Source: an uncultured Poribacteria bacterium
GTDB taxonomy: Bacteria > Poribacteria > WGA-4E > WGA-3G
Direction of reading: 5' to 3'
DNA length: 64,000 nt
Assembly: GCA_951828515.1 (NCBI GenBank)
Contig: OX639992.1
Span: 5,186,217-5,250,216 of the forward strand
Shown: positions 1 through 64,000 of the stretch, piece after piece
How positions within the stretch are numbered: position 1 is the stretch's first letter
How the letters are laid out: every line of letters starts with the position of its first letter
Notes under the pieces: model-generated
What the model was told of the DNA's origin: nothing
Seen by the model: only the letters and a program-made list of their open reading frames with translations
Databases searched by the model: none
Position numbers and translations under genes: made by a program

Positions 1-80
1 ACGCATAATTTGTTTTCTGTCCTTGAGGAAATCTGCCCGTTCGAAACCTCAATTTGAACCTATAGAGGAGCAATTGACAA

Positions 81-848
81 ATGAGGATAAAAGTCTATTA
101 TATCTGTGCTGTCCTGCTGATGTTGAGCCTATCGACACCCGCAGTCTTCGCACAAGACGCGCAAGCGGACAACCTGCTTGGGTGGTGGCTATTTGATAGC
201 GAAAAAGACGAACAAGGCAACTGGGACGATATGGATCTCCACGGTGCCGAACTCGAAGATGGTCAACTGATTGTTGAAACCGGGAAATGGGCACACGCAC
301 TCGGATACAAAGGGGACGATATCGAAGAGAAAACCTTGATGACATGGGTTGCTCTGGACAACCTCGCCGCAACGAAAGGCTCAGCACTTACGTTAGATAA
401 AGTGTCCGAAGACCAATTTAACGCGGTCGTCTACGCCGAACGCCAACCGAATCAATGGATGTCCGGAAGCAGTTGGTTCCACCGTACCGAAGACTTCCCT
501 AAAGCGCACAACGAAAAGAAAGAAGGCGAAATGGTTTACTTAGCCTTCACTTACGAAGATAAGGGTGGAACTTACGAAATAACCGGATACCGCAATGGTA
601 AGAGCCTTGGGAGTTATGAAAAAGGCGAGATCAAAATCTGGCCCACAGATGATGCTGAAATAATTTGGGGAAAACGGCATACAAACGGACTTGGCGGTCC
701 CGGAGATCTCAATGCACACATCGAGGAATCTCGAATTTACTCCGTCGCCTTGACCGAGGCGGAAGTTAATGAAATGGAAATCGGAACGCTTTCCGTTGAC
801 CCCCAAGGCAAGCTCGCTACACAATGGGCTAAACTTAAAGAGAAATAG
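81..848 (+). CDS. Secreted LamG/concanavalin-like protein with conserved C-terminal tail
   Basis: 255 aa. An N-terminal signal peptide of about 24 residues ends at VFAQ, so export is expected. The body resembles a LamG/concanavalin-like beta-sandwich: it opens with a 'GWWLFD' strand, has a 'GKRHTNG' segment and closes with 'HIEESRIYSVALTEAEV', the usual last strand of LamG_3 domains, which bind glycans or proteins. The start at 81 is preceded by GAGGAG with suitable spacing. The last 13 residues (GKLATQWAKLKEK) recur with small changes at the ends of the proteins at 921, 3874 and 37810, which suggests a shared sorting or anchoring signal. No catalytic residues are recognised. The family call is good; the ligand is unknown. 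Confidence 0.8.
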   Translation: MRIKVYYICAVLLMLSLSTPAVFAQDAQADNLLGWWLFDSEKDEQGNWDDMDLHGAELEDGQLIVETGKWAHALGYKGDDIEEKTLMTWVALDNLAATKGSALTLDKVSEDQFNAVVYAERQPNQWMSGSSWFHRTEDFPKAHNEKKEGEMVYLAFTYEDKGGTYEITGYRNGKSLGSYEKGEIKIWPTDDAEIIWGKRHTNGLGGPGDLNAHIEESRIYSVALTEAEVNEMEIGTLSVDPQGKLATQWAKLKEK

Positions 849-860
849 GTCCTTACTTAT

Positions 861-895
861 AGGGCGAAGTCCGTGTGGCTTCGCCCTATTTCAGA
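861..895 (+). terminator. Hairpin after the LamG gene
   Basis: A perfect 9-bp stem (AGGGCGAAG and CTTCGCCCT) with a 9-nt loop lies 13 nt after the stop codon and is followed by a short T/A-rich tract (ATTTC). It is a plausible intrinsic terminator separating the first two LamG-type genes, although the U tract is weak. Confidence 0.6.
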
Positions 896-920
896 TTAGG
901 TTTGACGAAAACTGTCGACC

Positions 921-1610
921 ATGACGCGCACTATGAGAACCCAACTTGCACTATTGTTTATGATAGGTATTAGTATCTATGTCCTTCCGCTTGCGACGGC
1001 TGAGGAGCATGTTTGGACATTTGATAACGATGCCACTGATTGGACACCCGCGAACGGCAGCTGGGAAGTAGAGGAAGGTGTCTATAAACAGACGATGCGT
1101 TGGGGTGAAGCACAGAAAGCATTCGTTGGCGGCTCAGAATGGACAGACCACACGCTGGAAGCAAAGGTCCGTGTTGATGACGGACACTGGGGTGGTATCG
1201 TCTTCCGAGCGCAAAATGAGTTTGAGTACTATGTCTACCTCATCTGCCCGAAAGAGAACAAGTCTGAACTATGGCGGCACAAGCGCAGCACCGCCTTTAA
1301 AGACGGATTTGAAGCACGCGATGAAATCGAACACGATATCGAACCTATCGGGCTGACGATTACGCGCAACGAATGGTTCACACTCCGCGTCGTCGTTGAA
1401 GGCAGTCGCATCGCAGTTACTATCAACGATATAGAGCAGGGTGTCTTTTTTGATGACGCGTATCCCGTTGGAAAAGTCGGGGTCTGGACGTGGGATACAC
1501 AAGCCAGTTTTGATGATGTCGCTGTGAACGGTGCCACGACTGTCTCTCTTACGGCAATTCAACCCAGAGGAAAACTCGCAACATCATGGGCAGCCTTAAA
1601 GAAAAAATAA
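921..1610 (+). CDS. Secreted beta-sandwich (LamG/DUF1080-like) protein with conserved tail
   Basis: 229 aa. The signal peptide ends near LATAEEH. The mature part has the layout of a concanavalin-like sandwich of the DUF1080/LamG type: 'WTFDNDATDWTPANGSWEVEEG', then 'WTDHTLEAKVRVDDG', 'GGIVFRAQNEFEYYVYLI' and a closing 'GKVGVWTWDTQASFDDVAV' strand. Such domains usually bind carbohydrate. No ribosome-binding site is clear before 921, and an ATG four codons later is an alternative start. The C-terminus (GKLATSWAALKKK) matches the tail of the preceding protein, although the two bodies differ. It is probably an independent transcription unit because a hairpin separates it from the upstream gene. 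Confidence 0.75.
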   Translation: MTRTMRTQLALLFMIGISIYVLPLATAEEHVWTFDNDATDWTPANGSWEVEEGVYKQTMRWGEAQKAFVGGSEWTDHTLEAKVRVDDGHWGGIVFRAQNEFEYYVYLICPKENKSELWRHKRSTAFKDGFEARDEIEHDIEPIGLTITRNEWFTLRVVVEGSRIAVTINDIEQGVFFDDAYPVGKVGVWTWDTQASFDDVAVNGATTVSLTAIQPRGKLATSWAALKKK

Positions 1611-1788
1611 ACTTACGTGTTCCAGGAACCAAATGAACGTCCCTAACGTGAGTATAACATAAGATTTAACCGTTAGCGAAATGTTACACTTTTCGCCATT
1701 TTATTTTTTTTACCGTCGAAAGCCACACAAAAAACGTCTACAACCCCTTACATTTATTAGGTTTTGTGCTAATAACCAGTGTACCCCC

Positions 1789-1810
1789 AATGTTACACTG
1801 GTGTAACATT
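1789..1810. promoter_or_regulatory. Perfect inverted repeat, candidate operator upstream of peroxiredoxin
   Basis: Two 10-bp arms (AATGTTACAC and GTGTAACATT) are separated by TG, giving a dyad of the form TGTTAC-N6-GTAACA. A further half site (TGTTACACTT) lies at 1682-1691. A weak promoter (TTACAT at 1748, 16-bp spacer, TAATAA at 1770) lies just upstream, so the dyad would sit at the start of the transcript. The symmetry suits a dimeric repressor. The five T residues that follow the dyad mean a weak terminator is also possible. Confidence 0.5.
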
Positions 1811-1868
1811 TTTAAGGAAAACTCTCATTATCTCAATGCGTTTTTCAGACGCACATAGGAGGAATTTC

Positions 1869-2336
1869 ATGGCAGATGTAGGAAGTGCTGCACCGGATTT
1901 TACGCTTACAGGTGCAGTTAACCAAGAAGATGTTGAAGTTTCATTGAGCGACTACGCGGGTAAAAATTTAGTAGTTCTTTTTTACCCACTTGCTTTTTCC
2001 CCGGTCTGTGCTGAACAGGTGCCAGATTTCAACGGCAGCTTGTCAGCGATTCAAGCGAAAGGTGCTGAAGTTATCGCAATCAACCGCGATTCAACGTTCG
2101 CCCATAAGGCGTGGAGTGAAGTGCTGGGTGGTGTCGATTTCCCGCTCCTCGCAGATATGAACCTTGCTGTTTCTAAGCAGTTCGGTATGGCAATCGAAGA
2201 TGTCGGTATTACCACACGTGGTGTCTTCATCATCGATACGTCTGGAAATGTAGCCTTCAAACACGTCGAAGCAGCTCCTCCGGACAATACACTGTCAGCT
2301 GAGCAACTTCTCGACGAGCTGGACAAATTGCAATAG
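1869..2336 (+). CDS. 1-Cys peroxiredoxin (AhpE/BCP-like)
   Basis: 155 aa thioredoxin-fold peroxidase that reduces hydroperoxides in the cytosol. It starts at the ATG preceded by AGGAGG (1857-1862), not at the upstream in-frame codon at 1779. The peroxidatic motif is visible as P-L-A-F-S-P-V-C near residues 40-47, matching PxxxT/SxxC. No other cysteine occurs, so this is a 1-Cys enzyme that needs an external thiol for recycling. The C-terminal half has 'FPLLADMN' and 'GVFIIDTSGNVAFKHV', as in AhpE and BCP proteins. It stands alone, and the dyad at 1789-1810 suggests regulated expression. Confidence 0.9.
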   Translation: MADVGSAAPDFTLTGAVNQEDVEVSLSDYAGKNLVVLFYPLAFSPVCAEQVPDFNGSLSAIQAKGAEVIAINRDSTFAHKAWSEVLGGVDFPLLADMNLAVSKQFGMAIEDVGITTRGVFIIDTSGNVAFKHVEAAPPDNTLSAEQLLDELDKLQ

Positions 2337-2386
2337 GTATTTCAGAGGAACCGTGAGCGTACGCACGCCCACGTGCCTTGACCTAT

Positions 2387-2459
2387 GAAAAAGCGGGCAT
2401 CTGGCGAAATTTGCAAGCCTTGACGTTCCCCTGTCGACGCCCGCTTTTCACTTTAATTT
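2387..2459 (+). terminator. Long-loop hairpin after peroxiredoxin
   Basis: Arms GAAAAAGCGGGC (2387-2398) and GCCCGCTTTTC (2439-2449) are nearly complementary, enclose about 40 nt and are followed by an A/T-rich tract with several T residues. It could terminate the peroxiredoxin transcript. The long loop makes this uncertain. Confidence 0.4.
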
Positions 2460-2554
2460 TTAGTTCGTAGTAGGGAAACCATTGATTGCCTGTTAATCTG
2501 AACATCTGATAAATTTCTAAAACCGAATGACGCTAACTTTTAATTTTCACAACA

Positions 2555-2583
2555 TTGACAATACCAAAAGGATATGGTATAAT
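2555..2583 (+). promoter_or_regulatory. Consensus sigma-70 promoter for tRNA-Gly
   Basis: TTGACA (2555-2560) and TATAAT (2578-2583) are both perfect consensus boxes with a 17-bp spacer, ending 9 nt before the tRNA. Expected transcription starts at about 2590. Confidence 0.85.
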
Positions 2584-2592
2584 ACCATTAAT

Positions 2593-2664
2593 GCGGGTGT
2601 AGCTCAGCGGTAGAGCGTCAGCTTCCCAAGCTGAGGGTCGCGGGTTCAATTCCCGTCACCCGCT
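2593..2664 (+). tRNA. tRNA-Gly (CCC)
   Basis: The cloverleaf is complete: acceptor GCGGGTG/CACCCGC, D arm GCTC/GAGC, anticodon stem TCAGC/GCTGA with loop TTCCCAA (anticodon CCC), T arm GCGGG/CCCGT with loop TTCAATT, discriminator T. The CCA end is not encoded. Confidence 0.95.
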
Positions 2665-2720
2665 TGTATATTTGCCCACTTGAATATTTAACTGGAAACC
2701 GCCTAAAATTGAGGAAATCC

Positions 2721-3824
2721 ATGGCACGAGACCAACGATTGACGAAAGAAGAAATCCAAGAAGATAAATTTATTGAAGGGCTTCTGAAAACCTACCAGTT
2801 CCTTAAAGAGAATTTGCGGAGCATCATCATTGTCGTAGGAATAGTCGTCATTGCTGTCGCAGGCTATGCGGCATATCATCAGAATCAGGAGAATCGCCGC
2901 GCTGAAGCAACTATCGCGTTGCGCGAAGCTACCGAAGCCTATCGGACCGCCGAAGAGAGCCTTTTCGATGCAGATAAATTGGCGGGAAGTGAAGAATCTC
3001 TCACAACCGCACAGACGCAGCTCCAACAGGTCTTTGAGAAGTACCCGAATACCGCCTTTGCTGACAAAGCACGGTATCAATATGCAAGTTCACTCTATTA
3101 TCAAGGCAACTACGCGGAAGCCCGCTCACAATTCCAACAGGTCATTGCAAACCATCAACCCGAAAATCAGATGTACAGCCTGTACGCACAGAAGGCAATA
3201 GGCAACACCTACGAACAGGAAGGTAACCACGAAAAAGCCATCGGTGCCTATCAGGCGAAAGCATTCCCGCCGACACCAGAACTCTCGCTGGAGATTCGTA
3301 GGTTCGTACTTGCCGAAGCCAAATTTAACCAGGCAATCGTTTATGAAAAGTCAGGTGATGCCGAGTCCGCGCGTGCTGCCTATAAAGAAATCGTGGATGA
3401 GTTCCGGACGACACTTGAATCAGGTATTGTCCAAAAAAGCCGCGAAGTTATTGAAGATGCCAAAGTGGTTATTGCTGCCATCGGTGAAACGTTGGATCTC
3501 TCAGATGCGGAGAAACTGGAAAACGAAAAGCGGTACTATGATGCTTATGTCGCGTATGCCGACGCAATTCGTACCTATAAAGTCAACAAAGACATTCAGG
3601 GTGGTTTGCCCACGGAACTCCGAAAGCAGATCGGAAGTTTTGAAAAAGAGGCGATGACAATCATAAATAACGTTCAAAATGCCCGTCGCGACCGCGACGA
3701 AGGCAGAGAAAGCTCAGCACTATACAGTTACGATCTGGTTGTTGAACTTGAAAAATTGGGGTTAAGTCGCCGCCTCTATGAGAACGCACTGCTCCACCAC
3801 AAACGTCTTGAATCTGCCCAGTAA
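2721..3824 (+). CDS. Inner-membrane-anchored TPR protein (YfgM-like)
   Basis: 367 aa. It starts at the ATG preceded by GAGGAAATCC. A positively charged N-terminus of about 33 residues is followed by one transmembrane segment (about 34-50, 'SIIIVVGIVVIAVAGYAAY') and a periplasmic region with tetratricopeptide repeats. The clearest repeats are 'LQQVFEKYPNTAFADKARYQYASSLYYQGNYAEARSQFQQV' and the following 'KAIGNTYEQEGNHEKAIGAY', near residues 95-180. The layout matches YfgM or the TPR_21 family, which assist secretion and envelope protein assembly. Nothing shows a specific partner. It lies 56 nt behind tRNA-Gly and could be transcribed with it. Confidence 0.75.
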   Translation: MARDQRLTKEEIQEDKFIEGLLKTYQFLKENLRSIIIVVGIVVIAVAGYAAYHQNQENRRAEATIALREATEAYRTAEESLFDADKLAGSEESLTTAQTQLQQVFEKYPNTAFADKARYQYASSLYYQGNYAEARSQFQQVIANHQPENQMYSLYAQKAIGNTYEQEGNHEKAIGAYQAKAFPPTPELSLEIRRFVLAEAKFNQAIVYEKSGDAESARAAYKEIVDEFRTTLESGIVQKSREVIEDAKVVIAAIGETLDLSDAEKLENEKRYYDAYVAYADAIRTYKVNKDIQGGLPTELRKQIGSFEKEAMTIINNVQNARRDRDEGRESSALYSYDLVVELEKLGLSRRLYENALLHHKRLESAQ

Positions 3825-3873
3825 TTTGTAGTTTTACCTTATATCTTATCTTAATCTTATTTAAGGAGCAGCA

Positions 3874-4899
3874 ATGATATTCTATAAACATAGCCGCTTG
3901 CCTTTTTTCGCTTCCAAAACCGTTGGATTCGCTCTTTTGGCGGTGTTTTTTTTAACCTATCTCCTGTTTGCATCGTTAGGTGAAGCTGCCCCGACAGGAC
4001 ACCTCGCTTATGCAGTCAATGGATTCGATGAAAATCTGGGACGCTTCGATTGGAATCTCTATACGACTGCAGTCAAAGGCACTAAGGATTTGAGAGCGAC
4101 TCCTTTGAACCATAAAGGGATGTATCCATCGTGGGGTCCGAACGGAGATATCCTGTATTTCATCCAACGCGCTGCTGGGCATTCTAATGTTTATTCCATT
4201 AATCCCGAAAATCCAAAAAATAAAAAACTAATTACACCAACTGCTGGCACCTATCGATTTCTTTCCGTTTCTCCGAATGGCAAAAAACTCGCTTTCAACG
4301 GTTGGACAATAAACCAACTTCCTCAAGACAACCAAATTTGGGTACTGGACACGGAAACCGGTGAGATGGAAGTCATGACGCAGGTCCCACATTTGGGATG
4401 GCCCTATTCATTTTGGGGAATGTCTTGGTCGCCGAATAGCAAGCGAATCGCCTTTTCGCTCTCAAGACCCGGCTGGTTGGAACACCTTTATCTTTTAGAC
4501 GTTGAAACCAAAGAGATAGAACTTTTGACCGAACTCCATAAAGATTTTTATCCTGTATGGGCTCCCGATGGAAACCGTATCCTTTTCCTCAGATGGAACA
4601 GAGAGTTCGATACGTTCTACACAATTGACATCGAAACTAAAACAATTGAAGCGTTATTCGATGTGGACAAAGCCACAGGTTATTGGGCTGACTGGTCGCC
4701 TGAAGGAGACTATATAGCCTATTCCCGGTGGGGATCCGTTTATCTGTACGACTTTGCTACTGATGAAACCGAAGTGATGGTCGAGGTTGATGGGAGCGTC
4801 TTCGTTATTGCTTGGTTACGGGATGGGGATGTATTACCGGTTGAACCTCAGCAAAAGTTAGTCACGACGTGGGGCAACCTTAAACGTAAAAATTATTAA
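3874..4899 (+). CDS. Secreted TolB-like WD40/PD40 beta-propeller with conserved tail
   Basis: 341 aa. It starts after AAGGAGCAGCA. A hydrophobic N-terminal segment (about residues 14-35) is likely a signal peptide. The rest consists of PD40/TolB-type blades with the recurrent 'PSWGPNGDILYF', 'SVSPNGKKLAF', 'MSWSPNSKRIAF', 'PVWAPDGNRILF' and 'ADWSPEGDYIAY' strands, about one every 50 residues. The fold suggests protein binding and does not indicate an enzyme. The tail 'PQQKLVTTWGNLKRKNY' aligns with the C-terminal signature of the LamG proteins at 81, 921 and 37810, so unrelated folds share one tail. The gene follows the TPR protein by 49 nt in the same direction. Confidence 0.75.
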   Translation: MIFYKHSRLPFFASKTVGFALLAVFFLTYLLFASLGEAAPTGHLAYAVNGFDENLGRFDWNLYTTAVKGTKDLRATPLNHKGMYPSWGPNGDILYFIQRAAGHSNVYSINPENPKNKKLITPTAGTYRFLSVSPNGKKLAFNGWTINQLPQDNQIWVLDTETGEMEVMTQVPHLGWPYSFWGMSWSPNSKRIAFSLSRPGWLEHLYLLDVETKEIELLTELHKDFYPVWAPDGNRILFLRWNREFDTFYTIDIETKTIEALFDVDKATGYWADWSPEGDYIAYSRWGSVYLYDFATDETEVMVEVDGSVFVIAWLRDGDVLPVEPQQKLVTTWGNLKRKNY

Positions 4900-4970
4900 G
4901 CAGTCGGTAAAGAGGTTTCATCAAACCGCGGCGCAGGCAGGTCTACGGAGAGGCACTTTATCTGTCAAAT

Positions 4971-5003
4971 CCACCTGACCGAACCGCAAGGAATAATTAA
5001 AAA
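4971..5003 (+). repeat. Dispersed leader repeat directly before mutS2 start
   Basis: The core ACCGAACCGCAAGG followed by an AATTAAAAA tract ends exactly at the GTG start of mutS2 and supplies its ribosome-binding AAGG. Near-identical copies precede sixA (48719-48752, minus strand) and lie at 50562-50595. Shorter relatives lie at 51620-51640, 56102-56123 and 59981-60000. Confidence 0.6.
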
Positions 5004-7421
5004 GTGTTATCCAGTGTTGAAAAAGCGTTAGAATACGATAAAATCCGCGTACTTTTGAAAAAGTACACCGCTTCTCAACTTGGGATGGCGCGTGTTGACA
5101 CCCTCACGCCATCTTCTGATGTCGATACAGTTCGCTATCTGCTTGCATTGTGCAGTGAAACAAAATTCTTTCATCAAGTCTACGGTGGAATCCCGCTGAA
5201 CGGTTTAAAGGATATACGTAAATCGCTAACCCATGCTGCGAAAGTAGGCGCGCTTTTAGATGCTGAGGAACTTCTTGATGTCCGAAAAATCGCACAGATC
5301 CCTGAAGATATCCATCGTGCCTTTGAGGAACGCGACCGAGAAGAGTTTCCCCACCTCTTTGCTATTGTCGATGCCCTACCGGTGTTTCCAGAGTTAGTTG
5401 AGGCGATTAGTTATTGCATCGATGCTGAGGGGGTCTTGCTGGATCGCGCAAGCCCCGAGTTACGCACCATCCGTCGCAAATTATCGCGTCTTCGCGAAAA
5501 TATACACCAAAAACTGGAAGCGACACTACGCTCACCAGAACACCAGAAAGCAATTCAGGACCAGATCATCACCTCTCGAAACAATCGGTATGTCATTCCA
5601 ATAAAGCAGGAAGCACGCTCATCTTTTCGAGGCGTAGTTCAGGGACAATCCACAAGCGGAGCAACCTTTTTTGTAGAGCCTTTGGAGATCGTTCAGATGA
5701 ACAATGATCTCCATGAAGCCGCTGAAGCCGAACAACGTGAAATTCGACGCATTCTCCTCGAGCTCACTGATCGTGTGCGCGACAACCTACACGCATTAGA
5801 ACTGTCTCTGGATCTGTTGGCAGAGTTCGATTTTTTGAACGCAAAGGCACGTTTTAGCCTCGCATTAAACGCTGTTGAACCGAAACTGAATACCCGTGGT
5901 GCTATCAAATTGATTGAAGCGCGGCATCCTTTATTGGAATTCCATCTTCAGAACGAGCGGAAGTCCGAAGCCGATTCTGATAGCGATACCAATCTACCAG
6001 CGCGCGTTGTACCGACAAACGTTCATATCGGCAAAAAGTTCAATACACTGATTATCACCGGTCCGAATACCGGTGGCAAAACCATTGTTCTCAAAACGGT
6101 CGGGCTTTTGGCACTCATGGCACAATCCGGTTTGCATATTCCAGCAGAACAGGGGAGTCAGGTTGCTATCTTCGATTCTGTCTTTGCTGACATTGGTGAT
6201 GACCAAGGCATAGAACAGAGTCTGAGTACTTTCTCCTCACATATCACGAAGATTGCAGAGATGCTTAAGAAAATTGAGAGCACCGAATATTCGCTTGTGT
6301 TGCTGGACGAGATCGGTGCTGGCACAGACCCCAGTGAAGGAACTGCCCTCGGCATGGCACTTCTTGATTGGCTCGGCGAAAGACAGGTCAACACTATCGT
6401 CACGACGCACTATGGTGCACTCAAAGTGTATGCCCATACACAGCAAAGTATGGAAAACGCTTCAATGGAGTTTGACTGGACAACCCTGCGTCCGACCTAC
6501 CGCCTACAGATAGGTATACCCGGAAGTAGCAATGCCATAAAAATTGCCTCACAACTCGGAATTCCCCCTGAAATTCTTGACGAAGCACAAACGCATTTAG
6601 GCAATAATACCGTGGCTGTTGAAGACCTCCTTGTGCGTTTGCAGCAAACACAAGATGCGTTGGAAACGGAACGGGCACTCCTGCACGATAAGATTCAAGA
6701 GGCTGAGGTCGCGTCCCGAAAACATACACAACTCCTTGAAACCCTTGAAACCCAACGGAATACCTTGAAGCAGGAGGCTGAGAGTGAGGCTCGCGACATC
6801 GTTGCCAACGCCCGCAAAAATATAGAGAAACTTGTCGCTGATATTCGTAAACAACAAGCCTCTAAAGATAGTATCCGAAACGCTTTCTCAGAAATAGAGG
6901 CTGCCAAGAAATCACTGAAGAAAAAACCTCCGAAAAAACAGCCTAACCAACCGAAACTCAAAGTTAACGTCGGTGATAAGGTCAGAGTCAAGAAACTCGG
7001 TCGATTCGGAGAAGTCACCGCCATTAAACCGCGCGGTAAAACGCCACTTCAGATTCTGGTTGGGAATATGCGAATGCAAGCCGCCTACCACGAAATTGAT
7101 TCCGTGCACCCGAAACAAGAAGCATCACACCTTTCAACCTCTGTACTCGATATCCAGTATAGCAAATCCAATACAATCAGTAGTGAGATTAATATCCGAG
7201 GGCTGCTTGTAAAAGAGGCATTGGACTTGACCGATAAGTATCTTGACGATGCGTATCTCGCGGGTATCCCGACGGTTCGTATTCTTCACGGCAAAGGAAC
7301 CGGCGCATTGCGAAAAGCCGTTCATGACGAGTTGCGTGAGCATCCGCATGTAACCAAATATCAATTTGCCCCACTCAGCCAAGGCGGTGAGGGCGTAACC
7401 GTCGTCACATTCAAAGAGTGA
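5004..7421 (+). CDS. mutS2: Endonuclease MutS2
   Basis: 805 aa, the usual length for MutS2. The MutS core and coiled-coil/lever region come first, followed by the ATPase: Walker A 'GPNTGGKT' (about residue 353), a Walker B region 'LVLLDEIGAGTDPSEGTAL', and the ABC-type 'QSLSTFSSH' signature. A long helical region leads to a C-terminal Smr nuclease domain with 'IRGLLVKEALDLTDKYLDD' and 'RILHGKGTGALR'. MutS2 does not act in mismatch repair; it suppresses recombination or rescues collided ribosomes, depending on the species. The start is GTG, with AAGG supplied by a dispersed leader repeat. The family assignment is firm. Confidence 0.95.
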   Translation: MLSSVEKALEYDKIRVLLKKYTASQLGMARVDTLTPSSDVDTVRYLLALCSETKFFHQVYGGIPLNGLKDIRKSLTHAAKVGALLDAEELLDVRKIAQIPEDIHRAFEERDREEFPHLFAIVDALPVFPELVEAISYCIDAEGVLLDRASPELRTIRRKLSRLRENIHQKLEATLRSPEHQKAIQDQIITSRNNRYVIPIKQEARSSFRGVVQGQSTSGATFFVEPLEIVQMNNDLHEAAEAEQREIRRILLELTDRVRDNLHALELSLDLLAEFDFLNAKARFSLALNAVEPKLNTRGAIKLIEARHPLLEFHLQNERKSEADSDSDTNLPARVVPTNVHIGKKFNTLIITGPNTGGKTIVLKTVGLLALMAQSGLHIPAEQGSQVAIFDSVFADIGDDQGIEQSLSTFSSHITKIAEMLKKIESTEYSLVLLDEIGAGTDPSEGTALGMALLDWLGERQVNTIVTTHYGALKVYAHTQQSMENASMEFDWTTLRPTYRLQIGIPGSSNAIKIASQLGIPPEILDEAQTHLGNNTVAVEDLLVRLQQTQDALETERALLHDKIQEAEVASRKHTQLLETLETQRNTLKQEAESEARDIVANARKNIEKLVADIRKQQASKDSIRNAFSEIEAAKKSLKKKPPKKQPNQPKLKVNVGDKVRVKKLGRFGEVTAIKPRGKTPLQILVGNMRMQAAYHEIDSVHPKQEASHLSTSVLDIQYSKSNTISSEINIRGLLVKEALDLTDKYLDDAYLAGIPTVRILHGKGTGALRKAVHDELREHPHVTKYQFAPLSQGGEGVTVVTFKE

Positions 7422-7436
7422 GGTCTTAGCAAAATT

Positions 7437-7470
7437 GTAGGTTGGGTTGAACAAAGTGAAACCCAACACG
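7437..7470. repeat. Dispersed hairpin repeat (GTTGGGTT/AAACCCAAC type)
   Basis: The arms GTTGGGTT and AAACCCAAC flank about 10 nt. Related pieces lie at 22025-22046 (reversed) and 29425-29675. It is a dispersed intergenic palindrome between mutS2 and dnaG. No T tract follows, so a terminator role is not supported. Confidence 0.6.
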
Positions 7471-7571
7471 TTACGAAGAGCGTTGTATACACAGAAAACC
7501 CAAAAAATCCGGAGCATCTGTGAAACCTACCCGAGTCCGCGATTCAGAAATACATTAGAGGCAGCGTCACC

Positions 7572-9407
7572 GTGAACCGTCCACAAACAAGAACTATTGT
7601 GCCACGCGAAACAATTGATGAGGTTCGGAGCCGAAGCGATATTGTCGAAGTCATCTCCGAGTGTGGGGTCGTCCTGCGTCCTGCTGGTCGAGATTACAAG
7701 GGGCCCTGCCCGTTTCACGATGAGAAGACACCCTCCTTCACAGTTTCGCCGCAAAAACAGATGTTCTACTGTTTTGGATGCCAAACGGGCGGCAATGTCA
7801 TCTCTTTTGTGCAAAAGCATGAAGGTAAGGACTTCATTGAGACCCTGGAGTGGTTAGCGGGTAGGTTGAATATCGACCTCCCGAATCAGGACGCTCGCGG
7901 GAGTGCTAACCGAAAACGGGTTACATCCTTAGAAGACCTCAACCGATTTGCAGTGGAACATTACCACAACCAACTCCTAATTGATAGAGCAGGCGCGTCG
8001 GCGATGCAGTATCTCAAGCACCGGGGTGTCCAACTGAAGACACTCCGTTCATTTCAGTTAGGCTACGCAAAGTCTGGGCGACGCGAGCTTATTAAAGTCG
8101 CGACAGATAAAGGCTTTACTATCCAGCAACTCATTGATGCTGGACTCATTAAGGATGAAGATCGGGGACCTCAGGATCGGTTTTGGAACAGGGTCCTTTT
8201 TCCGATCCACAATGAACGCGGTGTACCCGTCGGTTTTGGTGGACGCTCGCTCTCAGAAGAACATCAGCCAAAGTATCTGAATTCTCCGGCGACAGTTCTA
8301 TATGATAAGAGTAATATCCTTTACAACCTCGACAAAGCACGTCAATCTATCTACAAAAAGCAACACGTACTGCTTGTAGAGGGTTATATGGATGTTTTGA
8401 TGCTTTTTCAGTCTGGAATTGAGAATGTCGTGGCATCCTCCGGAACCTCGTTGAGTGAAAATCATGCGAACTTATTGAAGCGGTTTGCTCCTGAAGTTAT
8501 CATTGTCTACGATGGTGATGCCTCCGGTTTCCAAGCCGCACAACGCGGGCTGCACCGACTGCTCGCGGAGGGGTTGCGCGTGCGTATTGCCCTGTTGCCA
8601 ACAGGAGAGGATCCAGATTCATTCACGCGACAACACGGGTCTGATGCGTTCATGGAACTGACAGGCAAAGCGATAAACCTCATCGAATTTCAGATTCAAG
8701 CCGCTATCCAACAGCAGGACATTCATCGGATTGATGTAAAAACACAGGTCGTTAAAGAGGTTGTTGAGACACTCTTGAACCTCAAGAATCGGGTAGAACA
8801 GAACGAATATATCAAATACACTGCAAGGGAACTCCATGTGGAGGAATCCGTACTTTGGCAAGAATTGCGGGATGCGGGGTTCAAAGAGACCCGTGTTCCC
8901 AACCAGCGGAGGCGAGCCAAGACAGGCAACCAAAAATTGACCCCTCGCGCACAAATTGAGCGTCAATTAATTGAAGCATTAATCCAAAGTCCGGCGTTAA
9001 TCTCCAATGTCAAATCTCAGTTTCACTATCAAGATTTCACGGAACCTGACTTTGTTAGCGTTGCACAGTTGCTGTGGGAAGCTTGTACGGACGACAAAAA
9101 TGTAGATATCCAAACCCTAATTAATGAATGCCCTGACGAAAAACTCAGTGCATTCATTTCAAGTGTGATTCTACAGAAAACACCTCCACCAAATCTACAG
9201 GTTCGCGTGGAGGGATGCCTTAAAAAACTACAGCATTTCCTGTTGCGAGATCTTGAACAGCGGGTTCGCTCGCACGCACTCGCTGAGGGAGCAGATGAAA
9301 TGGAAACCCTTGAGGAGTTAGTGAAACTCTCGAACCAAAGACGTGCCTTACGCGATCGAAGGACTGTGGACACTCGTAGTGAAAACCCAAATGAAGGAGG
9401 GAGTTGA
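7572..9407 (+). CDS. dnaG: DNA primase DnaG
   Basis: 611 aa. It synthesises RNA primers for replication with DnaB helicase. The N-terminal CHC2 zinc finger is complete (C46, H49, C67, C70 in '[11 protein letters not shown]' and 'FYCFGC'). The catalytic core and Toprim domain follow (about residues 265-350, '[13 protein letters not shown]' and '[12 protein letters not shown]'), and the C-terminal part should be the helicase-binding domain. It starts at GTG, with a modest GAGG upstream. The stop codon overlaps the rpoD start region, so it forms the classic dnaG-rpoD pair; rpsU is not visible upstream. Confidence 0.95.
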
Positions 9408-10948
9408 TGATGGATTTCAAAGATCATCCTACTCTTGATTATCTGGATACCGAAAGCAACGATGAACTCGGATACGAAGATGAAATGGCAGAAATAGCCG
9501 CAGCTGGCGCAAGTTACACGGACGATTCTGTGAAGGTATACATGCGCGAGATGGGGAAATTTCAACTGCTTGATAAGCAGCAAGAGGTTGAACTCGCTAA
9601 GCAGATTGAGGCGGGACATCGTACGGCTCATGAAGCGACCTTTGGGACAGCACTTGCTATTACAGAAGTTCGGAAACTTCTCTATAAAATCGTCACGGCT
9701 AAAAAGCGTGCTTCTGATATTATAGATATGCCTGTTTCCAGTACCTCGACACAGAATAAGGAGCGAAAGTTACGCGAGCAAGTCAAGAAAGCATTGGGAG
9801 TACTCGAAAAGTTGGAGATGGAACGTCTTACTGCCACCTCACCTCCTTCTACTGAAAACGGAGGGAAAACCGCTGGGAAATCGAAAACCCGGACCAATCT
9901 CATTAAGACGCTTGAAGAACTGAAAATTGACCGAGAGGAAATTAGTAAAATCTCTGACCTCGTCAAACAAGCCGAGTATCAGATTAGCACCTGGGAAGGT
10001 GAAATCCTGTACCTTCAGCAGACATATAATATCCCCGATGAATGGCTCAACGGAAGTAACGGCACTCAGCGTCCGTTTGAAACCGACGCTGCAGAAGTTG
10101 CTTATGTAAACATCGTTCGTTTACAACGCAATATCCGTCAACACATGACTGAAATTGGTGTTCCTCGGGAACGGCTCAAGACCCTCACAGGGCAGATTGA
10201 TCGAGGTGAATCCGAAGCGCAAGACGCAAAGATGGCGATTGTTGAAGCGAACCTCCGACTTGTTGTCAGCATTGCAAAGAAACATAGGCACCGCGCGTCG
10301 GGACTGGAATTTCTCGACTTAATCCAAGAAGGAAATATCGGGTTGATGCGGGCAGTGGACAAATTTGATTACCAGCGCGGATATAAATTTAGCACCTATG
10401 CCACATGGTGGATTCGCCAAGGTATCACACGTGCCATTGCTGACCAAGGACGCACTATTCGTATTCCTGTCCACATGCATGAGCGAATTAACAAAATTAA
10501 GCGTGTGCAACGTTCACTCTTACAAGAGTTAGGTACTGAACCAACGGCTGAACAGATCGCCATGGATCTCAGAATTTCCACCAGTAAGGTCAACGAAGCG
10601 TTGTCAGTCGCACCAGAAACGGCCTCTTTGGATACCCCGATCGGTGAAGAAGATGAGAACCCTCTGGGGGCATTCATTATGGATGTTGACTCTCCCTCCC
10701 CTGTACAAGAAGCCGAATTAAATATACTCAAAGAGCAGATTCAAGAAGTCCTTTCCGAGTTAAATGAACGCGAAAGAAAAGTGATTTCGCTCCGCTTTGG
10801 AATTGAGGACGGTTATCCAAGGACTCTTGAAGAGGTAGGCAATATCTTCGAGGTAACACGCGAGCGAATCCGGCAAATTGAGGCAAAGGCTCTTCGGAAA
10901 TTGCGACATCCGAGGCGCAGCCGAAAACTTCGAGATTTCGTTAATTGA
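9407..10948 (+). CDS. rpoD: Primary sigma factor RpoD (sigma-70)
   Basis: 513 aa from the ATG at 9407; the adjacent TTG (9404) and ATG (9410) are alternatives. AAGGAGG at 9394-9400 gives the best spacing to 9407. Region 1.2 is '[16 protein letters not shown]'. An insertion follows, then region 2 with the -10 recognition helix ([17 protein letters not shown] and '[13 protein letters not shown]'), region 3, and region 4 with the -35 helix-turn-helix ('[20 protein letters not shown]'). Region 1.1 is short or absent. It overlaps the dnaG stop by one base, implying translational coupling. TTGACA/TATAAT-type promoters seen elsewhere in the window fit this factor. Confidence 0.95.
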
Positions 10949-10952
10949 GGAT

Positions 10953-11092
10953 ACAGAGTTATCGGTTATCAGTACGGATTACTGCGTAATCCTTTCAGTT
11001 ATCAGTTAAAGAGGGTATTGTGGAGGAAACGGTTAACTGAACTCCCGCAAGCTGTCTCTTAACTGACAACCGATAACTGATAACTGACGACT
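10953..11092. repeat. Heptamer-type short repeat cluster with inverted arms
   Basis: Units such as ACTGATA, ACTGACA and ACCGATA are repeated on the right. Their reverse complements (GTTATCGGTTATCAGT) lie on the left, so the region can fold into a long hairpin downstream of rpoD. It has the same character as the clusters at 16595, 17216, 57108 and 58397. Confidence 0.6.
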
Positions 11093-11102
11093 ATTAAAAT
11101 AT

Positions 11103-11131
11103 TTGATTTTTAATGCGTAATATGATATAAT
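11103..11131 (+). promoter_or_regulatory. Sigma-70 promoter for the tRNA-Met/tRNA-Val pair
   Basis: TTGATT (11103-11108) and a perfect TATAAT (11126-11131) are 17 bp apart, 24 nt before the first tRNA. Confidence 0.8.
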
Positions 11132-11155
11132 TTTTACTACTGAAATTGCTCTAAA

Positions 11156-11228
11156 GGGCCCATAGCTCAGTGGTCAGAGCCGTCGGCTCATAACCGACTG
11201 GTCCTAGGTTCGAGTCCTAGTGGGCCCA
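11156..11228 (+). tRNA. tRNA-Met (CAT), elongator or Ile2 type
   Basis: 73 nt. Acceptor GGGCCCA/TGGGCCC, D arm GCTC/GAGC, anticodon stem GTCGG/CCGAC with loop CTCATAA (anticodon CAT), T loop TTCGAGT, discriminator A. The first acceptor pair G-C rules out an initiator. A CAT tRNA could instead be the lysidine-modified Ile2 species; the sequence alone does not settle this. Confidence 0.9.
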
Positions 11229-11239
11229 TATCCCTACGT

Positions 11240-11312
11240 GGGGCGTTAGCTCAGGGGTACGAGCGCTACCTTCACACGGTAGAAGTCACTGGTTCAAATC
11301 CAGTACGCCCCA
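11240..11312 (+). tRNA. tRNA-Val (CAC)
   Basis: 73 nt. Acceptor GGGGCGT/ACGCCCC, anticodon stem CTACC/GGTAG with loop TTCACAC (anticodon CAC), T arm ACTGG/CCAGT with loop TTCAAAT. It lies 11 nt after tRNA-Met and is presumably on the same transcript. Confidence 0.93.
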
Positions 11313-11340
11313 TTGTCTGTCACGAATCGAGGAGACATAG

Positions 11341-12411
11341 ATGGAAAGTAAGGATACCCCGAATTTCGTCCAAGCAGGGGTCAAGGCTATCGACTGCGAC
11401 ATCCATAACGAAGTCCCAACCTTACAGACGCTTTTCCCTTATATGTCTGATTTCTGGTGTGACTATTGTAGCACTTCCGGCTTTAGAGGTCCCGATGCAA
11501 ATGATTATCCGCGTCAGGCACCGCTAACGACGCATCCCGATGCGCCGTCTCCATGGGATATGGATCTCGAACATGTCCGCGAACACTTGCTTGATGCTTG
11601 GAACCTCGAATACGGTATTCTCAATTGTGTCTATCGCGTGCAAAGCGTCCATAACCCCGACCTCGCTGAGGCTATGGCACAGGCGGTAAACGATTGGCAG
11701 ATAGAACATTGGCTCGATCCCGAACCGCGACTTCGTGCTTCCCTTGTGATTCCGAGCCAACTTCCAGACCTCGCTGCGAAGGAAATTGAGAGAGTGGGGG
11801 ATCATCCAGGGTTTGTCCAAGCGATACTTCCTGTCCGTTCACGTATCCCTTATGGTAACCGCACTTACCATCCGATTTACGAAGCCGCAGTCCGAAAGAA
11901 TCTCGCTATCGGTGTTCAGTACGGTGGAGCACCCGGCACTCAGCCCTCTGCGACTGGCTGGCCCTCCACATTTTTAGAAGAATATAGCGGGATGACGCAG
12001 GTCTTTCAAGCACAAGTAATTAGCCTCGTTGCGGAGGGCGTTTTTAATCAGTTCCCGGAACTGCGTGTCGTTCTGATTGAAAGCGGTTTTACGTGGCTTC
12101 CGGCTGTTATGTGGCGGATCGATAAAGAGTGGCGAGGTCTCCGAAACAACACACCGTGGGTGAAACGTCCGCCCTCTGAATACATGCGGAAACATATTCG
12201 GTTTACCTTGCAACCCATTGATGCGCCGCCGACACCGAAGCAACTCCTTCAAATCATTGGGCAGTTGGAGTCTGAAGAGATGTTAATGTTTTCGACAGAT
12301 TATCCGCATTGGCAGTTCAATACGCCCGACGATGCTTTCCCGGCGGAACTACCAGGCTCACTCGCTCGTAAGATTTTACACGAGAACGCACGTACCTTCT
12401 ATCAACTTTAG
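11341..12411 (+). CDS. Amidohydrolase family 2 protein (TIM barrel), copy 1
   Basis: 356 aa metal-dependent hydrolase of the Amidohydro_2 (ACMSD/LigW-like) superfamily. The first metal-binding motif is 'AIDCDIHNEVP' (D-x-H, about residues 18-24). Later conserved points are 'VVLIESGFTWLPAVMWRID' and the terminal 'FSTDYPHWQFNTPD', which supplies the catalytic Asp of the fold. Relatives hydrolyse or decarboxylate small cyclic or aromatic acids; the substrate here is unknown. It starts at the ATG after GAGGAGACATAG, 28 nt behind tRNA-Val. The next gene is a close paralogue. Confidence 0.85.
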   Translation: MESKDTPNFVQAGVKAIDCDIHNEVPTLQTLFPYMSDFWCDYCSTSGFRGPDANDYPRQAPLTTHPDAPSPWDMDLEHVREHLLDAWNLEYGILNCVYRVQSVHNPDLAEAMAQAVNDWQIEHWLDPEPRLRASLVIPSQLPDLAAKEIERVGDHPGFVQAILPVRSRIPYGNRTYHPIYEAAVRKNLAIGVQYGGAPGTQPSATGWPSTFLEEYSGMTQVFQAQVISLVAEGVFNQFPELRVVLIESGFTWLPAVMWRIDKEWRGLRNNTPWVKRPPSEYMRKHIRFTLQPIDAPPTPKQLLQIIGQLESEEMLMFSTDYPHWQFNTPDDAFPAELPGSLARKILHENARTFYQL

Positions 12412-12453
12412 TCAGTCCATTTTCACTTTTTAAGTCTTTTGGAGATAAACGCA

Positions 12454-13530
12454 ATGGAAAACACAACGCCGAAACGTTCTAAATTCCCCGTTATTGATTG
12501 CGACATCCACAACTCCGTTCCACCAGGCGGTCTATCCCCTTATCTGTCTGAGCGGTGGCAGGAGCACTACAAGACTTTCGGTCTCAAGGGCCGCATCGGT
12601 GGCTACTATCCGCGTGCACTCCTCAATGCCGCACGGCGTGATGCTTGGCCCCCATCAGGGCTTTCACCGGGTGCAGATTTAGCGTTCATGCAAGAGCAAC
12701 TTCTGGACGCATTCGACATTGAGTACGGCGTGCTTAACCCACTCATGCCTGTCGGTGAGCAACTGAATATTGAATTTGGTGATGCACTTGCACGCGCAGT
12801 CAACGATTGGCAGGTCGCCGACTGGGTTGAACCTGATCCGCGCCTCCGGGCATCTATCGTTCCGCCTTACGAAGATGGTGATCTTGCTGCTGCGGAGATC
12901 CATCGGTGCGGTCCAAATCCAGCGTTTGTTCAGATCTTGCTCCTCGCGCGGACGAGGGATCCGCTTGGTAACCGAAAATACTGGAAAATGTATGAAGCCG
13001 CCGCTGAGTATGACCTACCTATCGGTATTCACTTTGGCGGCAATCAGGGTCCCATTACAGGTGCAGGGTGGCCCTCCTATTACATCGAAGACCACGGCGG
13101 TATGCCGCAAGCCTTCCACACCCAAGTCATTAGTTTCGTCATGGAAGGCGTGTTTGACCGTTTCCCGACGCTCAAGATTGTCCTCATTGAAGGTGGATTC
13201 GCATGGCTTCCGCCGCTTATCTGGCGACTTGACGCGACATGGGAAAAACTACGTGCCGAGGTGCCTAATCTTAAACGGAAACCCTCGGAATACATCCGAG
13301 ATCATTTCTGGCTTAGCACACAACCGATGGAAGAACCGCCGAAACGCGAGTATTTCGAGCAGATGCTTGAGCAGATGGACATGGACGATAAACTCATGTT
13401 CGCTACGGATTACCCGCATTGGGATTTTGATTCTCCCGACCGTGCTTTGCCCAGTTTCCTGAAACCGGAACTGCGCCGCAAGATCTTAGCGGACAACGCC
13501 CGCGAATTTTACGCATTTGATAAACTGTAG
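12454..13530 (+). CDS. Amidohydrolase family 2 protein (TIM barrel), copy 2
   Basis: 358 aa, aligning with the preceding gene along its whole length: 'VIDCDIHNSVP', 'LDAFDIEYGVLN', 'VNDWQVADW', 'ALPIGIHFGG'-type strands, 'VLIEGGFAWLPPLIWRLD' and 'FATDYPHWDFDSPD'. It starts at the ATG at 12454, nine nt behind GGAG, not the TTG at 12439. The pair looks like a tandem duplication that has diverged, so the two enzymes may differ in substrate or form a heteromer. The Rieske gene 300 nt downstream points to aromatic or heterocyclic substrates, but this is inference. Confidence 0.85.
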   Translation: MENTTPKRSKFPVIDCDIHNSVPPGGLSPYLSERWQEHYKTFGLKGRIGGYYPRALLNAARRDAWPPSGLSPGADLAFMQEQLLDAFDIEYGVLNPLMPVGEQLNIEFGDALARAVNDWQVADWVEPDPRLRASIVPPYEDGDLAAAEIHRCGPNPAFVQILLLARTRDPLGNRKYWKMYEAAAEYDLPIGIHFGGNQGPITGAGWPSYYIEDHGGMPQAFHTQVISFVMEGVFDRFPTLKIVLIEGGFAWLPPLIWRLDATWEKLRAEVPNLKRKPSEYIRDHFWLSTQPMEEPPKREYFEQMLEQMDMDDKLMFATDYPHWDFDSPDRALPSFLKPELRRKILADNAREFYAFDKL

Positions 13531-13533
13531 TCA

Positions 13534-13822
13534 GCAAGATAGCAGTCAGCAATCAGCAGTCAGCAGTCAGTAAAGAGACCTTCATTAAACGAATGATGGA
13601 AACCATTCTTACTGACCGCTGAAAGGATTTTTGAAAAAATCCGCTCTGACCGCTGATTGCTAATTCTCTGACAACTAATAACCGACTGCTAATGGTAGGA
13701 GGGATCTCCAAATCCCGACTCTTACTGATAACCGAAAACCAATAACCAATTGTAGGAGCGAGTGTTTTCCTATGCTCTCGACTCTTACTGACCGCTGATG
13801 GCTGATTGCTGACGGCTCCCTA
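13534..13822. repeat. Dense array of heptamer and hairpin repeats between amidohydrolase and Rieske genes
   Basis: The whole gap is built of dispersed repeats. CAGTCAGCAATCAGC-type heptamers begin it, and their inverse (GACCGCTGATTGCT) follows near 13645. Two pieces of the GTAGGAGGGATCTCC/CGACTC element lie at 13694 and 13752, and GACCGCTGATGGCTGATTGC ends it. Opposed orientations allow a long stem. No open frame or promoter was recognised. Confidence 0.7.
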
Positions 13823-13830
13823 ACAACCAC

Positions 13831-14268
13831 ATGCCTAAATACGTAGTAGCAACCCCAGATGAAATCCCTCCCGGTGAACGCAAAATCGTCGAGATCGGCG
13901 GACGCTCCATCGGTGTTTTTAATATTGATGGCGAGTACTTCGCTATTCGTAATAGTTGCCCGCACCAAGGCGGCCCCCTGTGCAACGGGCTGGTCACTGG
14001 ATTTTTAGAGGCACCCGTACCCGGCGACTATAACTACACCCGCCAAGGTGAAATTCTCCGATGCCCATGGCACAGTTGGGAATTCGACATCAAAACAGGG
14101 CAATCTTGGTGGAGTCCGGCACAACGACGCGTCAGAAGATACGAGGTCCAAGTCGAGAGCGGTGAGAACATCGCAGCATCGAGTTCTGAACGCGAAAAAG
14201 GTCCTTATGTCGCCGATACCTTTCCAGTCACCGTCGAACAACAGTACGTTGTCATCGAAATAGACTAA
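13831..14268 (+). CDS. Rieske [2Fe-2S] ferredoxin-like protein
   Basis: 145 aa single-domain Rieske protein. The two cluster-binding motifs are intact: 'CPHQGGPLCNG' (C-x-H) near residue 48 and 'CPWHSWEFD' (C-x-x-H) near residue 79. The chain begins 'KYVVATPDEIPPGERKIVEIGGRSIGVF', typical of small Rieske ferredoxins that pass electrons to ring-hydroxylating oxygenases; there is no oxygenase catalytic domain. The gene directly follows repeats and has no obvious ribosome-binding site. Its last four bases overlap the end of the convergent PhyH gene. It may serve as an electron carrier for a nearby oxygenase. Confidence 0.88.
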   Translation: MPKYVVATPDEIPPGERKIVEIGGRSIGVFNIDGEYFAIRNSCPHQGGPLCNGLVTGFLEAPVPGDYNYTRQGEILRCPWHSWEFDIKTGQSWWSPAQRRVRRYEVQVESGENIAASSSEREKGPYVADTFPVTVEQQYVVIEID

Positions 14269-15068
14269 CTCTCCTCTTCTAACCCGTCGATTAATTTTTC
14301 CTGATCGCCTGGCGAATAGAAGTAAGATCCCGGTTTCCAATCCCCGATGTCCCCGATTAACCGACGTTGGCGCGGCGTGCATCGCTCCATAAGTTCAGGT
14401 GTCGCCTTTTCGTAGTCAAACGGGCGGAAACAGTGGTGACTGTAGCAATAAATTAACGTCTTGCGGGCGTGTTCCGAGCGGTTTGCGACAACACCGTGCC
14501 ATAACGCATGCGGAAAAACGGCGGCATCACCTGCTTTTACACACAACTGCACCGCCTTAGGGATATACGGACCATCCTTGACCCCGGTTTCTGGAAACGT
14601 TCGATTATGGCTCCCTGGCACAACAGTAAAGTTTCCACTATCTGGACTCTCAAGATCTGTCAAAAAATAATGGATTTTGACCTGTAGGGGTGAACTCGAT
14701 CTGCTGACCCGAATCGTTCGCATCGCCTGTCCGCCGTCCGTATGCAGATACCCTTGATCTTTCGGGTTCGGTGGACGCACGATGACCTCCGACATACTCA
14801 GCTGGATGTAATCACCTATCAGTTCACGCACAATCGGAAACGTCACCGGGTGATCCATCAGATCCACGAAAATATCGTTATCCTCCATCACATTTCGCTT
14901 GTCGAAAAGAGAATCGGCAGTGACATTTTCGCCTTTCCGAAACGCTGTATCCATTTCATCTACTGTTGCTAACAATGCTTGGACTTCTTCAGGAGAGAGT
15001 GCCTCTTTCAAAACGAGGTACCCCTCTGTCTTCCACTGCTTACGTTGATCTTTCGATAAAATTCCCAT
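14265..15068 (-). CDS. Phytanoyl-CoA dioxygenase (PhyH) family protein
   Basis: 267 aa Fe(II)/2-oxoglutarate-dependent oxygenase fold. Iron ligands are visible as H109-x-D111 in 'GYLHTDGG' and the distal H191 in 'ALWHGVVANRSEHARKT', with an arginine about 11 residues later to hold 2-oxoglutarate. The N-terminus 'FRKGENV'/'WKTEGYLVLKEALSPEEV' is typical of the family. The substrate is unknown; bacterial members hydroxylate diverse small molecules. GAGG stands 10 nt before the ATG. It lies downstream of the Csx3-like gene on the same strand (gap about 110 nt) and overlaps the Rieske gene tail to tail. Confidence 0.88.
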   Translation of the reverse strand: MGILSKDQRKQWKTEGYLVLKEALSPEEVQALLATVDEMDTAFRKGENVTADSLFDKRNVMEDNDIFVDLMDHPVTFPIVRELIGDYIQLSMSEVIVRPPNPKDQGYLHTDGGQAMRTIRVSRSSSPLQVKIHYFLTDLESPDSGNFTVVPGSHNRTFPETGVKDGPYIPKAVQLCVKAGDAAVFPHALWHGVVANRSEHARKTLIYCYSHHCFRPFDYEKATPELMERCTPRQRRLIGDIGDWKPGSYFYSPGDQEKLIDGLEEES

Positions 15069-15178
15069 CTTTGATAACCTCTATAAACCTAAATACCTCG
15101 GCACTTGTGGGAGGGGTTTGCAGACCCTGTTCCTTATCGTCAACATTTCTCACCCGATTGATCGGTGCATATTGCGAG

Positions 15179-16144
15179 TCAGTCGATCAGATTCCCAACC
15201 GCATAGTTGGGATTGGGGCTATGACTGATTGTCACGACGTACGTATTCAACTTCGGGTCAAAGCACGCAATCGCTTCAAATAGGTGAGACAACTTGTGTC
15301 CTAAAACCATGGCGACCGGCAACGAGGCGGGACCATTAACCTTGAGCAAACCACCTCCGCTTAGTTCGCCTATTTTCTGCATAGCATCCAAACGCGCAAC
15401 GGTATCTTTGACGATTTGATCGTTACTACTTGGCTCACCAAACCCAATCCGTAAGACATCACGATCACGGATAATGTTGTAGGTCGGTGATTCTGAGGGA
15501 TTGTCCGTGGCTGGATGCGCTGCGATGGACAGATGCTTCGCTATAGCGAGAATACGGCGAGCCAACGCTTGAACCATCGGGCGCGCTTCAATGCGTTCCC
15601 CTCTTTCAAGATGATGAACACTACCGCGGAGGATGTTGTCCGGAGAATCATCCTTAATGACATCTGATTTGCCATGGTAGTTGGAAAATATCTCTGCTAC
15701 CACAGTTAAATCCAATTCTTTTGCGAATTCTCTCCACGCCTCTGTCCGAGAATTCCACTCTTCGCTGTGCTCTGAATCGCCACCCGCGAGAATGACAATA
15801 TGCGTCGCGGACTTACAAATCTCGCGATTGTAGTCATCAATGAGCCCACCGATATCTATCATCGTTAATGGCTGCTCGCAACTGTCTACATGGTCAGCAA
15901 CGAGTTTAACAAATTCCGGCGTGAATTTGCCTTTATAGGCAACTTTACATGCCTTGGCGATTTCAGGGTACTTTTCCATAGTTTCTTGGAACCATGCCCC
16001 TTCTCCATCAGGACAAGCCGTGATTACATACGGATAGGGTACATCAGAACTTTTCTGCTTGAAGGCGAGAATAGCCTGTTTTAATCCCTCGCGTAAGCAG
16101 CTTTTACCTGATTTAGGTGGACCGGCAAGCACAACTTTTATCAA
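15179..16144 (-). CDS. P-loop NTPase fused to a Csx3-like (CRISPR ring nuclease) domain
   Basis: 321 aa from a TTG start six nt behind AGGAGG; the ATG at 16210 would add 22 residues but has no ribosome-binding site. Residues 1-210 form a P-loop domain with Walker A 'GPPKSGKS' (8-15) and an 'MIDIGGLIDDYN' Walker-B-like strand. The last hundred residues resemble Csx3/Crn3: 'GGGLLKVNGPASLPVAMVLG', 'HKLSHLFEAIACFDPKL', 'YVVTISHSP' and a final 'GNLID'. Csx3 proteins cleave cyclic oligoadenylates made by type III CRISPR systems, and fusions to a P-loop domain are known. No cas gene or CRISPR array occurs in the window, so the role here is open. The family call comes from recalled motifs. Confidence 0.72.
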   Translation of the reverse strand: MIKVVLAGPPKSGKSCLREGLKQAILAFKQKSSDVPYPYVITACPDGEGAWFQETMEKYPEIAKACKVAYKGKFTPEFVKLVADHVDSCEQPLTMIDIGGLIDDYNREICKSATHIVILAGGDSEHSEEWNSRTEAWREFAKELDLTVVAEIFSNYHGKSDVIKDDSPDNILRGSVHHLERGERIEARPMVQALARRILAIAKHLSIAAHPATDNPSESPTYNIIRDRDVLRIGFGEPSSNDQIVKDTVARLDAMQKIGELSGGGLLKVNGPASLPVAMVLGHKLSHLFEAIACFDPKLNTYVVTISHSPNPNYAVGNLID

Positions 16145-16277
16145 TCTTTTCCTCCTTTCCCGATTTGGCAACTTAAAACCTAAGTTACCCCTCAGCAAAA
16201 AACGCGGCATAAATCATCAGAATCATATAAGTCGGTTTTATCGATAATACAGAGCGTGGCACAATTTCTTAGTAATA

Positions 16278-16313
16278 AAATAGACGACGAATGAATTTGT
16301 GTCAAGTAAATAG
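16278..16313 (+). repeat. Direct repeat copy 1 (GACAAATGAATTTGTGTCAA type)
   Basis: An AATGAATTTGTGTCAAG core inside an A-rich context. Two further copies in the same orientation lie at 17147-17181 and 17300-17335, all within the gene-free region before the ATPase/nuclease gene. Confidence 0.55.
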
Positions 16314-16333
16314 CGATGTCATCAGGGTCATTT

Positions 16334-16449
16334 ATGGTAAAACCTACAAATAAATAGACATCTCAGTAGAAGCAAAACCTCCACCACCGCTGGCGAGGTT
16401 TCCTAACCTCGCCTCTTTAGAGTGTCTAATTAATTTTAAGGTTTACCAT
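16334..16449. repeat. MITE-like element with terminal inverted repeats
   Basis: 116 bp bounded by ATGGTAAAACCT and AGGTTTACCAT, with an internal perfect hairpin (GGCGAGGTT/AACCTCGCC at 16392-16413). The element at 27412-27547 has the same plan, with CATAGTAAAACTC and GATTTTACTATG ends. No coding capacity. Confidence 0.6.
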
Positions 16450-16635
16450 AGTTTTACATATTTACTTTATATGCGTGAACGTTTTTTCGCTGTAGAGGCG
16501 ATCTCCAACTCGCGACTCCCTCCACAAATCAAGGAAAATCGCGAAAACTAAATGCCTCTATCTAATGCTTCAGAGGCATTCCCTGAATGTCTCAGAAAAC
16601 TGATAACTGACAACTGATAAAAAATCATAAAAAAA

Positions 16636-16664
16636 TTGACATTTTTTCAGGTTTCGTGTATACT
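16636..16664 (+). promoter_or_regulatory. Strong sigma-70 promoter with no gene behind it
   Basis: TTGACA (16636-16641), 17-bp spacer, TATACT (16659-16664). It points into a stretch with no credible ORF but much RNA secondary structure, so it probably drives the RNA candidate starting near 16671. Confidence 0.75.
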
Positions 16665-16670
16665 TATAAA

Positions 16671-16941
16671 CGTAAACACAAACGCGATTCCCCAATCGGG
16701 GCAGACGCATCATAAATCGTCCAAGAACCCAGGCGGTGACTTGCTTCCAAGCTGGTTTTGTTAAAAAATCGCGTTTGGGTCAATGTTCATAAGGGTTTAT
16801 GGGATTTTTGCTCCGAATTTTTGTAGAAAAAAAGCCCCGCGCAGTTCGCGTTTGGTTTTGGGGTGTACGGAGCCACGGCCCGACTGGGTGCAAAATAGGG
16901 GCTGTTCACACGTGCCTTCCCGTTTGAAGGGAATTGGGGAA
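16671..16941 (+). ncRNA. Unassigned structured RNA candidate
   Basis: About 270 nt behind the promoter at 16636. The 5' domain (about 16680-16776) is closed by AAACGCGATT pairing with AATCGCGTTT. It contains three hairpins: CCCC/GGGG, GACG/CGTC and an AACCCAG/CTGGTT stem with an inner CTTG/CAAG. The 3' domain has CATAA/TTATG, GCTCCG/CGGAGC, AGCCCC/GGGGCT, CGCG/CGCG and TTCCC/GGGAA stems. ATTCCCCAAT (16688) can also pair with ATTGGGGAAT (16932), closing the whole molecule and competing with the 5' stem. The hallmarks of tmRNA, RNase P RNA and SRP RNA were not found. A divergent 6S-like or other regulatory RNA remains possible. Confidence 0.5.
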
Positions 16942-16942
16942 T

Positions 16943-17016
16943 GGCTGTCAGCCGTCAGCGGTCAGCCGTCAGTGAAAGAGTTTCTGGTTGCTGACGGCTA
17001 ATAGCTGATGGCTAAT
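16943..17016. repeat. Heptamer repeats (GTCAGCG/GTCAGCC type) with inverted half
   Basis: GTCAGCCGTCAGCGGTCAGC on the left is opposed by GCTGACGGCTAATAGCTGA on the right, forming a potential hairpin immediately after the RNA candidate. Confidence 0.6.
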
Positions 17017-17146
17017 CCGCCTATGCTTTTCTGTTTGACCGAATCGGATTGATGCACTTCTCAACCTTACTTACGTCTCTTTTCTTCCATTCCCATCCTT
17101 CCAACCTTTCAAAACCACCTAACACATCCAGCAACTTGAATTAAAA

Positions 17147-17335
17147 CAGAGGACAAATGAATTTGGGGCAAGCAAATACAGCATCATTCAGTTATTCTAT
17201 GATGGGAATCTCCAAATCCTAGCATCTGACCGCTGACTGCTGATAGCTGACTGGTATTCTTCTGATAACTGAAGACTGATAACTGATAACTAAAATAAAA
17301 CAGATGACAAATGAATTCGTGTCAAGCAAAATAAC
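17147..17335 (+). repeat. Direct repeat copies 2 and 3 with heptamer repeats between
   Basis: Copy 2 (17147-17181) and copy 3 (17300-17335) share ACAGATGACAAATGAATT-like sequence and a following TCAAGCAAA; copy 1 lies at 16278. Between them are GACCGCTGACTGCTGATAGC and ACTGATAACTGATAACT heptamers. Confidence 0.55.
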
Positions 17336-17451
17336 AAAAAACCAACTTCTCGAAAGTCCCTCTGTTTTTCAAAACACGCGCGGTTCGTAGTAGGGCAATT
17401 CATTGTACATTGCATAAGTCCTATTCATCATAAATAGCCCTGAGAAAAAGA

Positions 17452-17479
17452 TTGACATTTGTGCAAATTTGGGTATACT
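17452..17479 (+). promoter_or_regulatory. Sigma-70 promoter of the ATPase/nuclease gene
   Basis: TTGACA (17452-17457), 16-bp spacer, TATACT (17474-17479), about 54 nt before the start codon. It resembles the promoter at 16636, including the following TA-rich stretch. Confidence 0.7.
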
Positions 17480-17532
17480 TAACAATAATATGAGTCATGA
17501 GTTCAGTGGAAGGATAAGGGATTCCGAAGCAA

Positions 17533-19194
17533 ATGAGAAGATTTGGGACTGAAGGGCGCGTGGAGCCTGCACAACACTATTTTGTGCCCCGCACAAACGA
17601 AATTGCCGACTTTATCAACCGCGTCAGAACTGGCAAATACATTGTCCTTTTCGCACCGCGACAAACGGGCAAAACGACATTCTTCCGGCGCGTCATCGAC
17701 GTACTCAGCGAACGGACAGGAACGGGATCACAAATTGAGGCTGCGTCCCACCAAACCGTCCGACAGAACGTTGCTTCTTCTACATCTGATGCAACCTTTT
17801 TCCCAATTCGCCTTGATTTCCAGGTGTGTCGCAATTTATCAGCCCCTGAGTTTTACACATACCTATCAAAAGGGATCCAGTCCCAAATCGAAAGCGTTTT
17901 CCAGAAACAGGGGAATCTACCTGCTCTGTCTCAATTTTTAGATGCCACGCCACTCACCAACCATATTTCGATGATTGACTTTTTCAGGGAGCTTCAGAGG
18001 CTCCTGCAAAATCGGCGGATTGCCCTGATGATAGACGAGTTTGATGGTATCCCCCAAAGCGTCCTAAGCGATTTTTTGTATGCGCTCCGCCTTATCTATC
18101 TGTCCGATGAACCTCGATGTCCACACAGTGTTGGCATCGTGGGTGTCAAGAGTATCACCCAGCTCGACTATGATCGGTCAGTTTCACCTTTCAATATCCA
18201 AGACGAATTCCGCTTACCCAACTTTACCCTTGAACAGGTGCGTGAACTCCTCGGGCAATACACGGAAGAAGTTGGGCAAGCCTTCATGCCAGAGGTCATA
18301 GAATCCATTTATAAGCAGACTGTGGGGCAACCGGTGCTGGTGAATCGGTTCGCACAGATCCTCACTGAGATGTTGGACATCCCAAAGAACCAACCGATGA
18401 CGATAGCACATTTTACAGAGGCACACACACAGCTCCTACGCGAGCGGAACACGAACATTGATCACCTCACGACTAACATCCGCAGGGATCCCCGTTTTGA
18501 AAGCGTCCTGATGCACATCATGACGCGCGATGAAGGTATAGACTTTAATTTGGACGACGACATCATCAGTAAATTAGCAACTTACGGAGTTATCAAAGAG
18601 GGTGCCGATGGTATGTGTGAAATTCTTAACCCGATTTATCTGTATCGTATCCTACGAACCTTCAAACCGACGGTGAACGGCTTAGAAGATAGATACCTTC
18701 CAGACGACACAGATAACGGCTTTGATGACTACCTCATGTCTACAGGACACATTGATATGGTGTCACTACTGAATAACTTCCGAGACTTCATTGGCCGTGC
18801 GGGTTTCAGGATACTACAAATACCGGAGACACCGCAGGAATCGGTCGGACAGTATCTTTTGATAGCATATCTTGACGCGTTTGTCAGACGGATCGGTGGT
18901 ATGATGCACATTGAAGTTCAAACAGGACGCGGGCGGATGGATCTCATTGTGACGCACAATCGACAAAAATATATCGTTGAGACCAAGATTTGGCGAGGCA
19001 CTCACTACTATGAGTCAGGAAAGCAGCAGCTCGCGAGGTATCTCAGGTTGGAGGGTGTGACCGAGAGGTTCTACGTCGTATTCGACCACAGGCAGGTGCC
19101 GGCACCTCGTGTTGAGACAGTGATCGTTGAGGGGAGGATGCTTCATTGCTATGTTATCGCGGTTGTGCAGGAGGCTCCTTCAAATCAGGTGTAG
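17533..19194 (+). CDS. AAA-type ATPase with C-terminal PD-(D/E)XK nuclease domain
   Basis: 553 aa. The N-terminal ATPase has Walker A 'APRQTGKTT' (about 41-49) and a Walker-B-like 'RRIALMIDEFDG' (about 162-173), followed by a winged-helix-like middle. The C-terminal part has the PD-(D/E)XK layout: 'GRGRMDLIV' supplies the Asp and 'KYIVETKIW' the E-x-K (about 465-487), then 'SGKQQLARYL'. This matches the family in which an AAA-like ATPase joins a restriction-endonuclease fold (PF09820/PF08011 type). Function is not established; such proteins are often linked to mobile DNA or defence. The start is the ATG at 17533 (weak ribosome-binding site). A decayed paralogue lies at 42840-44040. Confidence 0.78.
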   Translation: MRRFGTEGRVEPAQHYFVPRTNEIADFINRVRTGKYIVLFAPRQTGKTTFFRRVIDVLSERTGTGSQIEAASHQTVRQNVASSTSDATFFPIRLDFQVCRNLSAPEFYTYLSKGIQSQIESVFQKQGNLPALSQFLDATPLTNHISMIDFFRELQRLLQNRRIALMIDEFDGIPQSVLSDFLYALRLIYLSDEPRCPHSVGIVGVKSITQLDYDRSVSPFNIQDEFRLPNFTLEQVRELLGQYTEEVGQAFMPEVIESIYKQTVGQPVLVNRFAQILTEMLDIPKNQPMTIAHFTEAHTQLLRERNTNIDHLTTNIRRDPRFESVLMHIMTRDEGIDFNLDDDIISKLATYGVIKEGADGMCEILNPIYLYRILRTFKPTVNGLEDRYLPDDTDNGFDDYLMSTGHIDMVSLLNNFRDFIGRAGFRILQIPETPQESVGQYLLIAYLDAFVRRIGGMMHIEVQTGRGRMDLIVTHNRQKYIVETKIWRGTHYYESGKQQLARYLRLEGVTERFYVVFDHRQVPAPRVETVIVEGRMLHCYVIAVVQEAPSNQV

Positions 19195-19336
19195 CTGTTT
19201 AAGAGGTACTACCATTTCTAAAAGTTTATATTCCATTAACCGCCCCTTAGCACACAGGCTAACGGTTTCCTATGCTACAGAAGAACAACATGCGTAAGTC
19301 CTAATAGAATTACTTCCAGCAAAGGGAGATTTGACG

Positions 19337-20848
19337 ATGCAAACGAATTCACAGTTAAAGGAAAGCCACAAACTCACCGACGCGCAGATGCGGGAATTTA
19401 TTGTGAATGGACATCTTACGATAAAAGCCGATCTGCCGCGCAGTTTCCACGAAACCATCTATCGCAAGACGCAGGAACTCACGGCGAAAGAGGGAAATTT
19501 GGGGAACAACATCTTGCCACGCGTCCCCGAATTGCAAGCCGTTTTTGAAGAACCTGCTGTCCGTGGCGCATTTACGAGTATTCTGGGCGAGAATTACGCC
19601 ATGCATTCCCATCGGCACCCTCATCAGAATCGTCCTCACAGCGATGGACAGGGATTCCACAAGGATAGCTACTGGGGCTATCATAAAGTCCGGCACCACT
19701 GTCCGCGCTGGGCGATGGCGTTCTACTATCCACAGGACTCACCGCTGGAAATCGGGCCCTCGGCAGTCTTACCGGGAACGCAGTACTACGATACGCGTAT
19801 CACTAAGGATAACGATGGTGAATTGTCACTCAGTGGAGAAGCAGGTACCTTAACGATTATCCATTTTGACTTGTGGCATCGTGCCATGGCGAACCTGACA
19901 GACAAAACACGCTACATGATGAAGTTTCAGTTCGTTCGGATGGACGCGCCGCAGAAACCGGAGTGGAATGTGACGGATCCACATTGGAAACTGGAAGACG
20001 CTGACCCAGCAATCCCTGGGCATCAAAACACGTGGCAACATGTTTGGAATTGGGTAGCAGGCAAGTCCAATGGGCATTCAACACAGTCGGTTTCCAATGG
20101 AAACTTGGCGATGCACACTGCCGCATTGGGTGATGACAACACCGCTGTCCGATCCGGTGCCGCTGACGACTTAGGGAGGTTAGGTGAATCCGGAGCAGAG
20201 GCGATTCCGCTCCTCATCCAAGCATTGTGTGATGTTTATGAGCCTGTCCGCTTAAACGCCGCGTATGCCCTTGGATCAATTGGTGCCCCGGCTGTTCCCG
20301 AACTGATTGAAACGCTCGGTGTGGAAGACCCAATTATGCGGCGAATGGCGGCGTATGCATTAGCGGCGGTCGGTGAACCCGCTGTTCCTGCGTTGAGCGA
20401 AGCGTTGCAACATACCGAAGACACCGTTCGTGTTGAAGCCGCCTACGCTTTAGCGCAAATAGGAAATTCAGTGGAATCTGCTATCCCGGCATTAATGGAA
20501 CGCACAAAAGACGAATGCGTTGAGGTCCGTCGCTATCTCGCGGAAGCCTTCGGTGGACTGGGCCCCATTGCCGCTCCAGCTGTGCCTGTCCTAACAGATA
20601 TGGTCGCAAGTGATGAGGACGATCAAGCGCGGTTTGAAGCCGCATTAGCATTGGCACAGATTGGACCCGCATCAAGCGACGCTATTCCAGTATTAGCAAA
20701 GGCGTTCAGTGATGAAAACCGGTACGTCCGAGACAACGCTGTCTTAGCTTTAAAACGAATCGACACCCCAGAAGCAGAGTCAGCACTGTTTGACTACTTA
20801 CTGATGGCGCGATGGTGTCCGATTACAAATCGCGAAAGCACATTTTAA
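19337..20848 (+). CDS. PhyH-like dioxygenase fused to HEAT repeats
   Basis: 503 aa from the ATG eight nt behind AGGGAG; the TTG at 19331 is too close to it. Residues 1-205 form a PhyH-like Fe(II)/2-oxoglutarate oxygenase: H108-x-D110 in 'GQGFHKDSYWG', distal H181 in 'FDLWHRAMANLTDKTRY' and R192. Residues about 230-490 are HEAT/PBS-lyase-type repeats of about 31 residues, seen as 'VRLNAAYALGSIGAPAVPEL', 'MRRMAAYALAAVGEPAVPAL', 'VRVEAAYALAQIG' and 'VRRYLAEAFGGLG'. The HEAT solenoid probably binds a partner or presents a protein substrate; that is inference. The amidohydrolase at 20853 follows after only 4 nt. Confidence 0.85.
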   Translation: MQTNSQLKESHKLTDAQMREFIVNGHLTIKADLPRSFHETIYRKTQELTAKEGNLGNNILPRVPELQAVFEEPAVRGAFTSILGENYAMHSHRHPHQNRPHSDGQGFHKDSYWGYHKVRHHCPRWAMAFYYPQDSPLEIGPSAVLPGTQYYDTRITKDNDGELSLSGEAGTLTIIHFDLWHRAMANLTDKTRYMMKFQFVRMDAPQKPEWNVTDPHWKLEDADPAIPGHQNTWQHVWNWVAGKSNGHSTQSVSNGNLAMHTAALGDDNTAVRSGAADDLGRLGESGAEAIPLLIQALCDVYEPVRLNAAYALGSIGAPAVPELIETLGVEDPIMRRMAAYALAAVGEPAVPALSEALQHTEDTVRVEAAYALAQIGNSVESAIPALMERTKDECVEVRRYLAEAFGGLGPIAAPAVPVLTDMVASDEDDQARFEAALALAQIGPASSDAIPVLAKAFSDENRYVRDNAVLALKRIDTPEAESALFDYLLMARWCPITNRESTF

Positions 20849-20852
20849 TCTT

Positions 20853-22004
20853 ATGAACTATGAACTCATTATTAAAAACGGAACCGTTGTTGATCCGGCG
20901 CAGGGCATCCATGCGCGCAAAGATGTTGCATTTGCGAATGGACGCGTCTCGGCAATCAGCGACGAGATACCGACATCTGAGGCTCGGGAAGTATTGGATG
21001 CTGAAGGGTGTTTCGTTACACCGGGCTTAATCGACTTACACGTGCATGTCTTCTACGGCGTAAGCCATTTCGGAATTGAACCCGATCCTACCTGTTTAGC
21101 GCGCGGCGCAACGACAGTCGTCGATGCGGGTTCAGCGGGGGCAGACACGTTTCCCGGTTTCCGTAAATACGTTATTGACGTAAGCGATACACGTATCCTC
21201 GCGCAGTTGAACATATCTTCACAAGGCATGCTTACGCAAGAAATCGGCGAATTGGAAAACCCTGACTATGCAGATGTCGGAAAAGCATGCCGAATGATTG
21301 AGCAACACCGCGACATCATTTTAGGGGTCAAGGTCCGTTTGACGCGAGAGACTATTGTCGGTGCGAGAGCGAAAATGTTGCCGTTACATAGGGCGCGCGA
21401 AGCCGCTGATGCCGCCGGACTTCCCATAATGGTACACCCACAGGACGCGTGGTGTGAGTCTATAGACGATATATTGGCACTGATGGGTGAGCGTGACATT
21501 CTAACGCACTGTTTCCACGATATGGCGTGCGGTATTTTGGACGAAAACGGCAGGATTCGGGACTCCGTCCATGCGGCGATTGAACGTGGCGTTATCTTCG
21601 ATGTCGGACACGGCGCAGGTTCTTTCAGTTGGGATGTCGTTCAGAAAGCGATGGCACAAGGCGTTGAACCGACGACGATCTCGTCCGACCTACACATCTA
21701 TAATGTCCACGGTCCCGTGTACGATCTCGTGAATGTCGTCAACAAATTCCTGTATCTCGGCATGTCGCTTGACGATGCTTTGGCGAAAGTCACGAGCATT
21801 CCGGCAGAAACCATACTGATGCCGGGACAGGTTGGAACATTGGCTGTCGATGCGTGGGGAGATGCGGTGATTTTTGAACTTCGTAAGGGTGAGTTCCAAC
21901 TCGTAGATGCCAACGATCAGATGAGAGTCGGCAAGCAGAAATTGGAACCGATCGTCGTTATCAAAGGCGGGCAGGTATATCGCCAACGGCATACACACGG
22001 CTAA
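20853..22004 (+). CDS. Amidohydrolase/deacetylase family metallohydrolase
   Basis: 383 aa dihydroorotase-like metallohydrolase. The N-terminal urease-type beta segment reads 'LIIKNGTVVDPAQG', and the barrel begins with 'VTPGLIDLHVHVFYG' (H-x-H). Downstream are 'GVKVRLTRETIVG', where the lysine may be carboxylated, 'MVHPQDAW', 'LTHCFHD' and 'FDVGHGAGSF', then the terminal Asp in 'TISSDLHIYN'. The order matches the amidohydrolase/deacetylase group, which removes groups from N-substituted amino acids or sugars. It starts 4 nt after the PhyH-HEAT stop, so the two are probably an operon. The substrate is unknown. Confidence 0.85.
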   Translation: MNYELIIKNGTVVDPAQGIHARKDVAFANGRVSAISDEIPTSEAREVLDAEGCFVTPGLIDLHVHVFYGVSHFGIEPDPTCLARGATTVVDAGSAGADTFPGFRKYVIDVSDTRILAQLNISSQGMLTQEIGELENPDYADVGKACRMIEQHRDIILGVKVRLTRETIVGARAKMLPLHRAREAADAAGLPIMVHPQDAWCESIDDILALMGERDILTHCFHDMACGILDENGRIRDSVHAAIERGVIFDVGHGAGSFSWDVVQKAMAQGVEPTTISSDLHIYNVHGPVYDLVNVVNKFLYLGMSLDDALAKVTSIPAETILMPGQVGTLAVDAWGDAVIFELRKGEFQLVDANDQMRVGKQKLEPIVVIKGGQVYRQRHTHG

Positions 22005-22024
22005 AATTCTCGATTGCTGTTGAA

Positions 22025-22087
22025 GTTTCGTTCAACCCAACCTACGAAGACTAACTTCGCCCTCTGATCGCTGACGGCTAATTGCCC
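22025..22087. repeat. Repeat remnants between convergent genes
   Basis: TTCGTTCAACCCAACCTAC is the reverse of the GTAGGTTGGGTT element. It is followed by CTGATCGCTGACGGCTAATTG, a heptamer-type piece. Confidence 0.5.
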
Positions 22088-22090
22088 TTA

Positions 22091-23707
22091 CTACGGATGC
22101 TGTTCTCCCGTCTTCGGTTTCTCCTTCGGCGCATTGGAATCCGGTCCAAAGCGGATGTGCAGAGAGGCACCGGGAGCATGTTCCTTTCCGAAAAGCAGGT
22201 GCTTCACACCCCAAAAAACAACGGTTGATCCTACCAGCACAACCATTCCCCAGATCAATGTCTGCCAAACCCATTCAGTGAACGAAAAGAGACTACCCGT
22301 CTGTTTGGGAATCGACAGTGGACCGAGTGCCATCAACACGGTACAGATAATCGCATTGAGCGTAATCACACCTTCGGTCACCAGACGGTGTGGACTGAAG
22401 CCGACCAAAGCGCGTTCAAAGTTGAAGATAACCACCCACCATAGAAATACGAAAAAGAGCAGCTGCCCTTTCCCCAACCAGCTCGTCGGGATAAAGGCAA
22501 GCGGATCGCGGAAGTGTGCCGACAGAAGCCATACACAGGCGATACCGAGACCGATATAGAAAAGTTCAAACCAACCTATCCATCCTCTTGAATGCCGAAA
22601 CCAACCAACGACGGGCAGACCAAAAAATCGTTCCGGTAAGCCTTCAACCAAATCGATCCATGTCCCTGCCGCCTTCCGATAATTGACGTATGTCAGTAGA
22701 ATCAGTACAGTGAACACAGCGAATATTTCCATCCACTGTGGGAGATTCGAGTTGGTTTCTAAAAGCGGTGCTCGGTTGAGAAGGAGACCGAACGGTATTG
22801 CAATCCCAAGCCCGAATAGAAAGCCTTGGGTCTGCTCCATGACACTGTGCCAATTCGTGTGGCAATTCGTTCGGTTCCCTATCCAGATGTAGATGAGTTT
22901 CAGCAATTGTCCAAATGAGAACGCAATACCACCTCCGAAACCCGTCATCAGCGTAGCGAAAGCCACGCCGCTGAGTTCATAACGCGAACAGTATCCCAAG
23001 ATCCCTATCACCATACCGACACAACCTGCCCAATTGTCCCCACGTGGTGGTGTCATACGGAGGCGACAAACGTTTACCAGCAACAAAAACCCGCCGAACC
23101 AACAGATGCCCAGATACAGGACGAGGTTCGTGCCCATGTCCAAACCACCACGGAAGAGCGCGACAATAAGTGCCGCGACTATCGCCACCAGTGCGGACAC
23201 CCAATCCGTGTCATACCAATAGAGCGGACTTTCGTGGCGTTGCATCCGTTTCGGCGCGAGAACCCTATCAATGATTACCGCCTGAAGCGACCAACCGATG
23301 AAGACCGCCGCGATTGGCGTAAAGAGCAGAGACAATTGGGTATGCGTCAGGAACGCAGGCAGCGCGGTTCCAGCACCGCCGAGTGCCGCCCACAGGAAAC
23401 CGATAACGAACAGATTCGCAAACCCGTAAAATACAGTCAATGGCTGTGAAGAGTGGCTATATCCAACGACCATCATATATGACATGCTGCCACCGAAGGA
23501 CCAACCGATGGCACCGAACAACGCGAAATAGTGAACATGCCGCCACCAATCCTCTCTTCCGGAGAGCAAGGCTATTGCCATTGCTCCGAGCGCGCCAGCG
23601 AGTGCCGCACCATATTCATGTCCGAAGTTGCCACGTATTCCCCATCCAACACAAACTGACAAACCACACAGAAGTACCATTTGCCACGGAATAATTGCCA
23701 TGTCCAT
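22091..23707 (-). CDS. Polytopic membrane protein of unknown function
   Basis: 538 aa from the ATG eight nt behind GGAGG; the upstream in-frame ATG at 23722 overlaps that site. The chain is strongly hydrophobic, with about a dozen predicted membrane spans. It opens with 'PWQMVLLCGLSVCVGWGIRGNFGHEYGAALAGALGAMAIALL', which carries conserved-looking glycines and the charged 'RGNFGHEYG'. Other polar islands are 'GWSFGGSMSYMMVVGYSHS' and 'GLPERFFGLPVVGWF'. No transporter family is recognised. It ends with a hydrophilic tail (FGPDSNAPKEKPKTGEQ). It is convergent with the amidohydrolase and divergent from the oxidoreductase at 23998. Confidence 0.75.
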   Translation of the reverse strand: MDMAIIPWQMVLLCGLSVCVGWGIRGNFGHEYGAALAGALGAMAIALLSGREDWWRHVHYFALFGAIGWSFGGSMSYMMVVGYSHSSQPLTVFYGFANLFVIGFLWAALGGAGTALPAFLTHTQLSLLFTPIAAVFIGWSLQAVIIDRVLAPKRMQRHESPLYWYDTDWVSALVAIVAALIVALFRGGLDMGTNLVLYLGICWFGGFLLLVNVCRLRMTPPRGDNWAGCVGMVIGILGYCSRYELSGVAFATLMTGFGGGIAFSFGQLLKLIYIWIGNRTNCHTNWHSVMEQTQGFLFGLGIAIPFGLLLNRAPLLETNSNLPQWMEIFAVFTVLILLTYVNYRKAAGTWIDLVEGLPERFFGLPVVGWFRHSRGWIGWFELFYIGLGIACVWLLSAHFRDPLAFIPTSWLGKGQLLFFVFLWWVVIFNFERALVGFSPHRLVTEGVITLNAIICTVLMALGPLSIPKQTGSLFSFTEWVWQTLIWGMVVLVGSTVVFWGVKHLLFGKEHAPGASLHIRFGPDSNAPKEKPKTGEQHP

Positions 23708-23892
23708 ATCTATAACCTCCATCTTAACGGTGATTTGGTTGTGTCTATTATGGGGGTTTTCATGTTTATTGTCAACCTCGCTCCACGTGAATCTTCCTGT
23801 AGGACGGATCTCCGAGTCCCAACTCTTACTGACTCAAATATAGTTGACCAGAGGTTAGACGTTTACGGTAGGGTGATTTATCGCCCGTCAAC

Positions 23893-23922
23893 GACTGATT
23901 GCTGATCGCTGATGGCTGAAAA
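23893..23922. repeat. Short heptamer repeat cluster
   Basis: GACTGATTGCTGATCGCTGA and following ATGGCTGA units lie just upstream of the oxidoreductase promoter. A piece of the GTAGGACGGATCTCCGAGTC element lies nearby at 23802. Confidence 0.5.
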
Positions 23923-23929
23923 CTACACA

Positions 23930-23958
23930 TTGCATCTATTTCGCGTGTATGATACGAT
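23930..23958 (+). promoter_or_regulatory. Candidate promoter of the oxidoreductase gene
   Basis: TTGCAT (23930-23935), 17-bp spacer, TACGAT (23953-23958), 39 nt before the start codon. Both boxes are near consensus. Confidence 0.5.
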
Positions 23959-23997
23959 AAACGGATATAGAAGCATTATCTGTTGGAGGTAAAAGAT

Positions 23998-25125
23998 ATG
24001 AGTCGTGTACGAATAGGTGTTATCGGATGTGGCGCGATCGCGCAAGTGCATCATCTCCCGAATCTTACCGCACTTCATCGAGAATTTGAGGTACCTATCG
24101 TTTGTGATCTTTCGCAAGGGGCAGTGCAGGCGGTCTCAAAACGGTTCCATGTTCCGAAATATGTAACAGATTACAATGAGTTGCTCAGCACAGATGTGGA
24201 TGCTGTTCTGCTTTGCCACGGCGATCCAAAGACCGAAGTCGCACTCGCGGCGTTTAAGGCGGGGAAGCATGTCTTTATCGAAAAGCCCGTCTGCTTTTCA
24301 CTTCAAGAGATGGATGCGATGCTCGCTGCACAGCGTGAAGCAGATACCGTCGCACAAGCTGGATATATGAAGGTACATGATCCAGCCTTCCAACTCGCCA
24401 AACTCGAAGTGGATGGAATGGAAAGTTACCGTTTTGTGCAGATTAACCATCTCCATCCGAATAATAGTTTACACCTGAGCCAATTTGATGTCGAACGGTT
24501 CGACGATGTTCCTGCGGACGCATTTAAGCCAGCGGGCGTGGCGCGTGAAAAAGCACAATCAGAAGCCATCGGTGAGATCCTGTCACAAACAGGACTCGAC
24601 AGCGGCATCCAAAGCAAAGCAGCACGAGTGTTCTACTTGCTTGCTGGTAGCATGATTCATGATATCTACAGCCTACGGGTAATGCTCGGTTCGCCGAGTG
24701 AGGTGGTTAGCGCGGAAGTCTGGGCTGATGGGCGCGGTGTGACGATCGTGTTCGGCTATCCGAATGGTGCGCGTTGCGTCGCGACGTGGGTTGACCTACC
24801 AGATCTCTGGGACTTTAAAGAGACATTGGAAATCTATGGCGATACCAAACGCGTCATTGTATCTTATCCGACCGGTTTTTCACGGGGTATCCTGTCAGAG
24901 GTAACGATACACGGCATAGATCCCGACGGCACAACCTATAACAAAACGCCAGCCGTCGAATGGGAGAGCGCGTTTGTACGGGAGTTACGTCATTTCCACG
25001 CATGTATCACAGAAGGTGAGCCGTGTTATACTGCACTGGAATCTGCGCGGAACGATATCGCACTCATTATTGACGTTGTGCGGTGTTATGTGGAACGGAA
25101 ACCGGTTGTGTGTGAAAAAGGATAG
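23998..25125 (+). CDS. Gfo/Idh/MocA family oxidoreductase
   Basis: 375 aa NAD(P)-dependent oxidoreductase. It starts at the ATG eight nt behind GGAGG. The Rossmann glycine motif is 'RIGVIGCGAIAQVHH' (residues 4-18). The strand 'EKPVCFSLQEMDAML' (about 92-106) is the family's E-K-P signature, which places the lysine near the nicotinamide. The C-terminal half is the alpha/beta substrate domain with 'IHDIYSLRVMLGSP'. Members oxidise or epimerise sugars, inositols and related alcohols; the substrate cannot be read from the sequence. It is a single gene divergent from the membrane protein. Confidence 0.88.
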   Translation: MSRVRIGVIGCGAIAQVHHLPNLTALHREFEVPIVCDLSQGAVQAVSKRFHVPKYVTDYNELLSTDVDAVLLCHGDPKTEVALAAFKAGKHVFIEKPVCFSLQEMDAMLAAQREADTVAQAGYMKVHDPAFQLAKLEVDGMESYRFVQINHLHPNNSLHLSQFDVERFDDVPADAFKPAGVAREKAQSEAIGEILSQTGLDSGIQSKAARVFYLLAGSMIHDIYSLRVMLGSPSEVVSAEVWADGRGVTIVFGYPNGARCVATWVDLPDLWDFKETLEIYGDTKRVIVSYPTGFSRGILSEVTIHGIDPDGTTYNKTPAVEWESAFVRELRHFHACITEGEPCYTALESARNDIALIIDVVRCYVERKPVVCEKG

Positions 25126-25145
25126 ATGTATAGAACGAGTGGGAA

Positions 25146-25203
25146 GTCTGGGTAGATGTGGAAACCCACCCAGACAAATGTATGTGTCGCGATTCGGAGA
25201 TCG
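25146..25203. repeat. Hairpin repeats between convergent genes
   Basis: GTCTGGGT pairs with ACCCAGAC (25146-25175), followed by GCGAT/ATCGC (25190-25203). They may terminate either convergent gene. They resemble other dispersed palindromes of the window. Confidence 0.45.
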
Positions 25204-25217
25204 CGCTTATTTCAGAA

Positions 25218-27365
25218 TTATTCCCCTTCTACGGGTTCGGCAGGCTCCATGGGTTGTTCCGGTTCTGCGGGCATCATGCCATCCCCCATGTCTTCACCTT
25301 TTATCACGGTTGTTGTATCTCTGGAACCCGTTACAATAAAGCCATCGATAGTGAGTTCCGCTTCAACAGTCGGTGGGGGTCCAATGTCTTCTGGAAACGG
25401 AAATCCGTCTAAGGGTGGAAACCCTTCAGGCAACGGGAAATCTCCGGGCATTTCACCGTCTCCATCACCATCCTCCTCACCATCTTCAGGCATCTCGCCA
25501 TCATCGTTTCCGTCCTCTTCACCGTCTTCTGGCATTTCACCATCCTCTGGAGGTAAAATCCCTTCAGGAGGTAAGAAACCTTCTGGTGGTAGCAGATCCG
25601 GCGGCAATCCTGGGAATTCTCCACCAAATCCTCCGGAGGGTGTCAGCGTTACCGTGATGAGACCCGGATCCAACTGATCCTCTTCCATCTGTTTGATGAG
25701 TTCATCCAAATTTTGTGGGACAGGTCTCTCCTCTTCGTCGCCGAATCCGCCGAAATCAAATCCAAAGTCGGGAATCGGAATGCCATCGGGCGGTGGTCCA
25801 AGCCCTCCAACGAAGTCAAGTGCGCTTCCAGAGACGTTGATATTTGCTTCACCAGCAGGAAAATCTTCAGGCACCTCAAGTGTGACCTCTCTTTGGATTG
25901 TCCGTTCGTTTCCAGCTGTGCTCCAGTGCGGAACAAGCACAATGGAGACAGTAACGCTTTCACCCGGTATAATTTCTTCAGGTGCGGTAACTTCTGCAAG
26001 CTCCGCTTTCGCGATTTGCGGTTTGTCTGTGATAGAGATGGATACCGATTTTAATGTCGCTCTACCTGCACTGTTTGAAAGCGTGCTGCTGAAAGATTGG
26101 ACGATCCGATCGACATTTAGCAAGACATCCAGAAATGGTACCGGAGAAGCACTCCTGAACGGTTCAGTATAGATGGTATCGGTTTCCTGAAACTGGAGTG
26201 TAACAGTGCCATCCACCGTAGCATTACTGAGTTCCATCCGAAGGGCATCCATAGTGATCGCGGCGACAAGTGGAACATACCATTCTTGTCCATACGCCAC
26301 GCGATGCTGTTTTTCTATCGCTGTTGGACTGTTAGCGGGATGGTAAGAGGTTATAACAGGGATCATCGGTGGCGGCGCACCAAGTTCACCGACGATTGCT
26401 GGTGTCAGGTCTTTTGTTATCGTCCCGATGGGGTTACCGTAAGCAGAAGCGGATTTATAGGATACGGCAAGACTCGGAACGATCCCATTGACAACGGCTC
26501 TATATACCGGTAATGCAGACTTCCCATCGCCAAACATTGGATGCCCAAACGCTACAAATTTATTCTCATAAACTTGTGTGACGGTTCCAAGACCTATGGC
26601 GTTGGCAATGTCCCCTGTTGCTATAGCGGCACCAATCATATCCCCTGGGGCGAGTCCGGGTGAGTTACCTGCTGCAGGTGCGGCAGGCACGGCACCAAAA
26701 TCAGCAAAGAGTTCAACGAAATTATAGCGTGAGTTCTCCAGATACGAAGAGAGTTCTTGAATTCTGTGGGACTGTATTCCAGTAATCATCACAGGTGTTT
26801 TAACGGGTGTGTACGTCGCGTTGATCCCTACTGCAGGTGCGGCAGGAGCAGCCTCTTGCGCAAGGATTTCACCAAAGGTTTGGTGATCGATTGCAGCCTC
26901 CATTGCATCGATTGATGTAACCCAGAACCGAGTCGGTGCTGTGGAGAAGCTGTCACCATAGGCAAGCGCGCCCATGATACGCCCTGGAGGTCCAACAGGG
27001 CTCCCTGACATCCCTTGTGCAATGCCGCCCATAGCCTCAATTGATTCGTCCATCAGTTCACACTCATAGAGCGGAAATCCGAATCCGAAATCTCGAACGC
27101 CACGGAACCGAGCATTAATCACGACTCTACTTGTCCCTTCAAGCACTGTAACGATTTGGACAGGCGTTTTATCCGTCAGTTTCCGCGCTTCATCTTCATA
27201 CATGTTTTCCAAGACGACGTCACCTAAGAGGGGCGCGGCACTGAATCCGTTTATCAGGTCACTGGCTATGGGATTTTCAAGCTGTGCCTGTTCTTCGTCA
27301 GGGGAGCAACTCCATTGACAGAGCGTCGCAACAGCGATGCATGCCAGTACAAACAACTTTTTCAT
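25218..27365 (-). CDS. S55 (SpoIVB-type) serine peptidase-like lipoprotein with acidic repeat tail
   Basis: 715 aa. The N-terminus has a hydrophobic stretch ending in 'LCQWSC' (C20), consistent with a lipoprotein. The S55 hallmark 'GIAQGMSGSPVG' appears near residue 117, and 'NKFVAFGHPMFGDG' near 260 supplies the family's histidine region. These peptidases cleave membrane or periplasmic signalling proteins, as SpoIVB does in sporulation, but no sporulation genes are seen here. After about residue 560 the chain becomes proline/glycine and Glu/Asp rich, with tandem 'EMPEDGEEDG' units (25450-25560). An FN3- or CARDB-like section may lie between. The catalytic triad cannot be confirmed by eye. 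Confidence 0.78.
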   Translation of the reverse strand: MKKLFVLACIAVATLCQWSCSPDEEQAQLENPIASDLINGFSAAPLLGDVVLENMYEDEARKLTDKTPVQIVTVLEGTSRVVINARFRGVRDFGFGFPLYECELMDESIEAMGGIAQGMSGSPVGPPGRIMGALAYGDSFSTAPTRFWVTSIDAMEAAIDHQTFGEILAQEAAPAAPAVGINATYTPVKTPVMITGIQSHRIQELSSYLENSRYNFVELFADFGAVPAAPAAGNSPGLAPGDMIGAAIATGDIANAIGLGTVTQVYENKFVAFGHPMFGDGKSALPVYRAVVNGIVPSLAVSYKSASAYGNPIGTITKDLTPAIVGELGAPPPMIPVITSYHPANSPTAIEKQHRVAYGQEWYVPLVAAITMDALRMELSNATVDGTVTLQFQETDTIYTEPFRSASPVPFLDVLLNVDRIVQSFSSTLSNSAGRATLKSVSISITDKPQIAKAELAEVTAPEEIIPGESVTVSIVLVPHWSTAGNERTIQREVTLEVPEDFPAGEANINVSGSALDFVGGLGPPPDGIPIPDFGFDFGGFGDEEERPVPQNLDELIKQMEEDQLDPGLITVTLTPSGGFGGEFPGLPPDLLPPEGFLPPEGILPPEDGEMPEDGEEDGNDDGEMPEDGEEDGDGDGEMPGDFPLPEGFPPLDGFPFPEDIGPPPTVEAELTIDGFIVTGSRDTTTVIKGEDMGDGMMPAEPEQPMEPAEPVEGE

Positions 27366-27411
27366 TTATATTCCTCCAGAATAGAATTGCCTCTATCTGT
27401 TTGTGTTGTTT

Positions 27412-27547
27412 CATAGTAAAACTCGGAAGCGTGTGGACAGGTGTTCAGTGAACGAAGGAAACATCCAAGCAAAAACATCCTCACCGCCGCTGAACGAGGA
27501 TTGTATCCTCGCCCCACAATGTCCAAATAGTTATAGATTTTACTATG
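27412..27547. repeat. MITE-like element, second copy
   Basis: 136 bp with ends CATAGTAAAACTC and GATTTTACTATG and an internal hairpin CGAGGAT/ATCCTCG (27495-27511) preceded by TCACCGCCGCTGA, paralleling the element at 16334-16449. Confidence 0.6.
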
Positions 27548-28120
27548 AAATAAGATTTACGCGGAGTTCGTCAGTCGCTTTGTATGATTAAACCGGACGT
27601 GAATCTTGTGAGAAAGATTTGTCATATATCAATAAAACTGTTTAGGTGTTGAAAAGTCACGCAAAATGCTCGACTGTTCAACCTGTTCTTAATAGTAGGC
27701 ATAATCTCGCGATCGTGCAACTACGCGTTAGGTTAGTATATTCCAAGGCAAATTCTCTTTGAAAAAGATTGAGATTACCCATTCGCGAACGAGGTTTGTA
27801 ATCTCGCTGTCAGAAGTGAGTGCTTAATCTTGGAATCAACTATAACAACGCTATTTAGAGACAGAAGATAACATCGAGTTGTGAATCTCGGCTTACAATC
27901 TCCTTTTTTGATATTGTTGCGACGCGTTTCAATCGGCAGAACATCAAACTGGGTCTCATACCGTCTCTCTTCCCCGTTGATCACATAACGAATATCGGGA
28001 ACTGCAGATGCATCGTTGCCGGGGATGTATGGGACATCATTGGCAAACTCTACCTTTGAGAAACTTTTGTTATTTCCTGCGTACTTTCGGGTACTACCGT
28101 GTGGTTTTCCATTACAGGCT
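27548..28120. other. Gene-free stretch with a possible minus-strand gene fragment
   Basis: No complete gene. On the minus strand the frame is open from about 28120 to 27775 and includes 'FANDVPYIPGNDASAVPDIR' and 'EERRYETQFDVLPIETRRNN', which read like genuine protein sequence but have no recognised family and no start. The IS3 remnant begins where this frame would continue upstream. It may be the 3' part of a gene broken by the insertion. Confidence 0.3.
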
Positions 28121-28279
28121 TTATCGTGGAAGCGACAGTTGCTTGAAAATGCCTCGACGCTGTTTGACTCTACTGATAAGCAATCGAGTGATGCCGAGCA
28201 GCGTATCGCTCACCTTGAGCAACTTGTTGGGAGATTGACTGTGGCCTTAGACATCCAAAAAAAGCCTTGGATTGGTTGA
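28121..28279 (+). pseudogene. Truncated IS3-family OrfA
   Basis: Only the C-terminal part is recognisable: 'SWKRQLLENASTLF' followed by a helix 'DAEQRIAHLEQLVGRL' and 'ALDIQKK', the usual end of IS3 OrfA (the leucine-zipper region). The N-terminal helix-turn-helix is missing; upstream codons do not resemble OrfA. The stop at 28277-28279 lies one base before the OrfB start. Confidence 0.65.
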
Positions 28280-28280
28280 A

Positions 28281-29120
28281 ATGACCTTATCCGAAAAGCG
28301 AAGCCTCATTTCGGCATTGCAGCAGGAGTATTCCGTGCGAGAGATTTGTGAAACACTCGGTTTCAACCGCAGCAGTTTCTATTATCACCCCCAAGAGGAT
28401 CCGTCCGAAGATGCCCTGCGATCGGAAATAGAGACGCTTGCGGGACGGTATCCAAGATACGGATATAGGCGTATCACACAGCTACTTCTGCGTCAGGGAT
28501 ACACCGTTGGGACCCGACGCGTCGCTCGGTTGATGAAAGAGAAGAATCTCTTGGTCGCCGTCAAGCGTGCGGGTCAAACCACAAAATCGCTTCAGGGGGA
28601 GAAACCCTGGAGCAACCGGCTTGAAACCCTTGAGGTCTCTCATCCGGATCAGGTCTGGGTGGCGGATATTACCTATGTTCGTCTCAAGGGACGTTTCATC
28701 TATGTCTGCCTACTCATGGATGCTTTCACCCGAATGATCAGAGCATGGCAGCTCAGTCAACACTTGAACCAATCTCTGACGCTCAAACCGCTCAAGGAGG
28801 CATTCTGCCACAGCGTCCCTGAGATTCATCATTCTGATCAAGGCGTGCAGTATCTTTCAAGGGCCTATATCACAACGCTCAAAGAACATGGCGTTGAGAT
28901 TTCCGTCGCACACCGAGGACGCCCTTGGGAGAACGGATATGCTGAAAGACTCATCCGCACCCTCAAGGAGGAAGAAGTTCATCTCAATGACTATCAAAAC
29001 ATCACCGAGGCAAGAGATCGCATCGGGAATTTCATCACACAAGTCTATAATCAGAAACGCCCACATTCGGCGTTAGGGTATTTGATGCCTATGGAATTTC
29101 AACGACAAACCTTCTCTTAA
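28281..29120 (+). CDS. IS3-family transposase OrfB (DDE integrase core)
   Basis: 279 aa from the ATG at 28281, directly behind the OrfA stop. The HTH_21 segment ('REICETLGFNRSSFYYHPQE') and 'YPRYGYRRITQLLLRQG' precede the rve integrase core. The catalytic residues are present: D in 'VWVADITYVRL', D in 'IHHSDQGVQYLS' and E in 'NGYAERLIRTLKEEEV'. The C-terminus 'YNQKRPHSALGYLMP' is typical. The coding sequence is intact, but OrfA is truncated and no terminal inverted repeats were recognised, so the element is probably inactive. Confidence 0.9.
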   Translation: MTLSEKRSLISALQQEYSVREICETLGFNRSSFYYHPQEDPSEDALRSEIETLAGRYPRYGYRRITQLLLRQGYTVGTRRVARLMKEKNLLVAVKRAGQTTKSLQGEKPWSNRLETLEVSHPDQVWVADITYVRLKGRFIYVCLLMDAFTRMIRAWQLSQHLNQSLTLKPLKEAFCHSVPEIHHSDQGVQYLSRAYITTLKEHGVEISVAHRGRPWENGYAERLIRTLKEEEVHLNDYQNITEARDRIGNFITQVYNQKRPHSALGYLMPMEFQRQTFS

Positions 29121-29272
29121 CTTTTCGAAATTGTGGTCTAAATAAGCGTATGCCCTACAGTTCGTAGTCGTGCGATTCATCGCACGTCGTGTGGTCCAAG
29201 ATTACCCAATTTATTTGTTAATCCTCATTAGGAGTGCTATGTCTATAGAAAACGCATCAAGAAGACTCCATC

Positions 29273-29312
29273 ATCTTGTAAATCCTTGAATCCTGTAAAT
29301 CCTGATTCAGAC
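29273..29312. repeat. AATCCTGTAAATCCTGATTC dispersed repeat
   Basis: A near-identical stretch lies at 40649-40690, ahead of the small ORF at 40704. It is a short dispersed repeat of unknown function. Confidence 0.5.
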
Positions 29313-29384
29313 GATGAACACCTACATGTCTCCATAACCAAGTCATCTTTTTCTAAAATTGACCCCTATGGCTTCAAAACCCAC

Positions 29385-29725
29385 CCCGCCGCTGACGAGG
29401 TTTCTCACCTCGCCTCTTGAGTCTCGTAGGTTGGGTAGAACGGATGCCACCAAACCCGTAAATATCATAGAAAGCGAAGGTCGGTCCATACACGCCCCAT
29501 TGATCAGAAACCGAGAGAAACCCAACGCTTTCGGCGTCAAGTGCCGGCACCTCTGCGGGTATGACGTTGGGTTTCGCTGGGGTATTGAGTGGGTATGCCG
29601 GCATGTCGTATTTGAGGCGTATTTGGCACCCCTACGTCTTCTTTTTGCGTTCCGCTCTACCCAACCTACGGGACCCGAAACCGCTAAATTGACACCTATG
29701 GTGCGGTTGCAAACCGCACCTACCG
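29385..29725. repeat. Composite of nested dispersed repeats
   Basis: It begins with CCGCCGCTGACGAGGTTTC (MITE-core type). It continues with GTAGGTTGGGTAGAACGG at 29429 facing CGCTCTACCCAACCTACGGG at 29653, an inner AAACCCAACGC facing GTTGGGTTTCGC, and ends with a GGTGCGGTTGCAAACCGCACC-type palindrome at 29700. The inner minus-strand frame (29374-29604) reads like protein in places ('ALDAESVGFLSVSDQWGVYG') but has no recognised family. Confidence 0.55.
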
Positions 29726-29745
29726 GGTTTGGGAAATGTATCAAA

Positions 29746-30184
29746 TTACCGACATAAAATGACTTGTCCTGCGACGACATCTGTCGGAATAGCGTTGGCA
29801 CCAGCGGAGAAACCGCGAACGTTACCACCCATCTTTGTCAGGAGGGCGAACCCTTCTTCCCATCCGAGCGTTTGAAGGATGATTTCATACACCATGTGCG
29901 CCGAACCACTCTCTCTTGGATCGGCTGCGCCAATTTTACCGAGCAACGTCACGTCACCCAAATCCTGCCATGCCGTGGCTTTCGGGAGACTGAGCATTTC
30001 GCGCAACCGCGTACCACTTCTCGAAATTGGTTCCAAACTCTGTCTCAATTCCCTCTGGATGTGGTGAAATAATGATAAGTTCGTCCTGTGCAAACAAGAC
30101 AGCAGGTAGTGCCAAAAGACATAATACAATCCCCCACGTCGCAAGATGTACGCTGCAACGTCCGAGAGGTTTTAAATAGGGCAT
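29746..30184 (-). pseudogene. Solute-binding protein (iron/ABC type) pseudogene
   Basis: The start is the ATG nine nt behind AGGAG. A signal peptide ('ALPAVLFAQDELIIISPHPEG') leads into 'TEFGTNFEKWY', then the frame changes. The other frame continues with 'MLSLPKATAWQDLGD', 'GKIGAADPRESGSAHMVYEI' and 'LLTKMGGNVRGFSAGANAIP', which are typical of periplasmic Fe(III)-type binding proteins. About 100 codons expected between the two parts are missing. The C-terminus stops early ('VVAGQVILCR') against the composite repeat, so the gene is both deleted internally and truncated. Confidence 0.7.
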
Positions 30185-30232
30185 GTTTGGGTTCTCCTTT
30201 TTCATACCGGTAGTAATACTGAAGACATGCAG

Positions 30233-31204
30233 TTAAGGTGAAAACGTTGGTTGCTGATCTAAAATATATTTAATCGGGTTCACCCATCTCTCTTTTTCTA
30301 TATCATAAACACCATAGTGTAGGTGTGCACCCGTGCTACGACCAGTATTCCCGACGTAGCCGATAATCTGATAACGCGTCACTTTTTGCCCAACTTTGAG
30401 GCCGTCAGCGTAATCTTTCAAATGTGCGTATAACGTTTTGAACTCGTCTCCTTCGTGGTCAATCTCAATTATCTTTCCTAAATAGCCGCTTCTTTCAATC
30501 TTCACAACTTTTCCATCAGCAGCAGCGATAACAGGAACCCCGGATCGGGTTTTGATATCCAATCCTTGGTGAAATCCGCGTTTCTTCGTCAATGGGTGGG
30601 TGCGCCACCCAAAACCGGAAGAATACCAATAACCGTATTTCTCCCCGTTTTCCTGTTGAAGTTTCACAGGTAAAATCGAAGGATGTCCATCAAGTTTTTT
30701 TTCATGTTCGCTGACATAGTCGTAGAGAGATAGAATTTCATGCTTCAAGAGACTCGGCTTTAGAACTTCCTGTTTTTCGCGTGTATCGTCTGAGGTGCCA
30801 CCAGTTGCTGAGGTATTTTCCTGTTGCGTATCAGCTGATCCCTCCATTCCTTCGGGTACCCCAGAAGCACTACTACCGCCACCGCCTTGCCCGAGGATCC
30901 CTAAAGCTTGCTGAATCTTTTCTGCCATCTGGCGGATATCTTTCATCTCTTCATTAACACCAGCGAGTTCCAATTCAACTTGGAGTTTTGCCTGCGCTAA
31001 TTGCTCAAAATTTTCCAGATTTGCCTGTAGTCTTTGTTCGGAACCCGCTTTATGGAACTTCTGGAAAAGTCCATAGCCAATCCCGCTGATCCCTACTAAG
31101 AATAAAGTTGAGATAGTGAAAACGAAGAATAGAATTTGCACTTTACTGATTGCATGCTGGCGAACTGAATTTCCACGAGATGACATCAAGATAACGGTGT
31201 ACAT
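30233..31204 (-). CDS. M23 (LytM-type) peptidoglycan endopeptidase, membrane anchored
   Basis: 323 aa from the ATG nine nt behind AGGAGG; a TTG lies one codon upstream. There is a single membrane segment (about 22-45), a coiled coil (about 50-100, many E/Q/L), a glycine/serine linker and then the M23 domain. Zinc motifs are visible: H-x-x-x-D in 'GFHQGLDIKTRSG' and H-x-H in 'GAHLHYGVYD'. The domain opens with 'FGWRTHPLTKKRGFHQ' as in LytM peptidases. It cleaves cell-wall crosslinks or activates amidases in the periplasm. The CBS/CorC gene lies upstream on the same strand, 59 nt away. Confidence 0.9.
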   Translation of the reverse strand: MYTVILMSSRGNSVRQHAISKVQILFFVFTISTLFLVGISGIGYGLFQKFHKAGSEQRLQANLENFEQLAQAKLQVELELAGVNEEMKDIRQMAEKIQQALGILGQGGGGSSASGVPEGMEGSADTQQENTSATGGTSDDTREKQEVLKPSLLKHEILSLYDYVSEHEKKLDGHPSILPVKLQQENGEKYGYWYSSGFGWRTHPLTKKRGFHQGLDIKTRSGVPVIAAADGKVVKIERSGYLGKIIEIDHEGDEFKTLYAHLKDYADGLKVGQKVTRYQIIGYVGNTGRSTGAHLHYGVYDIEKERWVNPIKYILDQQPTFSP

Positions 31205-31263
31205 CAAGTTAATCCTCCTTTGAAAATGCGATGTTGGGAGCGTCTCAATTTCATGATCCCTCC

Positions 31264-32142
31264 TTAGTTCTTTGCGACTTTTTTCATAACCTGAAGTCGA
31301 GAAATACCGTACTCGAAGATGTCCTCTATATTAAATTCATAACCTTCATATTCAATTTTTTCACCTTTTTGTGGAAGGCGCCCGAGCAGTATAAGAATAA
31401 AGCCGCCAATGGTGTCACACCAGTCCGTAGGAATTTGGGTGTTTAACGATATATTAACATCGACAATTAACGCTCGCGCATCAATACGCCACTGATTGTT
31501 TCCAAATTTTTCAATGGAAGGCGTATTCCGTTTGCGATTAGACGTTATGGAGCCTACAACCTTCTCTAAAATATCTATCAATTCTACAATCCCTACACAA
31601 CTTCCGTGCTCGTTAACTACAATAGCAGCTGGTATTTTGGATTGGCGCAGTTCACCCAATAAATCCATAGCAGACTTCAGGGGTGGCACATAAGGCAGGC
31701 TCCTTACAAATGACGATAAATCAGCGGAATGTTGCTCGGTGGTAAGGATTTCCATAGCATCAACGACGCCGAGCAATCGGTCAACACGTTCGTTATAAAT
31801 AGGGATATAACGATAGTTGAACTCACTACAAAAATTGGGAACCTCAGAAGGTGATGATTCTACTCTCAGCAGATTGATTTCTGACAGCGGCATCATTACT
31901 TCCTGTGCTGTCAACGCTTTCAGATCGAACACCGCGCGCAATAATCGGGCTTCATGTTCCGGAAATACCTGAATGTTCTCCAGAAGTAGCGTCCCAAGTT
32001 GCTCGCGTGTCGGACTTGTCTTTCGTTTCAAGTTCCCTATGAGTCCCCTTTTGTGAGCTTTCACTTCTTCGTTGTAGACAACAAGTGCGTTAGATTTGAC
32101 CAACTCTGTTTTCCCACGGTTTTGCTTATTGATAGTGGTCAT
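31264..32142 (-). CDS. CBS-pair/CorC_HlyC protein without the membrane domain
   Basis: 292 aa from the ATG seven nt behind AAGGA; the TTG at 32196 is not needed. The N-terminal 50 residues are basic. CBS motifs follow: 'TAQEVMMPLSEINLL', 'YIPIYNERVDRLLGVVDAMEI' and 'IPAAIVVNEHGSCVGIVELIDILEKVVG' (about residues 75-200). The last 80 residues form a CorC_HlyC transporter-associated domain ('RIDARALIVDVNISL', 'DTIGGFILILLGRLP'). CorC/CNNM proteins usually carry a DUF21 membrane domain or act in Mg/Co efflux; this one lacks membrane spans. It may regulate a partner protein. Confidence 0.82.
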   Translation of the reverse strand: MTTINKQNRGKTELVKSNALVVYNEEVKAHKRGLIGNLKRKTSPTREQLGTLLLENIQVFPEHEARLLRAVFDLKALTAQEVMMPLSEINLLRVESSPSEVPNFCSEFNYRYIPIYNERVDRLLGVVDAMEILTTEQHSADLSSFVRSLPYVPPLKSAMDLLGELRQSKIPAAIVVNEHGSCVGIVELIDILEKVVGSITSNRKRNTPSIEKFGNNQWRIDARALIVDVNISLNTQIPTDWCDTIGGFILILLGRLPQKGEKIEYEGYEFNIEDIFEYGISRLQVMKKVAKN

Positions 32143-32179
32143 GTAGTCATCCTTTGTTTTCTGATTGTTTGAAGGTTCT

Positions 32180-32578
32180 CTACGTTTGAGCAACAAGCAT
32201 CAGTTCCGTTTTGCCGCCGAGTCCTGCAACAACGGGAAACGTTTTCTCCGCGGGCTTTCCATCTTTCGGAACATAAATGAGTTTTGGATGTTGTGCGAGG
32301 TTCCGAAATACTTCGGAGTACTGACGCGTATTTTCTGCCTTTCGTAGTACTGGTAACTTGTCCCCTTGTGTTTCGTCTTCAGCAAACGGTTCACGCTGCA
32401 CGTGCCGACGCGCGGCCGCTGCACGTTCCTTCTCTGCATCGGACTCCTGCCCGGCAGCAAACTGATGCAAATGGTGGATCTCTGCTTGTCACGTTTCGAC
32501 TTCTGAAGCCGATAATAGGTTCTCAACGACAAGATAACCTTCCTTTTCAAAAAACGCTTTTCGCTCCTTCAAATCCAT
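32180..32578 (-). pseudogene. PhyH-family pseudogene with in-frame UGA
   Basis: The ATG at 32578 follows GGAGGCTAAA and begins 'MDLKERKAFFEKEGYLVVEN', a typical PhyH N-terminus. Codon 30 is TGA (32489-32491), in a position where relatives usually have Leu. The same frame then continues 'QAEIHHLHQFAAGQESDAEK' and 'QREPFAEDETQGDKLP', still PhyH-like, up to 'LAQHPKLIYV'. The remaining 30 codons do not look like the family, and the iron-binding H-x-D is missing. So there is one nonsense mutation plus loss of the C-terminal two thirds. Confidence 0.7.
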
Positions 32579-32853
32579 TTTAGCCTCCAGTGTTTTTATC
32601 CCGTAGGTAGAACGTGTAAAAGAGATTTGCTGTTCCCCTTTATTGAAACTTCATAAAGTTCGTGCTACAAAAGAGCAGCCTGCGTAAGCCATAATCTTAA
32701 TAAGACGTAATATAATAATAATACATATTTATTTATTTTGTCTCAATATTAATTATTAAATTATAATATTTTTCGCTGATATGTCAAGTTAAATTTGTAA
32801 AACTACAGGGATATAATGAAATCACACTGTCCTGTTAAAGGAGTGCCGGCGTG

Positions 32854-33014
32854 ATGAAATATTGGGCTTGGTTCATTATCGAGCGTTTTTTCATTAATTG
32901 AAGCAGGGTCGTCGCGTTGCCACCCGCTATGATAAATACGCAGACAGATACCTCGGATTCGTCTATCTTGCAGCTATACTTATTACTGCCAAAAAAAATG
33001 TAAACACTACCTAG
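32854..33014 (+). pseudogene. IS5-family transposase C-terminal fragment
   Basis: A short frame 'KYWAWFIIERFF' stops, then another frame gives 'GRRVATRYDKYADRYLGFVY' and 'LAAILITAKKNVNTT', the typical end of IS5-type DDE transposases. The stop codon lies in the centre of the palindrome at 32995-33030. Only about 50 codons remain, with a frameshift. Confidence 0.6.
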
Positions 33015-33030
33015 GTAGTGTTTACATTTT
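32995..33030. repeat. 36-bp perfect palindrome
   Basis: AAAATGTAAACACTACCT joined head to head with its exact reverse complement, centred on CTAGG without a spacer. It overlaps the stop of the IS5 remnant. It could be an abutted pair of IS ends or a strong terminator stem. Confidence 0.7.
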
Positions 33031-33144
33031 GGCTCCGGATCCAGTCATGGCAAGGCTTCTATAGTTCTGCAGATCCATTTAATCCATAGACGCAAATTCT
33101 GATAGATACTGACTTCCCGACGATTTTGATGATGAAATGTAAAC

Positions 33145-33264
33145 AGGACTTACGCAAAATTGGCTCTCATGCCAAAATTGAGCGAATATTCCCGAAGAAA
33201 GCGCAATAAATTGCGCTACTACGAACCAAAGACTGCCGAAAACGGGTCAACTGCGTAAGTCCTA
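33145..33264. mobile_element. MITE-like insertion with 12-bp inverted ends and 6-bp target duplication
   Basis: Left end AGGACTTACGCA, right end TGCGTAAGTCCT plus one A, about 120 bp, no coding capacity. GTAAAC stands directly on both sides (33139-33144 and 33265-33270). An internal GCGCAAT/ATTGCGC hairpin is followed by ACTACGAACC. Partial copies lie near 17385-17425 and perhaps 19290 and 32684. Confidence 0.65.
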
Positions 33265-33341
33265 GTAAACACAATGTAGACATTCCAGAGAAAAGTAGAA
33301 TCACTCTCCCTCCGCGCCTACGGTTTAGAGGTCTGTGAAAA

Positions 33342-34106
33342 TTACCAAGCAACCCAGCCACCATCAACGGCGATCGTTTGTCCAGTCACCCAGTTCGCTG
33401 CATCTGATGCTAAGAACAGCACCGCGCCGACAACCTCGTCCACTTCACCGACGCGTCCCATCGGGATACGGCGGACAACGTCTTCATAAAATTCCTTGCG
33501 TTGCAAAAGAACATCCGCGAGCGGTGTCCGCGTAAACGCCGGTGCCACAGCGTTCACTGTGACGTTATGGGGTGCCCATTCAACAGCGAGTCCTTTCGTT
33601 AGCAGCACAACACCACCTTTACTCCCTGAATAGGCAGTTCGTAACGGACCGCCTACCAAACCCATTGTCGAAGAGATATTGATAATCTTCCCATTTTCCC
33701 GCTCTATCATCGGTCTCACGAGCGTCTGCGTTAGGAAGAACAGTCCTTTAAGATTCAGATCATAGATCGCGTCCCAATCCTCTTCGGTTAACTCAAGTGC
33801 CGGTTTTGGACGATTGGTACCAGCGTTATTGACGAGGACATCGACTCTACCCCATACATCGAGTGCCGCTTGTGCGCCTGTCGCGACCTGTGCCATATTG
33901 CTCACATCAAACACAACCGACTCCGCTTCACCTCCATTCTCACGAATCTCGCTCGCGACCTCCTCAAGATCAGACGGAGTCCGGCTGTTTAAGATGATTT
34001 TCGCTCCCATCTGTGCAGCGGCGAGTGCAATGCCCCTACCGATGCCTTTTCCGGAACCCGTGATTAACATGACCTTATCTTTCAATTCAAATCCTGGAAA
34101 TGCCAT
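33342..34106 (-). CDS. Short-chain dehydrogenase/reductase (SDR)
   Basis: 254 aa classical SDR. The cofactor motif 'TGSGKGIGRGIA' (about 17-28), the 'NNAG' tetrad and the catalytic Ser/Tyr/Lys ('ISSTMG' and 'YSGSKGG') are intact, followed by 'NAVAPAFTRTPLAD' and the ending 'TGQTIAVDGGWVAW'. It reduces or oxidises a small alcohol or ketone with NAD(P)(H); the substrate is unknown (many relatives are glucose or 3-oxoacyl type). It lies 3 nt downstream of folD on the same strand and is probably cotranscribed with it. The ORF begins at ATG within a good context. Confidence 0.9.
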   Translation of the reverse strand: MAFPGFELKDKVMLITGSGKGIGRGIALAAAQMGAKIILNSRTPSDLEEVASEIRENGGEAESVVFDVSNMAQVATGAQAALDVWGRVDVLVNNAGTNRPKPALELTEEDWDAIYDLNLKGLFFLTQTLVRPMIERENGKIINISSTMGLVGGPLRTAYSGSKGGVVLLTKGLAVEWAPHNVTVNAVAPAFTRTPLADVLLQRKEFYEDVVRRIPMGRVGEVDEVVGAVLFLASDAANWVTGQTIAVDGGWVAW

Positions 34107-34109
34107 ATT

Positions 34110-34943
34110 TTAGCCTCCAATCGCTAATTTCAAAGTATTTTCTAATAACATTGCGCGTGTCATAGGACCAACACCGCCTGGGACCGGGGTAATAAACCCA
34201 GCCACCTCTTTAACTTCCTCAAATTTAACATCCCCAACAGCACGTCCATTGACGTGGTTAATCCCGACATCAATGATTGTAGCACCAGGTTTCACCATTT
34301 CTGCAGTTACAAAGCCCGGTCTACCGACTGCGGCAACGAGAATGTCTGCTTTCTGAACCTCCGCTGTTAAATCTACCGTTCGGGAATGACAATAGGTAAC
34401 GGTAGCATTTCGGTTCAGCAGCATCAATCCAACGGATTTGCCGACCAGCGGACTTCTACCGATACAGACGGCATGTTTACCCTCAATCGGTTCACCTGTC
34501 AGTTCAATCAGGCGGATAATTCCTGTCGGTGTACAAGGTGTCACACCCTCTCGGTTGATGAGGAGATTCCCTAAATTGACCGGATTTAGCCCGTCTGCAT
34601 CTTTATGTGGGTTAATCTTATCAATGACTGCCTCTTTATCTATATTCTCGGGTAGTGGCATTTGCACCAATATCCCATGGATATCCGTTCGCGCATTTAG
34701 GGCTTCAACGTGCGCAATCAGGGTGTCTTGGTTAATGTCTACGGGTAAGCGATGGACTTCGGAGTGGAAATGCACCTTTTCACAGTCACGTTGTTTGTGT
34801 TTGATATAGAGCGTTGAGGCAGGATCATCACCTACTTGAACGACAGCGAGACCTGGTGTGAATGTGAGTTTTTTTATTTTTCGCCGGATCTGGCTCCGGA
34901 CGCGCTTCGCAAGTTGACTACCCTTAAGGAGTTCTGCTGACAA
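34110..34943 (-). CDS. folD: Methylenetetrahydrofolate dehydrogenase/cyclohydrolase FolD
   Basis: 277 aa. It interconverts methylene-, methenyl- and formyl-tetrahydrofolate in one-carbon metabolism. Substrate-site lysine motif 'YIKHKQRDCEKV' (about 47-58), 'GILVQMPLPENID', 'DADGLNPVNLG', then the NADP domain with 'CIGRSPLVGKSVGLML' and 'VGRPGFV', and the closing 'TPVPGGVGPMTRAML'. It starts at TTG, eight nt behind GGAGG. All hallmark motifs are present and the length is normal. The SDR gene follows after 3 nt. Confidence 0.95.
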   Translation of the reverse strand: MSAELLKGSQLAKRVRSQIRRKIKKLTFTPGLAVVQVGDDPASTLYIKHKQRDCEKVHFHSEVHRLPVDINQDTLIAHVEALNARTDIHGILVQMPLPENIDKEAVIDKINPHKDADGLNPVNLGNLLINREGVTPCTPTGIIRLIELTGEPIEGKHAVCIGRSPLVGKSVGLMLLNRNATVTYCHSRTVDLTAEVQKADILVAAVGRPGFVTAEMVKPGATIIDVGINHVNGRAVGDVKFEEVKEVAGFITPVPGGVGPMTRAMLLENTLKLAIGG

Positions 34944-35045
34944 ATCCCTTTTCCTCCAATTTACGCATCTTTTGACGCAATGTGGTATTGCAGAATGATT
35001 CGGTTCTCTTGTAGGAGGGATTTCTGAATCCCGACACTTCTAAAG

Positions 35046-35084
35046 CAAAAGAGAGCCTCCACCTGTAGAAATTGGTGACTCTCT
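35046..35084 (-). terminator. Intrinsic terminator of the KAEG-repeat membrane protein
   Basis: Read on the minus strand: AGAGAG/CTCTCT and CACC/GGTG stems with an internal loop, followed by TTTTGCTTT. It lies just after the stop of the gene at 35098. Confidence 0.6.
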
Positions 35085-35097
35085 GACGTTAGAAGCC

Positions 35098-35571
35098 CTA
35101 TTCAGTCCCGTTTTGTGGCACACCAGGAGGCGGTTCAGTGAATGTCTCGCCCCGCGCCTCCGCCGCCGCTCGACGGGCATGCCATGCCGCGATCTCTTGA
35201 TAAACCTCGGCTTTGCCTTCGGCTTTGCCCTCGGCTTTGCCCTCGGCTTTGCCCTCGGCTTTGGCGGCCTGAATCTGCTTTTCTTGTCTCGCTAAATACC
35301 AATCTGACAATAACATGAGTAAATCTATGCCTCCCACTATCATTCCAACGAATGCTGCACCAACGGGAATAAAGTCCGAAATATCTTTCAGCACATTTTG
35401 AATAGATTCGTGCCCCTGCCAACTTCTCGTCAGCTCATAATCTAAAGCGATATAACCGTAAATGATAACGAAGAGAGAAATCAGAAATAGGGCAACTCCC
35501 GCTTTTCCTGTTCGCCAAAAATCTCTTACAGTCCGCCAGAATGCACCCAATTTTTTCAAAATGTCCTCCAT
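35098..35571 (-). CDS. Small membrane protein with KAEG tandem repeats
   Basis: 157 aa from the ATG at 35571; a TTG at codon 5 has a better-spaced GGAGG and is an alternative. Two membrane segments are clear (about 20-42, 'AGVALFLISLFVIIYGYIAL' and about 66-88, 'PVGAAFVGMIVGGIDLLMLL'). A hydrophilic C-terminal part contains four to five KAEG units (35206-35265) encoded by a 12-bp repeat, probably a charged helix or coiled coil. The upstream 56 codons of the open frame are unlikely to be translated. No family is recognised. It is divergent from the FIST gene. Confidence 0.6.
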   Translation of the reverse strand: MEDILKKLGAFWRTVRDFWRTGKAGVALFLISLFVIIYGYIALDYELTRSWQGHESIQNVLKDISDFIPVGAAFVGMIVGGIDLLMLLSDWYLARQEKQIQAAKAEGKAEGKAEGKAEGKAEVYQEIAAWHARRAAAEARGETFTEPPPGVPQNGTE

Positions 35572-35655
35572 CAAATTAAAAATATAATAACACGTCCCGC
35601 ATGGATTGTCAACGAAAAATCTGTTGCCTTGTTGCCTGCCTTTTTCAACTAATTG

Positions 35656-35684
35656 TTGACCTTTTCTCGTGGATACTGTATTAT
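35656..35684 (+). promoter_or_regulatory. Sigma-70 promoter of the FIST gene
   Basis: TTGACC (35656-35661), 17-bp spacer, TATTAT (35679-35684), 25 nt before the ATG at 35710. Near consensus. Confidence 0.7.
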
Positions 35685-35709
35685 TTACGGCAAAAGGTAG
35701 GTGAGCAAG

Positions 35710-36882
35710 ATGATACATGTAGGTGTGGGACATTCGCAAAGCCTCTCAACTGTGGAAGCCGCGGCGCGCGCAACACTGATGGCGATGGGTAACGCCGGTA
35801 TCGCTAAAGCCGATCTCGCCATCGTATTTGCGACTATCAACTATCAAACGGAGTATGAGGACCTGTACCAAGCGGTTCAATCCAATTCCAGTTGTGATGA
35901 ACTCATTGGATGTAGTGGGATGAGCGTTCTGACTTCAGCTGGGGAGTTTGAAGAAGAACCTGCTCTCGCAGTAATGGTTATCCGTAGCGAGCAACTTTCG
36001 GCAGTATCCTTTAGCGCGCAAGGCACGGCAGCCGAAGTGGGTGAGCAGATACAAAAAGACATTCAGCAAGAACTCAATGATGATTCCCTTCTCGTAATTT
36101 TCCCAGATGTTCGGGCTGTGAATCCAGCAGAACTCGTGAAGCATATTGGTGATGACGGCACAGAACTGCCTGTCGTGGGTGCCGCTGTTTCTGGTGATGC
36201 AACAGGTGCACAAATGTATCATTGGAAAGGAGAAGAGGCAACGGAAGGGGGACTGACGGGTATCCTCTTAACGGGTGATTTCAACACAGAGATCGGCGTC
36301 GCACAAGGATGCCAACCCATCGGTAGACCCCGTGAAGTGACAAGAGCAGAAGGACGCGTTATTTTTGAGTTGGACGGTGAACCGGCATTGGAAAACTTTA
36401 AAGGGGCGCTACAACTACTAACCCAAGATGATATTCGTCGCTCAGGTGGCACAGTTTTCGTCGGCATCGCAATGGATCCTGAAAACAAAAATCCGATCCG
36501 CGGTGATTTTCTGATCCGTAATCTTGTCGGTATTAATGAGGAGCATGCGGCACTGGCTGTATCCGAGGAAGTAACGGAAGGACAATTGGTGCAGTTCCAT
36601 CTGCGAAATCCGAACGCCGCCGCAGACGAAATACAAGCGATTATCACACAATTAGCCGAGAAAACACGGCAACATTCGCCCGCATTCGGGCTCTATTTCA
36701 ACTGCTTAGGTCGTGGTAAGGGGCTATACGGCGCAGCGAATCACGACATCGGTGTTATCCAAGAAAAGTTTCCGGGACTCCCCGTTATCGGGTTTTTCGG
36801 GAATTCGGAGTTCGCACCGATCGGTGGACGCAACTTTGCACATGCCTATACCGGTGTGTTTGTGCTTTGCACTGCAAACTGA
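35710..36882 (+). CDS. FIST N/C sensory domain protein
   Basis: 390 aa. It starts at the ATG at 35710, behind GGTGAG; the GTG at 35701 is less likely. The N-terminal FIST domain shows 'DLAIVFATINYQTEYEDLYQ' and 'ELIGCSGMSVLTSAGEFEEE'. Then 'PVVGAAVSGDATGAQMYHW' and the C-terminal FIST_C part 'FGLYFNCLGRGKGLYGAANH' and 'PVIGFFGNSEFAPIGG' complete the match. FIST domains are thought to bind small ligands such as amino acids and are usually joined to kinases or GGDEF domains; here it stands alone. The SMP-30 gene follows after 17 nt. Confidence 0.9.
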   Translation: MIHVGVGHSQSLSTVEAAARATLMAMGNAGIAKADLAIVFATINYQTEYEDLYQAVQSNSSCDELIGCSGMSVLTSAGEFEEEPALAVMVIRSEQLSAVSFSAQGTAAEVGEQIQKDIQQELNDDSLLVIFPDVRAVNPAELVKHIGDDGTELPVVGAAVSGDATGAQMYHWKGEEATEGGLTGILLTGDFNTEIGVAQGCQPIGRPREVTRAEGRVIFELDGEPALENFKGALQLLTQDDIRRSGGTVFVGIAMDPENKNPIRGDFLIRNLVGINEEHAALAVSEEVTEGQLVQFHLRNPNAAADEIQAIITQLAEKTRQHSPAFGLYFNCLGRGKGLYGAANHDIGVIQEKFPGLPVIGFFGNSEFAPIGGRNFAHAYTGVFVLCTAN

Positions 36883-36899
36883 ATTCGAAGGATCGAAAA

Positions 36900-37736
36900 A
36901 TGAACGAAGAACTTTTCATCAGTCAGGAATTTACACCCGTTAACGGATTTACATCAGGAATCGAGGGACCCGCCTGTGATGCAGCGGGAAATCTATACGC
37001 TGTTAACTATGAACGACAGCACACCATCGGCAAGGTAACCCCCGATGGTGCTTCGAGCGTTTTTGTTGAACTTCCGAACGGCAGCATCGGCAACGGTATC
37101 CGTTTCAACAGCGAAGGTTTTATGTTCATCGCTGACTACACAAACCACAATGTCTTGAAGGTGGATATGGATACACGGAACATTACTGTCCATGCCCACG
37201 AACCGACAATGAATCAACCCAACGATATCGCCATCGGTGCGAACGATATTCTCTATGCGAGCGATCCGAATTGGAACGCGTCAACCGGGCAAATCTGGAG
37301 AGTGGACACAGACGGAGAGGTAACACTACTGGAAGCGGATATGGGCACAACAAACGGTATAGAAGTGAGTCCCGATGAGAAGGTGCTTTATGTCAACGAA
37401 TCCGCACAACGGAACGTCTGGGCTTATGACCTGTCCCCTGAAGGCGAAATTAGCAATAAACGCCTTCTGATTCAGTTCCCGGATTTCAACATGGACGGAA
37501 TGCGATGTGATATTGAAGGAAATATCTATGTCACTCGGCACGGCAAAGGCACCGTCGCGAAACTCTCACCGGCAGGTGAGGTACTGTTAGAAGTCCAGTT
37601 AACGGGGAAACTTTGCTCCAATATCGCTTTTGGCGGTCCGGACGGATGTACCTGTTACGTCACAATGGCGGACAGGGGGAATGTAGAAGTGTTCCGTGCC
37701 GACCTACCCGGCAGAAGTTGGCAGTTATTTCAATAA
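36900..37736 (+). CDS. SMP-30/gluconolactonase-like beta-propeller
   Basis: 278 aa. It starts at the ATG behind GAAGGA, not at the upstream TTG-type codon at 36867. Blades carry 'GPACDAAGNLYAVNY', 'NGIRFNSEGFMFIADYTNHN', 'QPNDIAIGANDILYASDPNW', 'TTNGIEVSPDEKVLYVNES' and 'DGMRCDIEGNIYVTRHGKG'. The Glu, Asn and Asp that bind the metal in SMP-30 lactonases can be placed in these strands. The likely activity is hydrolysis of a sugar lactone, but the substrate is unknown. It lies 17 nt behind the FIST gene, likely in one operon. Confidence 0.88.
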   Translation: MNEELFISQEFTPVNGFTSGIEGPACDAAGNLYAVNYERQHTIGKVTPDGASSVFVELPNGSIGNGIRFNSEGFMFIADYTNHNVLKVDMDTRNITVHAHEPTMNQPNDIAIGANDILYASDPNWNASTGQIWRVDTDGEVTLLEADMGTTNGIEVSPDEKVLYVNESAQRNVWAYDLSPEGEISNKRLLIQFPDFNMDGMRCDIEGNIYVTRHGKGTVAKLSPAGEVLLEVQLTGKLCSNIAFGGPDGCTCYVTMADRGNVEVFRADLPGRSWQLFQ

Positions 37737-37746
37737 CGAGGCCTCC

Positions 37747-37775
37747 TTGACAGGTACCATATTTTGTGGTATCAT
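37747..37775 (+). promoter_or_regulatory. Sigma-70 promoter of the LamG gene
   Basis: TTGACA (37747-37752), 17-bp spacer, TATCAT (37770-37775), 35 nt before the GTG start. Confidence 0.75.
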
Positions 37776-37809
37776 TGTTACATATAACTGTCTATTATGG
37801 AGGTAACAC

Positions 37810-38592
37810 GTGAAACAACTGTTTATTGTCTTAATACTCGCTCTGGTTTGCAGCACTTATGCCGCTGCCGATTTGCTGGAAGGGCTTGTTCTCTACATGC
37901 CGCTTGATGAAGGTGCTGGCAATAATGTTGATGACTTTTCCGAAAACGGCTTTACGGGTGAACTGAACGGCGGCCCCAAGTGGGTTGATGGTAAATTCGG
38001 AAAGGCTCTTGAATTTAGCGCGTCCAGCGATTTCGTCGCTGTTGAGGACGACGCGGTTTTCCACATTGAAGACGAAATCACACAAGCCGCATGGATTAAT
38101 CTTGACCGGCTGCCGAGTGCACACGCTATCGTTTTTGGCACTCGCATGGGTGGCGGTGGAAGACACATCGGATTCGGCTATGGGATGAACCCCGGTAACG
38201 GCATCAAAGTCTGGACGAATGGTGCTGGCGGCGGGTTCTTAGACATCAACGATAACAAGACCGGTCTTGACACTGGTAAATGGTATTACCTGTCTTATAC
38301 TCATACGAGCGACAACAAAGGCAAAGTCAAGATTTACGTAGACGGCAAAGTTACGCACGAGCAGGACTCTAACAACCCTGTCGCACCCGCAGGTGCAACA
38401 AGCCAAGTTCAGATCGGGACTTGGTCTGGTGAAGCGTGGCCCGGTATTGTTGACGAGGTTCGGCTCTGGAATCGTGCCCTCTCTGATGACGAGATGGAAC
38501 AGAGTATGGAGATGGGGGCGGATGAATTTTTGGCTGTGAATCCAAAAGATAAACTTGCCACATCTTGGGGCAAAATTAAGAGACTTCGCTAA
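37810..38592 (+). CDS. Secreted LamG domain protein with conserved C-terminal tail
   Basis: 260 aa. It starts at GTG, behind GGAGG. A signal peptide of about 20 residues (ends near TYAAA) precedes one LamG domain: 'LVLYMPLDEGAGNNVDDFSE', 'FSASSDFVAVEDDAVFHIED', 'GFGYGMNPGNG', 'GKVKIYVDGKV' and the closing 'GIVDEVRLWNRALSDDEMEQ'. The end, 'PKDKLATSWGKIKRLR', matches the tails of the proteins at 81, 921 and 3874. The gene is bounded by its own promoter and terminator, so it is a single-gene unit. The ligand is unknown. Confidence 0.87.
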   Translation: MKQLFIVLILALVCSTYAAADLLEGLVLYMPLDEGAGNNVDDFSENGFTGELNGGPKWVDGKFGKALEFSASSDFVAVEDDAVFHIEDEITQAAWINLDRLPSAHAIVFGTRMGGGGRHIGFGYGMNPGNGIKVWTNGAGGGFLDINDNKTGLDTGKWYYLSYTHTSDNKGKVKIYVDGKVTHEQDSNNPVAPAGATSQVQIGTWSGEAWPGIVDEVRLWNRALSDDEMEQSMEMGADEFLAVNPKDKLATSWGKIKRLR

Positions 38593-38599
38593 CAGAAAC

Positions 38600-38633
38600 G
38601 AGGCGGCAATTTTTGTCGCCTCTCTTTATTTTT
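38600..38633 (+). terminator. Intrinsic terminator of the LamG gene
   Basis: GAGGCGGCA/TGTCGCCTC stem with a short loop of T residues, followed by TCTCTTTATTTTT. It starts 8 nt after the stop codon. Confidence 0.8.
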
Positions 38634-38737
38634 CCATACCCGGTAGGTACGGTTTGTAACCGCACTGGACATTGTTAGGAAATTGTCGAAATAAATTTCT
38701 CATCTTCATATAAGAAAGCCACGAGACACCGGACACT

Positions 38738-39289
38738 ATGGAAAATTACGAATCCGTCCTAAAACGCCTTGAGAAAACGGCAAAACAGTATACCAATATC
38801 GCGCCAGAAAATGGACAATTTCTCTCTATCCTTATCCGTTCCATTCAAGCGCAAAACGTACTCGAAGTCGGGACGAGCAACGGCTACTCCACAATATGGC
38901 TCGCTGCTGCCCTGAAGCAGACAGGGGGCAGACTCATTACCCTTGAGTTTGATCAGAAACGGGCAGAAGAAGCACAAGCACATCTTCAGGAAGTCGGGTT
39001 AGACAGTATCGTCGAAGTCCGCGTCGGAAACGCGCTCGACGAAATCCCGAATTGCGATGCTACCTTTGATCTTGTATTCCTTGACGCGGAGAAAAACGAG
39101 TATCGACGCTATCTTGAATTGGCGTTACCGAACATCCGTCCTGGGGGTCTAATCGTCGCTGATGACACCGTAACAATGCGCGATGAAATGCCTGACTATG
39201 TCGAATTCGTCTTTAACACACCGCTACTACACTCTATTGACATTCCTTTGGACGATGGTGTTATTTTGAGTTATAGAACCGAGGCATAG
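38738..39289 (+). CDS. Class I SAM-dependent O-methyltransferase
   Basis: 183 aa. The SAM-binding glycine motif 'VLEVGTSNGYSTIWLA' (about 42-57), the acidic 'ITLEFDQ' loop, and 'DLVFLDAEKNEY' then 'LRPGGLIVADD'-like 'IRPGGLIVADDT' place it in the catechol/caffeoyl-CoA O-methyltransferase (Methyltransf_3/24) group. The N-terminal 30 residues are short for that group. The methyl acceptor is unknown. A hairpin repeat (GGTAGGTACGGTTTGTAACC) lies upstream at 38641. The aminotransferase gene follows and may be on the same transcript. Confidence 0.85.
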   Translation: MENYESVLKRLEKTAKQYTNIAPENGQFLSILIRSIQAQNVLEVGTSNGYSTIWLAAALKQTGGRLITLEFDQKRAEEAQAHLQEVGLDSIVEVRVGNALDEIPNCDATFDLVFLDAEKNEYRRYLELALPNIRPGGLIVADDTVTMRDEMPDYVEFVFNTPLLHSIDIPLDDGVILSYRTEA

Positions 39290-39392
39290 GTGTTGATAGC
39301 ACATTAACGTTGATGGAGAGGTATCCAAAATTTCCGTTCAGTCTAAACTCTCTGACAAATCAGCCCGTTTCACCGAATCCGTCATCCGCGGT

Positions 39393-40526
39393 ATGACGCA
39401 ACTCTGCCTGCGCTATGATGCAATCAACCTCTCCCAAGGCACCCCAGCATATCAACCGCCTCCTGAAGTCAAAGCCGCCGCAATCGAAGCGATTCAAGAA
39501 GGCTATAATCAGTACAGCATCACGTGGGGAGCACCGGCGTTTCGTGAAGCAATCGCTCATAAAATGACGACCTTCAACTGCATCCCCACGGATCCCGATA
39601 GAAACGTGACTGTCACGTGTGGTTCAACCGAAGGCATGCTCTCCTCGCTTCTCGCAATCATCAATCCCGACGACGAGATTATTATCTTTGAACCTTTTTA
39701 TGAAAACTACGGACCGGATACCATCATCTCTGGTGCCAAACCCGTCTATGTAGCATTGCAAGAGACCCCTGCATCTGACGGAAACCCTATCCGTTTTACC
39801 TACGACGCAACCGAACTCCGGGATGCGTTCTCCGCCAACACAAAAGCGATCGTCATAAACACGCCGAATAATCCACTCGGTAAGGTTTTCACCGAAGTTG
39901 AGCTTCAAGAGATCGCTGACCTTTGCTGTGAGTACGACTGCCTCGCGATCACCGATGAAATATATGAGCACATGATTTATGATGATACGTCCCATCTCAG
40001 TATCGGTTCACTACCGCAGATGCGGGATCGGACGATTACCGTCTCAGGATTGAGCAAGGCATATTCCATGACAGGATGGCGATTAGGGTACGTCATTGCC
40101 CCAGAGACCTTGACCGATGCTATCCGCAAAATGCATGACTTCCTGACAGTCGGGGCACCACATCCGCTTCAGCGTGCTGGCGTTGTTGCCCTCAATTTGC
40201 CGCCGAGTTACCATGCGACCTTGGTCGCGAAATACGACAAGAATCGCAAATATCTCGTCGATAACCTCACAAAAGCCGGGTTCCGTTGTCATGAACCGGA
40301 GGGTGCGTATTACATCATGACCGATATCACCGATTTTGGGTTTCCCGATGATACAACCTTTGCCCACTGGTTGGTGAAAGAAATCGGGGTAGGGGGTGTG
40401 CCGGGTTCGAGTTTCTACAGTCGTCCACACCTCGGTAAGACGAAATTTCGGTTCATGTTTAGTATGGCGGACGACATCCTCGCCGAAGCCGTCGAACGTT
40501 TGATGCAGATCAAAGCGAAAATCTGA
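39393..40526 (+). CDS. Class I/II PLP-dependent aminotransferase
   Basis: 377 aa as given from the first ordinary start codon. The PLP motifs are 'INLSQGTPAYQPP', 'NTPNNPLGKVFT', 'CLAITDEIYEHMIYDD', 'VSGLSKAYSMTGWRLGYV' (lysine that binds PLP) and the terminal 'KTKFRFMFSM'. Relatives include kynurenine and aspartate/alanine-type aminotransferases; the exact substrate is not clear. The frame stays open upstream with 'SDKSARFTESVIRG', which belongs to the family N-terminus. That extension could start at ATT at 39330, which lies 8 nt behind GGAGAGG, giving 398 aa. A TAG lies upstream of it, and no other usual start codon is available in that extension. Confidence 0.9.
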   Translation: MTQLCLRYDAINLSQGTPAYQPPPEVKAAAIEAIQEGYNQYSITWGAPAFREAIAHKMTTFNCIPTDPDRNVTVTCGSTEGMLSSLLAIINPDDEIIIFEPFYENYGPDTIISGAKPVYVALQETPASDGNPIRFTYDATELRDAFSANTKAIVINTPNNPLGKVFTEVELQEIADLCCEYDCLAITDEIYEHMIYDDTSHLSIGSLPQMRDRTITVSGLSKAYSMTGWRLGYVIAPETLTDAIRKMHDFLTVGAPHPLQRAGVVALNLPPSYHATLVAKYDKNRKYLVDNLTKAGFRCHEPEGAYYIMTDITDFGFPDDTTFAHWLVKEIGVGGVPGSSFYSRPHLGKTKFRFMFSMADDILAEAVERLMQIKAKI

Positions 40527-40609
40527 AAAGGTAGTAGGCATACTCAGTATGCCATTCACAATTTTTATCCAGAGGCAGTAGCACGAACTATGTTAGTGTC
40601 ATTCAGTTC

Positions 40610-40690
40610 TCCTGTAGGAGGGATCTCCGCATTCCGACTCCTAACTATAATCTTGAAAATCCTCTAATCCTGAAAATCCTGATTCAGACA
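40610..40690. repeat. Two dispersed repeat elements in tandem
   Basis: TGTAGGAGGGATCTCCGCAT with a following CCGACTC (40612-40640) belongs to the element also seen at 13694, 23802 and 35010. AATCCTGAAAATCCTGATTC (about 40665) matches the copy at 29285. Confidence 0.5.
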
Positions 40691-40703
40691 ATGGATACCA
40701 AAA

Positions 40704-40910
40704 ATGGACATCTCTCTTGAAAACGAAACACAACATATTTACAGAAAAGAAATTGAGGCATTGATTCAGCGAGACGAGAAGTATAGAGACTTGGGGTCCA
40801 CTGAACTTGAAGCGATTGTGCGTGCATTTGAACTGACTTTAACGAATGGGCGAGAGAAGGTTCGAGCTCAAATGCTTTACGACCTCATCCACCAAAAGCG
40901 AGACGACTGA
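40704..40910 (+). CDS. Small conserved-looking protein upstream of the Rad50-like ATPase
   Basis: 68 aa, acidic and helical, with no signal peptide, no membrane span and no recognised domain. It begins 'MDISLENETQHIYRKEIEAL' and ends at a TGA one nucleotide before the Rad50-like ATG. The near-overlap implies translational coupling and a common function. Whether the 68 residues form a clamp or adaptor for the ATPase cannot be seen. Coding character (regular codon use, suitable context) supports a real gene, but the ribosome-binding site is weak. Confidence 0.55.
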   Translation: MDISLENETQHIYRKEIEALIQRDEKYRDLGSTELEAIVRAFELTLTNGREKVRAQMLYDLIHQKRDD

Positions 40911-40911
40911 T

Positions 40912-42765
40912 ATGCAGTTAGAGCGGATCCGCCTTAAGGCTTTCGGCTGTTTCCAACAGCGCGATTTTGATCTTCACAACGGCATCAATCTCATTTTCGG
41001 TCCCAATTTCAGTGGGAAAAGCACGCTTGTCAATGCGATCTTTTTTGCATTAACCGGAAAACCGATTGTCCCACGCGTGGATACCTCCGCCATAAAAAAT
41101 GCCAAAGCCTATAGTGGCACAGCGGGTCTCCAATTCATCGTAGATGGTGAACGCTATCAACTCTACCGAGCGACAGGGAAACGTATCCAACTCCGTTCAG
41201 AAAAAAACGGCGCGTGGCAGGTGCTTTTCGACGAAAAACGTGTCAAGGTGACAGAAGCGATGTTGCAAGAGCAATTCGGCATTATGCACGAGCAGCTTGC
41301 CCTCACCACTTTTCTCCGCGAAGGCGAGATTTTTGAATTCCTTGCCCGCCAATCCACAACTCGACGCGATATTCTTCATACACTCCTCGGTATTGACAGG
41401 CTCATTGAAGTCCGGGAGCGGTTCATTGACACACGTCGTATAGCGAAACGTGAACAGGGGAGAATTCGGGCACATCAGAATAGTTTACGATTCAATGCAC
41501 AGCACGTGGATCAAGCCGAAATCGAACGCATTGAAGAGAAGTTGAAGGGCTTAGAAGCCGCTTACGGTGCAGAAACGGGGGATACCGCGTTAATCGCAGA
41601 ATGGCTACAGCACCAGAGCCGCTTGCAAAAGCGACTGGACACGCTCACACGCGAGCAGCACGAGGCATTAAGCGGTTTCAACGATGTCACGCATCTGCGC
41701 GAGATGATAACTAAAGTCGAAACTGGTATTCAGGAATCCGCCGGATTAGAGACAAAACGGGAGGCACTTATACAACAGATTGGTAGCCTTGAGTCGCAGA
41801 TTGCGGCATTGACAAATGTCTGCAACACCCTCCAAGTCCTGATTGAGAGCGATGAACGGCACTGTCCAACCTGTTATCAGGAGGTTGAGCGTGAGGTCGT
41901 TCAACAGATTATTGACGAAAAGGAAACTGAAAAATCGGAGCGTCGTACCGAACTGGATACCCACAAGCAATCATTGGAGACAGAAACTGAGAATTTAAAG
42001 AGTCGGCGTGAGCTTGAACAACGGTTACAGACTTTTCGAGGACTTTTAACACGATTTGAACAGCATTCCGGCGAAATTGGGGAAATTCAGAGTGAACTCA
42101 GTGATCTGACTTCCCGATTAACGGAGAGAGGTATCCTAAAAAATGAACGGTTGCCTGCTGAAACACCTACAGATTTAGACAAACCCAAGTTGAAATCCCA
42201 AATTGATCAGGAGCGGAAACGTCTGGACCAACTCAAGCAACAAGAGGCTGTCCGTTTAGATAGACTTGGCGCGCTCCAGCGAGCCAACAGAGATGCCGCT
42301 AAGGTTGAAAGGACACTCCTGAGTTTAGAACTCGCTTGCGCTGGGGTTGACAAAACCATCGAAACCCTCCAACGTCAGATCCTCAAACCCGCTGAAGAGG
42401 AGTTGCATCACTGGCTCGAAAAAATGGATCTTTTCGGGCAGACCCGAATTGACCTGCAACGCCAACATTTGCTCCCTTCGCTCACGATAGATGGTGTCGA
42501 TCGGAGTTTGATGTTGCTCAGTGGCAGTGAAAAGATGTTCCTCTATCTCTGCTTCAAAGTTGCCCTTGCCAAGGTATTAGGCAACCCCGGCTTCTTTGTC
42601 TTCGACGATCCGACGCTCCACTTAGATGAAGAACGAAAGGCGTTGATGGTGGATTTTATCCGTCAACTCGCTGAAGAACATCAGGTCGTTGTGACGAGTT
42701 ATGATGAAGATGTCCGTTTAGGGCTTGAAGGTGCGAATCTCATTGAGATGACCAGAGAAGCATAG
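40912..42765 (+). CDS. Compact Rad50/SbcC-like ATPase with zinc hook
   Basis: 617 aa. It starts at the ATG directly behind the small ORF's stop. Walker A 'FGPNFSGKSTLVNAIF' (about 31), a coiled coil with zinc hook 'HCPTCYQEVE' (about 316), a second coil, then the signature 'LLSGSEKMFLYLCFK' (about 534) and Walker B 'FFVFDDPTLHLDEE' (about 560). The order matches Rad50/SbcC ATPases, which bind DNA ends and regulate Mre11/SbcD nuclease, but the arms are much shorter than in SbcC (about 1000 residues). No SbcD/Mre11 gene is nearby. It may work with the 68-residue ORF or with an unlinked nuclease. Confidence 0.85.
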   Translation: MQLERIRLKAFGCFQQRDFDLHNGINLIFGPNFSGKSTLVNAIFFALTGKPIVPRVDTSAIKNAKAYSGTAGLQFIVDGERYQLYRATGKRIQLRSEKNGAWQVLFDEKRVKVTEAMLQEQFGIMHEQLALTTFLREGEIFEFLARQSTTRRDILHTLLGIDRLIEVRERFIDTRRIAKREQGRIRAHQNSLRFNAQHVDQAEIERIEEKLKGLEAAYGAETGDTALIAEWLQHQSRLQKRLDTLTREQHEALSGFNDVTHLREMITKVETGIQESAGLETKREALIQQIGSLESQIAALTNVCNTLQVLIESDERHCPTCYQEVEREVVQQIIDEKETEKSERRTELDTHKQSLETETENLKSRRELEQRLQTFRGLLTRFEQHSGEIGEIQSELSDLTSRLTERGILKNERLPAETPTDLDKPKLKSQIDQERKRLDQLKQQEAVRLDRLGALQRANRDAAKVERTLLSLELACAGVDKTIETLQRQILKPAEEELHHWLEKMDLFGQTRIDLQRQHLLPSLTIDGVDRSLMLLSGSEKMFLYLCFKVALAKVLGNPGFFVFDDPTLHLDEERKALMVDFIRQLAEEHQVVVTSYDEDVRLGLEGANLIEMTREA

Positions 42766-42839
42766 GCAGATCTGAAGTTGACTTCATTTTCTCCAATAGG
42801 ATACACTTAATTCCATATCACGCCACCGATGAGGAAACA

Positions 42840-44040
42840 ATGAAAACGTTTGGGACCGAAGGCCCCGTATCCCCAGAGAAAAACTACGTTGTTAGCCGGA
42901 CAGATGAACTCACCGACTTTATTGATCGAGTCAAACAGGGAAAATACCTTGTTATTTTCGCACCGCGCCAAACCGGCAAAACCACGTTTTTTCAAGTAGC
43001 CCTAAACACACTCGTAACTGAGGAGCCAATCTATTTCCCTATATCCCTAAATTTCGAGACCTATGAAGATTGTTCCCCTTCCGAATACAGACGAAGTTGG
43101 ACAAGCCTTCACCCCTGAAGTTATCGAAAATCTCCACAGACAGACTGCTGGACAACCCTTTCTCGTCAACCGATGCGCCCAAATTCTCACAACAGAACTG
43201 GATATCCCAAAGACCGAGCCGATCACGATGGGGCACTTCTCAAATGCACACACGCGGCTCCTTCGTGAACAGAATCGCAATATTCAGCACCTGCTGACCA
43301 ATATCCGCAGAGACCCGCGCTTCGAAAGAATCCTGATGCAGATCACCTCCTACGATGAAGGCGTGGCTTTCAACTTGGACACTGAAATTATCAGCGAACT
43401 CGTTACGTATGGCGTGATTGAGGAAGATACTGGGGGTGTGTGTAAGATTGTTAACCCAATCTATCAGTTCCGTATCATGCAGGCATTCAAGCAACCCATT
43501 AACGGCTTAGAGCGGGAATACCTTCCGGAAGATACCCGCGCCGGCTTCCGCGATTACCTTACACCTGATGGACACATCCAGATGCAATCCCTCTTGGACA
43601 ACTTTAAGGATTTTATCGCTCGCGCGGGTTTCAGAATCCTGCAAATCCCAGACACACCCCATGAATATGTTGGACAGTATCTCCTCTTCGCTTATCTCGA
43701 CCAGTTTGTCCGCATCGTTGGCGGTGATATGTATCTTGAAGTCCAAACCGGGCGCGGCAGGATGGACCTGCTCATTCTCCACAACGCCCGCAAGTATGTG
43801 GTTGAAACGAAAATTTGGGAGGGGGATCTGCTCTATGAAGCGGGTAAACAGCAACTCGCGAAGTATCTCAGCATAGAAAATGCGGAAGAAGGCTATTATG
43901 TGGTCTTCGATCATCGCAAAAACCCCGAACCTCGGGTAGAAACGCAAACATTACAGAACTTGACGATTCGGAGTTATGTCATTCTTGTGGTGCAAGAACG
44001 TCCTTCAGCTGCAACACTCCATGGACAGAAAACACCATAA
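42840..44040 (+). pseudogene. ATPase/PD-(D/E)XK nuclease paralogue with internal deletion
   Basis: The start (ATG behind GAGGAAACA) gives 'TFGTEGPVSPEKNYVVSRTD' and Walker A 'APRQTGKTTFF', matching the protein at 17533. After 'FETYEDCSPSEY' (about 43087) the frame breaks; a second frame resumes with 'TDEVGQAFTPEVIE', which aligns about 130 residues further on. The missing part contains the Walker B region. The C-terminal nuclease domain is intact ('GRGRMDLLILHN', 'YVVETKIW'). The join 'GAATACAGACGAAG' is consistent with a deletion between short ACA/TACA repeats. The first frame ends soon after the join, so the ATPase is lost. Confidence 0.8.
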
Positions 44041-44056
44041 AAAAGGAGACAAATTC

Positions 44057-46273
44057 GTGAAAGCATTATTATATACTACCACCACGCTACTTGTTCTCAT
44101 GATGCTCACATTTTTATCTAATAGTTTTGCCGAAAATATAGTGCCTAAGAATGTGGTGCGGCTCATCTATTTTACCCCACGTGACCGTGCGCCGCAGCCA
44201 GATATGAACGCAAAACTGGATATGCTGATGAAAGACATACAGCAATTTTATGACGATGAGATGGAACGTCACGGGTTTGGTAGAAAAACCTTCCACCTCG
44301 AAACCGATGCTAGTGGTAACGCTGTGGTACATCGTGTAAGCGGGCAGTTCGCGGATACGTATTACCATCAGCAAACTTGGAACAAAGTTTGGGAGGAAGT
44401 CGATCACCAATTTGATACATCGCAGCATATCTATTTTACGGTTGTAGATATAAGTAGCGGGCATCTGGGACCGGATGGCACTGGGCACGGAACTGTGTGT
44501 GGACGCGGAGGTGCCTACAGTGAGGGTGGAAGGGTACTGGTTGCTGTTTCCGGGGATTGTTTTGAGGGCGAAAATGGCTTCGCCATCGCTGCTCACGAAC
44601 TCGGACACGCTTTCGGCTTATTCCACGACTTTAGAAGTAGTACGTATCTCATGTCTTACGGGATCAACCGAACGGAATTATCAGAATGTGCTGCTGAATG
44701 GTTAGATGTCCATCACTATTTTAACGCTATCGGCAATAGGGCAAACCAACGAGACGCTTTGATCCAAATACATCACATCAAAGCATCGCCCCCAGATTTC
44801 ATCAGTTTCGACTTTACGGTTACCGATGTTGATGGCATGCATCAAATCCAATTGCATACACCAGCAACCACAGCAGCGACACACGAGGCACCTGGAGAAC
44901 CCCACTTGATTGGTTGCCAACGCTTTGAAGGACAACGCAACCGTGTAAACTTTGAGAGCATCGTTCAGTTAGGAGTCGTTGAAGTGACGGAAAACACAGA
45001 ATTCATACTCCAGGTGATAGATGTGCAAGGTAACTTCAAACGACAAGCGTTTCAGATAGATGTGACGCAGTATCTACCATCGCCTAAAGTTATCTCTATT
45101 CCAGATAAGAATCTCGCCACAGCCGTGCGGCAACATCTCAACATGGCAGCGAATGCCCCAATCACACAACACGATATGCTACGACTCATAGAGTTTCGGG
45201 GCAGCAAAGCACCCCTAAAAGACCTCACCGGACTTGAATATGCGAAGAACCTAAAGCATTTCTCACATTTCTACGGGCAAATTTCTGACTTAACCCCCTT
45301 AGCAGGGTTAACAGAGTTACAGTATTTAGGGCTCGTTGGGTGTCAAATTCGGGACATCACACCCCTGGCAGAACTGACAAATTTGACGTGGTTAGATCTT
45401 TACGAAAATAACATTAGCGATATATCACCGCTCGCAAACTTGACACAGCTCCAAATCTTACAGATGTATCAGAATAACATCAGCGATCTAACGCCACTTA
45501 TAGCATTGACGCAACTCAGAAGTTTAGCCCTTGAGGATAATCTGATTCGCGACATCACACCCCTTGCAGGATTAAAACAACTCAGAACCTTATTGTTCGG
45601 AAATTTCACTCCCTATTTGCCCAACAATAACCAAATTAGTGACATCACACCGCTTGCAGAATTAGTAAATCTTGAATTTTTAAACCTTCGATATAATCGA
45701 ATCAGTAACATCACACCTTTGGCGGGACTGACACAATTAAGGCAGTTATGGCTCGAAGGCAATCAAATTAGCGATGTAGCCCCGCTTGTAGGATTAATAA
45801 ATCTCGAAAAGTTACTGCTCGAAGGAAATCCGATTTGGGATGCCACTGCGCTTCAGCCCCTTATCGAAAAGAAACGAGATTTGGAAATTGATATAGATCC
45901 GACTTATATCCATATTACGGGACCATGGCTCTGGATGATAGCCCCTACATCCCCCGGGCAAGGCGGTGCTGCATCAATAGATGTCGATTCCCTCGCAGCT
46001 GCCAATCAAGGGACTATCACTGAAGCCTATATAGCGAAGAACGGCGCGACCCCTGGCGACCGACTCGGACGTTTGACGTGGGCACCTGCTGAAATTCGCG
46101 ATGTATACTTCGGCTACTGGAGTGATAATGTCACAGATGTCGTCCATCGACTCGGTTGGTCGGACGGGGATGTGAACCATCACTCGTCTTATGCACTCAT
46201 CACTCTTAACTCTGCAACCGCGCGAAAGAATGTTCAGATGCGCGTTGGAAGTGACGATGCCGTCAAACGATGA
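44057..46273 (+). CDS. Secreted zinc metalloprotease with leucine-rich repeats (5' part of a frameshifted gene)
   Basis: 738 aa from GTG eight nt behind AAGGAG; upstream codons in the frame belong to the preceding pseudogene. A signal peptide (ends near NSFAE) is followed by a zincin domain with 'AAHELGHAFGLFHDF' (HExxHxxGxxHD, about residue 180) and a Met-turn 'YLMSYG'. An unassigned middle leads to about nine internalin-type LRRs of 22 residues (about 390-600, 'ISDITPLAELVNLEFLNLRY'). The chain ends abruptly at 'VGSDDAVKR'. The next frame continues as a dockerin-like segment, so the stop is caused by a single extra A at 46265-46267. The ancestral protein is 44057-46778. Confidence 0.82.
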   Translation: MKALLYTTTTLLVLMMLTFLSNSFAENIVPKNVVRLIYFTPRDRAPQPDMNAKLDMLMKDIQQFYDDEMERHGFGRKTFHLETDASGNAVVHRVSGQFADTYYHQQTWNKVWEEVDHQFDTSQHIYFTVVDISSGHLGPDGTGHGTVCGRGGAYSEGGRVLVAVSGDCFEGENGFAIAAHELGHAFGLFHDFRSSTYLMSYGINRTELSECAAEWLDVHHYFNAIGNRANQRDALIQIHHIKASPPDFISFDFTVTDVDGMHQIQLHTPATTAATHEAPGEPHLIGCQRFEGQRNRVNFESIVQLGVVEVTENTEFILQVIDVQGNFKRQAFQIDVTQYLPSPKVISIPDKNLATAVRQHLNMAANAPITQHDMLRLIEFRGSKAPLKDLTGLEYAKNLKHFSHFYGQISDLTPLAGLTELQYLGLVGCQIRDITPLAELTNLTWLDLYENNISDISPLANLTQLQILQMYQNNISDLTPLIALTQLRSLALEDNLIRDITPLAGLKQLRTLLFGNFTPYLPNNNQISDITPLAELVNLEFLNLRYNRISNITPLAGLTQLRQLWLEGNQISDVAPLVGLINLEKLLLEGNPIWDATALQPLIEKKRDLEIDIDPTYIHITGPWLWMIAPTSPGQGGAASIDVDSLAAANQGTITEAYIAKNGATPGDRLGRLTWAPAEIRDVYFGYWSDNVTDVVHRLGWSDGDVNHHSSYALITLNSATARKNVQMRVGSDDAVKR

Positions 46274-46778
46274 TATCGTCAATATCCAAGATCTTGTCTT
46301 GGTTGTGGGGGCATTCGGAAGCGGCACGGCTGCTGCCCCGACGTTACATCTACAGGCTATCGGAGGTTTTGATGCATTAGAGGTGCAGCACTTGCTTACG
46401 CAAGCCCGAGAAATGTCCCTCACGGATCCTGCCTATTTGCGTGGTATTGCTGTGTTGGAGCAACTCCTTGCGCAGTTAGTGCCGACAGAAACAGCACTTT
46501 TGTCTAACTATCCCAACCCGTTTAATCCAGAGACGTGGATACCTTATCAGTTGGCAAAACCTGCGGATGTCACGCTGCGCATTTATGCTGCCAATGGTGT
46601 GTTAGTGCGGACCTTAGCATTGGGACATCAACCTGCCGGTATCTATAAGAGTCGGAGCCGCGCGGCATATTGGGATGGGAAAAATGATGTCGGTGAACCG
46701 GTGGCGAGTGGTATCTATTTTTATACCCTAACCGCAGGGGATTTCGCTGCCACGCGCAAGATGTTGATAATGAAGTAA
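46266..46778 (+). pseudogene. Dockerin-like plus FlgD-like C-terminus, displaced by the frameshift
   Basis: The +1 frame reads 'NDDIVNIQDLVLVVGAFGSG', a dockerin-type calcium loop. A linker 'QLVPTETALLSNYPNPFNPE' leads into a FlgD-Ig-like domain 'TLRIYAANGVLVRTLALG' and 'VASGIYFYTLTAGDFAATRK' ending 'MLIMK'. This is the usual C-terminal sorting module after LRR regions. No start codon with a ribosome-binding site precedes it. Removing one A from the AAA run at 46265 restores the continuous reading frame with the LRR part. Confidence 0.75.
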
Positions 46779-46802
46779 CCTTTGCTTCTGTAGTTTTTAT
46801 AT

Positions 46803-46834
46803 GGCGAGGTTCCCGTGCCTCGCCTTTCTCTTTC
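46803..46834 (+). terminator. Terminator between convergent genes
   Basis: GGCGAGG/CCTCGCC stem with an 8-nt loop and TTTCTCTTTC after it. It serves the LRR gene and may act in reverse for the minus-strand gene as well. It shares the GCGAGG/CCTCGC core with the repeats at 16392 and 29395. Confidence 0.7.
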
Positions 46835-46856
46835 ATATCGAAGAACGGATAGTCAC

Positions 46857-48251
46857 CTAAAACCGTTCAAGGTAAATATCCCCGTTATCTTGCTGGGTGT
46901 TGCTCCAGACAACAACCCATTTTCCCGCTCCAACAGTTACCACAAACGGCGGATAATGTTTCCCCTCACTTGTAGAAATAGCAACCCCGTTTCTTTCCGA
47001 CAAGTATTTGCCTTCTAAATTGATTTGCTGGCGATAAATAGCATCGCTGCTCTCTTCACCAAAATCCTCTCTATAATCTAACCACACCACAGAGAAACGG
47101 TTCTCCGCGGTTCGGACGATGAAAGGCTTGTCCTGATGTCCACCGGCTGTGCAAAGCTGGATACCATCCTGCTCCCAGACGCGGGTTCCATCGGCGCGGA
47201 TACGCTGCATATATAAATCCGAATAGACATCACGTTCATCTCGCCAGACGACGATGAAACCGCCTTTACCGTCGTTCTCAACCGAAGCATGCTTCTGAAT
47301 ACCCGGTGCGGTGCAAATAGGAACACCCGTCTCCTGCCACAATTTATGACCGTCAGGTGCAACCCGTTGGGCGTAAAGTTGGTCGTTGATAAAATTTTCG
47401 TAAATCTGCCACAGGACAATAAACCCACCTTCACCGTCAGCAATCACCCTCGGTTCGCCTTGCGTCCCTTCTGCTGGCGAAATGAGGCGCGGCGCGTCCC
47501 ACAACGGTTTTGCATCTAAACTGAGTCGGTATGCCATAATGTGCCAAGCGTCATACCCGATGACATCCCACCAAACGATATAAAAACCACCCGTCCCGTC
47601 TGCAAGCAGAATCGGATCGCTCTGGAGGGATTCTGATGGAAAAACGGGTATTCCGTCAGGTTCCCACATCGTTTCGCCTTTGGGATTGATCCGTTGGATG
47701 TACAGATCTTGGAATTCGGAACTTCGGCGTTCATCTTCCCAAACGCAGATGGCTCCGCCTTCACCGTCGCTCATAATCGCTTGTGTCGATTGATCTGCCC
47801 CGTTTACGCAGACAGGTATACCATCTGTTTGCCAAAGCGTATCACCCTCAAGGTTCACCGCTTGTGCGTAGATATCCCAATTGCTTCTGGTGCGTCTGTC
47901 GTTCCAAACAACGATCGCGTGTTGTTCGTGTCGAATCATTCGTAAACGCCGCTGATTCCTACCTGCTTTGCAGATTGCGACACCATTTTCTTCCCAACGC
48001 GCAGTGCCACGGCTATCAACGCGTTGCGCGTAGACATCCCAATCCTTACCTGTACGGTAATCCTCCCACATAACAATGACACCACCTTCACCATCGTCCA
48101 CGACCCATGGGAGGAATTGTCCATCTTTCGCTGTTGAGACAGGGATCTCAGCCGAGGAAGATCTGCAGAGTGTGCAAAAGCCTGCAAGTAGGAGAAGCAT
48201 TACCGCTGATAGCAATTGGCTCAATCGGTGAAAAGCACTTTGGGTGTCCAT
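46857..48251 (-). CDS. Secreted repetitive beta-propeller-like protein
   Basis: 464 aa from the ATG at 48251; the frame is open to 48296 but would overlap sixA further. A signal peptide of about 30 residues ends near SSSAE. The rest is about seven repeats of roughly 55 residues with 'DGEGGVIVMWEDYRTGKDWD', 'DIYAQAVNLEGDTLWQTDG', 'DGEGGAICVWEDERRSSEFQ', 'DGKGGFIVVWRDERDVYSDL' and so on, each pairing a D-G-x-G-G strand with a 'Y.QR....G...W...G' strand. This looks like a propeller or solenoid; no catalytic residues are evident. Its start overlaps the sixA stop by about 30 bp, suggesting translational coupling. Confidence 0.7.
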   Translation of the reverse strand: MDTQSAFHRLSQLLSAVMLLLLAGFCTLCRSSSAEIPVSTAKDGQFLPWVVDDGEGGVIVMWEDYRTGKDWDVYAQRVDSRGTARWEENGVAICKAGRNQRRLRMIRHEQHAIVVWNDRRTRSNWDIYAQAVNLEGDTLWQTDGIPVCVNGADQSTQAIMSDGEGGAICVWEDERRSSEFQDLYIQRINPKGETMWEPDGIPVFPSESLQSDPILLADGTGGFYIVWWDVIGYDAWHIMAYRLSLDAKPLWDAPRLISPAEGTQGEPRVIADGEGGFIVLWQIYENFINDQLYAQRVAPDGHKLWQETGVPICTAPGIQKHASVENDGKGGFIVVWRDERDVYSDLYMQRIRADGTRVWEQDGIQLCTAGGHQDKPFIVRTAENRFSVVWLDYREDFGEESSDAIYRQQINLEGKYLSERNGVAISTSEGKHYPPFVVTVGAGKWVVVWSNTQQDNGDIYLERF

Positions 48252-48718
48252 AAGTTGACTAAAGTTCCTGCTGTATCCAGGTTCAGTGTTTCCCATTGCT
48301 GGATGGGGAGTTCAATATGTGCCAGTGCCGCGGTTGGCATCCGCCTAATCTGTCCAGTCAAGCAGCCTACGAGTTGTTCCATCGTTGGGTTGTGTCCTAC
48401 GACCATAACGCATTCATATTTGTCTGGTAATGCTTGTAATGTTTCATAGTAGATACCGGGGACGGTATCATAAAACCTGTCTAATTTTTTGACTTTCCCC
48501 GTATAACCGCACGTTTTTGCTACTCTGCTCGCTGTTTTTCTCGCACGTCTTGCTGATGAAGTGAGGATCCTGCCGGGAATTAACCCTTGTTCTCGTAGGT
48601 GTTCCCCTATGCGTGGTGCATCCCGTTTACCTCGTGCATTGAGAGGTCGGTCGTAATCAGAGCGTTCTGGATAATTCCAACTGGATTTGGCATGCCGTAG
48701 AATCAAGAGCGTTTTCAT
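48221..48718 (-). CDS. sixA: Phosphohistidine phosphatase SixA
   Basis: 165 aa histidine phosphatase of branch 1. The catalytic RHG-type motif is 'LLILRHAKSSWN' (H9), followed by 'DRPLNARGKRDAPRIG', 'LTSSARRARKTA' and the second histidine in 'VMVVGHNPTMEQL'. The length and order match SixA, which removes phosphate from histidine-containing phosphotransfer domains. The start ATG is placed by a dispersed leader repeat with CAAGG. The downstream secreted propeller gene overlaps by about 30 bp. Confidence 0.88.
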   Translation of the reverse strand: MKTLLILRHAKSSWNYPERSDYDRPLNARGKRDAPRIGEHLREQGLIPGRILTSSARRARKTASRVAKTCGYTGKVKKLDRFYDTVPGIYYETLQALPDKYECVMVVGHNPTMEQLVGCLTGQIRRMPTAALAHIELPIQQWETLNLDTAGTLVNLWTPKVLFTD

Positions 48719-48752
48719 TTTTTAATTTTACCTTGCGGTTCGGTGAGGTGGG
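48719..48752 (-). repeat. Dispersed leader repeat before sixA
   Basis: Read on the minus strand it gives CACCTCACCGAACCGCAAGG and then TAAAATTAAAAA directly before the ATG, matching the copies upstream of mutS2 and at 50562. Confidence 0.6.
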
Positions 48753-48933
48753 TTAAGGAATTAAGGGCTTTGCGAATCACTCCTCATATCGTATCACAAT
48801 TGGGACGGAATGTCAATTTTTGACTTGCATTTCCAAGTCTTTTGTGATATTATTTTATAATGAGTTTGTCAACGCATTTAGGAGAATATCCGTTATAGAG
48901 TCCAATATAATTGAAACTCTGGAGGAAATAGAC

Positions 48934-49731
48934 ATGTTATTCAAGATTAACGGAATTCTCACAACACTACTCTTTGTTATGTTGCTTGGTAATATCAGTG
49001 GATGTTACGTTGATACCAGCGATACGGATGATGAGCCACCCGCTGTGCCTCGCGGTGTCAGAACCATTACAGGCGATGAACAGGTCGTCATTGAATGGTA
49101 TCCTAATGGCGAATATGACTTGGCAGGCTACACAGTGTGGCGTGGACACAACGGAACAGATTATGATGCATTAGTAGAGGTATCGGACGGTGCTACACGT
49201 TATACAGATACGACGGTGCGAAACGGGGAGACTTACTACTATGCGGTTTCTGCTTATGACATTGACGGAAACGAGAGCAAGTTGAGTCCCGAAGATGCTT
49301 GGGATACACCGCGACCAGAAGGACGGAATATCGTCCTTGATGATTACACGCTATCGCCTGAAAGAAGTGGATTCGATTTCTCACAGCCGCAGAAGGGAAG
49401 TATTCCATGGGACACACCCACAACCGATGTATATTTCGGTTTAGATACTGAAGTCAACGTCCGTTACCTCTATTCCGACAATGATACGTTTATGCAAGAT
49501 TTGGGTTATCATGAATACTTTGATGGCGTTGATATTGTTCCGGAATTTGGGTATACAACGCTATTTGTTGAGCTCATTGAAGGGCATATCTATGCTATAA
49601 ATACACCTGATGGAAACTTCGCCAAGATTCAGGTGCGCGAACTTTCTGACGATGATGTCGTTTTCGATTGGGCATACCAAATCGAGCCAGAAAACGTCCA
49701 ATTGGCACCATCCCTTAAGGTACTTCAATAA
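48934..49731 (+). CDS. Lipoprotein with fibronectin type III domain
   Basis: 265 aa from the ATG behind GGAGGAAATAGAC; upstream codons are unlikely to be used. The N-terminus is a lipoprotein signal with the lipobox 'ISGC' (C24). An FN3-like domain follows (about 32-110): 'PPAVPRGVRTITGDEQVVIE', 'YDLAGYTVWRG', 'TDTTVRNGETYYYAVSAYDI'. The C-terminal 150 residues show no recognised family. The DUF5683-like gene follows after 12 nt, so they are probably one operon, perhaps an envelope assembly. No enzymatic residues are seen. Confidence 0.75.
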   Translation: MLFKINGILTTLLFVMLLGNISGCYVDTSDTDDEPPAVPRGVRTITGDEQVVIEWYPNGEYDLAGYTVWRGHNGTDYDALVEVSDGATRYTDTTVRNGETYYYAVSAYDIDGNESKLSPEDAWDTPRPEGRNIVLDDYTLSPERSGFDFSQPQKGSIPWDTPTTDVYFGLDTEVNVRYLYSDNDTFMQDLGYHEYFDGVDIVPEFGYTTLFVELIEGHIYAINTPDGNFAKIQVRELSDDDVVFDWAYQIEPENVQLAPSLKVLQ

Positions 49732-49743
49732 GGAGTGCATTTC

Positions 49744-50388
49744 ATGCTAAAAAAAGTTGAAGCGGTATGGGTACCACGTTTATACATATTCCTTGCGTTG
49801 TTGCTTCTTTTCATTACCGGATCTGTTTCAGTAATCGCTGAAACAGCGTCCACTGATGAGAAATCTAACGTTAAAAATAACGAGACTCAACCGCTGCTGC
49901 GTAGTTATTTGAATACACCTGAGACTGAATCAGATTATCCGCTATTTCGGTCACACGCAGAACGCTACTATCCAGCACTTGATGTCCAGAAAGCGGCGAG
50001 GTTGTCGACTTTTATGCCTGGATTGGGACAAGCTTACGCCGGCAATTACACGAAAGCGACGCTTTTCCTTACTGCCGAGTTAGGGACGTTTGCTCTTGCT
50101 GGCTATAATATTGCGCGCGCCCTGCATTACAACGATCAAGGTGTTTTCGAGACAGGATTTCAAGACATACGGACGGGTGAATTCTTGACGTACGAGCAGG
50201 GACGCACTCGGATGAAGAACCACGCATTTCTCAGTGGTGTTCTTCTCGCAACCGGCATCGGAATCCACATTTGGAATATTTTTGATGCTCCGAAAACTGC
50301 CGAGGCGTATAATAATCGAAGATTTTCCGTACAGGTGCAACAAAGGGGAAATGGCATCAGTTCTCTAATCTTTACACATAGATTCTAA
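49744..50388 (+). CDS. DUF5683-like membrane protein
   Basis: 214 aa from the ATG eight nt behind AGGAG. It has an N-terminal signal or membrane segment (about 14-34). A central part reads 'KAARLSTFMPGLGQAYAGNY' followed by hydrophobic segments 'ATLFLTAELGTFALAGYNIA' and 'AFLSGVLLATGIGIHIWNIF'. The 'PGLGQ.Y.G.Y.K' pattern is characteristic of DUF5683 and of small TM2-like proteins. Function is unknown. It is coupled to the FN3 lipoprotein upstream. Confidence 0.7.
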   Translation: MLKKVEAVWVPRLYIFLALLLLFITGSVSVIAETASTDEKSNVKNNETQPLLRSYLNTPETESDYPLFRSHAERYYPALDVQKAARLSTFMPGLGQAYAGNYTKATLFLTAELGTFALAGYNIARALHYNDQGVFETGFQDIRTGEFLTYEQGRTRMKNHAFLSGVLLATGIGIHIWNIFDAPKTAEAYNNRRFSVQVQQRGNGISSLIFTHRF

Positions 50389-50513
50389 CATTTGCGGAAT
50401 AGCTGTCGGTAGTCAGAAAAAGCCGCGAGTACAGTTCGCACCTACCTGATGGTTTCTATTCTATCATAAACTTAGTGTATTGCTTGGATGTTTATGTAAT
50501 GGAGGGGTTTTGC

Positions 50514-51362
50514 TTGAGCATTTCCCTTAGATATACGGAACGGAACATGAAATCAAAAACGCACCTCACTGAACCGCAAGGTAAAATTAAAAAGTATGTA
50601 AAACATCTAATTTTCATCTTTTTGCTCATAGGAACCCTTGCCGTAAACGGTGTCTCTCGTTCACTTGTTGAAAGTCCTGACATCGCTCCAAATCCGCTAA
50701 GGGTTGGAGAAAAATTAACCTATAATATTAGTTGGAAAAAAATACCTGCCGCCAAGCGTACAGACTGGATCTCCAAGGAGGAGTCCCTAAGTGGAGAGAC
50801 GGTTTATCACATCCAGTCTGAAATGAAAACTCGTGCGCTTTTCAGAGTCTATAGTTTCCAGAGACAAGAGGAAACCTATTTTAATCCGATCACCCTCTCA
50901 CCGGTCCGCTTTCAGAATCGTCTGCAGGATCAAAAATATCGCGCCACAGTCAGAGTTGATTTTCGAGAGGAAACGGCGGAATATGAAAAAATCTCACGCC
51001 CAAAGCCGAAATCGCCTGAAAAACGCGAGGCAAAAGTCTTAGAAATACCCGTTGGCACACAGGATGAACTGTCAACACTCTATTTTTTACGTTCTAAAGA
51101 ATTTGAACTCGGTAAAACTTATTTTTTCCCGATGATCACGAAGGGAAAAGTCCAGAAGGTTACACTCACTGTTGAGCATAGAGAGATAGTAAAAAGTAAG
51201 GCATTGGGCATCGTCAAAACGCTCGTCCTGCAAACCTCAGCAGGCGACCGTTTCTGGCTCACGGATGATGAACGTCGGTTACCAGTCAAAGCGGAGAGCA
51301 AAATAGGGCAATTAACAGTAAAGGTCACCTTAACCGATATCGAGTTTACAGACACAGAGTAG
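50514..51362 (+). CDS. DUF3108 family protein, copy 1
   Basis: 282 aa from the TTG six nt behind GGAGGGG; the ATG at 50547 is an alternative start. A hydrophobic segment ('HLIFIFLLIGTLAVNG') precedes the domain, and the N-terminal codons include a copy of the dispersed leader repeat. The domain has 'NPLRVGEKLTYNISWKKIPA', 'GETVYHIQSEMKTRALFRVY', 'EIPVGTQDELSTLYFLRSKE' and 'LGIVKTLVLQTSAGDRFWLT', which match DUF3108. Its members are periplasmic and of unknown role. The next gene is a close duplicate. Confidence 0.78.
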   Translation: MSISLRYTERNMKSKTHLTEPQGKIKKYVKHLIFIFLLIGTLAVNGVSRSLVESPDIAPNPLRVGEKLTYNISWKKIPAAKRTDWISKEESLSGETVYHIQSEMKTRALFRVYSFQRQEETYFNPITLSPVRFQNRLQDQKYRATVRVDFREETAEYEKISRPKPKSPEKREAKVLEIPVGTQDELSTLYFLRSKEFELGKTYFFPMITKGKVQKVTLTVEHREIVKSKALGIVKTLVLQTSAGDRFWLTDDERRLPVKAESKIGQLTVKVTLTDIEFTDTE

Positions 51363-51656
51363 CTGTCAGCCGGCAGACTGCTTCGCAGTGAGAGTCGTCA
51401 GAATGGGTCGCGAGCACAATTCGCTCCTACTTGATGGTTTCTATTCCATCGAAAATTTAGTTCGACATGAAATGGAGGCGTTTTTGAGAACCAACACGGG
51501 ATTTCGTCTGGGGATAGACTAAATCCGTTCCTCGTATTACATTTGTGCGTGTGGCATTGCGTGAGGTGTTGCTTTGGTTCTTGAAAGGCGAACAATCGAT
51601 CCCCAAACTTTGTTGTTTAACCGAAGGTGTAATTAAAAAATCGGGAGGACAAAAGT
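51363..51656. repeat. Intergenic sequence duplicated with the DUF3108 gene
   Basis: The segment GTCGCGAGCACAATTCGCTC to TGATGGTTTCTATTCCATC (51405-51450) parallels 50418-50466, and the following GGAGG/leader-type sequence is also similar. The duplication therefore included upstream sequence. Nothing coding is seen. Confidence 0.5.
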
Positions 51657-52424
51657 TTGCAGTATGTAAAGCATCTAATTTTCATCTTTTTGCTCATAGT
51701 AACTCTTGGTGCAGATGATACCCCCGAATCGCTTGTTGAAAGCCCAAACATTTCACCGTATCCACTACGGGTCGGTGAAATGTTAACTTACAATATTTCT
51801 GTGAAAAAAATATCAGCCATCCAACGGACGGACTGGATTGTCAAAGAAGAATTGATGAATGGAGAGACGGTTTATCACATCCAGTCTAAAATGAAAACTC
51901 GTGCGCTTTTCAGATTCTATAAATTCAATAGACAAGAAGAAACGTATTTGACTCCGAAGACGCTCTCACCTGTCCGCTTTCGGAGTCAGTCGCAGAAAGG
52001 GAAACATAGCACCACTGTGACAATTGATTTTCGAGGGGAAACGGCGGAATATGAAAAAATCTCACGCCCAAAGCCGAAATCACCTGAAACACGTGAGGCA
52101 AAGGTCTTAGAAATACCCGTTGGCACACAAAATGAACTGTCGGCACTCTACTTCCTACGTTCTAAGCAACTCGCAGTTGGTAAAACCTATTTCTTCCCGA
52201 TGATAACGGAGGGTGAGGTTAAGAAGATTACCATCACTGTTGAGGACAGAGAGAGGGTAAAGAATAAGAAAGTGGGCACCGTTGAAACCCTCGTCCTACA
52301 AACTTCAACAGGGGGTCGCTACTGGTTCACAGATGACGAGCGTCGGTTAATCGTCAAAGCAGAAACCCAGAAGGAAGGTTCGACAGCGCAAATGACTTTA
52401 ACCAACATCGAGTTTACCAACTAA
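51657..52424 (+). CDS. DUF3108 family protein, copy 2
   Basis: 255 aa from the TTG seven nt behind GGGAGGA. The sequence aligns with the preceding gene almost throughout: 'KHLIFIFLLIVTLG', 'YPLRVGEMLTYNISVKKIS', 'NGETVYHIQSKMKTRALFRF', 'EIPVGTQNELSALYFLRSKQ' and 'ETLVLQTSTGGRYWFTDDER'. Differences are scattered, as in a diverged tandem duplicate. The N-terminal segment is a signal peptide. The mfd gene begins about 60 nt downstream, so cotranscription is possible. Confidence 0.78.
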   Translation: MQYVKHLIFIFLLIVTLGADDTPESLVESPNISPYPLRVGEMLTYNISVKKISAIQRTDWIVKEELMNGETVYHIQSKMKTRALFRFYKFNRQEETYLTPKTLSPVRFRSQSQKGKHSTTVTIDFRGETAEYEKISRPKPKSPETREAKVLEIPVGTQNELSALYFLRSKQLAVGKTYFFPMITEGEVKKITITVEDRERVKNKKVGTVETLVLQTSTGGRYWFTDDERRLIVKAETQKEGSTAQMTLTNIEFTN

Positions 52425-52483
52425 GACGGATAATCGTTAATTTGTAGCTGCAATCGCCAGCACGGTTTGTCAAGGAAAAAGTA

Positions 52484-55400
52484 GTGATAGAGTTTTTACG
52501 TAAAACAGAAAATTATCAAACACTGGTGACACGCCTCAAAAGTGGGAACCAGAAACTCCCGTGGCTCAGAGGGTTGGCAAACGCATCAACGGCGTATCTT
52601 TTGGCAACTCTCATTGATGATTTTCCAAGTAAATCCTTCCTGATTATTCTTCCCTCACAACGTGAAGCCGAGCAAGTTTTAGAAGAAATATGTACATACA
52701 CGTCGTACCCTGCTTTGGATACACCAACAACTATGCTCGATGTGCAGTCCAAAATGAATCTGTTTCCCGGCTGGAACCGAAAAATTTTTGATGGGATCGC
52801 GCCTTCCAAGGAAACCGTCGCAGATCGGATGCGATGTCTGGAAAACTTACTCTATAAAGAACGAAGCATCATTGTAACATCGAGTCAAGCGATGCTTTAT
52901 AGACTCCCCCCGCGTCACCGATTTGCCGAGGCATGCCGTGTCCTTAATCTCGGAGATGAAATAGATCCAGACGATGTCGCGGAGATGCTTATCGGCGGCG
53001 GCTACCAAAACGTTGAACTTGTAGAGGTCAAAGGCGAATTTGCACGTAGAGGCGACATCTTAGATGTCTATCCGCTAACTACCGACACCCCAATACGCGT
53101 CGAGTTTTTTGGAGATGAAATTGATACGATCCGTGCTTTCGATCCGATTTCACAACGTTCAACTGAACCCATCGAATCGGTCACACTTACACCCTTGCGG
53201 GAAGTGCTTTCTGCTGATGTATCTGCCGATCATTGGCAAACCCAAGCCGATGCCCTTATCCAAGAACACACGACACCAGAGCTGATAAACACGGTTCGGG
53301 AGATAACACAATCTTTAACAGAGGCGGCATCTTCTCAATACCGGCTTCAGGAATGTCCGCTTGATGATGGAATAGAGGGCTTTTTGCCGATGCTTGTTCC
53401 AGAAACAGAACTGCTCACCGACTATCTGCCGGATGACACAATCGTCTGCTTGATAGAGCCGCAGTGGCAGAAGCGCGAAGTATCGCAAATGCACGAACAG
53501 ATCCAGGAGTTGTACCAGAAGAAGTTAGAGGCGTCTAACCTTATGGTCCCCCCGGATAAGCTGCTTGTCTGCTTTGAAACGCTCAGTACTGAATTGGAGA
53601 AATATTCTGTCGTCTCATCTTCTGTGGCTCCACCCCGTGAAGTCATAGATAATAAGATACCGCCCCTGCATTTTGAGATGAAACCGTTAGCACTGCCATC
53701 TGGCAACTATCAAACAATCATCAATCAGATGAAAACTTGGATGGAGGAAGGCACCCGGATTCATGTTTTCTGTGAAACGCCTCAACAGTCGAAGCGCGTG
53801 TCTGAAATCTTAGCAGAACGCGAATTGTACCCTCCAGATATTCAAACGAGTGTCGGTGCAATTAGTGAAGGGTTTCTCAATGAATCACTAAATCTCGTCG
53901 CTATTTCTGAAGATGAACTCTTTGGCAGTCGTCAGTACCGCCGTCCCATCCGACCTCGTCCTTCTACAGATGGAACACCAATTCTCAGCCTCATTGATTT
54001 AAAAGTTGGCGATTATGTCGTACACGTCTCGCACGGTATCGCTATCTATGATGGGATACGCCGATTGGCGATTGATGGAAAGTCACAAGATTTTCTGATA
54101 CTTCGATACAACGCAGATGACATCCTTTATGTGCCGACCTATCAAGTCGACCTCGTTCAGAAATATATCGGTAGCAAAGACAACTCTTATAAACCACGTG
54201 TGGATCGGCTTGGTGGGACTGCTTGGAATCGAAGAAAGGGACGCGTTAAAAAGTCAATCGAACAAATGGCGGGAGAACTGCTCAAGTTGTACGCCCTTCG
54301 CCAAGCGCGCAAAGGCTTCAGTTTTCCTGCTGAGGTGCCTTGGCAAACCGAATTTGAAGCACTTTTTCCGTATCAAGAGACCAACGATCAGCTCCAAGCG
54401 ATTGAAGATGTAAAATCAGATATGGAAGACGAACGTCCGATGGATAGGCTCGTCTGTGGAGATGTCGGATACGGGAAAACTGAGATAGCATTACGTGCCG
54501 CTTTCAAAGCCGTCATGTCCGAGAAACAGGTGGCGATCCTTGTTCCTACGACCATCCTCGCGCTCCAACACTACGACACTTTTGAAAAACGTTTTCAGCC
54601 TTTCCCCGTTAACATTGAAATGTTAAACCGGTTCCGCACACCGAAAGAGATAAAACAAATTAAAGAGGGGTTGGCGAAAGGCACAGTTGATGTTGTGATT
54701 GGAACACATAGCCTACTTTCCAAAACGGTTGAGTTCGATAGTCTCGGACTTTTAATAATTGACGAAGAACATCGCTTTGGCGTTAAGCATAAAGAAAAAA
54801 TAAAACAATTCAAAGAAACCATTGACGTCCTTACATTGACCGCTACGCCTATTCCACGTACACTCCACATGTCGCTTGTTGGCATCCGAGACTTTAGCGC
54901 AATTAACACGCCACCTGCGGATCGATTGCCGATTCAGACGTACGTCATGCCTTATGACAGTGATGTGATTCGCGAAGCTATCACCACAGAATTAGGGCGC
55001 GGCGGACAAGTATTTTTTGTCCATAACCGTGTTCAGGACATCCAGAGTATCGCTTTAGCAATTCAACAACTGGTTCCGGATGCCCGCGTTGCTGTCGCAC
55101 ATGGACAGATGCCTGAACGAGAATTAGAGACCGTTATGCTGGAGTTTGTCCGGCATAAACATGATATCCTCGTCTGCACAATGATTATTGAATCAGGACT
55201 GGATATCCCCAACGTTAACACCATCCTCATTAATCGAGCGGATGCGCTCGGTTTGGCGCAACTCTATCAGTTAAGAGGGCGCGTCGGACGTGCTACTGTA
55301 CAGGCTTACGGATACCTTTTTTATCCACAGGACAAGGCAATTACAGAAGGTGCAGAGAAGAGACTTCGGGTTATCGAAGAATTCACAGACCTCGGTTCAG

Positions 55401-55996
55401 GTTTCAAAATAGCCCTCCGAGATTTGGAGATTCGGGGTGCTGGAAACATCCTCGGTGCTGAACAGCATGGACACATCGTCACTATCGGTTATGAACTGTA
55501 TTGTAGACTTCTTGAAGAAGCGGTGATGGCACTAAAGGGTGAAAAGGTCGAGGAAACCGTGGAAACGCGTATCAGCCTCCCCATTGAAGCATATCTCCCC
55601 GATGACTATGTTCCAGATAGCCGTCAAAAGGTTTCTATCTATAAGAAAATTGCTGGGCTTAAGGATCAAGAGGCACTGAATGAGTTGCGAGAAGAATTGA
55701 AGGACCGGTACGGTGCGATACCCGAACCGGCTGAGATGCTGTTGGAGATTGCCAACATCAAACAACTCAGTCAACATCTTGGTGTGACAGCCATTGTTGG
55801 TGGGACGGAACAGGTAAAAGTTACTTTCGATGAAAGAAAACCACGAATTAATGTGAAGAAATTTGTTGAAATAGTTCACAAAAATAAAGACCTCCAGTTA
55901 CAGCCTCCGGCGCAACTTAGAATTCGTATGTCGGGAGTGACTGGCGCGAGTATGTTGACCGAATTGCAACAAACGCTGAAGTTGTTTGTTGCGTAA
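52484..55996 (+). CDS. mfd: Transcription-repair coupling factor Mfd
   Basis: 1170 aa, the normal length. The N-terminal UvrB-like part includes 'FEARRGDILDVYPL'-like 'GEFARRGDILDVYPLTTDTP'. The RNA-polymerase-interacting (CarD-like) domain is near 507-570 ('DYVVHVSHGIAIYDG'). The translocase follows with Walker A 'CGDVGYGKTEIALRAAF' (about 657), the DEEH box 'LLIIDEEHRFGV' (about 758) and 'TATPIPRTLHMSL'. The C-terminal TRCF domain includes 'LPDDYVPDSRQKVSIYKKIA'. Mfd removes stalled RNA polymerase and recruits UvrA. The start is GTG behind AAGGA. The cluster mfd-ppiC-surA that follows is common in other bacteria. Confidence 0.96.
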   Translation: MIEFLRKTENYQTLVTRLKSGNQKLPWLRGLANASTAYLLATLIDDFPSKSFLIILPSQREAEQVLEEICTYTSYPALDTPTTMLDVQSKMNLFPGWNRKIFDGIAPSKETVADRMRCLENLLYKERSIIVTSSQAMLYRLPPRHRFAEACRVLNLGDEIDPDDVAEMLIGGGYQNVELVEVKGEFARRGDILDVYPLTTDTPIRVEFFGDEIDTIRAFDPISQRSTEPIESVTLTPLREVLSADVSADHWQTQADALIQEHTTPELINTVREITQSLTEAASSQYRLQECPLDDGIEGFLPMLVPETELLTDYLPDDTIVCLIEPQWQKREVSQMHEQIQELYQKKLEASNLMVPPDKLLVCFETLSTELEKYSVVSSSVAPPREVIDNKIPPLHFEMKPLALPSGNYQTIINQMKTWMEEGTRIHVFCETPQQSKRVSEILAERELYPPDIQTSVGAISEGFLNESLNLVAISEDELFGSRQYRRPIRPRPSTDGTPILSLIDLKVGDYVVHVSHGIAIYDGIRRLAIDGKSQDFLILRYNADDILYVPTYQVDLVQKYIGSKDNSYKPRVDRLGGTAWNRRKGRVKKSIEQMAGELLKLYALRQARKGFSFPAEVPWQTEFEALFPYQETNDQLQAIEDVKSDMEDERPMDRLVCGDVGYGKTEIALRAAFKAVMSEKQVAILVPTTILALQHYDTFEKRFQPFPVNIEMLNRFRTPKEIKQIKEGLAKGTVDVVIGTHSLLSKTVEFDSLGLLIIDEEHRFGVKHKEKIKQFKETIDVLTLTATPIPRTLHMSLVGIRDFSAINTPPADRLPIQTYVMPYDSDVIREAITTELGRGGQVFFVHNRVQDIQSIALAIQQLVPDARVAVAHGQMPERELETVMLEFVRHKHDILVCTMIIESGLDIPNVNTILINRADALGLAQLYQLRGRVGRATVQAYGYLFYPQDKAITEGAEKRLRVIEEFTDLGSGFKIALRDLEIRGAGNILGAEQHGHIVTIGYELYCRLLEEAVMALKGEKVEETVETRISLPIEAYLPDDYVPDSRQKVSIYKKIAGLKDQEALNELREELKDRYGAIPEPAEMLLEIANIKQLSQHLGVTAIVGGTEQVKVTFDERKPRINVKKFVEIVHKNKDLQLQPPAQLRIRMSGVTGASMLTELQQTLKLFVA

Positions 55997-56030
55997 TCGT
56001 AAAATGAAAGGTCAACTCAAAAAGACGTGC

Positions 56031-56096
56031 TACGCGCATTATCCAGAGCGCGTAAGCGCAACCGGTAAGCAAAACCTGTGAAGGTTTAGTTATTAC
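56031..56096. repeat. Hairpins in the mfd-ppiC gap
   Basis: TACGCGC/GCGCGTA (56031-56054) and AAACCT/AGGTTT (about 56080-56095). No T tract; their role is unclear. Confidence 0.35.
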
Positions 56097-56123
56097 TATT
56101 TAACCGCAAGGAACATTAAGAAT

Positions 56124-57098
56124 ATGAAAAAAACGATTGCTATTTTTGTCATGGTCACTGTGACCTGTCTACTAACATGGAAATTTGTTCAGTCCGATAG
56201 TCATGAACAACCCATGTCCGCGATGGACGAGAGCAAGATAATTTTGGCAGAGTACAAATGGAATGGCGAGCCGTATCAAATCTCATTGGCTGATTTGAAC
56301 GCTGCCATCGCAGAACTGCCCGTTTATCGCCAACAGAACTATGATACTCGGGAAGACAAAGCCGAGTATCTTGAGGAATTGATAGATGAACGACTCCAGA
56401 TCCTTCGCGCTGCCGACGATGGATTTGATTCGCTTGCCGAACACGTCAAGAAGCTTGAAGACTATACCCATCAGTTGATGGTTGAAAAATTGACCGAGGC
56501 TGAAGTGGATGCCAAAATTCTCGTTACTGATGAGGATCTCATGGCATATTATCAAGCGAATTTGAGTGAATACATTGAAGAAGCGAAAGTTCGTGCAACC
56601 TGTATTACCCTTGATGACGAAGACTTTGCCAATGAGACTTTAGATGCTATTAAGGCAGGCAAAGACATTGTTGAGGTAGCGAAGGAGCTTGCAGAAGCAG
56701 GTAAACTCGCCAACGGACCTGGCACCAATGAGGACGATCCAGGGAACACCTACCTGTTTACCAAGTCCGTATCCCCACGTTGGGCGGAGTTCACTGACGC
56801 TGTCTTTGCGCAGGAGGTCGGCGAAATGACCGATATCCTTTTTGAGGTTGATGTCAACGACGAAACCTTCTATCTCATCTTCCGTAAAGAAGAGCATCAG
56901 CCGGACCGCCAGCAGGAATTCGATGAGGTCGAGGGTGATGTCCAAAGAACGATTGAGCGTGAAAAGAAACGCGCACGCATCAGTGAGTGGGTCACCGAGA
57001 TCACTGAGAAAGGCAAGTTGAAAACCTATCCTGAAAATATTCCGGAGCCGCCGAAAATGGAAGAAGCGGAAACCGAAGAATCAGAGTCAGATCAATAG
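56124..57098 (+). CDS. Parvulin-like peptidyl-prolyl isomerase/SurA-like chaperone, copy 1
   Basis: 324 aa. It starts at ATG behind a CAAGG leader. A signal peptide or membrane anchor (about 1-22) precedes an N-terminal SurA-type helical part ('EYLEELIDERLQILRAADDG', 'LMVEKLTEAEVDAKI'). The centre (about 150-260) is a parvulin-like region ('YIEEAKVRATCITLDDEDFA', 'IVEVAKELAEAG', 'WAEFTDAVFAQEVGEMTDIL'). The active-site residues of parvulins are not all evident, so it may act as a chaperone without isomerase activity. The acidic tail is short. The gene at 57264 is a paralogue. Confidence 0.78.
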   Translation: MKKTIAIFVMVTVTCLLTWKFVQSDSHEQPMSAMDESKIILAEYKWNGEPYQISLADLNAAIAELPVYRQQNYDTREDKAEYLEELIDERLQILRAADDGFDSLAEHVKKLEDYTHQLMVEKLTEAEVDAKILVTDEDLMAYYQANLSEYIEEAKVRATCITLDDEDFANETLDAIKAGKDIVEVAKELAEAGKLANGPGTNEDDPGNTYLFTKSVSPRWAEFTDAVFAQEVGEMTDILFEVDVNDETFYLIFRKEEHQPDRQQEFDEVEGDVQRTIEREKKRARISEWVTEITEKGKLKTYPENIPEPPKMEEAETEESESDQ

Positions 57099-57107
57099 GC
57101 AGGAGAA

Positions 57108-57243
57108 TAGCGGTCAGCAATCAGCCATCAGCAAAGAGGGGCTTGGGAACACAATCCACCGCTAAACGATAGTATTTCAAAGCAGGATAGATCGTTACCA
57201 AAAACCTCTTAACCGACCGCTGACAGCCGACAACCGACCGCCA
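57108..57243. repeat. Heptamer repeat cluster with inverted half
   Basis: GCGGTCAGCAATCAGCCATC on the left and ACCGACCGCTGACAGCCGAC on the right, opposed in orientation. Located between the two parvulin-like genes. Confidence 0.6.
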
Positions 57244-57263
57244 TTAAAAAAGGAGTTAGATAA

Positions 57264-58391
57264 ATGCTCACAGTAGTTGCCCGCTTCATGGGCAGAATTT
57301 TTTTAGTGATTCGCAAAGCGTTAAATGACGGAATTGGTCTAACAACAACTCTTAATGAAGTTCCGCCTGCGCCGTTGTTGCAGGCTGCTATCATTCATGA
57401 GTCCAAGTCGCGGATGATCCCCTTACTTTTAATTGGGATCCTTGTTACGCATCCTATCTTCTATAGCTGCGGCGACAAGGCGATCGGTGCTGATGGAACA
57501 GTCATCGCTGAATTTGAATGGGACGGTCAACATCGCATCACCCTTGAAGAGATGATGCAGGAAATCAGCGAACTTCCCGAATACAAGCAGCGTCAGTATC
57601 AGGACAAGGAAGGGTTGGAAACCTATATGACGCTCATGGCAGAGAGTCGACTTATTCTCAGTCTTGCGCGAGACGAAAAACTCAACGAAGACACAGAAAT
57701 TCTCAAGAAGGTTCAGGATTATCTCCACGAGTTGATGGTTAAGAAAATTACTGCGCAAGAGGTCGACGACAAGCTCTCTTTGAGTGAAGACGATTATGTT
57801 CAATACTACGAAGAGAACAAAGCGGAGTATGTTCGCCCTGAGCAGGTCAGACTTTCCTGTATCACGCTCCTCAATAAAGAGCGGTCTGATGAAGTTTACG
57901 CACAAATCAAAGAAGGCAAAGACATCCTTGAAATCGCTCAGGAACTCTCCGATCGCGGCGAACTCGTCGGTCCCGGTGCGAATCCCTCCACGCCTGGGGA
58001 CACGGACTATATTAGCCGGGATGCCTTCCCTTCGGGAACAGAACCCTTTTTAGATGCGGCGTTTGCTGCGGAAATCGGTCAGATGCACGATGGTGTCATT
58101 GAAGTCGACGTTCAAGGTCAGAAGTACTACATGATGTTCCGGAAAGACGAAGCTCGCGATGAATACCAAAAACCGTTTGAGGAGGAAGATGTTCGTAAGA
58201 GTGTCATCCGAAAGGCGGAACGCGAGAAACGACAGGAACTCATGGACAATTGGGTTACTGAACTTCGGACACGTGCTGAGGTCAAAACGTACATAGATCG
58301 CATTCCAGAAGCAGAACCTGAAGAAGCCGAAGAGGTATCGGACGAAGAGCAGTCCGAAGTACCTCCTGTGGAGGCAGAACCTGAAGAATAG
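57264..58391 (+). CDS. Parvulin-like peptidyl-prolyl isomerase/SurA-like chaperone, copy 2
   Basis: 375 aa from the ATG behind AAAGGAGTTAGATAA. Residues 1-50 are an unusual extension; residues 51-69 ('MIPLLLIGILVTHPIFYSC') look like a lipoprotein signal, so an internal start at 57414 is possible. The rest aligns with the protein at 56124: 'DYLHELMVKKITAQEVDDKL', 'QVRLSCITLLNKERSDEVYA', 'ILEIAQELSDRGELVGPGAN' and 'PFLDAAFAAEIGQMHDGVIE'. The tail is rich in Glu and Pro. It is probably a periplasmic folding factor in the same pathway as surA. Confidence 0.78.
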   Translation: MLTVVARFMGRIFLVIRKALNDGIGLTTTLNEVPPAPLLQAAIIHESKSRMIPLLLIGILVTHPIFYSCGDKAIGADGTVIAEFEWDGQHRITLEEMMQEISELPEYKQRQYQDKEGLETYMTLMAESRLILSLARDEKLNEDTEILKKVQDYLHELMVKKITAQEVDDKLSLSEDDYVQYYEENKAEYVRPEQVRLSCITLLNKERSDEVYAQIKEGKDILEIAQELSDRGELVGPGANPSTPGDTDYISRDAFPSGTEPFLDAAFAAEIGQMHDGVIEVDVQGQKYYMMFRKDEARDEYQKPFEEEDVRKSVIRKAEREKRQELMDNWVTELRTRAEVKTYIDRIPEAEPEEAEEVSDEEQSEVPPVEAEPEE

Positions 58392-58396
58392 GTTTA

Positions 58397-58483
58397 AAAG
58401 CAATCAGCAGTCGGCAGTCAGCAGTCGGTTTCCGTTGTCGTCAACGTCACTGATAGCTGACAGCTGATCGCTGATGGCTAATA
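58397..58483. repeat. Heptamer repeat cluster with inverted half
   Basis: AGCAATCAGCAGTCGGCAGT and following CAGCAGTCGG units oppose GATAGCTGACAGCTGATCGC. Located before surA; the last units run up to the SD of that gene. Confidence 0.6.
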
Positions 58484-58497
58484 AAGGAGATGTCCAC

Positions 58498-59805
58498 ATG
58501 GCATATAGAATAACTATCTACCTTATACTCATCCTACTATTCATCAGCGGTAGTGTGAGGAGCAGTGCCGCTCGCACCTTTGACAGGATCATCGCTTACG
58601 TTAATGACGATGTCGTGACCAAGCGAGAGCTTGATGTTTTGGTGAATCAGCGCGCCATGGAACTCCAACAGGTCTATCGTTTCAATGAACGGGAGGCACT
58701 CCAGGAGGCTGAACGGCAAAGATCCGACTTACTTGACCGGCTAATCAGGCAAATGCTTCTTTTAGAAGCCGCGCTGACGCTGAAGGTTACCGTCAGTGAC
58801 ATAGAGGTTGAGCAGTACATTCAAGACTTTAAAAGTAGATATAAAATTGAAACAGACGAAGAATTTAAAAAACAATTAAACAGAGAAGGTATGACACTCG
58901 TGGCGTTTCGAGAGCAGTCAGAGCGAAACCTCAAAGCGGAGAAACTTGTTATGGGAAGAATTGTCCCTCGATTGCAAGTGCGAGCGCGTGAGATCCAAAA
59001 ATTTTTTGAGGAAAATCGGGACCAACTTCCCACTAAAACAGATAAAGTCCATTTGCGGCACATTTTTGTTGCCTTTAAACCGAATCAAGCTGACCGGGAT
59101 GCCGCATTCGAAATTGTGAATGAAGCTCTGAGAGAAATTACAGCAGATAGGACAAAGTTTGAGGAGCTTGCACGACGATATACTTCTGAGCAAAACCCAA
59201 GTTCACAGGCGGGAATCCTCATAGAAGCTACTACTGAGGAACTTGAAAGGTTTCCAAAGATATTCCAGGACGTACTCACAAACTTGGAAGCCGGCAAACT
59301 CAGCGAGCCTGTTGAAGGAAACGAGGGGATTTATATTTTCACTGTCGAAGTAAAAACCGATAAGATGATTGCATTCCGGTATCTCATTATTCCCCTTACA
59401 CCAAGTGCAGAGGCTATGCAGGAAGCACGCGAACGTATTGTTGAAGTTTTCAAAAAGTTGGAAAACGGCGGAGATTTTAACGCACTCGCAGCAGCACATT
59501 CCGACGATGCAGAAACGCGAGATAACGGCGGTGACCTCGGGGTGCGTTCCTTAACGGAACTCAATCCGAAGACTCGGACAATAATTGAAGCACTCGAAGC
59601 CGGTACTTACAGCCAACCTCACGAAACTGAATCCGGTCTTCACATCTTTAAGGTTGATGAGCGAAATAGTCCAAGCCTCAGTGAAATAGAGAAAAAACAG
59701 ATCACTTCAATACTCCGCCAGCAGCGGTTCCAAGAGGAATGGGATGCATATACCAATAAGCTTCTTGAAAACGCTTATATTCAAATTGAACTGAAAGATT
59801 TTTAA
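58498..59805 (+). CDS. surA: Periplasmic chaperone SurA (SurA_N plus two parvulin domains)
   Basis: 435 aa from the ATG eight nt behind GGAG; the ATG at 58474 lies inside repeats. A signal peptide (about 1-26) precedes the SurA N-terminal domain 'FDRIIAYVNDDVVTKRELDV' with 'LLDRLIRQMLLLEAALTLKV'. Parvulin 1 is near 180-283 ('DKVHLRHIFVAFKP', 'FEELARRYTSEQNPSSQAGI') and parvulin 2 near 290-393 ('FRYLIIPLTPSAEAMQEARE', 'LAAAHSDDAETRDNGGDLGV'). The layout equals Escherichia coli SurA, which folds outer-membrane proteins, notably LptD. It lies 168 nt upstream of the LptD-like gene. Confidence 0.9.
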   Translation: MAYRITIYLILILLFISGSVRSSAARTFDRIIAYVNDDVVTKRELDVLVNQRAMELQQVYRFNEREALQEAERQRSDLLDRLIRQMLLLEAALTLKVTVSDIEVEQYIQDFKSRYKIETDEEFKKQLNREGMTLVAFREQSERNLKAEKLVMGRIVPRLQVRAREIQKFFEENRDQLPTKTDKVHLRHIFVAFKPNQADRDAAFEIVNEALREITADRTKFEELARRYTSEQNPSSQAGILIEATTEELERFPKIFQDVLTNLEAGKLSEPVEGNEGIYIFTVEVKTDKMIAFRYLIIPLTPSAEAMQEARERIVEVFKKLENGGDFNALAAAHSDDAETRDNGGDLGVRSLTELNPKTRTIIEALEAGTYSQPHETESGLHIFKVDERNSPSLSEIEKKQITSILRQQRFQEEWDAYTNKLLENAYIQIELKDF

Positions 59806-59973
59806 TTTATGATCCCCTGGACTGCTCTCCAAATGTAAAGCAAAGACAAATACGAGCAGGTTTCTGGTGAAGTGGCAACTCAAAAAAGGATATGTACGGT
59901 ATAACCCCCAACCCTAAGCCTGCAGCAACGGCGCAGGCGGTTCAAACACGGAAACCTTAAATCCCCAGAGGCT

Positions 59974-62900
59974 ATGACTTATCCGCAAGGTAAATTAGAA
60001 AACCAACATCACCCCTCCCTTATCCGAATGTCCAGAATTGAGCGCATAGCACTGGTGCTATTTGTCATTGCTTGTCTCTTTGGTCACCCAGTCCGGTTCG
60101 GTATCGCGCAAGAAGCAGAACCCTCTGACCCACCTGCTGCTGAAGAATCTGCAGATCAGACAGAAGAGCAGGAAGGATCCGGCTCAGAGCGGTTGAACCC
60201 GGAGACAGATGTCCCTGAAGAAGGTATGGTAATCGGCGATGGCGACGATATGACGATGGTTGATAATTTTGTCCAAATTCACGGAAATGCGCTTATCAAA
60301 TTTGAGGATGTCATTCTCCGGGCAGACCATATTTGGGCAGATTTCGACGATAATCTAATGCGGGCAACCGGGAACGTCCATCTGAAAACCGGCGACGAAG
60401 AGACTTACTCCGATGAACTCATCTTCAACCTCGAAAACAAAAAAGGGATTGCCCGGAACGGGTTTACATTCAGCGACCCGTGGTACTTCGGTGGCAGTGA
60501 AATCTTTAAGATACAAGAAGACCGCTCCTATATCCGCGGCGCAACCTTGACGACCTGCTCGCTGAAATATCCTCACTACTACTTCAGTGTTTCGAGAGTC
60601 ATTGTCCGAATGAATCAGGAGATGATCGCCAAAAATATCGTCTTGCGTATTGGTGGGTTTCCACTCTTCTATTTCCCCGTAATGCGTCGAGATTTACGGA
60701 AGGGTAAGATCGCAAAGATAATTGTCAAAATTGGGACGGATAGCTACCAAGGTCCCAACATTAGTATCATCTTACCTGTGGCACGTAAACGCCGTTATGA
60801 TGGAGCACTACTTTACGACAGAAGTTCAAAACGCGGGCAAGGGTTCGGGTTTGAAGGTAAATACCGATTCAATGATACACAGTTCCAAGAAATCTATATC
60901 CCAATTCCACCTGATGCACCACCGGACCAGCGCACGAAACTCAAAGAAAAAGCAGAGGAATTACAAGACCGACTTGACGGCGAATACGATCGCTATTGGC
61001 TGCGGCAAATTTTCATTGAATATAAAATCACAGAGGATGATGTCAATCGTGCAAAAGATAAAGCAGCAGATGTCCTCGAACAGCTCCAAGAAGAGGGCGC
61101 TGACTTTGCACAAATCGCACAGAGCAATTCTGACCACTTTGACACCCGTTACGATGGTGGGGATTTGGGATTCCTCGTCCCCGGTGAAGTTGGCGAGGAC
61201 GGTGAACCCAAACTCGATCCTGCTTTAGAGGAAGCCGCCTTCGCACTACAAGAGGGCGAAATTAGCCCTATCGTCCAAACCGAATCTGCCTTCCACATCC
61301 TTAAAGCCGATCGTGTTGTTGATGTCTATGGCGAACGTGAAATTAAACTCCGTCGCATTGATATTGCTATTAGCGCGAGCGAAGATACTGAATACGTCCT
61401 GCGCGAATTGGCGGATGATATGCTCAAACGCGCCCACGAAGGTGAATCCTTTGAACAACTTATACACGTCCCTGATCAATTTTCAGACATCGCCGAACCG
61501 ACCTTATCCGAACCTAATGAGGGTAACGGATTACTCTTAAATGAGATGGAATCCTCGTGGCGCTCCGCAGTTAGACGATTAGAGAATCCAGGAGATGTTA
61601 TTGAACGCCGACCTATCACTATGCCTGAAGGTCTTTACCTTTTCCAACTGATTGAAAAATCGGAGACGCCGACTTTCGAGGAACTCGCTGAACAGTTTGA
61701 GGCAGAGTGGGATGAATTTTACGAAGGGGTGGTGAATCCTGCACCGGAAGATATTGAGGAAGACGGGGACTCGCAAGATACGACTGAAGCAGCGGTCAGT
61801 GATCAGCAATCAGCGGTCGGCAAAGATTCCGACGACGACGTTTCTTCTCTTACTGAAGGTTTCCAACAACCGATGGTTTCCGATAGCCAGTCTTCTGAAA
61901 GCCGAAGGCTGGAGGCTGAAGACTATACCCCCAATACTGATGAAAATCAGAGCGTAGAGCCGATCGAGGAGGATACCGATGAAAACCAGACCGCAGAGCA
62001 GACTGAGGAGGATACTGGTGAAAATCAGGGCGTAGCGCCGGAAGAGCCAGAGACTGAGACAGAAGACGAAACGGCTTCCGATCAGTCTGATGGCGAAGCC
62101 GTGTCCGAAGATCCCTCTACTGAAGAAGGTGCAGAAGATGAGGACGAATTGAAGATCTACCGGAAACACGGTTTTCGCGGTCGGTGGGAAGATCCGAGTG
62201 CCGTCGCTTCAGATGCACAGAGGTTATACGCCGGTGAATTTAGCAGGCGTCCTATTCAAACCAAAAAGTCGTTTCGACTCATCAAAGTTGATAGAAAGAG
62301 AACCTATCGAGGCGATATTTACTTCTACGGTGCAGACCGGTACTCTTACGAGCGGCAGAACGCTACACGCATCGGTAGGCGGTGGATTATGCGATGGGGG
62401 CATACGCAATCCTTTTATACCCCGTGGGATAACCGTGAAGAAGGTAGACGCCCTATCAATTTTACGGGTAGGACTGAGCTGCAAGCCCGTAGTTTTAAGG
62501 AAGAGCTGAAACTCCCCGGAGAATCCACGCTTAGATCTTTCGGAATACTCACCTACGGATCTGGTTTTTCCACCGTTTCTGATACCGATCGAGATGAGAA
62601 TGATAACCTCACGTTTTCGCGGGAAACCATTGGAGATATTACGGGTAGGATCGAAGTTCGACACGTTCACGATTTCACGGGTGAAGGCACAACCTCACTA
62701 CAGAAACTCCCGCAATTCACTGTGAATTTCTCACGGATGCGTGTGAGTGCCCTACCACTCTTTGGGAGTCTGAACAATCGTATGGAAAGCGTTGCTGAAA
62801 AGTTCAAAACTGAGAAACCTTTTCTCTCATTATTTTCTATTCCAACCCTGGAAAGCACAAGTTTCGACTTGGATGTTGAACTCGGTAACTTCTTTAGAGA

Positions 62901-63990
62901 GGTGTATAAGGGCAAAGCAGGCGAAGAAAGAGATGTATATCTACAGACGCTGGATCTCGGATTCGATGTCCGTAAGCAATCAACACTCCTGATTACACCC
63001 TTACGGGAACTCCAGATGAGTTTGGATCTCAATACAAATATGGTATGGCATGACCAAGACCAGGAGAAGAATAGGAACATCATAAAAAGGGTCTTCAGTT
63101 TTAATGGATCCGCTACAAACACACTCTTCCGAGTTTTCAACGTCGGCTATATCCCTGGGCTCCGAAAGTTGAGACACGAAATCCAATCCTCACTCCGATT
63201 TAATTATCAGCCTGCTGTTGATGAAGATGATAATCTCTATCCTTTCGGTCCCAGCACCTATTTCTATGAACGGAAGAGACTCACCTATAACTTCAATACG
63301 AATTTTGAAATTAAGACTCGACGGAGCCAATCGGCACACCGTATCTTCTATTTTGATACTCGGCTCACCGCTGATTTCACGGATTTCGATCCTTTGTATA
63401 GGCGGAAGTATGAACCCATTGAGAGCGATTTCACATTCGTCCCACTTCCGAGTCGAAACCTAAACGTGACCGTCCGCTTTACACACGACCCTAACCCACA
63501 TCCTGACGATGGAAAGCAATTTAAAATGGTTGGGTTCCGTAGCAACATCCGTTACACCCGACCGTCTTGGAATATCAGTCTCGGAAACTCATTCAGCAAG
63601 CGGCATACCTCAAGACGGACTTCTCGAGCGATTACTGCCACTGGACGCTACCGCTTTAGCCAAGACCTCGAATTCGACGTGAGTCTTATCTATTATCCGA
63701 TTGATGGGCAATTCTATTCACAACGCATCAGTATGACGCGTAATCTTCACGATTGGAACCTCCGTATCTCTTGGAACCGTGTCGGCATTAAGCGCGATGA
63801 TGTCCCCTCAGCCTACAACAGCGTCCGTCAGGACTTCACGTTCCAGGTGAACCTGATTCAGGAACCTGCGGTTTCAATGGGTGTCGGTTATGACGCAACG
63901 ACTGAAACTTGGGGACTCCGTACCTTACCTGCAGGCGCGCCTTACAATGCATTCGGTACCGGAAACTCACTCGGCAGATCCTATTTTTAA
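59974..63990 (+). CDS. lptD: LptD-like LPS-assembly outer-membrane protein with inserted parvulin domains
   Basis: 1338 aa, far longer than LptD (about 780). A signal peptide (about 19-46) and an acidic linker lead to an LptA/OstA-like jellyroll (about 75-310: 'NFVQIHGNALIKFEDVILRA', 'LTTCSLKYPHYYFSVSRV', 'PLFYFPVMRRDLRKGK'). Residues about 316-450 form a parvulin-like domain ('LRQIFIEYKI', 'FAQIAQSNSDHFDTRYDGGD', 'FALQEGEISPIVQTESAFHI'); about 450-575 looks like a second, degenerate one. An acidic low-complexity stretch (about 595-735) precedes the beta-barrel, which ends in Phe like a beta-signal. It starts at 59974; the ATG at 60028 would suit the signal peptide. LptD inserts lipopolysaccharide into the outer membrane. 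Confidence 0.8.
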   Translation: MTYPQGKLENQHHPSLIRMSRIERIALVLFVIACLFGHPVRFGIAQEAEPSDPPAAEESADQTEEQEGSGSERLNPETDVPEEGMVIGDGDDMTMVDNFVQIHGNALIKFEDVILRADHIWADFDDNLMRATGNVHLKTGDEETYSDELIFNLENKKGIARNGFTFSDPWYFGGSEIFKIQEDRSYIRGATLTTCSLKYPHYYFSVSRVIVRMNQEMIAKNIVLRIGGFPLFYFPVMRRDLRKGKIAKIIVKIGTDSYQGPNISIILPVARKRRYDGALLYDRSSKRGQGFGFEGKYRFNDTQFQEIYIPIPPDAPPDQRTKLKEKAEELQDRLDGEYDRYWLRQIFIEYKITEDDVNRAKDKAADVLEQLQEEGADFAQIAQSNSDHFDTRYDGGDLGFLVPGEVGEDGEPKLDPALEEAAFALQEGEISPIVQTESAFHILKADRVVDVYGEREIKLRRIDIAISASEDTEYVLRELADDMLKRAHEGESFEQLIHVPDQFSDIAEPTLSEPNEGNGLLLNEMESSWRSAVRRLENPGDVIERRPITMPEGLYLFQLIEKSETPTFEELAEQFEAEWDEFYEGVVNPAPEDIEEDGDSQDTTEAAVSDQQSAVGKDSDDDVSSLTEGFQQPMVSDSQSSESRRLEAEDYTPNTDENQSVEPIEEDTDENQTAEQTEEDTGENQGVAPEEPETETEDETASDQSDGEAVSEDPSTEEGAEDEDELKIYRKHGFRGRWEDPSAVASDAQRLYAGEFSRRPIQTKKSFRLIKVDRKRTYRGDIYFYGADRYSYERQNATRIGRRWIMRWGHTQSFYTPWDNREEGRRPINFTGRTELQARSFKEELKLPGESTLRSFGILTYGSGFSTVSDTDRDENDNLTFSRETIGDITGRIEVRHVHDFTGEGTTSLQKLPQFTVNFSRMRVSALPLFGSLNNRMESVAEKFKTEKPFLSLFSIPTLESTSFDLDVELGNFFREVYKGKAGEERDVYLQTLDLGFDVRKQSTLLITPLRELQMSLDLNTNMVWHDQDQEKNRNIIKRVFSFNGSATNTLFRVFNVGYIPGLRKLRHEIQSSLRFNYQPAVDEDDNLYPFGPSTYFYERKRLTYNFNTNFEIKTRRSQSAHRIFYFDTRLTADFTDFDPLYRRKYEPIESDFTFVPLPSRNLNVTVRFTHDPNPHPDDGKQFKMVGFRSNIRYTRPSWNISLGNSFSKRHTSRRTSRAITATGRYRFSQDLEFDVSLIYYPIDGQFYSQRISMTRNLHDWNLRISWNRVGIKRDDVPSAYNSVRQDFTFQVNLIQEPAVSMGVGYDATTETWGLRTLPAGAPYNAFGTGNSLGRSYF
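61788..61828 (+). repeat. Intergenic-type heptamer repeats inside the lptD-like reading frame
   Basis: GCAGCGGTCAGTGATCAGCA and CAGCGGTCGGCAAAG match the clusters at 13541 and 57108 but are translated here ('AAVSDQQSAVGKDS') in the acidic linker of the LptD-like protein. Confidence 0.65.
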
Positions 63991-64000
63991 TGGCTTTCGG

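What the first reader, a model, noticed from the sequence alone, without database searches (positions are those of the whole stretch)
15179..16144. Orphan P-loop NTPase-Csx3 fusion without a CRISPR locus
The C-terminal 100 residues carry the Csx3 pattern (S-L-P-V-A-M-V-L-G-H, D-P-K-L, S-H) and the N-terminal part is a P-loop NTPase. Csx3/Crn3 proteins degrade cyclic oligoadenylate messengers of type III CRISPR systems. No Cas10, Csm/Cmr, Cas6 or repeat array occurs anywhere in these 64 kb; the downstream neighbour is a PhyH enzyme. The protein may control another nucleotide-signalling pathway, or serve a CRISPR locus elsewhere.
Basis: partly seen in the sequence, partly recalled or inferred. 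Interest (0 to 1): 0.72.

Follow-up and report, generated by a model that had tools for sequence, protein, structure and literature searches.

The report
Orphan left by a lost CRISPR
This gene encodes a known kind of CRISPR accessory protein, an NTPase joined to a predicted off-switch enzyme, and it sits beside the leader and one worn repeat of a lost CRISPR array, so it is most likely a leftover rather than part of a new signalling pathway.

Summary
In detail: window 15179-16144(-) encodes a P-loop NTPase fused to a C-terminal Csx3 domain, and the genome (one contig, 95% complete) has no detectable Cas10, RAMP or Cas1. The reading as a possible non-CRISPR signalling protein is not supported here, because the CRISPR locus was there and decayed. 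At 16619-16940(+), 0.4 kb upstream of the gene, lie a 285-nt CRISPR leader and one degenerate repeat. This leader occurs in 37 of 84 Poribacteria; in 17 of 20 places checked it is followed directly by an array, and in a same-genus genome it follows a type III-D cas operon. It is the only copy in this genome. The nearest intact relative of the protein lies inside a type III-D locus next to an array. The protein belongs to the known Csx3-AAA family (PADLOC), though the model puts its NTPase nearest MinD/ParA-type (SIMIBI) folds. The Csx3 domain matches cA4-bound AfCsx3 (Z 10.4) and keeps the catalytic His and Asp residues, with R71 replaced by K. More interesting and left open: about 2% of the Patescibacteria sampled carry the NTPase, usually with a Csx3 gene, in genomes without RAMPs, in three loci beside MoxR-vWA genes.

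The parts
15179..16144 (-). NTPase-Csx3 fusion gene (321 aa from TTG at 16144; 343 aa if read from ATG at 16210)
   Evidence: homologues
15522..16141 (-). N-terminal P-loop NTPase domain, modelled closest to SIMIBI folds (MinD/ParA/BioD)
   Evidence: alignment; model pLDDT 88.8; Z 13.4 to MinD 1g3q, rmsd 3.4, 169 aligned
15182..15508 (-). C-terminal Csx3 domain; H305, H309, D318, K320, H330 (343-aa numbering) match AfCsx3 H57, H60, D69, R71, H80
   Evidence: Z 10.4 to 6yud (Csx3 with cA4), rmsd 2.1, 91 aligned; residues PMC7371418
16619..16903 (+). relic CRISPR leader, with TTGACA-17-TATACT at 16636-16664
   Evidence: 75% identical over about 320 bp to the leader of a type III-D array; family in 37 of 84 Poribacteria; arrays follow in 17 of 20 places; promoter-like site
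16904..16940 (+). single degenerate CRISPR repeat GTTCACACGTGCCTTCCCGTTTGAAGGGAATTGGGGA; array lost
   Evidence: 6 mismatches in 37 to the G079 repeat; first 33 nt differ at one place from the first repeat of G098; only copy in the genome
15077..17422 (.). interval between PhyH and the AAA_35 gene that holds gene, leader and repeat; a syntenic same-genus genome has about 0.4 kb of other sequence here

Best explanation
The gene is the surviving ancillary gene of a type III (probably III-D) CRISPR-Cas locus that has been lost from this genome. The cas genes and all but one repeat are gone; the leader, one damaged repeat and the intact NTPase-Csx3 gene remain within 1.8 kb. In a working locus the Csx3 domain would dimerise, sandwich cyclic tetra-adenylate (cA4) between two dimers and cut it with the conserved His/Asp residues and Mn2+, ending the alarm. 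The NTPase, of SIMIBI type, presumably controls assembly or activity by nucleotide-dependent dimerisation. Shown: sequence family, predicted folds, residue conservation, leader and repeat, absence of other detectable cas genes. Inferred: ring-nuclease activity, role of the NTPase, that leader and gene came from one locus, and that there is no substrate left in this cell.
For: Leader plus repeat 0.4 kb upstream of the gene. The same leader family heads real arrays in 17 of 20 places and in G079 follows Cas10-Csx10-Csm2-Csm3-Csx1-Cas6-Cas1. One repeat copy and one leader in the genome. No Cas10, RAMP, Cas1. Nearest intact homologue L002/G054 (72% identity) lies between a III-D operon and its array; window, L002 and the type III-adjacent Entotheonella copy form a clade (100/99). 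In Poribacteria all six other PF09620-positive genomes have RAMPs, five of them on the same contig within about 9 kb. Full-length fusions in Nostoc and Synechocystis lie in type III loci. RAMPs are patchy in the phylum, 47 of 84, so loss or absence is common.
Against: The gene is intact, with catalytic residues kept; pairwise dN/dS to L002 is 0.17 overall and about the same in both domains, so it is not visibly a pseudogene, though this average includes time spent in CRISPR loci. No cas pseudogene fragment was found in the window or 20 kb on either side. Gene and leader could have arrived separately. In G079, of the same genus, a homologue broken by an IS lies in a different gap nearby and is too diverged at synonymous sites to be a simple orthologue (pS 0.69 against 0.33-0.48 for neighbours), so the history includes horizontal movement.
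Confidence: 0.85

Rival explanations
1. The protein has been kept for a function without CRISPR, cutting or sensing another cyclic oligonucleotide, as may be the case for Patescibacterial NTPase-Csx3 pairs.
For: Intact frame and catalytic residues; dN/dS 0.17; NTPase homologues in Patescibacteria and other small genomes without RAMPs, three loci beside bpMoxR and vWA genes.
Against: Relic leader and repeat beside the gene; its clade is the type III-adjacent one; only 3 of 84 Poribacteria have the NTPase, one of them broken; no SMODS cyclase found; the neighbours identified here are a PhyH enzyme and an AAA_35 ATPase, not a MoxR-vWA pair.
Confidence: 0.1
2. It acts in trans for a type III locus elsewhere in the same cell.
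For: G079 keeps its type III-D locus on a different contig from its broken copy of the gene; the assembly here is 95.1% complete.
Against: No RAMP, Cas10 or Cas1 in the single 5.85 Mb contig and no second leader or repeat of this family.
Confidence: 0.03
3. It is a mobile anti-CRISPR ring nuclease brought in by a phage or plasmid.
For: Patchy distribution and xenologous position; cyanobacterial relatives are on plasmids.
Against: No relative in 50,697 phage records or in viral contigs; the plasmid relatives examined lie inside type III loci.
Confidence: 0.02

Closest known systems
Csx3-AAA / AAA-Csx3 family (PADLOC PDLC01045, C3a67); Synechocystis Slr7080 and Nostoc 'CRISPR-associated protein Csx3'
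   Same: Same two domains in one protein, 36-49% identity, type III neighbourhoods.
   Different: The Nostoc and Synechocystis fusions have Csx3 first and NTPase second; the window has the reverse order. No cas genes remain here.
Crn3/Csx3 ring nuclease (AfCsx3; 3WZG, 6YUD, 6VJG)
   Same: Same predicted fold (Z 10.4), H57, H60, D69 and H80 equivalents present.
   Different: R71 is K, one residue is inserted between the two histidines, the cA4-contact stretch is NGPASLP rather than SGRGPIW, and an NTPase is fused. Below the TIGR02579 cut-off.
Type III-D CRISPR loci of Poribacteria (G079, G054)
   Same: Same leader and repeat family (G079); ancillary NTPase-Csx3 gene beside the array (G054).
   Different: Only leader, one repeat and one ancillary gene survive here.
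MoxR-vWA ternary conflict systems that contain Csx3 (Kaur et al. 2020, PMC7159879)
   Same: Csx3 domain used outside CRISPR.
   Different: Seen next to some Patescibacterial relatives, not seen beside the window gene.

Membership tests
NTPase-Csx3 (Csx3-AAA) fusion family | both domains in one polypeptide, matching the family profile | tested here: met
   PDLC01045 E 3e-82 in two stretches, C3a67 E 3e-27; model shows both domains
NTPase-Csx3 (Csx3-AAA) fusion family | the NTPase is of AAA+ type, as the family name says | tested here: inconclusive
   best structural matches are SIMIBI NTPases, Z 12-13; absence of AAA+ from that list does not exclude it
Crn3/Csx3 ring nuclease | Csx3 fold | tested here: met
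   Z 10.4, rmsd 2.1, 91 residues to 6yud_H; five AfCsx3 entries rank first
Crn3/Csx3 ring nuclease | curated profile cut-offs | tested here: inconclusive
   PF09620 23.2 over 21; TIGR02579 18.6 under 55.4
Crn3/Csx3 ring nuclease | H57, H60, D69, H80 of AfCsx3 | tested here: met
   H305, H309, D318, H330; one-residue insertion between the first two
Crn3/Csx3 ring nuclease | R71, described as absolutely conserved in PMC7371418 | tested here: not met
   K320 here, and K in all 17 rows of A2, type III-adjacent ones included
Crn3/Csx3 ring nuclease | Mn2+-dependent cleavage of cA4 | not testable with these tools
   needs purified protein
Active type III CRISPR-Cas locus | Cas10, RAMPs and array present | tested here: not met
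   only a leader and one repeat

The most novel reading that the evidence does not exclude
NTPase-Csx3 pairs form a CRISPR-independent signalling or conflict module, carried by a few percent of Patescibacteria and in some coupled to MoxR-vWA genes, and the window protein still works in that way after its CRISPR locus was lost.
Probability: 0.08. Interest if true: 0.6.

Novelty: new member of a known kind. Interest (0 to 1): 0.22.

Why it matters
It removes a candidate for a new nucleotide-signalling pathway and shows a clear case of a predicted cA4 off-switch gene outliving its CRISPR system, a warning for anyone who reads an orphan ring nuclease as a sign of non-CRISPR signalling. The side result, NTPase-Csx3 pairs in small Patescibacterial genomes with no RAMPs, is the part worth a specialist's time.

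Tried and rejected
In-trans service to another CRISPR locus: no cas genes detected in the genome. Phage origin: no viral relatives. CBASS partner: no SMODS. Rfam over 14000-18000: nothing. PDB by sequence for the full protein: only chance matches. Cas pseudogenes near the gene: none by tblastn. Direct repeats in the 20 kb on each side of the window: no array. AAA+ label for the NTPase: the best structural matches were SIMIBI NTPases; AAA+ did not appear in the list, which does not exclude it. I then took 20 tiles of 20 kb (L062-L081) and listed the rest, which would have rebuilt most of that file by another route. I stopped, did not analyse those tiles, and answered the array question with the genome search and small targeted stretches. 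Consequence: arrays of an unrelated repeat family elsewhere in the genome were not looked for; the absence of Cas1, Cas10 and RAMPs is the evidence there.

Full report
Observation. The protein matches PF09620 above its cut-off, PADLOC Csx3-AAA at 3e-82, but not the TIGR02579 equivalog cut-off. The window lies in a 5,849,392-base single-contig genome, 95.1% complete, of a Poribacterium-like organism (relatives). RAMPs, the Cas10 palm and Cas1 are not detected in the whole contig.

Anatomy. An AlphaFold2 model built from the window and 27 rows of homologues (pLDDT 88.8) has two domains. The N-terminal one is nearest to SIMIBI NTPases such as MinD, Soj/ParA, dethiobiotin synthetase and GPN GTPases (Z 12-13, rmsd 3-4 over about 170 residues); the name 'AAA' used for this family may therefore be inexact. 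The C-terminal domain alone (pLDDT 93.4) ranks the AfCsx3 structures first, Z 10.4 to the cA4 complex 6yud. Against AfCsx3, whose catalytic residues are given in PMC7371418, it keeps H57, H60, D69 and H80 and has K for R71. The type III-adjacent relatives share that K, so it does not mark the orphan. The type III-adjacent Poribacterial copy L002 has instead lost two of the histidines.

The relic. L002 holds the NTPase-Csx3 gene beside a CRISPR array. Comparing the window with type III contigs of relatives showed that window 16619-16936 aligns, 75% identical, to the leader and first repeat of the array of G079 (E 9e-58). In G079 this leader follows Cas10, Csx10, Csm2, several Csm3, Csx1, Cas6 and Cas1, a III-D arrangement. 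As a control on the word 'leader', the 322-nt stretch was searched in 84 Poribacteria: 37 match. Of 20 matching places fetched, 17 have three or more repeats directly downstream, one of the other three ends 68 bases after the repeat starts, and two look like further relics. In the window a single repeat remains, its last four bases changed, and no other copy of the repeat core or the leader exists in the genome. The gene and the relic lie in a 2.3-kb interval that the syntenic G079 lacks at this site.

History. In Poribacteria the NTPase is in 3 of 84 genomes: this one, one inside a III-D locus, one cut by an insertion sequence. RAMPs are in 47 of 84. All six other genomes with a PF09620 match have RAMPs, five of them on the same contig within about 9 kb. 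The tree joins the window to the type III-adjacent Poribacterial and Entotheonella copies. Synonymous divergence from the G079 fragment exceeds that of the flanking genes (62 codons only), so the gene or its locus probably moved horizontally. dN/dS to L002 is 0.17 in this pairwise comparison, which shows past constraint but cannot say whether the gene is constrained now.

Reading. The simplest account is loss of a type III-D locus that left its ancillary off-switch gene, leader and one repeat. Orphan ring-nuclease-like genes have a precedent of a kind: PMC12409355 reports Csx15 in genomes without type III loci in 25% of cases. [quoted passage not shown]

What stays open. The NTPase is also found in 8 of 379 Patescibacteria sampled. 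None of the six newly found ones that were tested has a RAMP, nor does any of the small genomes first fetched. In most of them a Csx3 gene lies beside it. In three loci (L005, L009, L043) bpMoxR and vWA-like genes follow. Kaur et al. 2020 (PMC7159879) described a Csx3 domain in a cyanobacterial MoxR-vWA system. No paper in the held library mentions both Csx3 and Patescibacteria. These genomes are incomplete, and no test of chance linkage was made.

Process. 

Noticed in passing
L005, L009, L043 (Omnitrophota and small Patescibacteria-like genomes): NTPase and Csx3 genes are followed by bpMoxR and vWA genes, in genomes without detectable RAMPs.
   Followed up: partly
L005:4520-5407, L007:11470-11958, C-terminus of L043:9757-11589: A shared conserved region (FAQR..NR.GL.RFVKNR ... 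FW..HAL) near the Patescibacterial modules; the L007 and L005 copies gave no Pfam match.
   Followed up: partly
L007, L010, L011, L013, L014, L015, L016: A TrmB-like regulator gene family lies near the NTPase-Csx3 genes in seven loci; one member was tested against Pfam.
   Followed up: partly
L013:10146-12020 and L015:9851-11149: The NTPase is fused to C-terminal extensions without a significant Pfam match.
   Followed up: no
L002:314-1267: The type III-adjacent Poribacterial copy has Q and R where the second and third catalytic histidines should be.
   Followed up: no
L019:9995-10873: NTPase gene of a same-genus genome is cut after about 62 codons and runs in frame into a transposase-like sequence.
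   Followed up: partly
L085 and L090 (G099): Two further CRISPR leaders with a single repeat, so leader-plus-one-repeat relics recur in this group.
   Followed up: no
window 17533-19194 and about 42839-44007: Two related AAA_35 ATPase genes; the first ends in a weak PD-(D/E)XK/NERD-like match.
   Followed up: no
window 45324-45853: 66-base periodic direct repeats; the unit looks like leucine-rich-repeat coding.
   Followed up: no
window 61934-62057: Three tandem copies of a 39-base repeat, probably coding.
   Followed up: no

Follow-up and report, generated by a model that had tools for sequence, protein, structure and literature searches.

In a window of 64,000 nucleotides, the whole stretch of DNA that we analysed from an uncultured member of Candidatus Poribacteria, we found a lptD gene whose product carries parvulin modules within its barrel sequence (Table 1). 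The gene is a single open frame of 1338 codons without internal stop, on a single 5.85-Mb contig. It is preceded, on the same strand, by mfd, two single-parvulin genes and surA, which gives a run of seven parvulin modules: one, one, two in surA and three in LptD. The two single-parvulin genes occupy window positions 56124-58391, and the order of mfd, the two parvulin genes, surA and lptD is kept in relatives. The surA gene adjoins lptD in the loci of the window's order and in both genomes outside its class. Two further observations concern surrounding genes. At positions 17533-20845 of the window, an AAA-like protein precedes one that has HEAT repeats and matches PhyH. In another locus (L139, 5482-9982), the open reading frames downstream of lptD read as a transposase-like frame and as genes resembling those of type I restriction-modification.

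Table 1. Features of the lptD locus, with residue numbers of LptD and positions in the window
Feature	Position	Strand	Basis
surA, two parvulins, directly upstream of lptD	58474..59805	+	Pfam; neighbourhood
lptD with parvulin insert	59974..63990	+	one ORF; PF19838 and PF00639; gene in 82 of 85 phylum genomes
Putative LptA-like N-domain (periplasmic), about residues 79-225	60208..60648	+	alignment via LptDs of other phyla to solved LptD/LptA; direct Pfam match weak
Barrel strands equivalent to beta-1 to beta-4, residues 226-302	60649..60879	+	alignment with outgroup LptDs and, through these, PDB 8h1r, 7omm, 5iva
Parvulin module A, first part (beta1-alpha1), residues 303-337	60880..60984	+	AF2 strand 299-310, helix 317-335, high pLDDT
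Parvulin module B, residues 338-453	60985..61332	+	PF00639, 81.5 bits; AF2 pLDDT mostly 80-95; SurA-like fold
Parvulin module C, residues 454-564, sequence-degenerate here	61333..61665	+	AF2 pLDDT 77-93
Module A, alpha2, residues 565-587	61666..61734	+	AF2; residue conservation
Acidic disordered linker within module A, about residues 588-727	61735..62154	+	pLDDT about 30; composition
Module A, last part (beta2-alpha4-beta3-beta4), residues 728-779	62155..62310	+	AF2 pLDDT mostly 56-86; spliced PF00639 match
Rest of barrel, beta-5 to C-terminus, residues 780-1338	62311..63987	+	LptD_2 at 959-1089; beta-5 aligned to outgroup and PDB LptDs

The LptD protein and its parvulin insert

The 1338-residue protein is a true LptD from a member of Candidatus Poribacteria, and its gene is intact and conserved. 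In Pfam searches it matched LptD_2 (PF19838) at residues 959-1089 with 24.7 bits, barely above the cut-off of 22.5 (a LptD from outside the window's class, at locus L129, reached 35.9 bits), and Rotamase (PF00639) at residues 346-446, in module B, with 81.5 bits (E 9e-23, cut-off 21.7). Direct matches of the N-domain were weak (OstA_2, PF13100, E 0.17; PF03968, 13.4 bits, below the cut-off of 20.4), and its LptA-like nature is supported indirectly, by alignment with normal LptDs of other phyla, themselves alignable to solved LptD and LptA. With solved LptDs (e.g., PDB 5iva, 7omm, 8h1r) the protein shares the pattern of barrel strands, a LptD_2 match over the cut-off and probably the LptA-like N-domain, but it differs from them by an addition of about 475 residues at turn T2, and from usual LptDs in having lost the barrel cysteine of the inter-domain disulfide. 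A working line of LPS export is plausible in this organism, because its genome also encodes LpxC (288 bits), an enzyme of the lipid A/LPS pathway, a homologue of LptE (31.3 bits) located elsewhere, and a LptA-like gene.

Alignment with relatives and with normal LptDs of other phyla places the start of the extra sequence after residue 302 and its end at around residue 779. The strands were counted from outgroup LptDs aligned to solved LptDs, with beta-2 anchored at Y247-W249 of E. coli LptD. In these alignments four barrel strands precede the insert, and its site lies between the equivalents of beta-4 and beta-5, i.e., in periplasmic turn T2 (named as in PMC4353691, which numbers the extracellular loops L1-13 and the periplasmic turns T1-12 and has T12 joining beta-24 and beta-25). 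The topology rests on alignment because a whole-protein structure prediction of a 1174-residue relative gave a pLDDT of 46.5 and was poor across the barrel. We are close to certain of this anatomy, a LptD with a parvulin insert in T2. From its site, the insert should hang in the periplasm beneath the barrel, near the N-domain and the seam between beta-1 and beta-26. The residues at its junctions are nearly invariant in 67 LptDs.

The insert consists of three parvulins, in which modules B and C sit in the loop between alpha1 and alpha2 of a split parvulin A (residues 303-337 plus 565-779). An AF2 model of residues 290-787 was confident on A, B and C (pLDDT mostly 75-95) and disordered on the acidic linker. 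Its parvulin-fold matches had Z-scores of about 9-16 (VIA-align), led by 8hm4, a PPIase with two parvulins (Z 15.7), and by SurA (Z 12.5). Pin1 also matched (Z 9.8), with only about 97 residues over the range 8..485 of the model, which fits a parvulin A split in two. The first parvulin of SurA (P1) aligned to 50..274, which hints at a pairing between the first strand of B and the last one of C. These match ranges suggest that B and C form a swapped or nested pair rather than a tandem one. Such a pairing would fit the short linkers (about four residues on each side) and the conserved turn Y452-G453, and also the junction itself, where T565, F568 and A572 are invariant and P566 is found in 66 of the 67 LptDs.

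Comparison with relatives reveals modules that are hard to see in the window's protein. Module C alone had 16.7 bits for PF00639, under the cut-off, and the homologous module at locus L076 had 87 bits. When module A was spliced from deep relatives that have no linker, it matched PF00639 end to end with 58-80 bits, and that of L068 scored 38 bits, also above the cut-off. Even unaltered, the proteins of L074 and L073 gave three Rotamase stretches each, and that of L129 gave four. The acidic linker (51 D/E vs 4 K/R in residues 590-727) is an expansion within module A that is confined to the window's order; the deep lineages lack it, and in the four proteins measured it spans 33-138 residues. As a separate observation, a fourth parvulin occurs at another site of the barrel in the LptDs of L129 (residues about 764-880) and L131 (about 261-380), both outside the window's class. 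It looks circularly permuted, with beta1-alpha1 last.

The original prediction, made from the sequence of the window alone, is confirmed in part: there is a LptD-like protein in which a parvulin module is fused to the barrel client, downstream of a separate surA, with a rotamase-like fold in the region of residues 316-575 that the structure prediction recovers. Of the profiles it named, Rotamase (PF00639) matched, and the OstA profile PF03968 stayed below its cut-off. The function that it proposed, cis assistance in folding or a control of the barrel or its plug, is possible. Its outline of the insert has to be redrawn. The insert had been placed between the LptA-like domain and the barrel, and lies after four barrel strands; it had been given about 260 residues ending at 575, and reaches to about 779; and what had been read as one parvulin plus a degenerate second are three modules.

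Distribution and origin

All but three of the phylum's 85 genomes gave a LptD match (82), and the three exceptions (G014, G027, G049) are fragmented assemblies. The insert was found in all 81 LptDs where this stretch could be tested, and the 82nd (in G068) has a contig break at the insert. Both genomes outside the window's class (G060 and G061) have it, which makes the insert as old as the phylum as sampled. The original prediction had proposed a survey of related LptDs for the same insert, and had held that this organisation was little described. The survey found it throughout, and the open-access literature that we searched described no LptD-parvulin fusion and linked Poribacteria neither to LptD nor to parvulin.

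The fusion was absent from the matches listed in about 300 genomes of other phyla. Among those listed, LptD matches end at around profile position 300, in frames of mostly 660-820 residues, and the parvulin matches belong to other frames, about 430-640 residues long. The best listed match outside the phylum (E 1e-41) is far weaker than any fused protein. Searches for the fusion centred on three other phyla covered 2, 6 and 1 genomes, and carry little weight. A profile of the insert matched SurAs of many phyla. A tree of tandem parvulins allows a single origin of the insert (support 70/47), and gives no sign that the neighbouring surA was its source. The explanation that we favour is that the T2 insert arose in the ancestor of the phylum.

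Possible roles of the insert

In E. coli, LptD is essential, folds slowly and requires SurA, BAM and disulfide exchange. Its folding is orders of magnitude slower than that of smaller barrels (PMC6887485). Our preferred reading, to which we give a probability of roughly 45%, is that the insert is a cis-acting, mostly non-catalytic client-binding or chaperone module for the assembly of LptD itself. On this view, turn T2, between beta-4 and beta-5, would have been expanded in the ancestor of the phylum by a SurA-type set of parvulins, with A carrying B and C. The modules would serve chiefly as a client-binding chaperone, covalently attached and largely without catalysis, that may hold late-assembling segments of the barrel or the N-domain, may help pass the chain to BAM during the slow assembly of LptD, or both, and they might divide this labour with the neighbouring SurA. 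The SurA-like predicted fold, the periplasmic site, the adjoining surA and the SurAs without parvulins of one family (see below) are consistent with such a role. Most lineages retain a complete SurA, so that help given in cis would be partly redundant, and conservation across the phylum fits a structural role equally well.

Such a structural role can be pictured as bracing: the insert would support the N-domain, the LptA bridge or the lumen gate of mature LptD, and might stand in for the inter-domain disulfide of other LptDs. Turn T2 faces the periplasm and is four strands away from the gate, and the near invariance of the junctions would suit a brace. The cysteines point in the same direction. 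In E. coli LptD the equivalent residues join the N-domain and T12 (PMC4353691), and in seven outgroup LptDs and that of L129 the N-domain cysteine co-occurs with the cysteine of a LHCW motif in the barrel; this pair is a feature of many LptDs, and is not required of all. The barrel cysteine is lost in every LptD of the window's class whose sequence reaches that point. In the window the motif reads LHDW (residue 1260, positions 63751-63753) and the N-domain cysteine is kept (residue 195, positions 60556-60558), as the single cysteine of the mature protein. Yet the LptD of L129 has both the insert and the cysteine pair, which argues against an origin of the insert as a substitute for the disulfide. 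Modules B and C also diverge somewhat faster than the N-domain, and a disordered acidic linker within module A would be odd in a rigid brace. On balance we regard bracing as a serious rival, somewhat less probable than the cis-acting module. A replacement for LptE or the plug was also considered for the insert, and is improbable because a LptE homologue is encoded elsewhere in the genome.

The modules could also work in trans, making LptD a general chaperone anchored in the outer membrane, a kind of tethered SurA that receives other barrel proteins. This would agree with the SurA-like tandem fold, and with what is found in family f5, where in the five genomes seen the gene adjoining lptD encodes a SurA of about 225-235 residues that consists of the core without parvulins. 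We searched the rest of those f5 genomes for a full-length SurA and found none. The core-only gene lies at 5865-6539 in L073, and its counterparts stand upstream of lptD in L077, L080, L081 and L082. Among SurAs in general, 99.5% have at least one PPIase domain and about 0.5% of homologues are core-only (PMC11401910); those of f5 are likewise cores without parvulin, but differ from these in adjoining a LptD with three parvulins. Against an action in trans, full-length SurA and two more parvulin genes adjoin lptD in the window's genome, and we saw no sign of trans clients. LptD is moreover a low-copy machine in known bacteria. We therefore consider a general chaperone improbable.

Even less probable is an active proline isomerase working on LptD or its neighbours. 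The strong Rotamase score of module B (81.5 bits) speaks for it, together with the second active-site histidine (H441), kept in 59 of 67 LptDs, and the GG motif, kept in most of them. But the position of the first histidine of module B holds Q, R or E in all 67, and the second is gone in every deep lineage examined. The corresponding positions are mostly R and Y in module C and mostly E and R in module A, so that the histidine pair is incomplete in each. Catalysis by the insert is doubtful, judging from these sequences, because both histidines are mostly lost. In Pin1 the pair reportedly has a structural role, and for this reason the insert may have some PPIase activity. Finally, a chimera of surA and lptD made by misassembly or frameshift, which the adjacency of the two genes might evoke and which the original prediction had named as a possible refutation, has practically no chance of being true, because all 81 testable genomes, whose many assemblies include further single-contig ones, show the same architecture, the frame has no internal stop, and a separate surA is also present.

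A more detailed version of the cis-acting reading would have three nested parvulins on one periplasmic turn, the inner pair possibly strand-swapped, acting in cis with SurA in assembly, while the SurA of one lineage ceded its parvulins. We put this forward tentatively, as something that may well turn out otherwise.

Relation to known foldases and meaning

LptD, parvulins and SurA are all well known, and of parvulin modules within the barrel sequence of LptD we found no description in the open-access literature. Modules B and C resemble SurA, which has a core plus the parvulins P1 and P2, and SurA-like PPIases in fold and arrangement. The insert differs from SurA in that it has no SurA core (Pfam found no SurA_N match in the window's LptD, and the core is encoded by the separate upstream gene), sits in the barrel of the client, has a third parvulin that surrounds the pair, and has mostly lost the active-site histidines. 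In PrsA and PpiD a parvulin is borne as an insert within another domain. The LptD insert shares with these foldases this layout and the fold matches, but their hosts are a chaperone core or a membrane-anchored foldase, whereas the host here is an outer-membrane barrel.

The Poribacteria LptDs bear on how the periplasmic side of a barrel tolerates large inserts. The fusion, together with the loss of the cysteine pair in one class and of the SurA parvulins in one family, amounts to a natural experiment on the role of the parvulins of SurA. In these sponge-associated bacteria, the protein that places lipopolysaccharide on the cell surface may help to fold or to brace itself.
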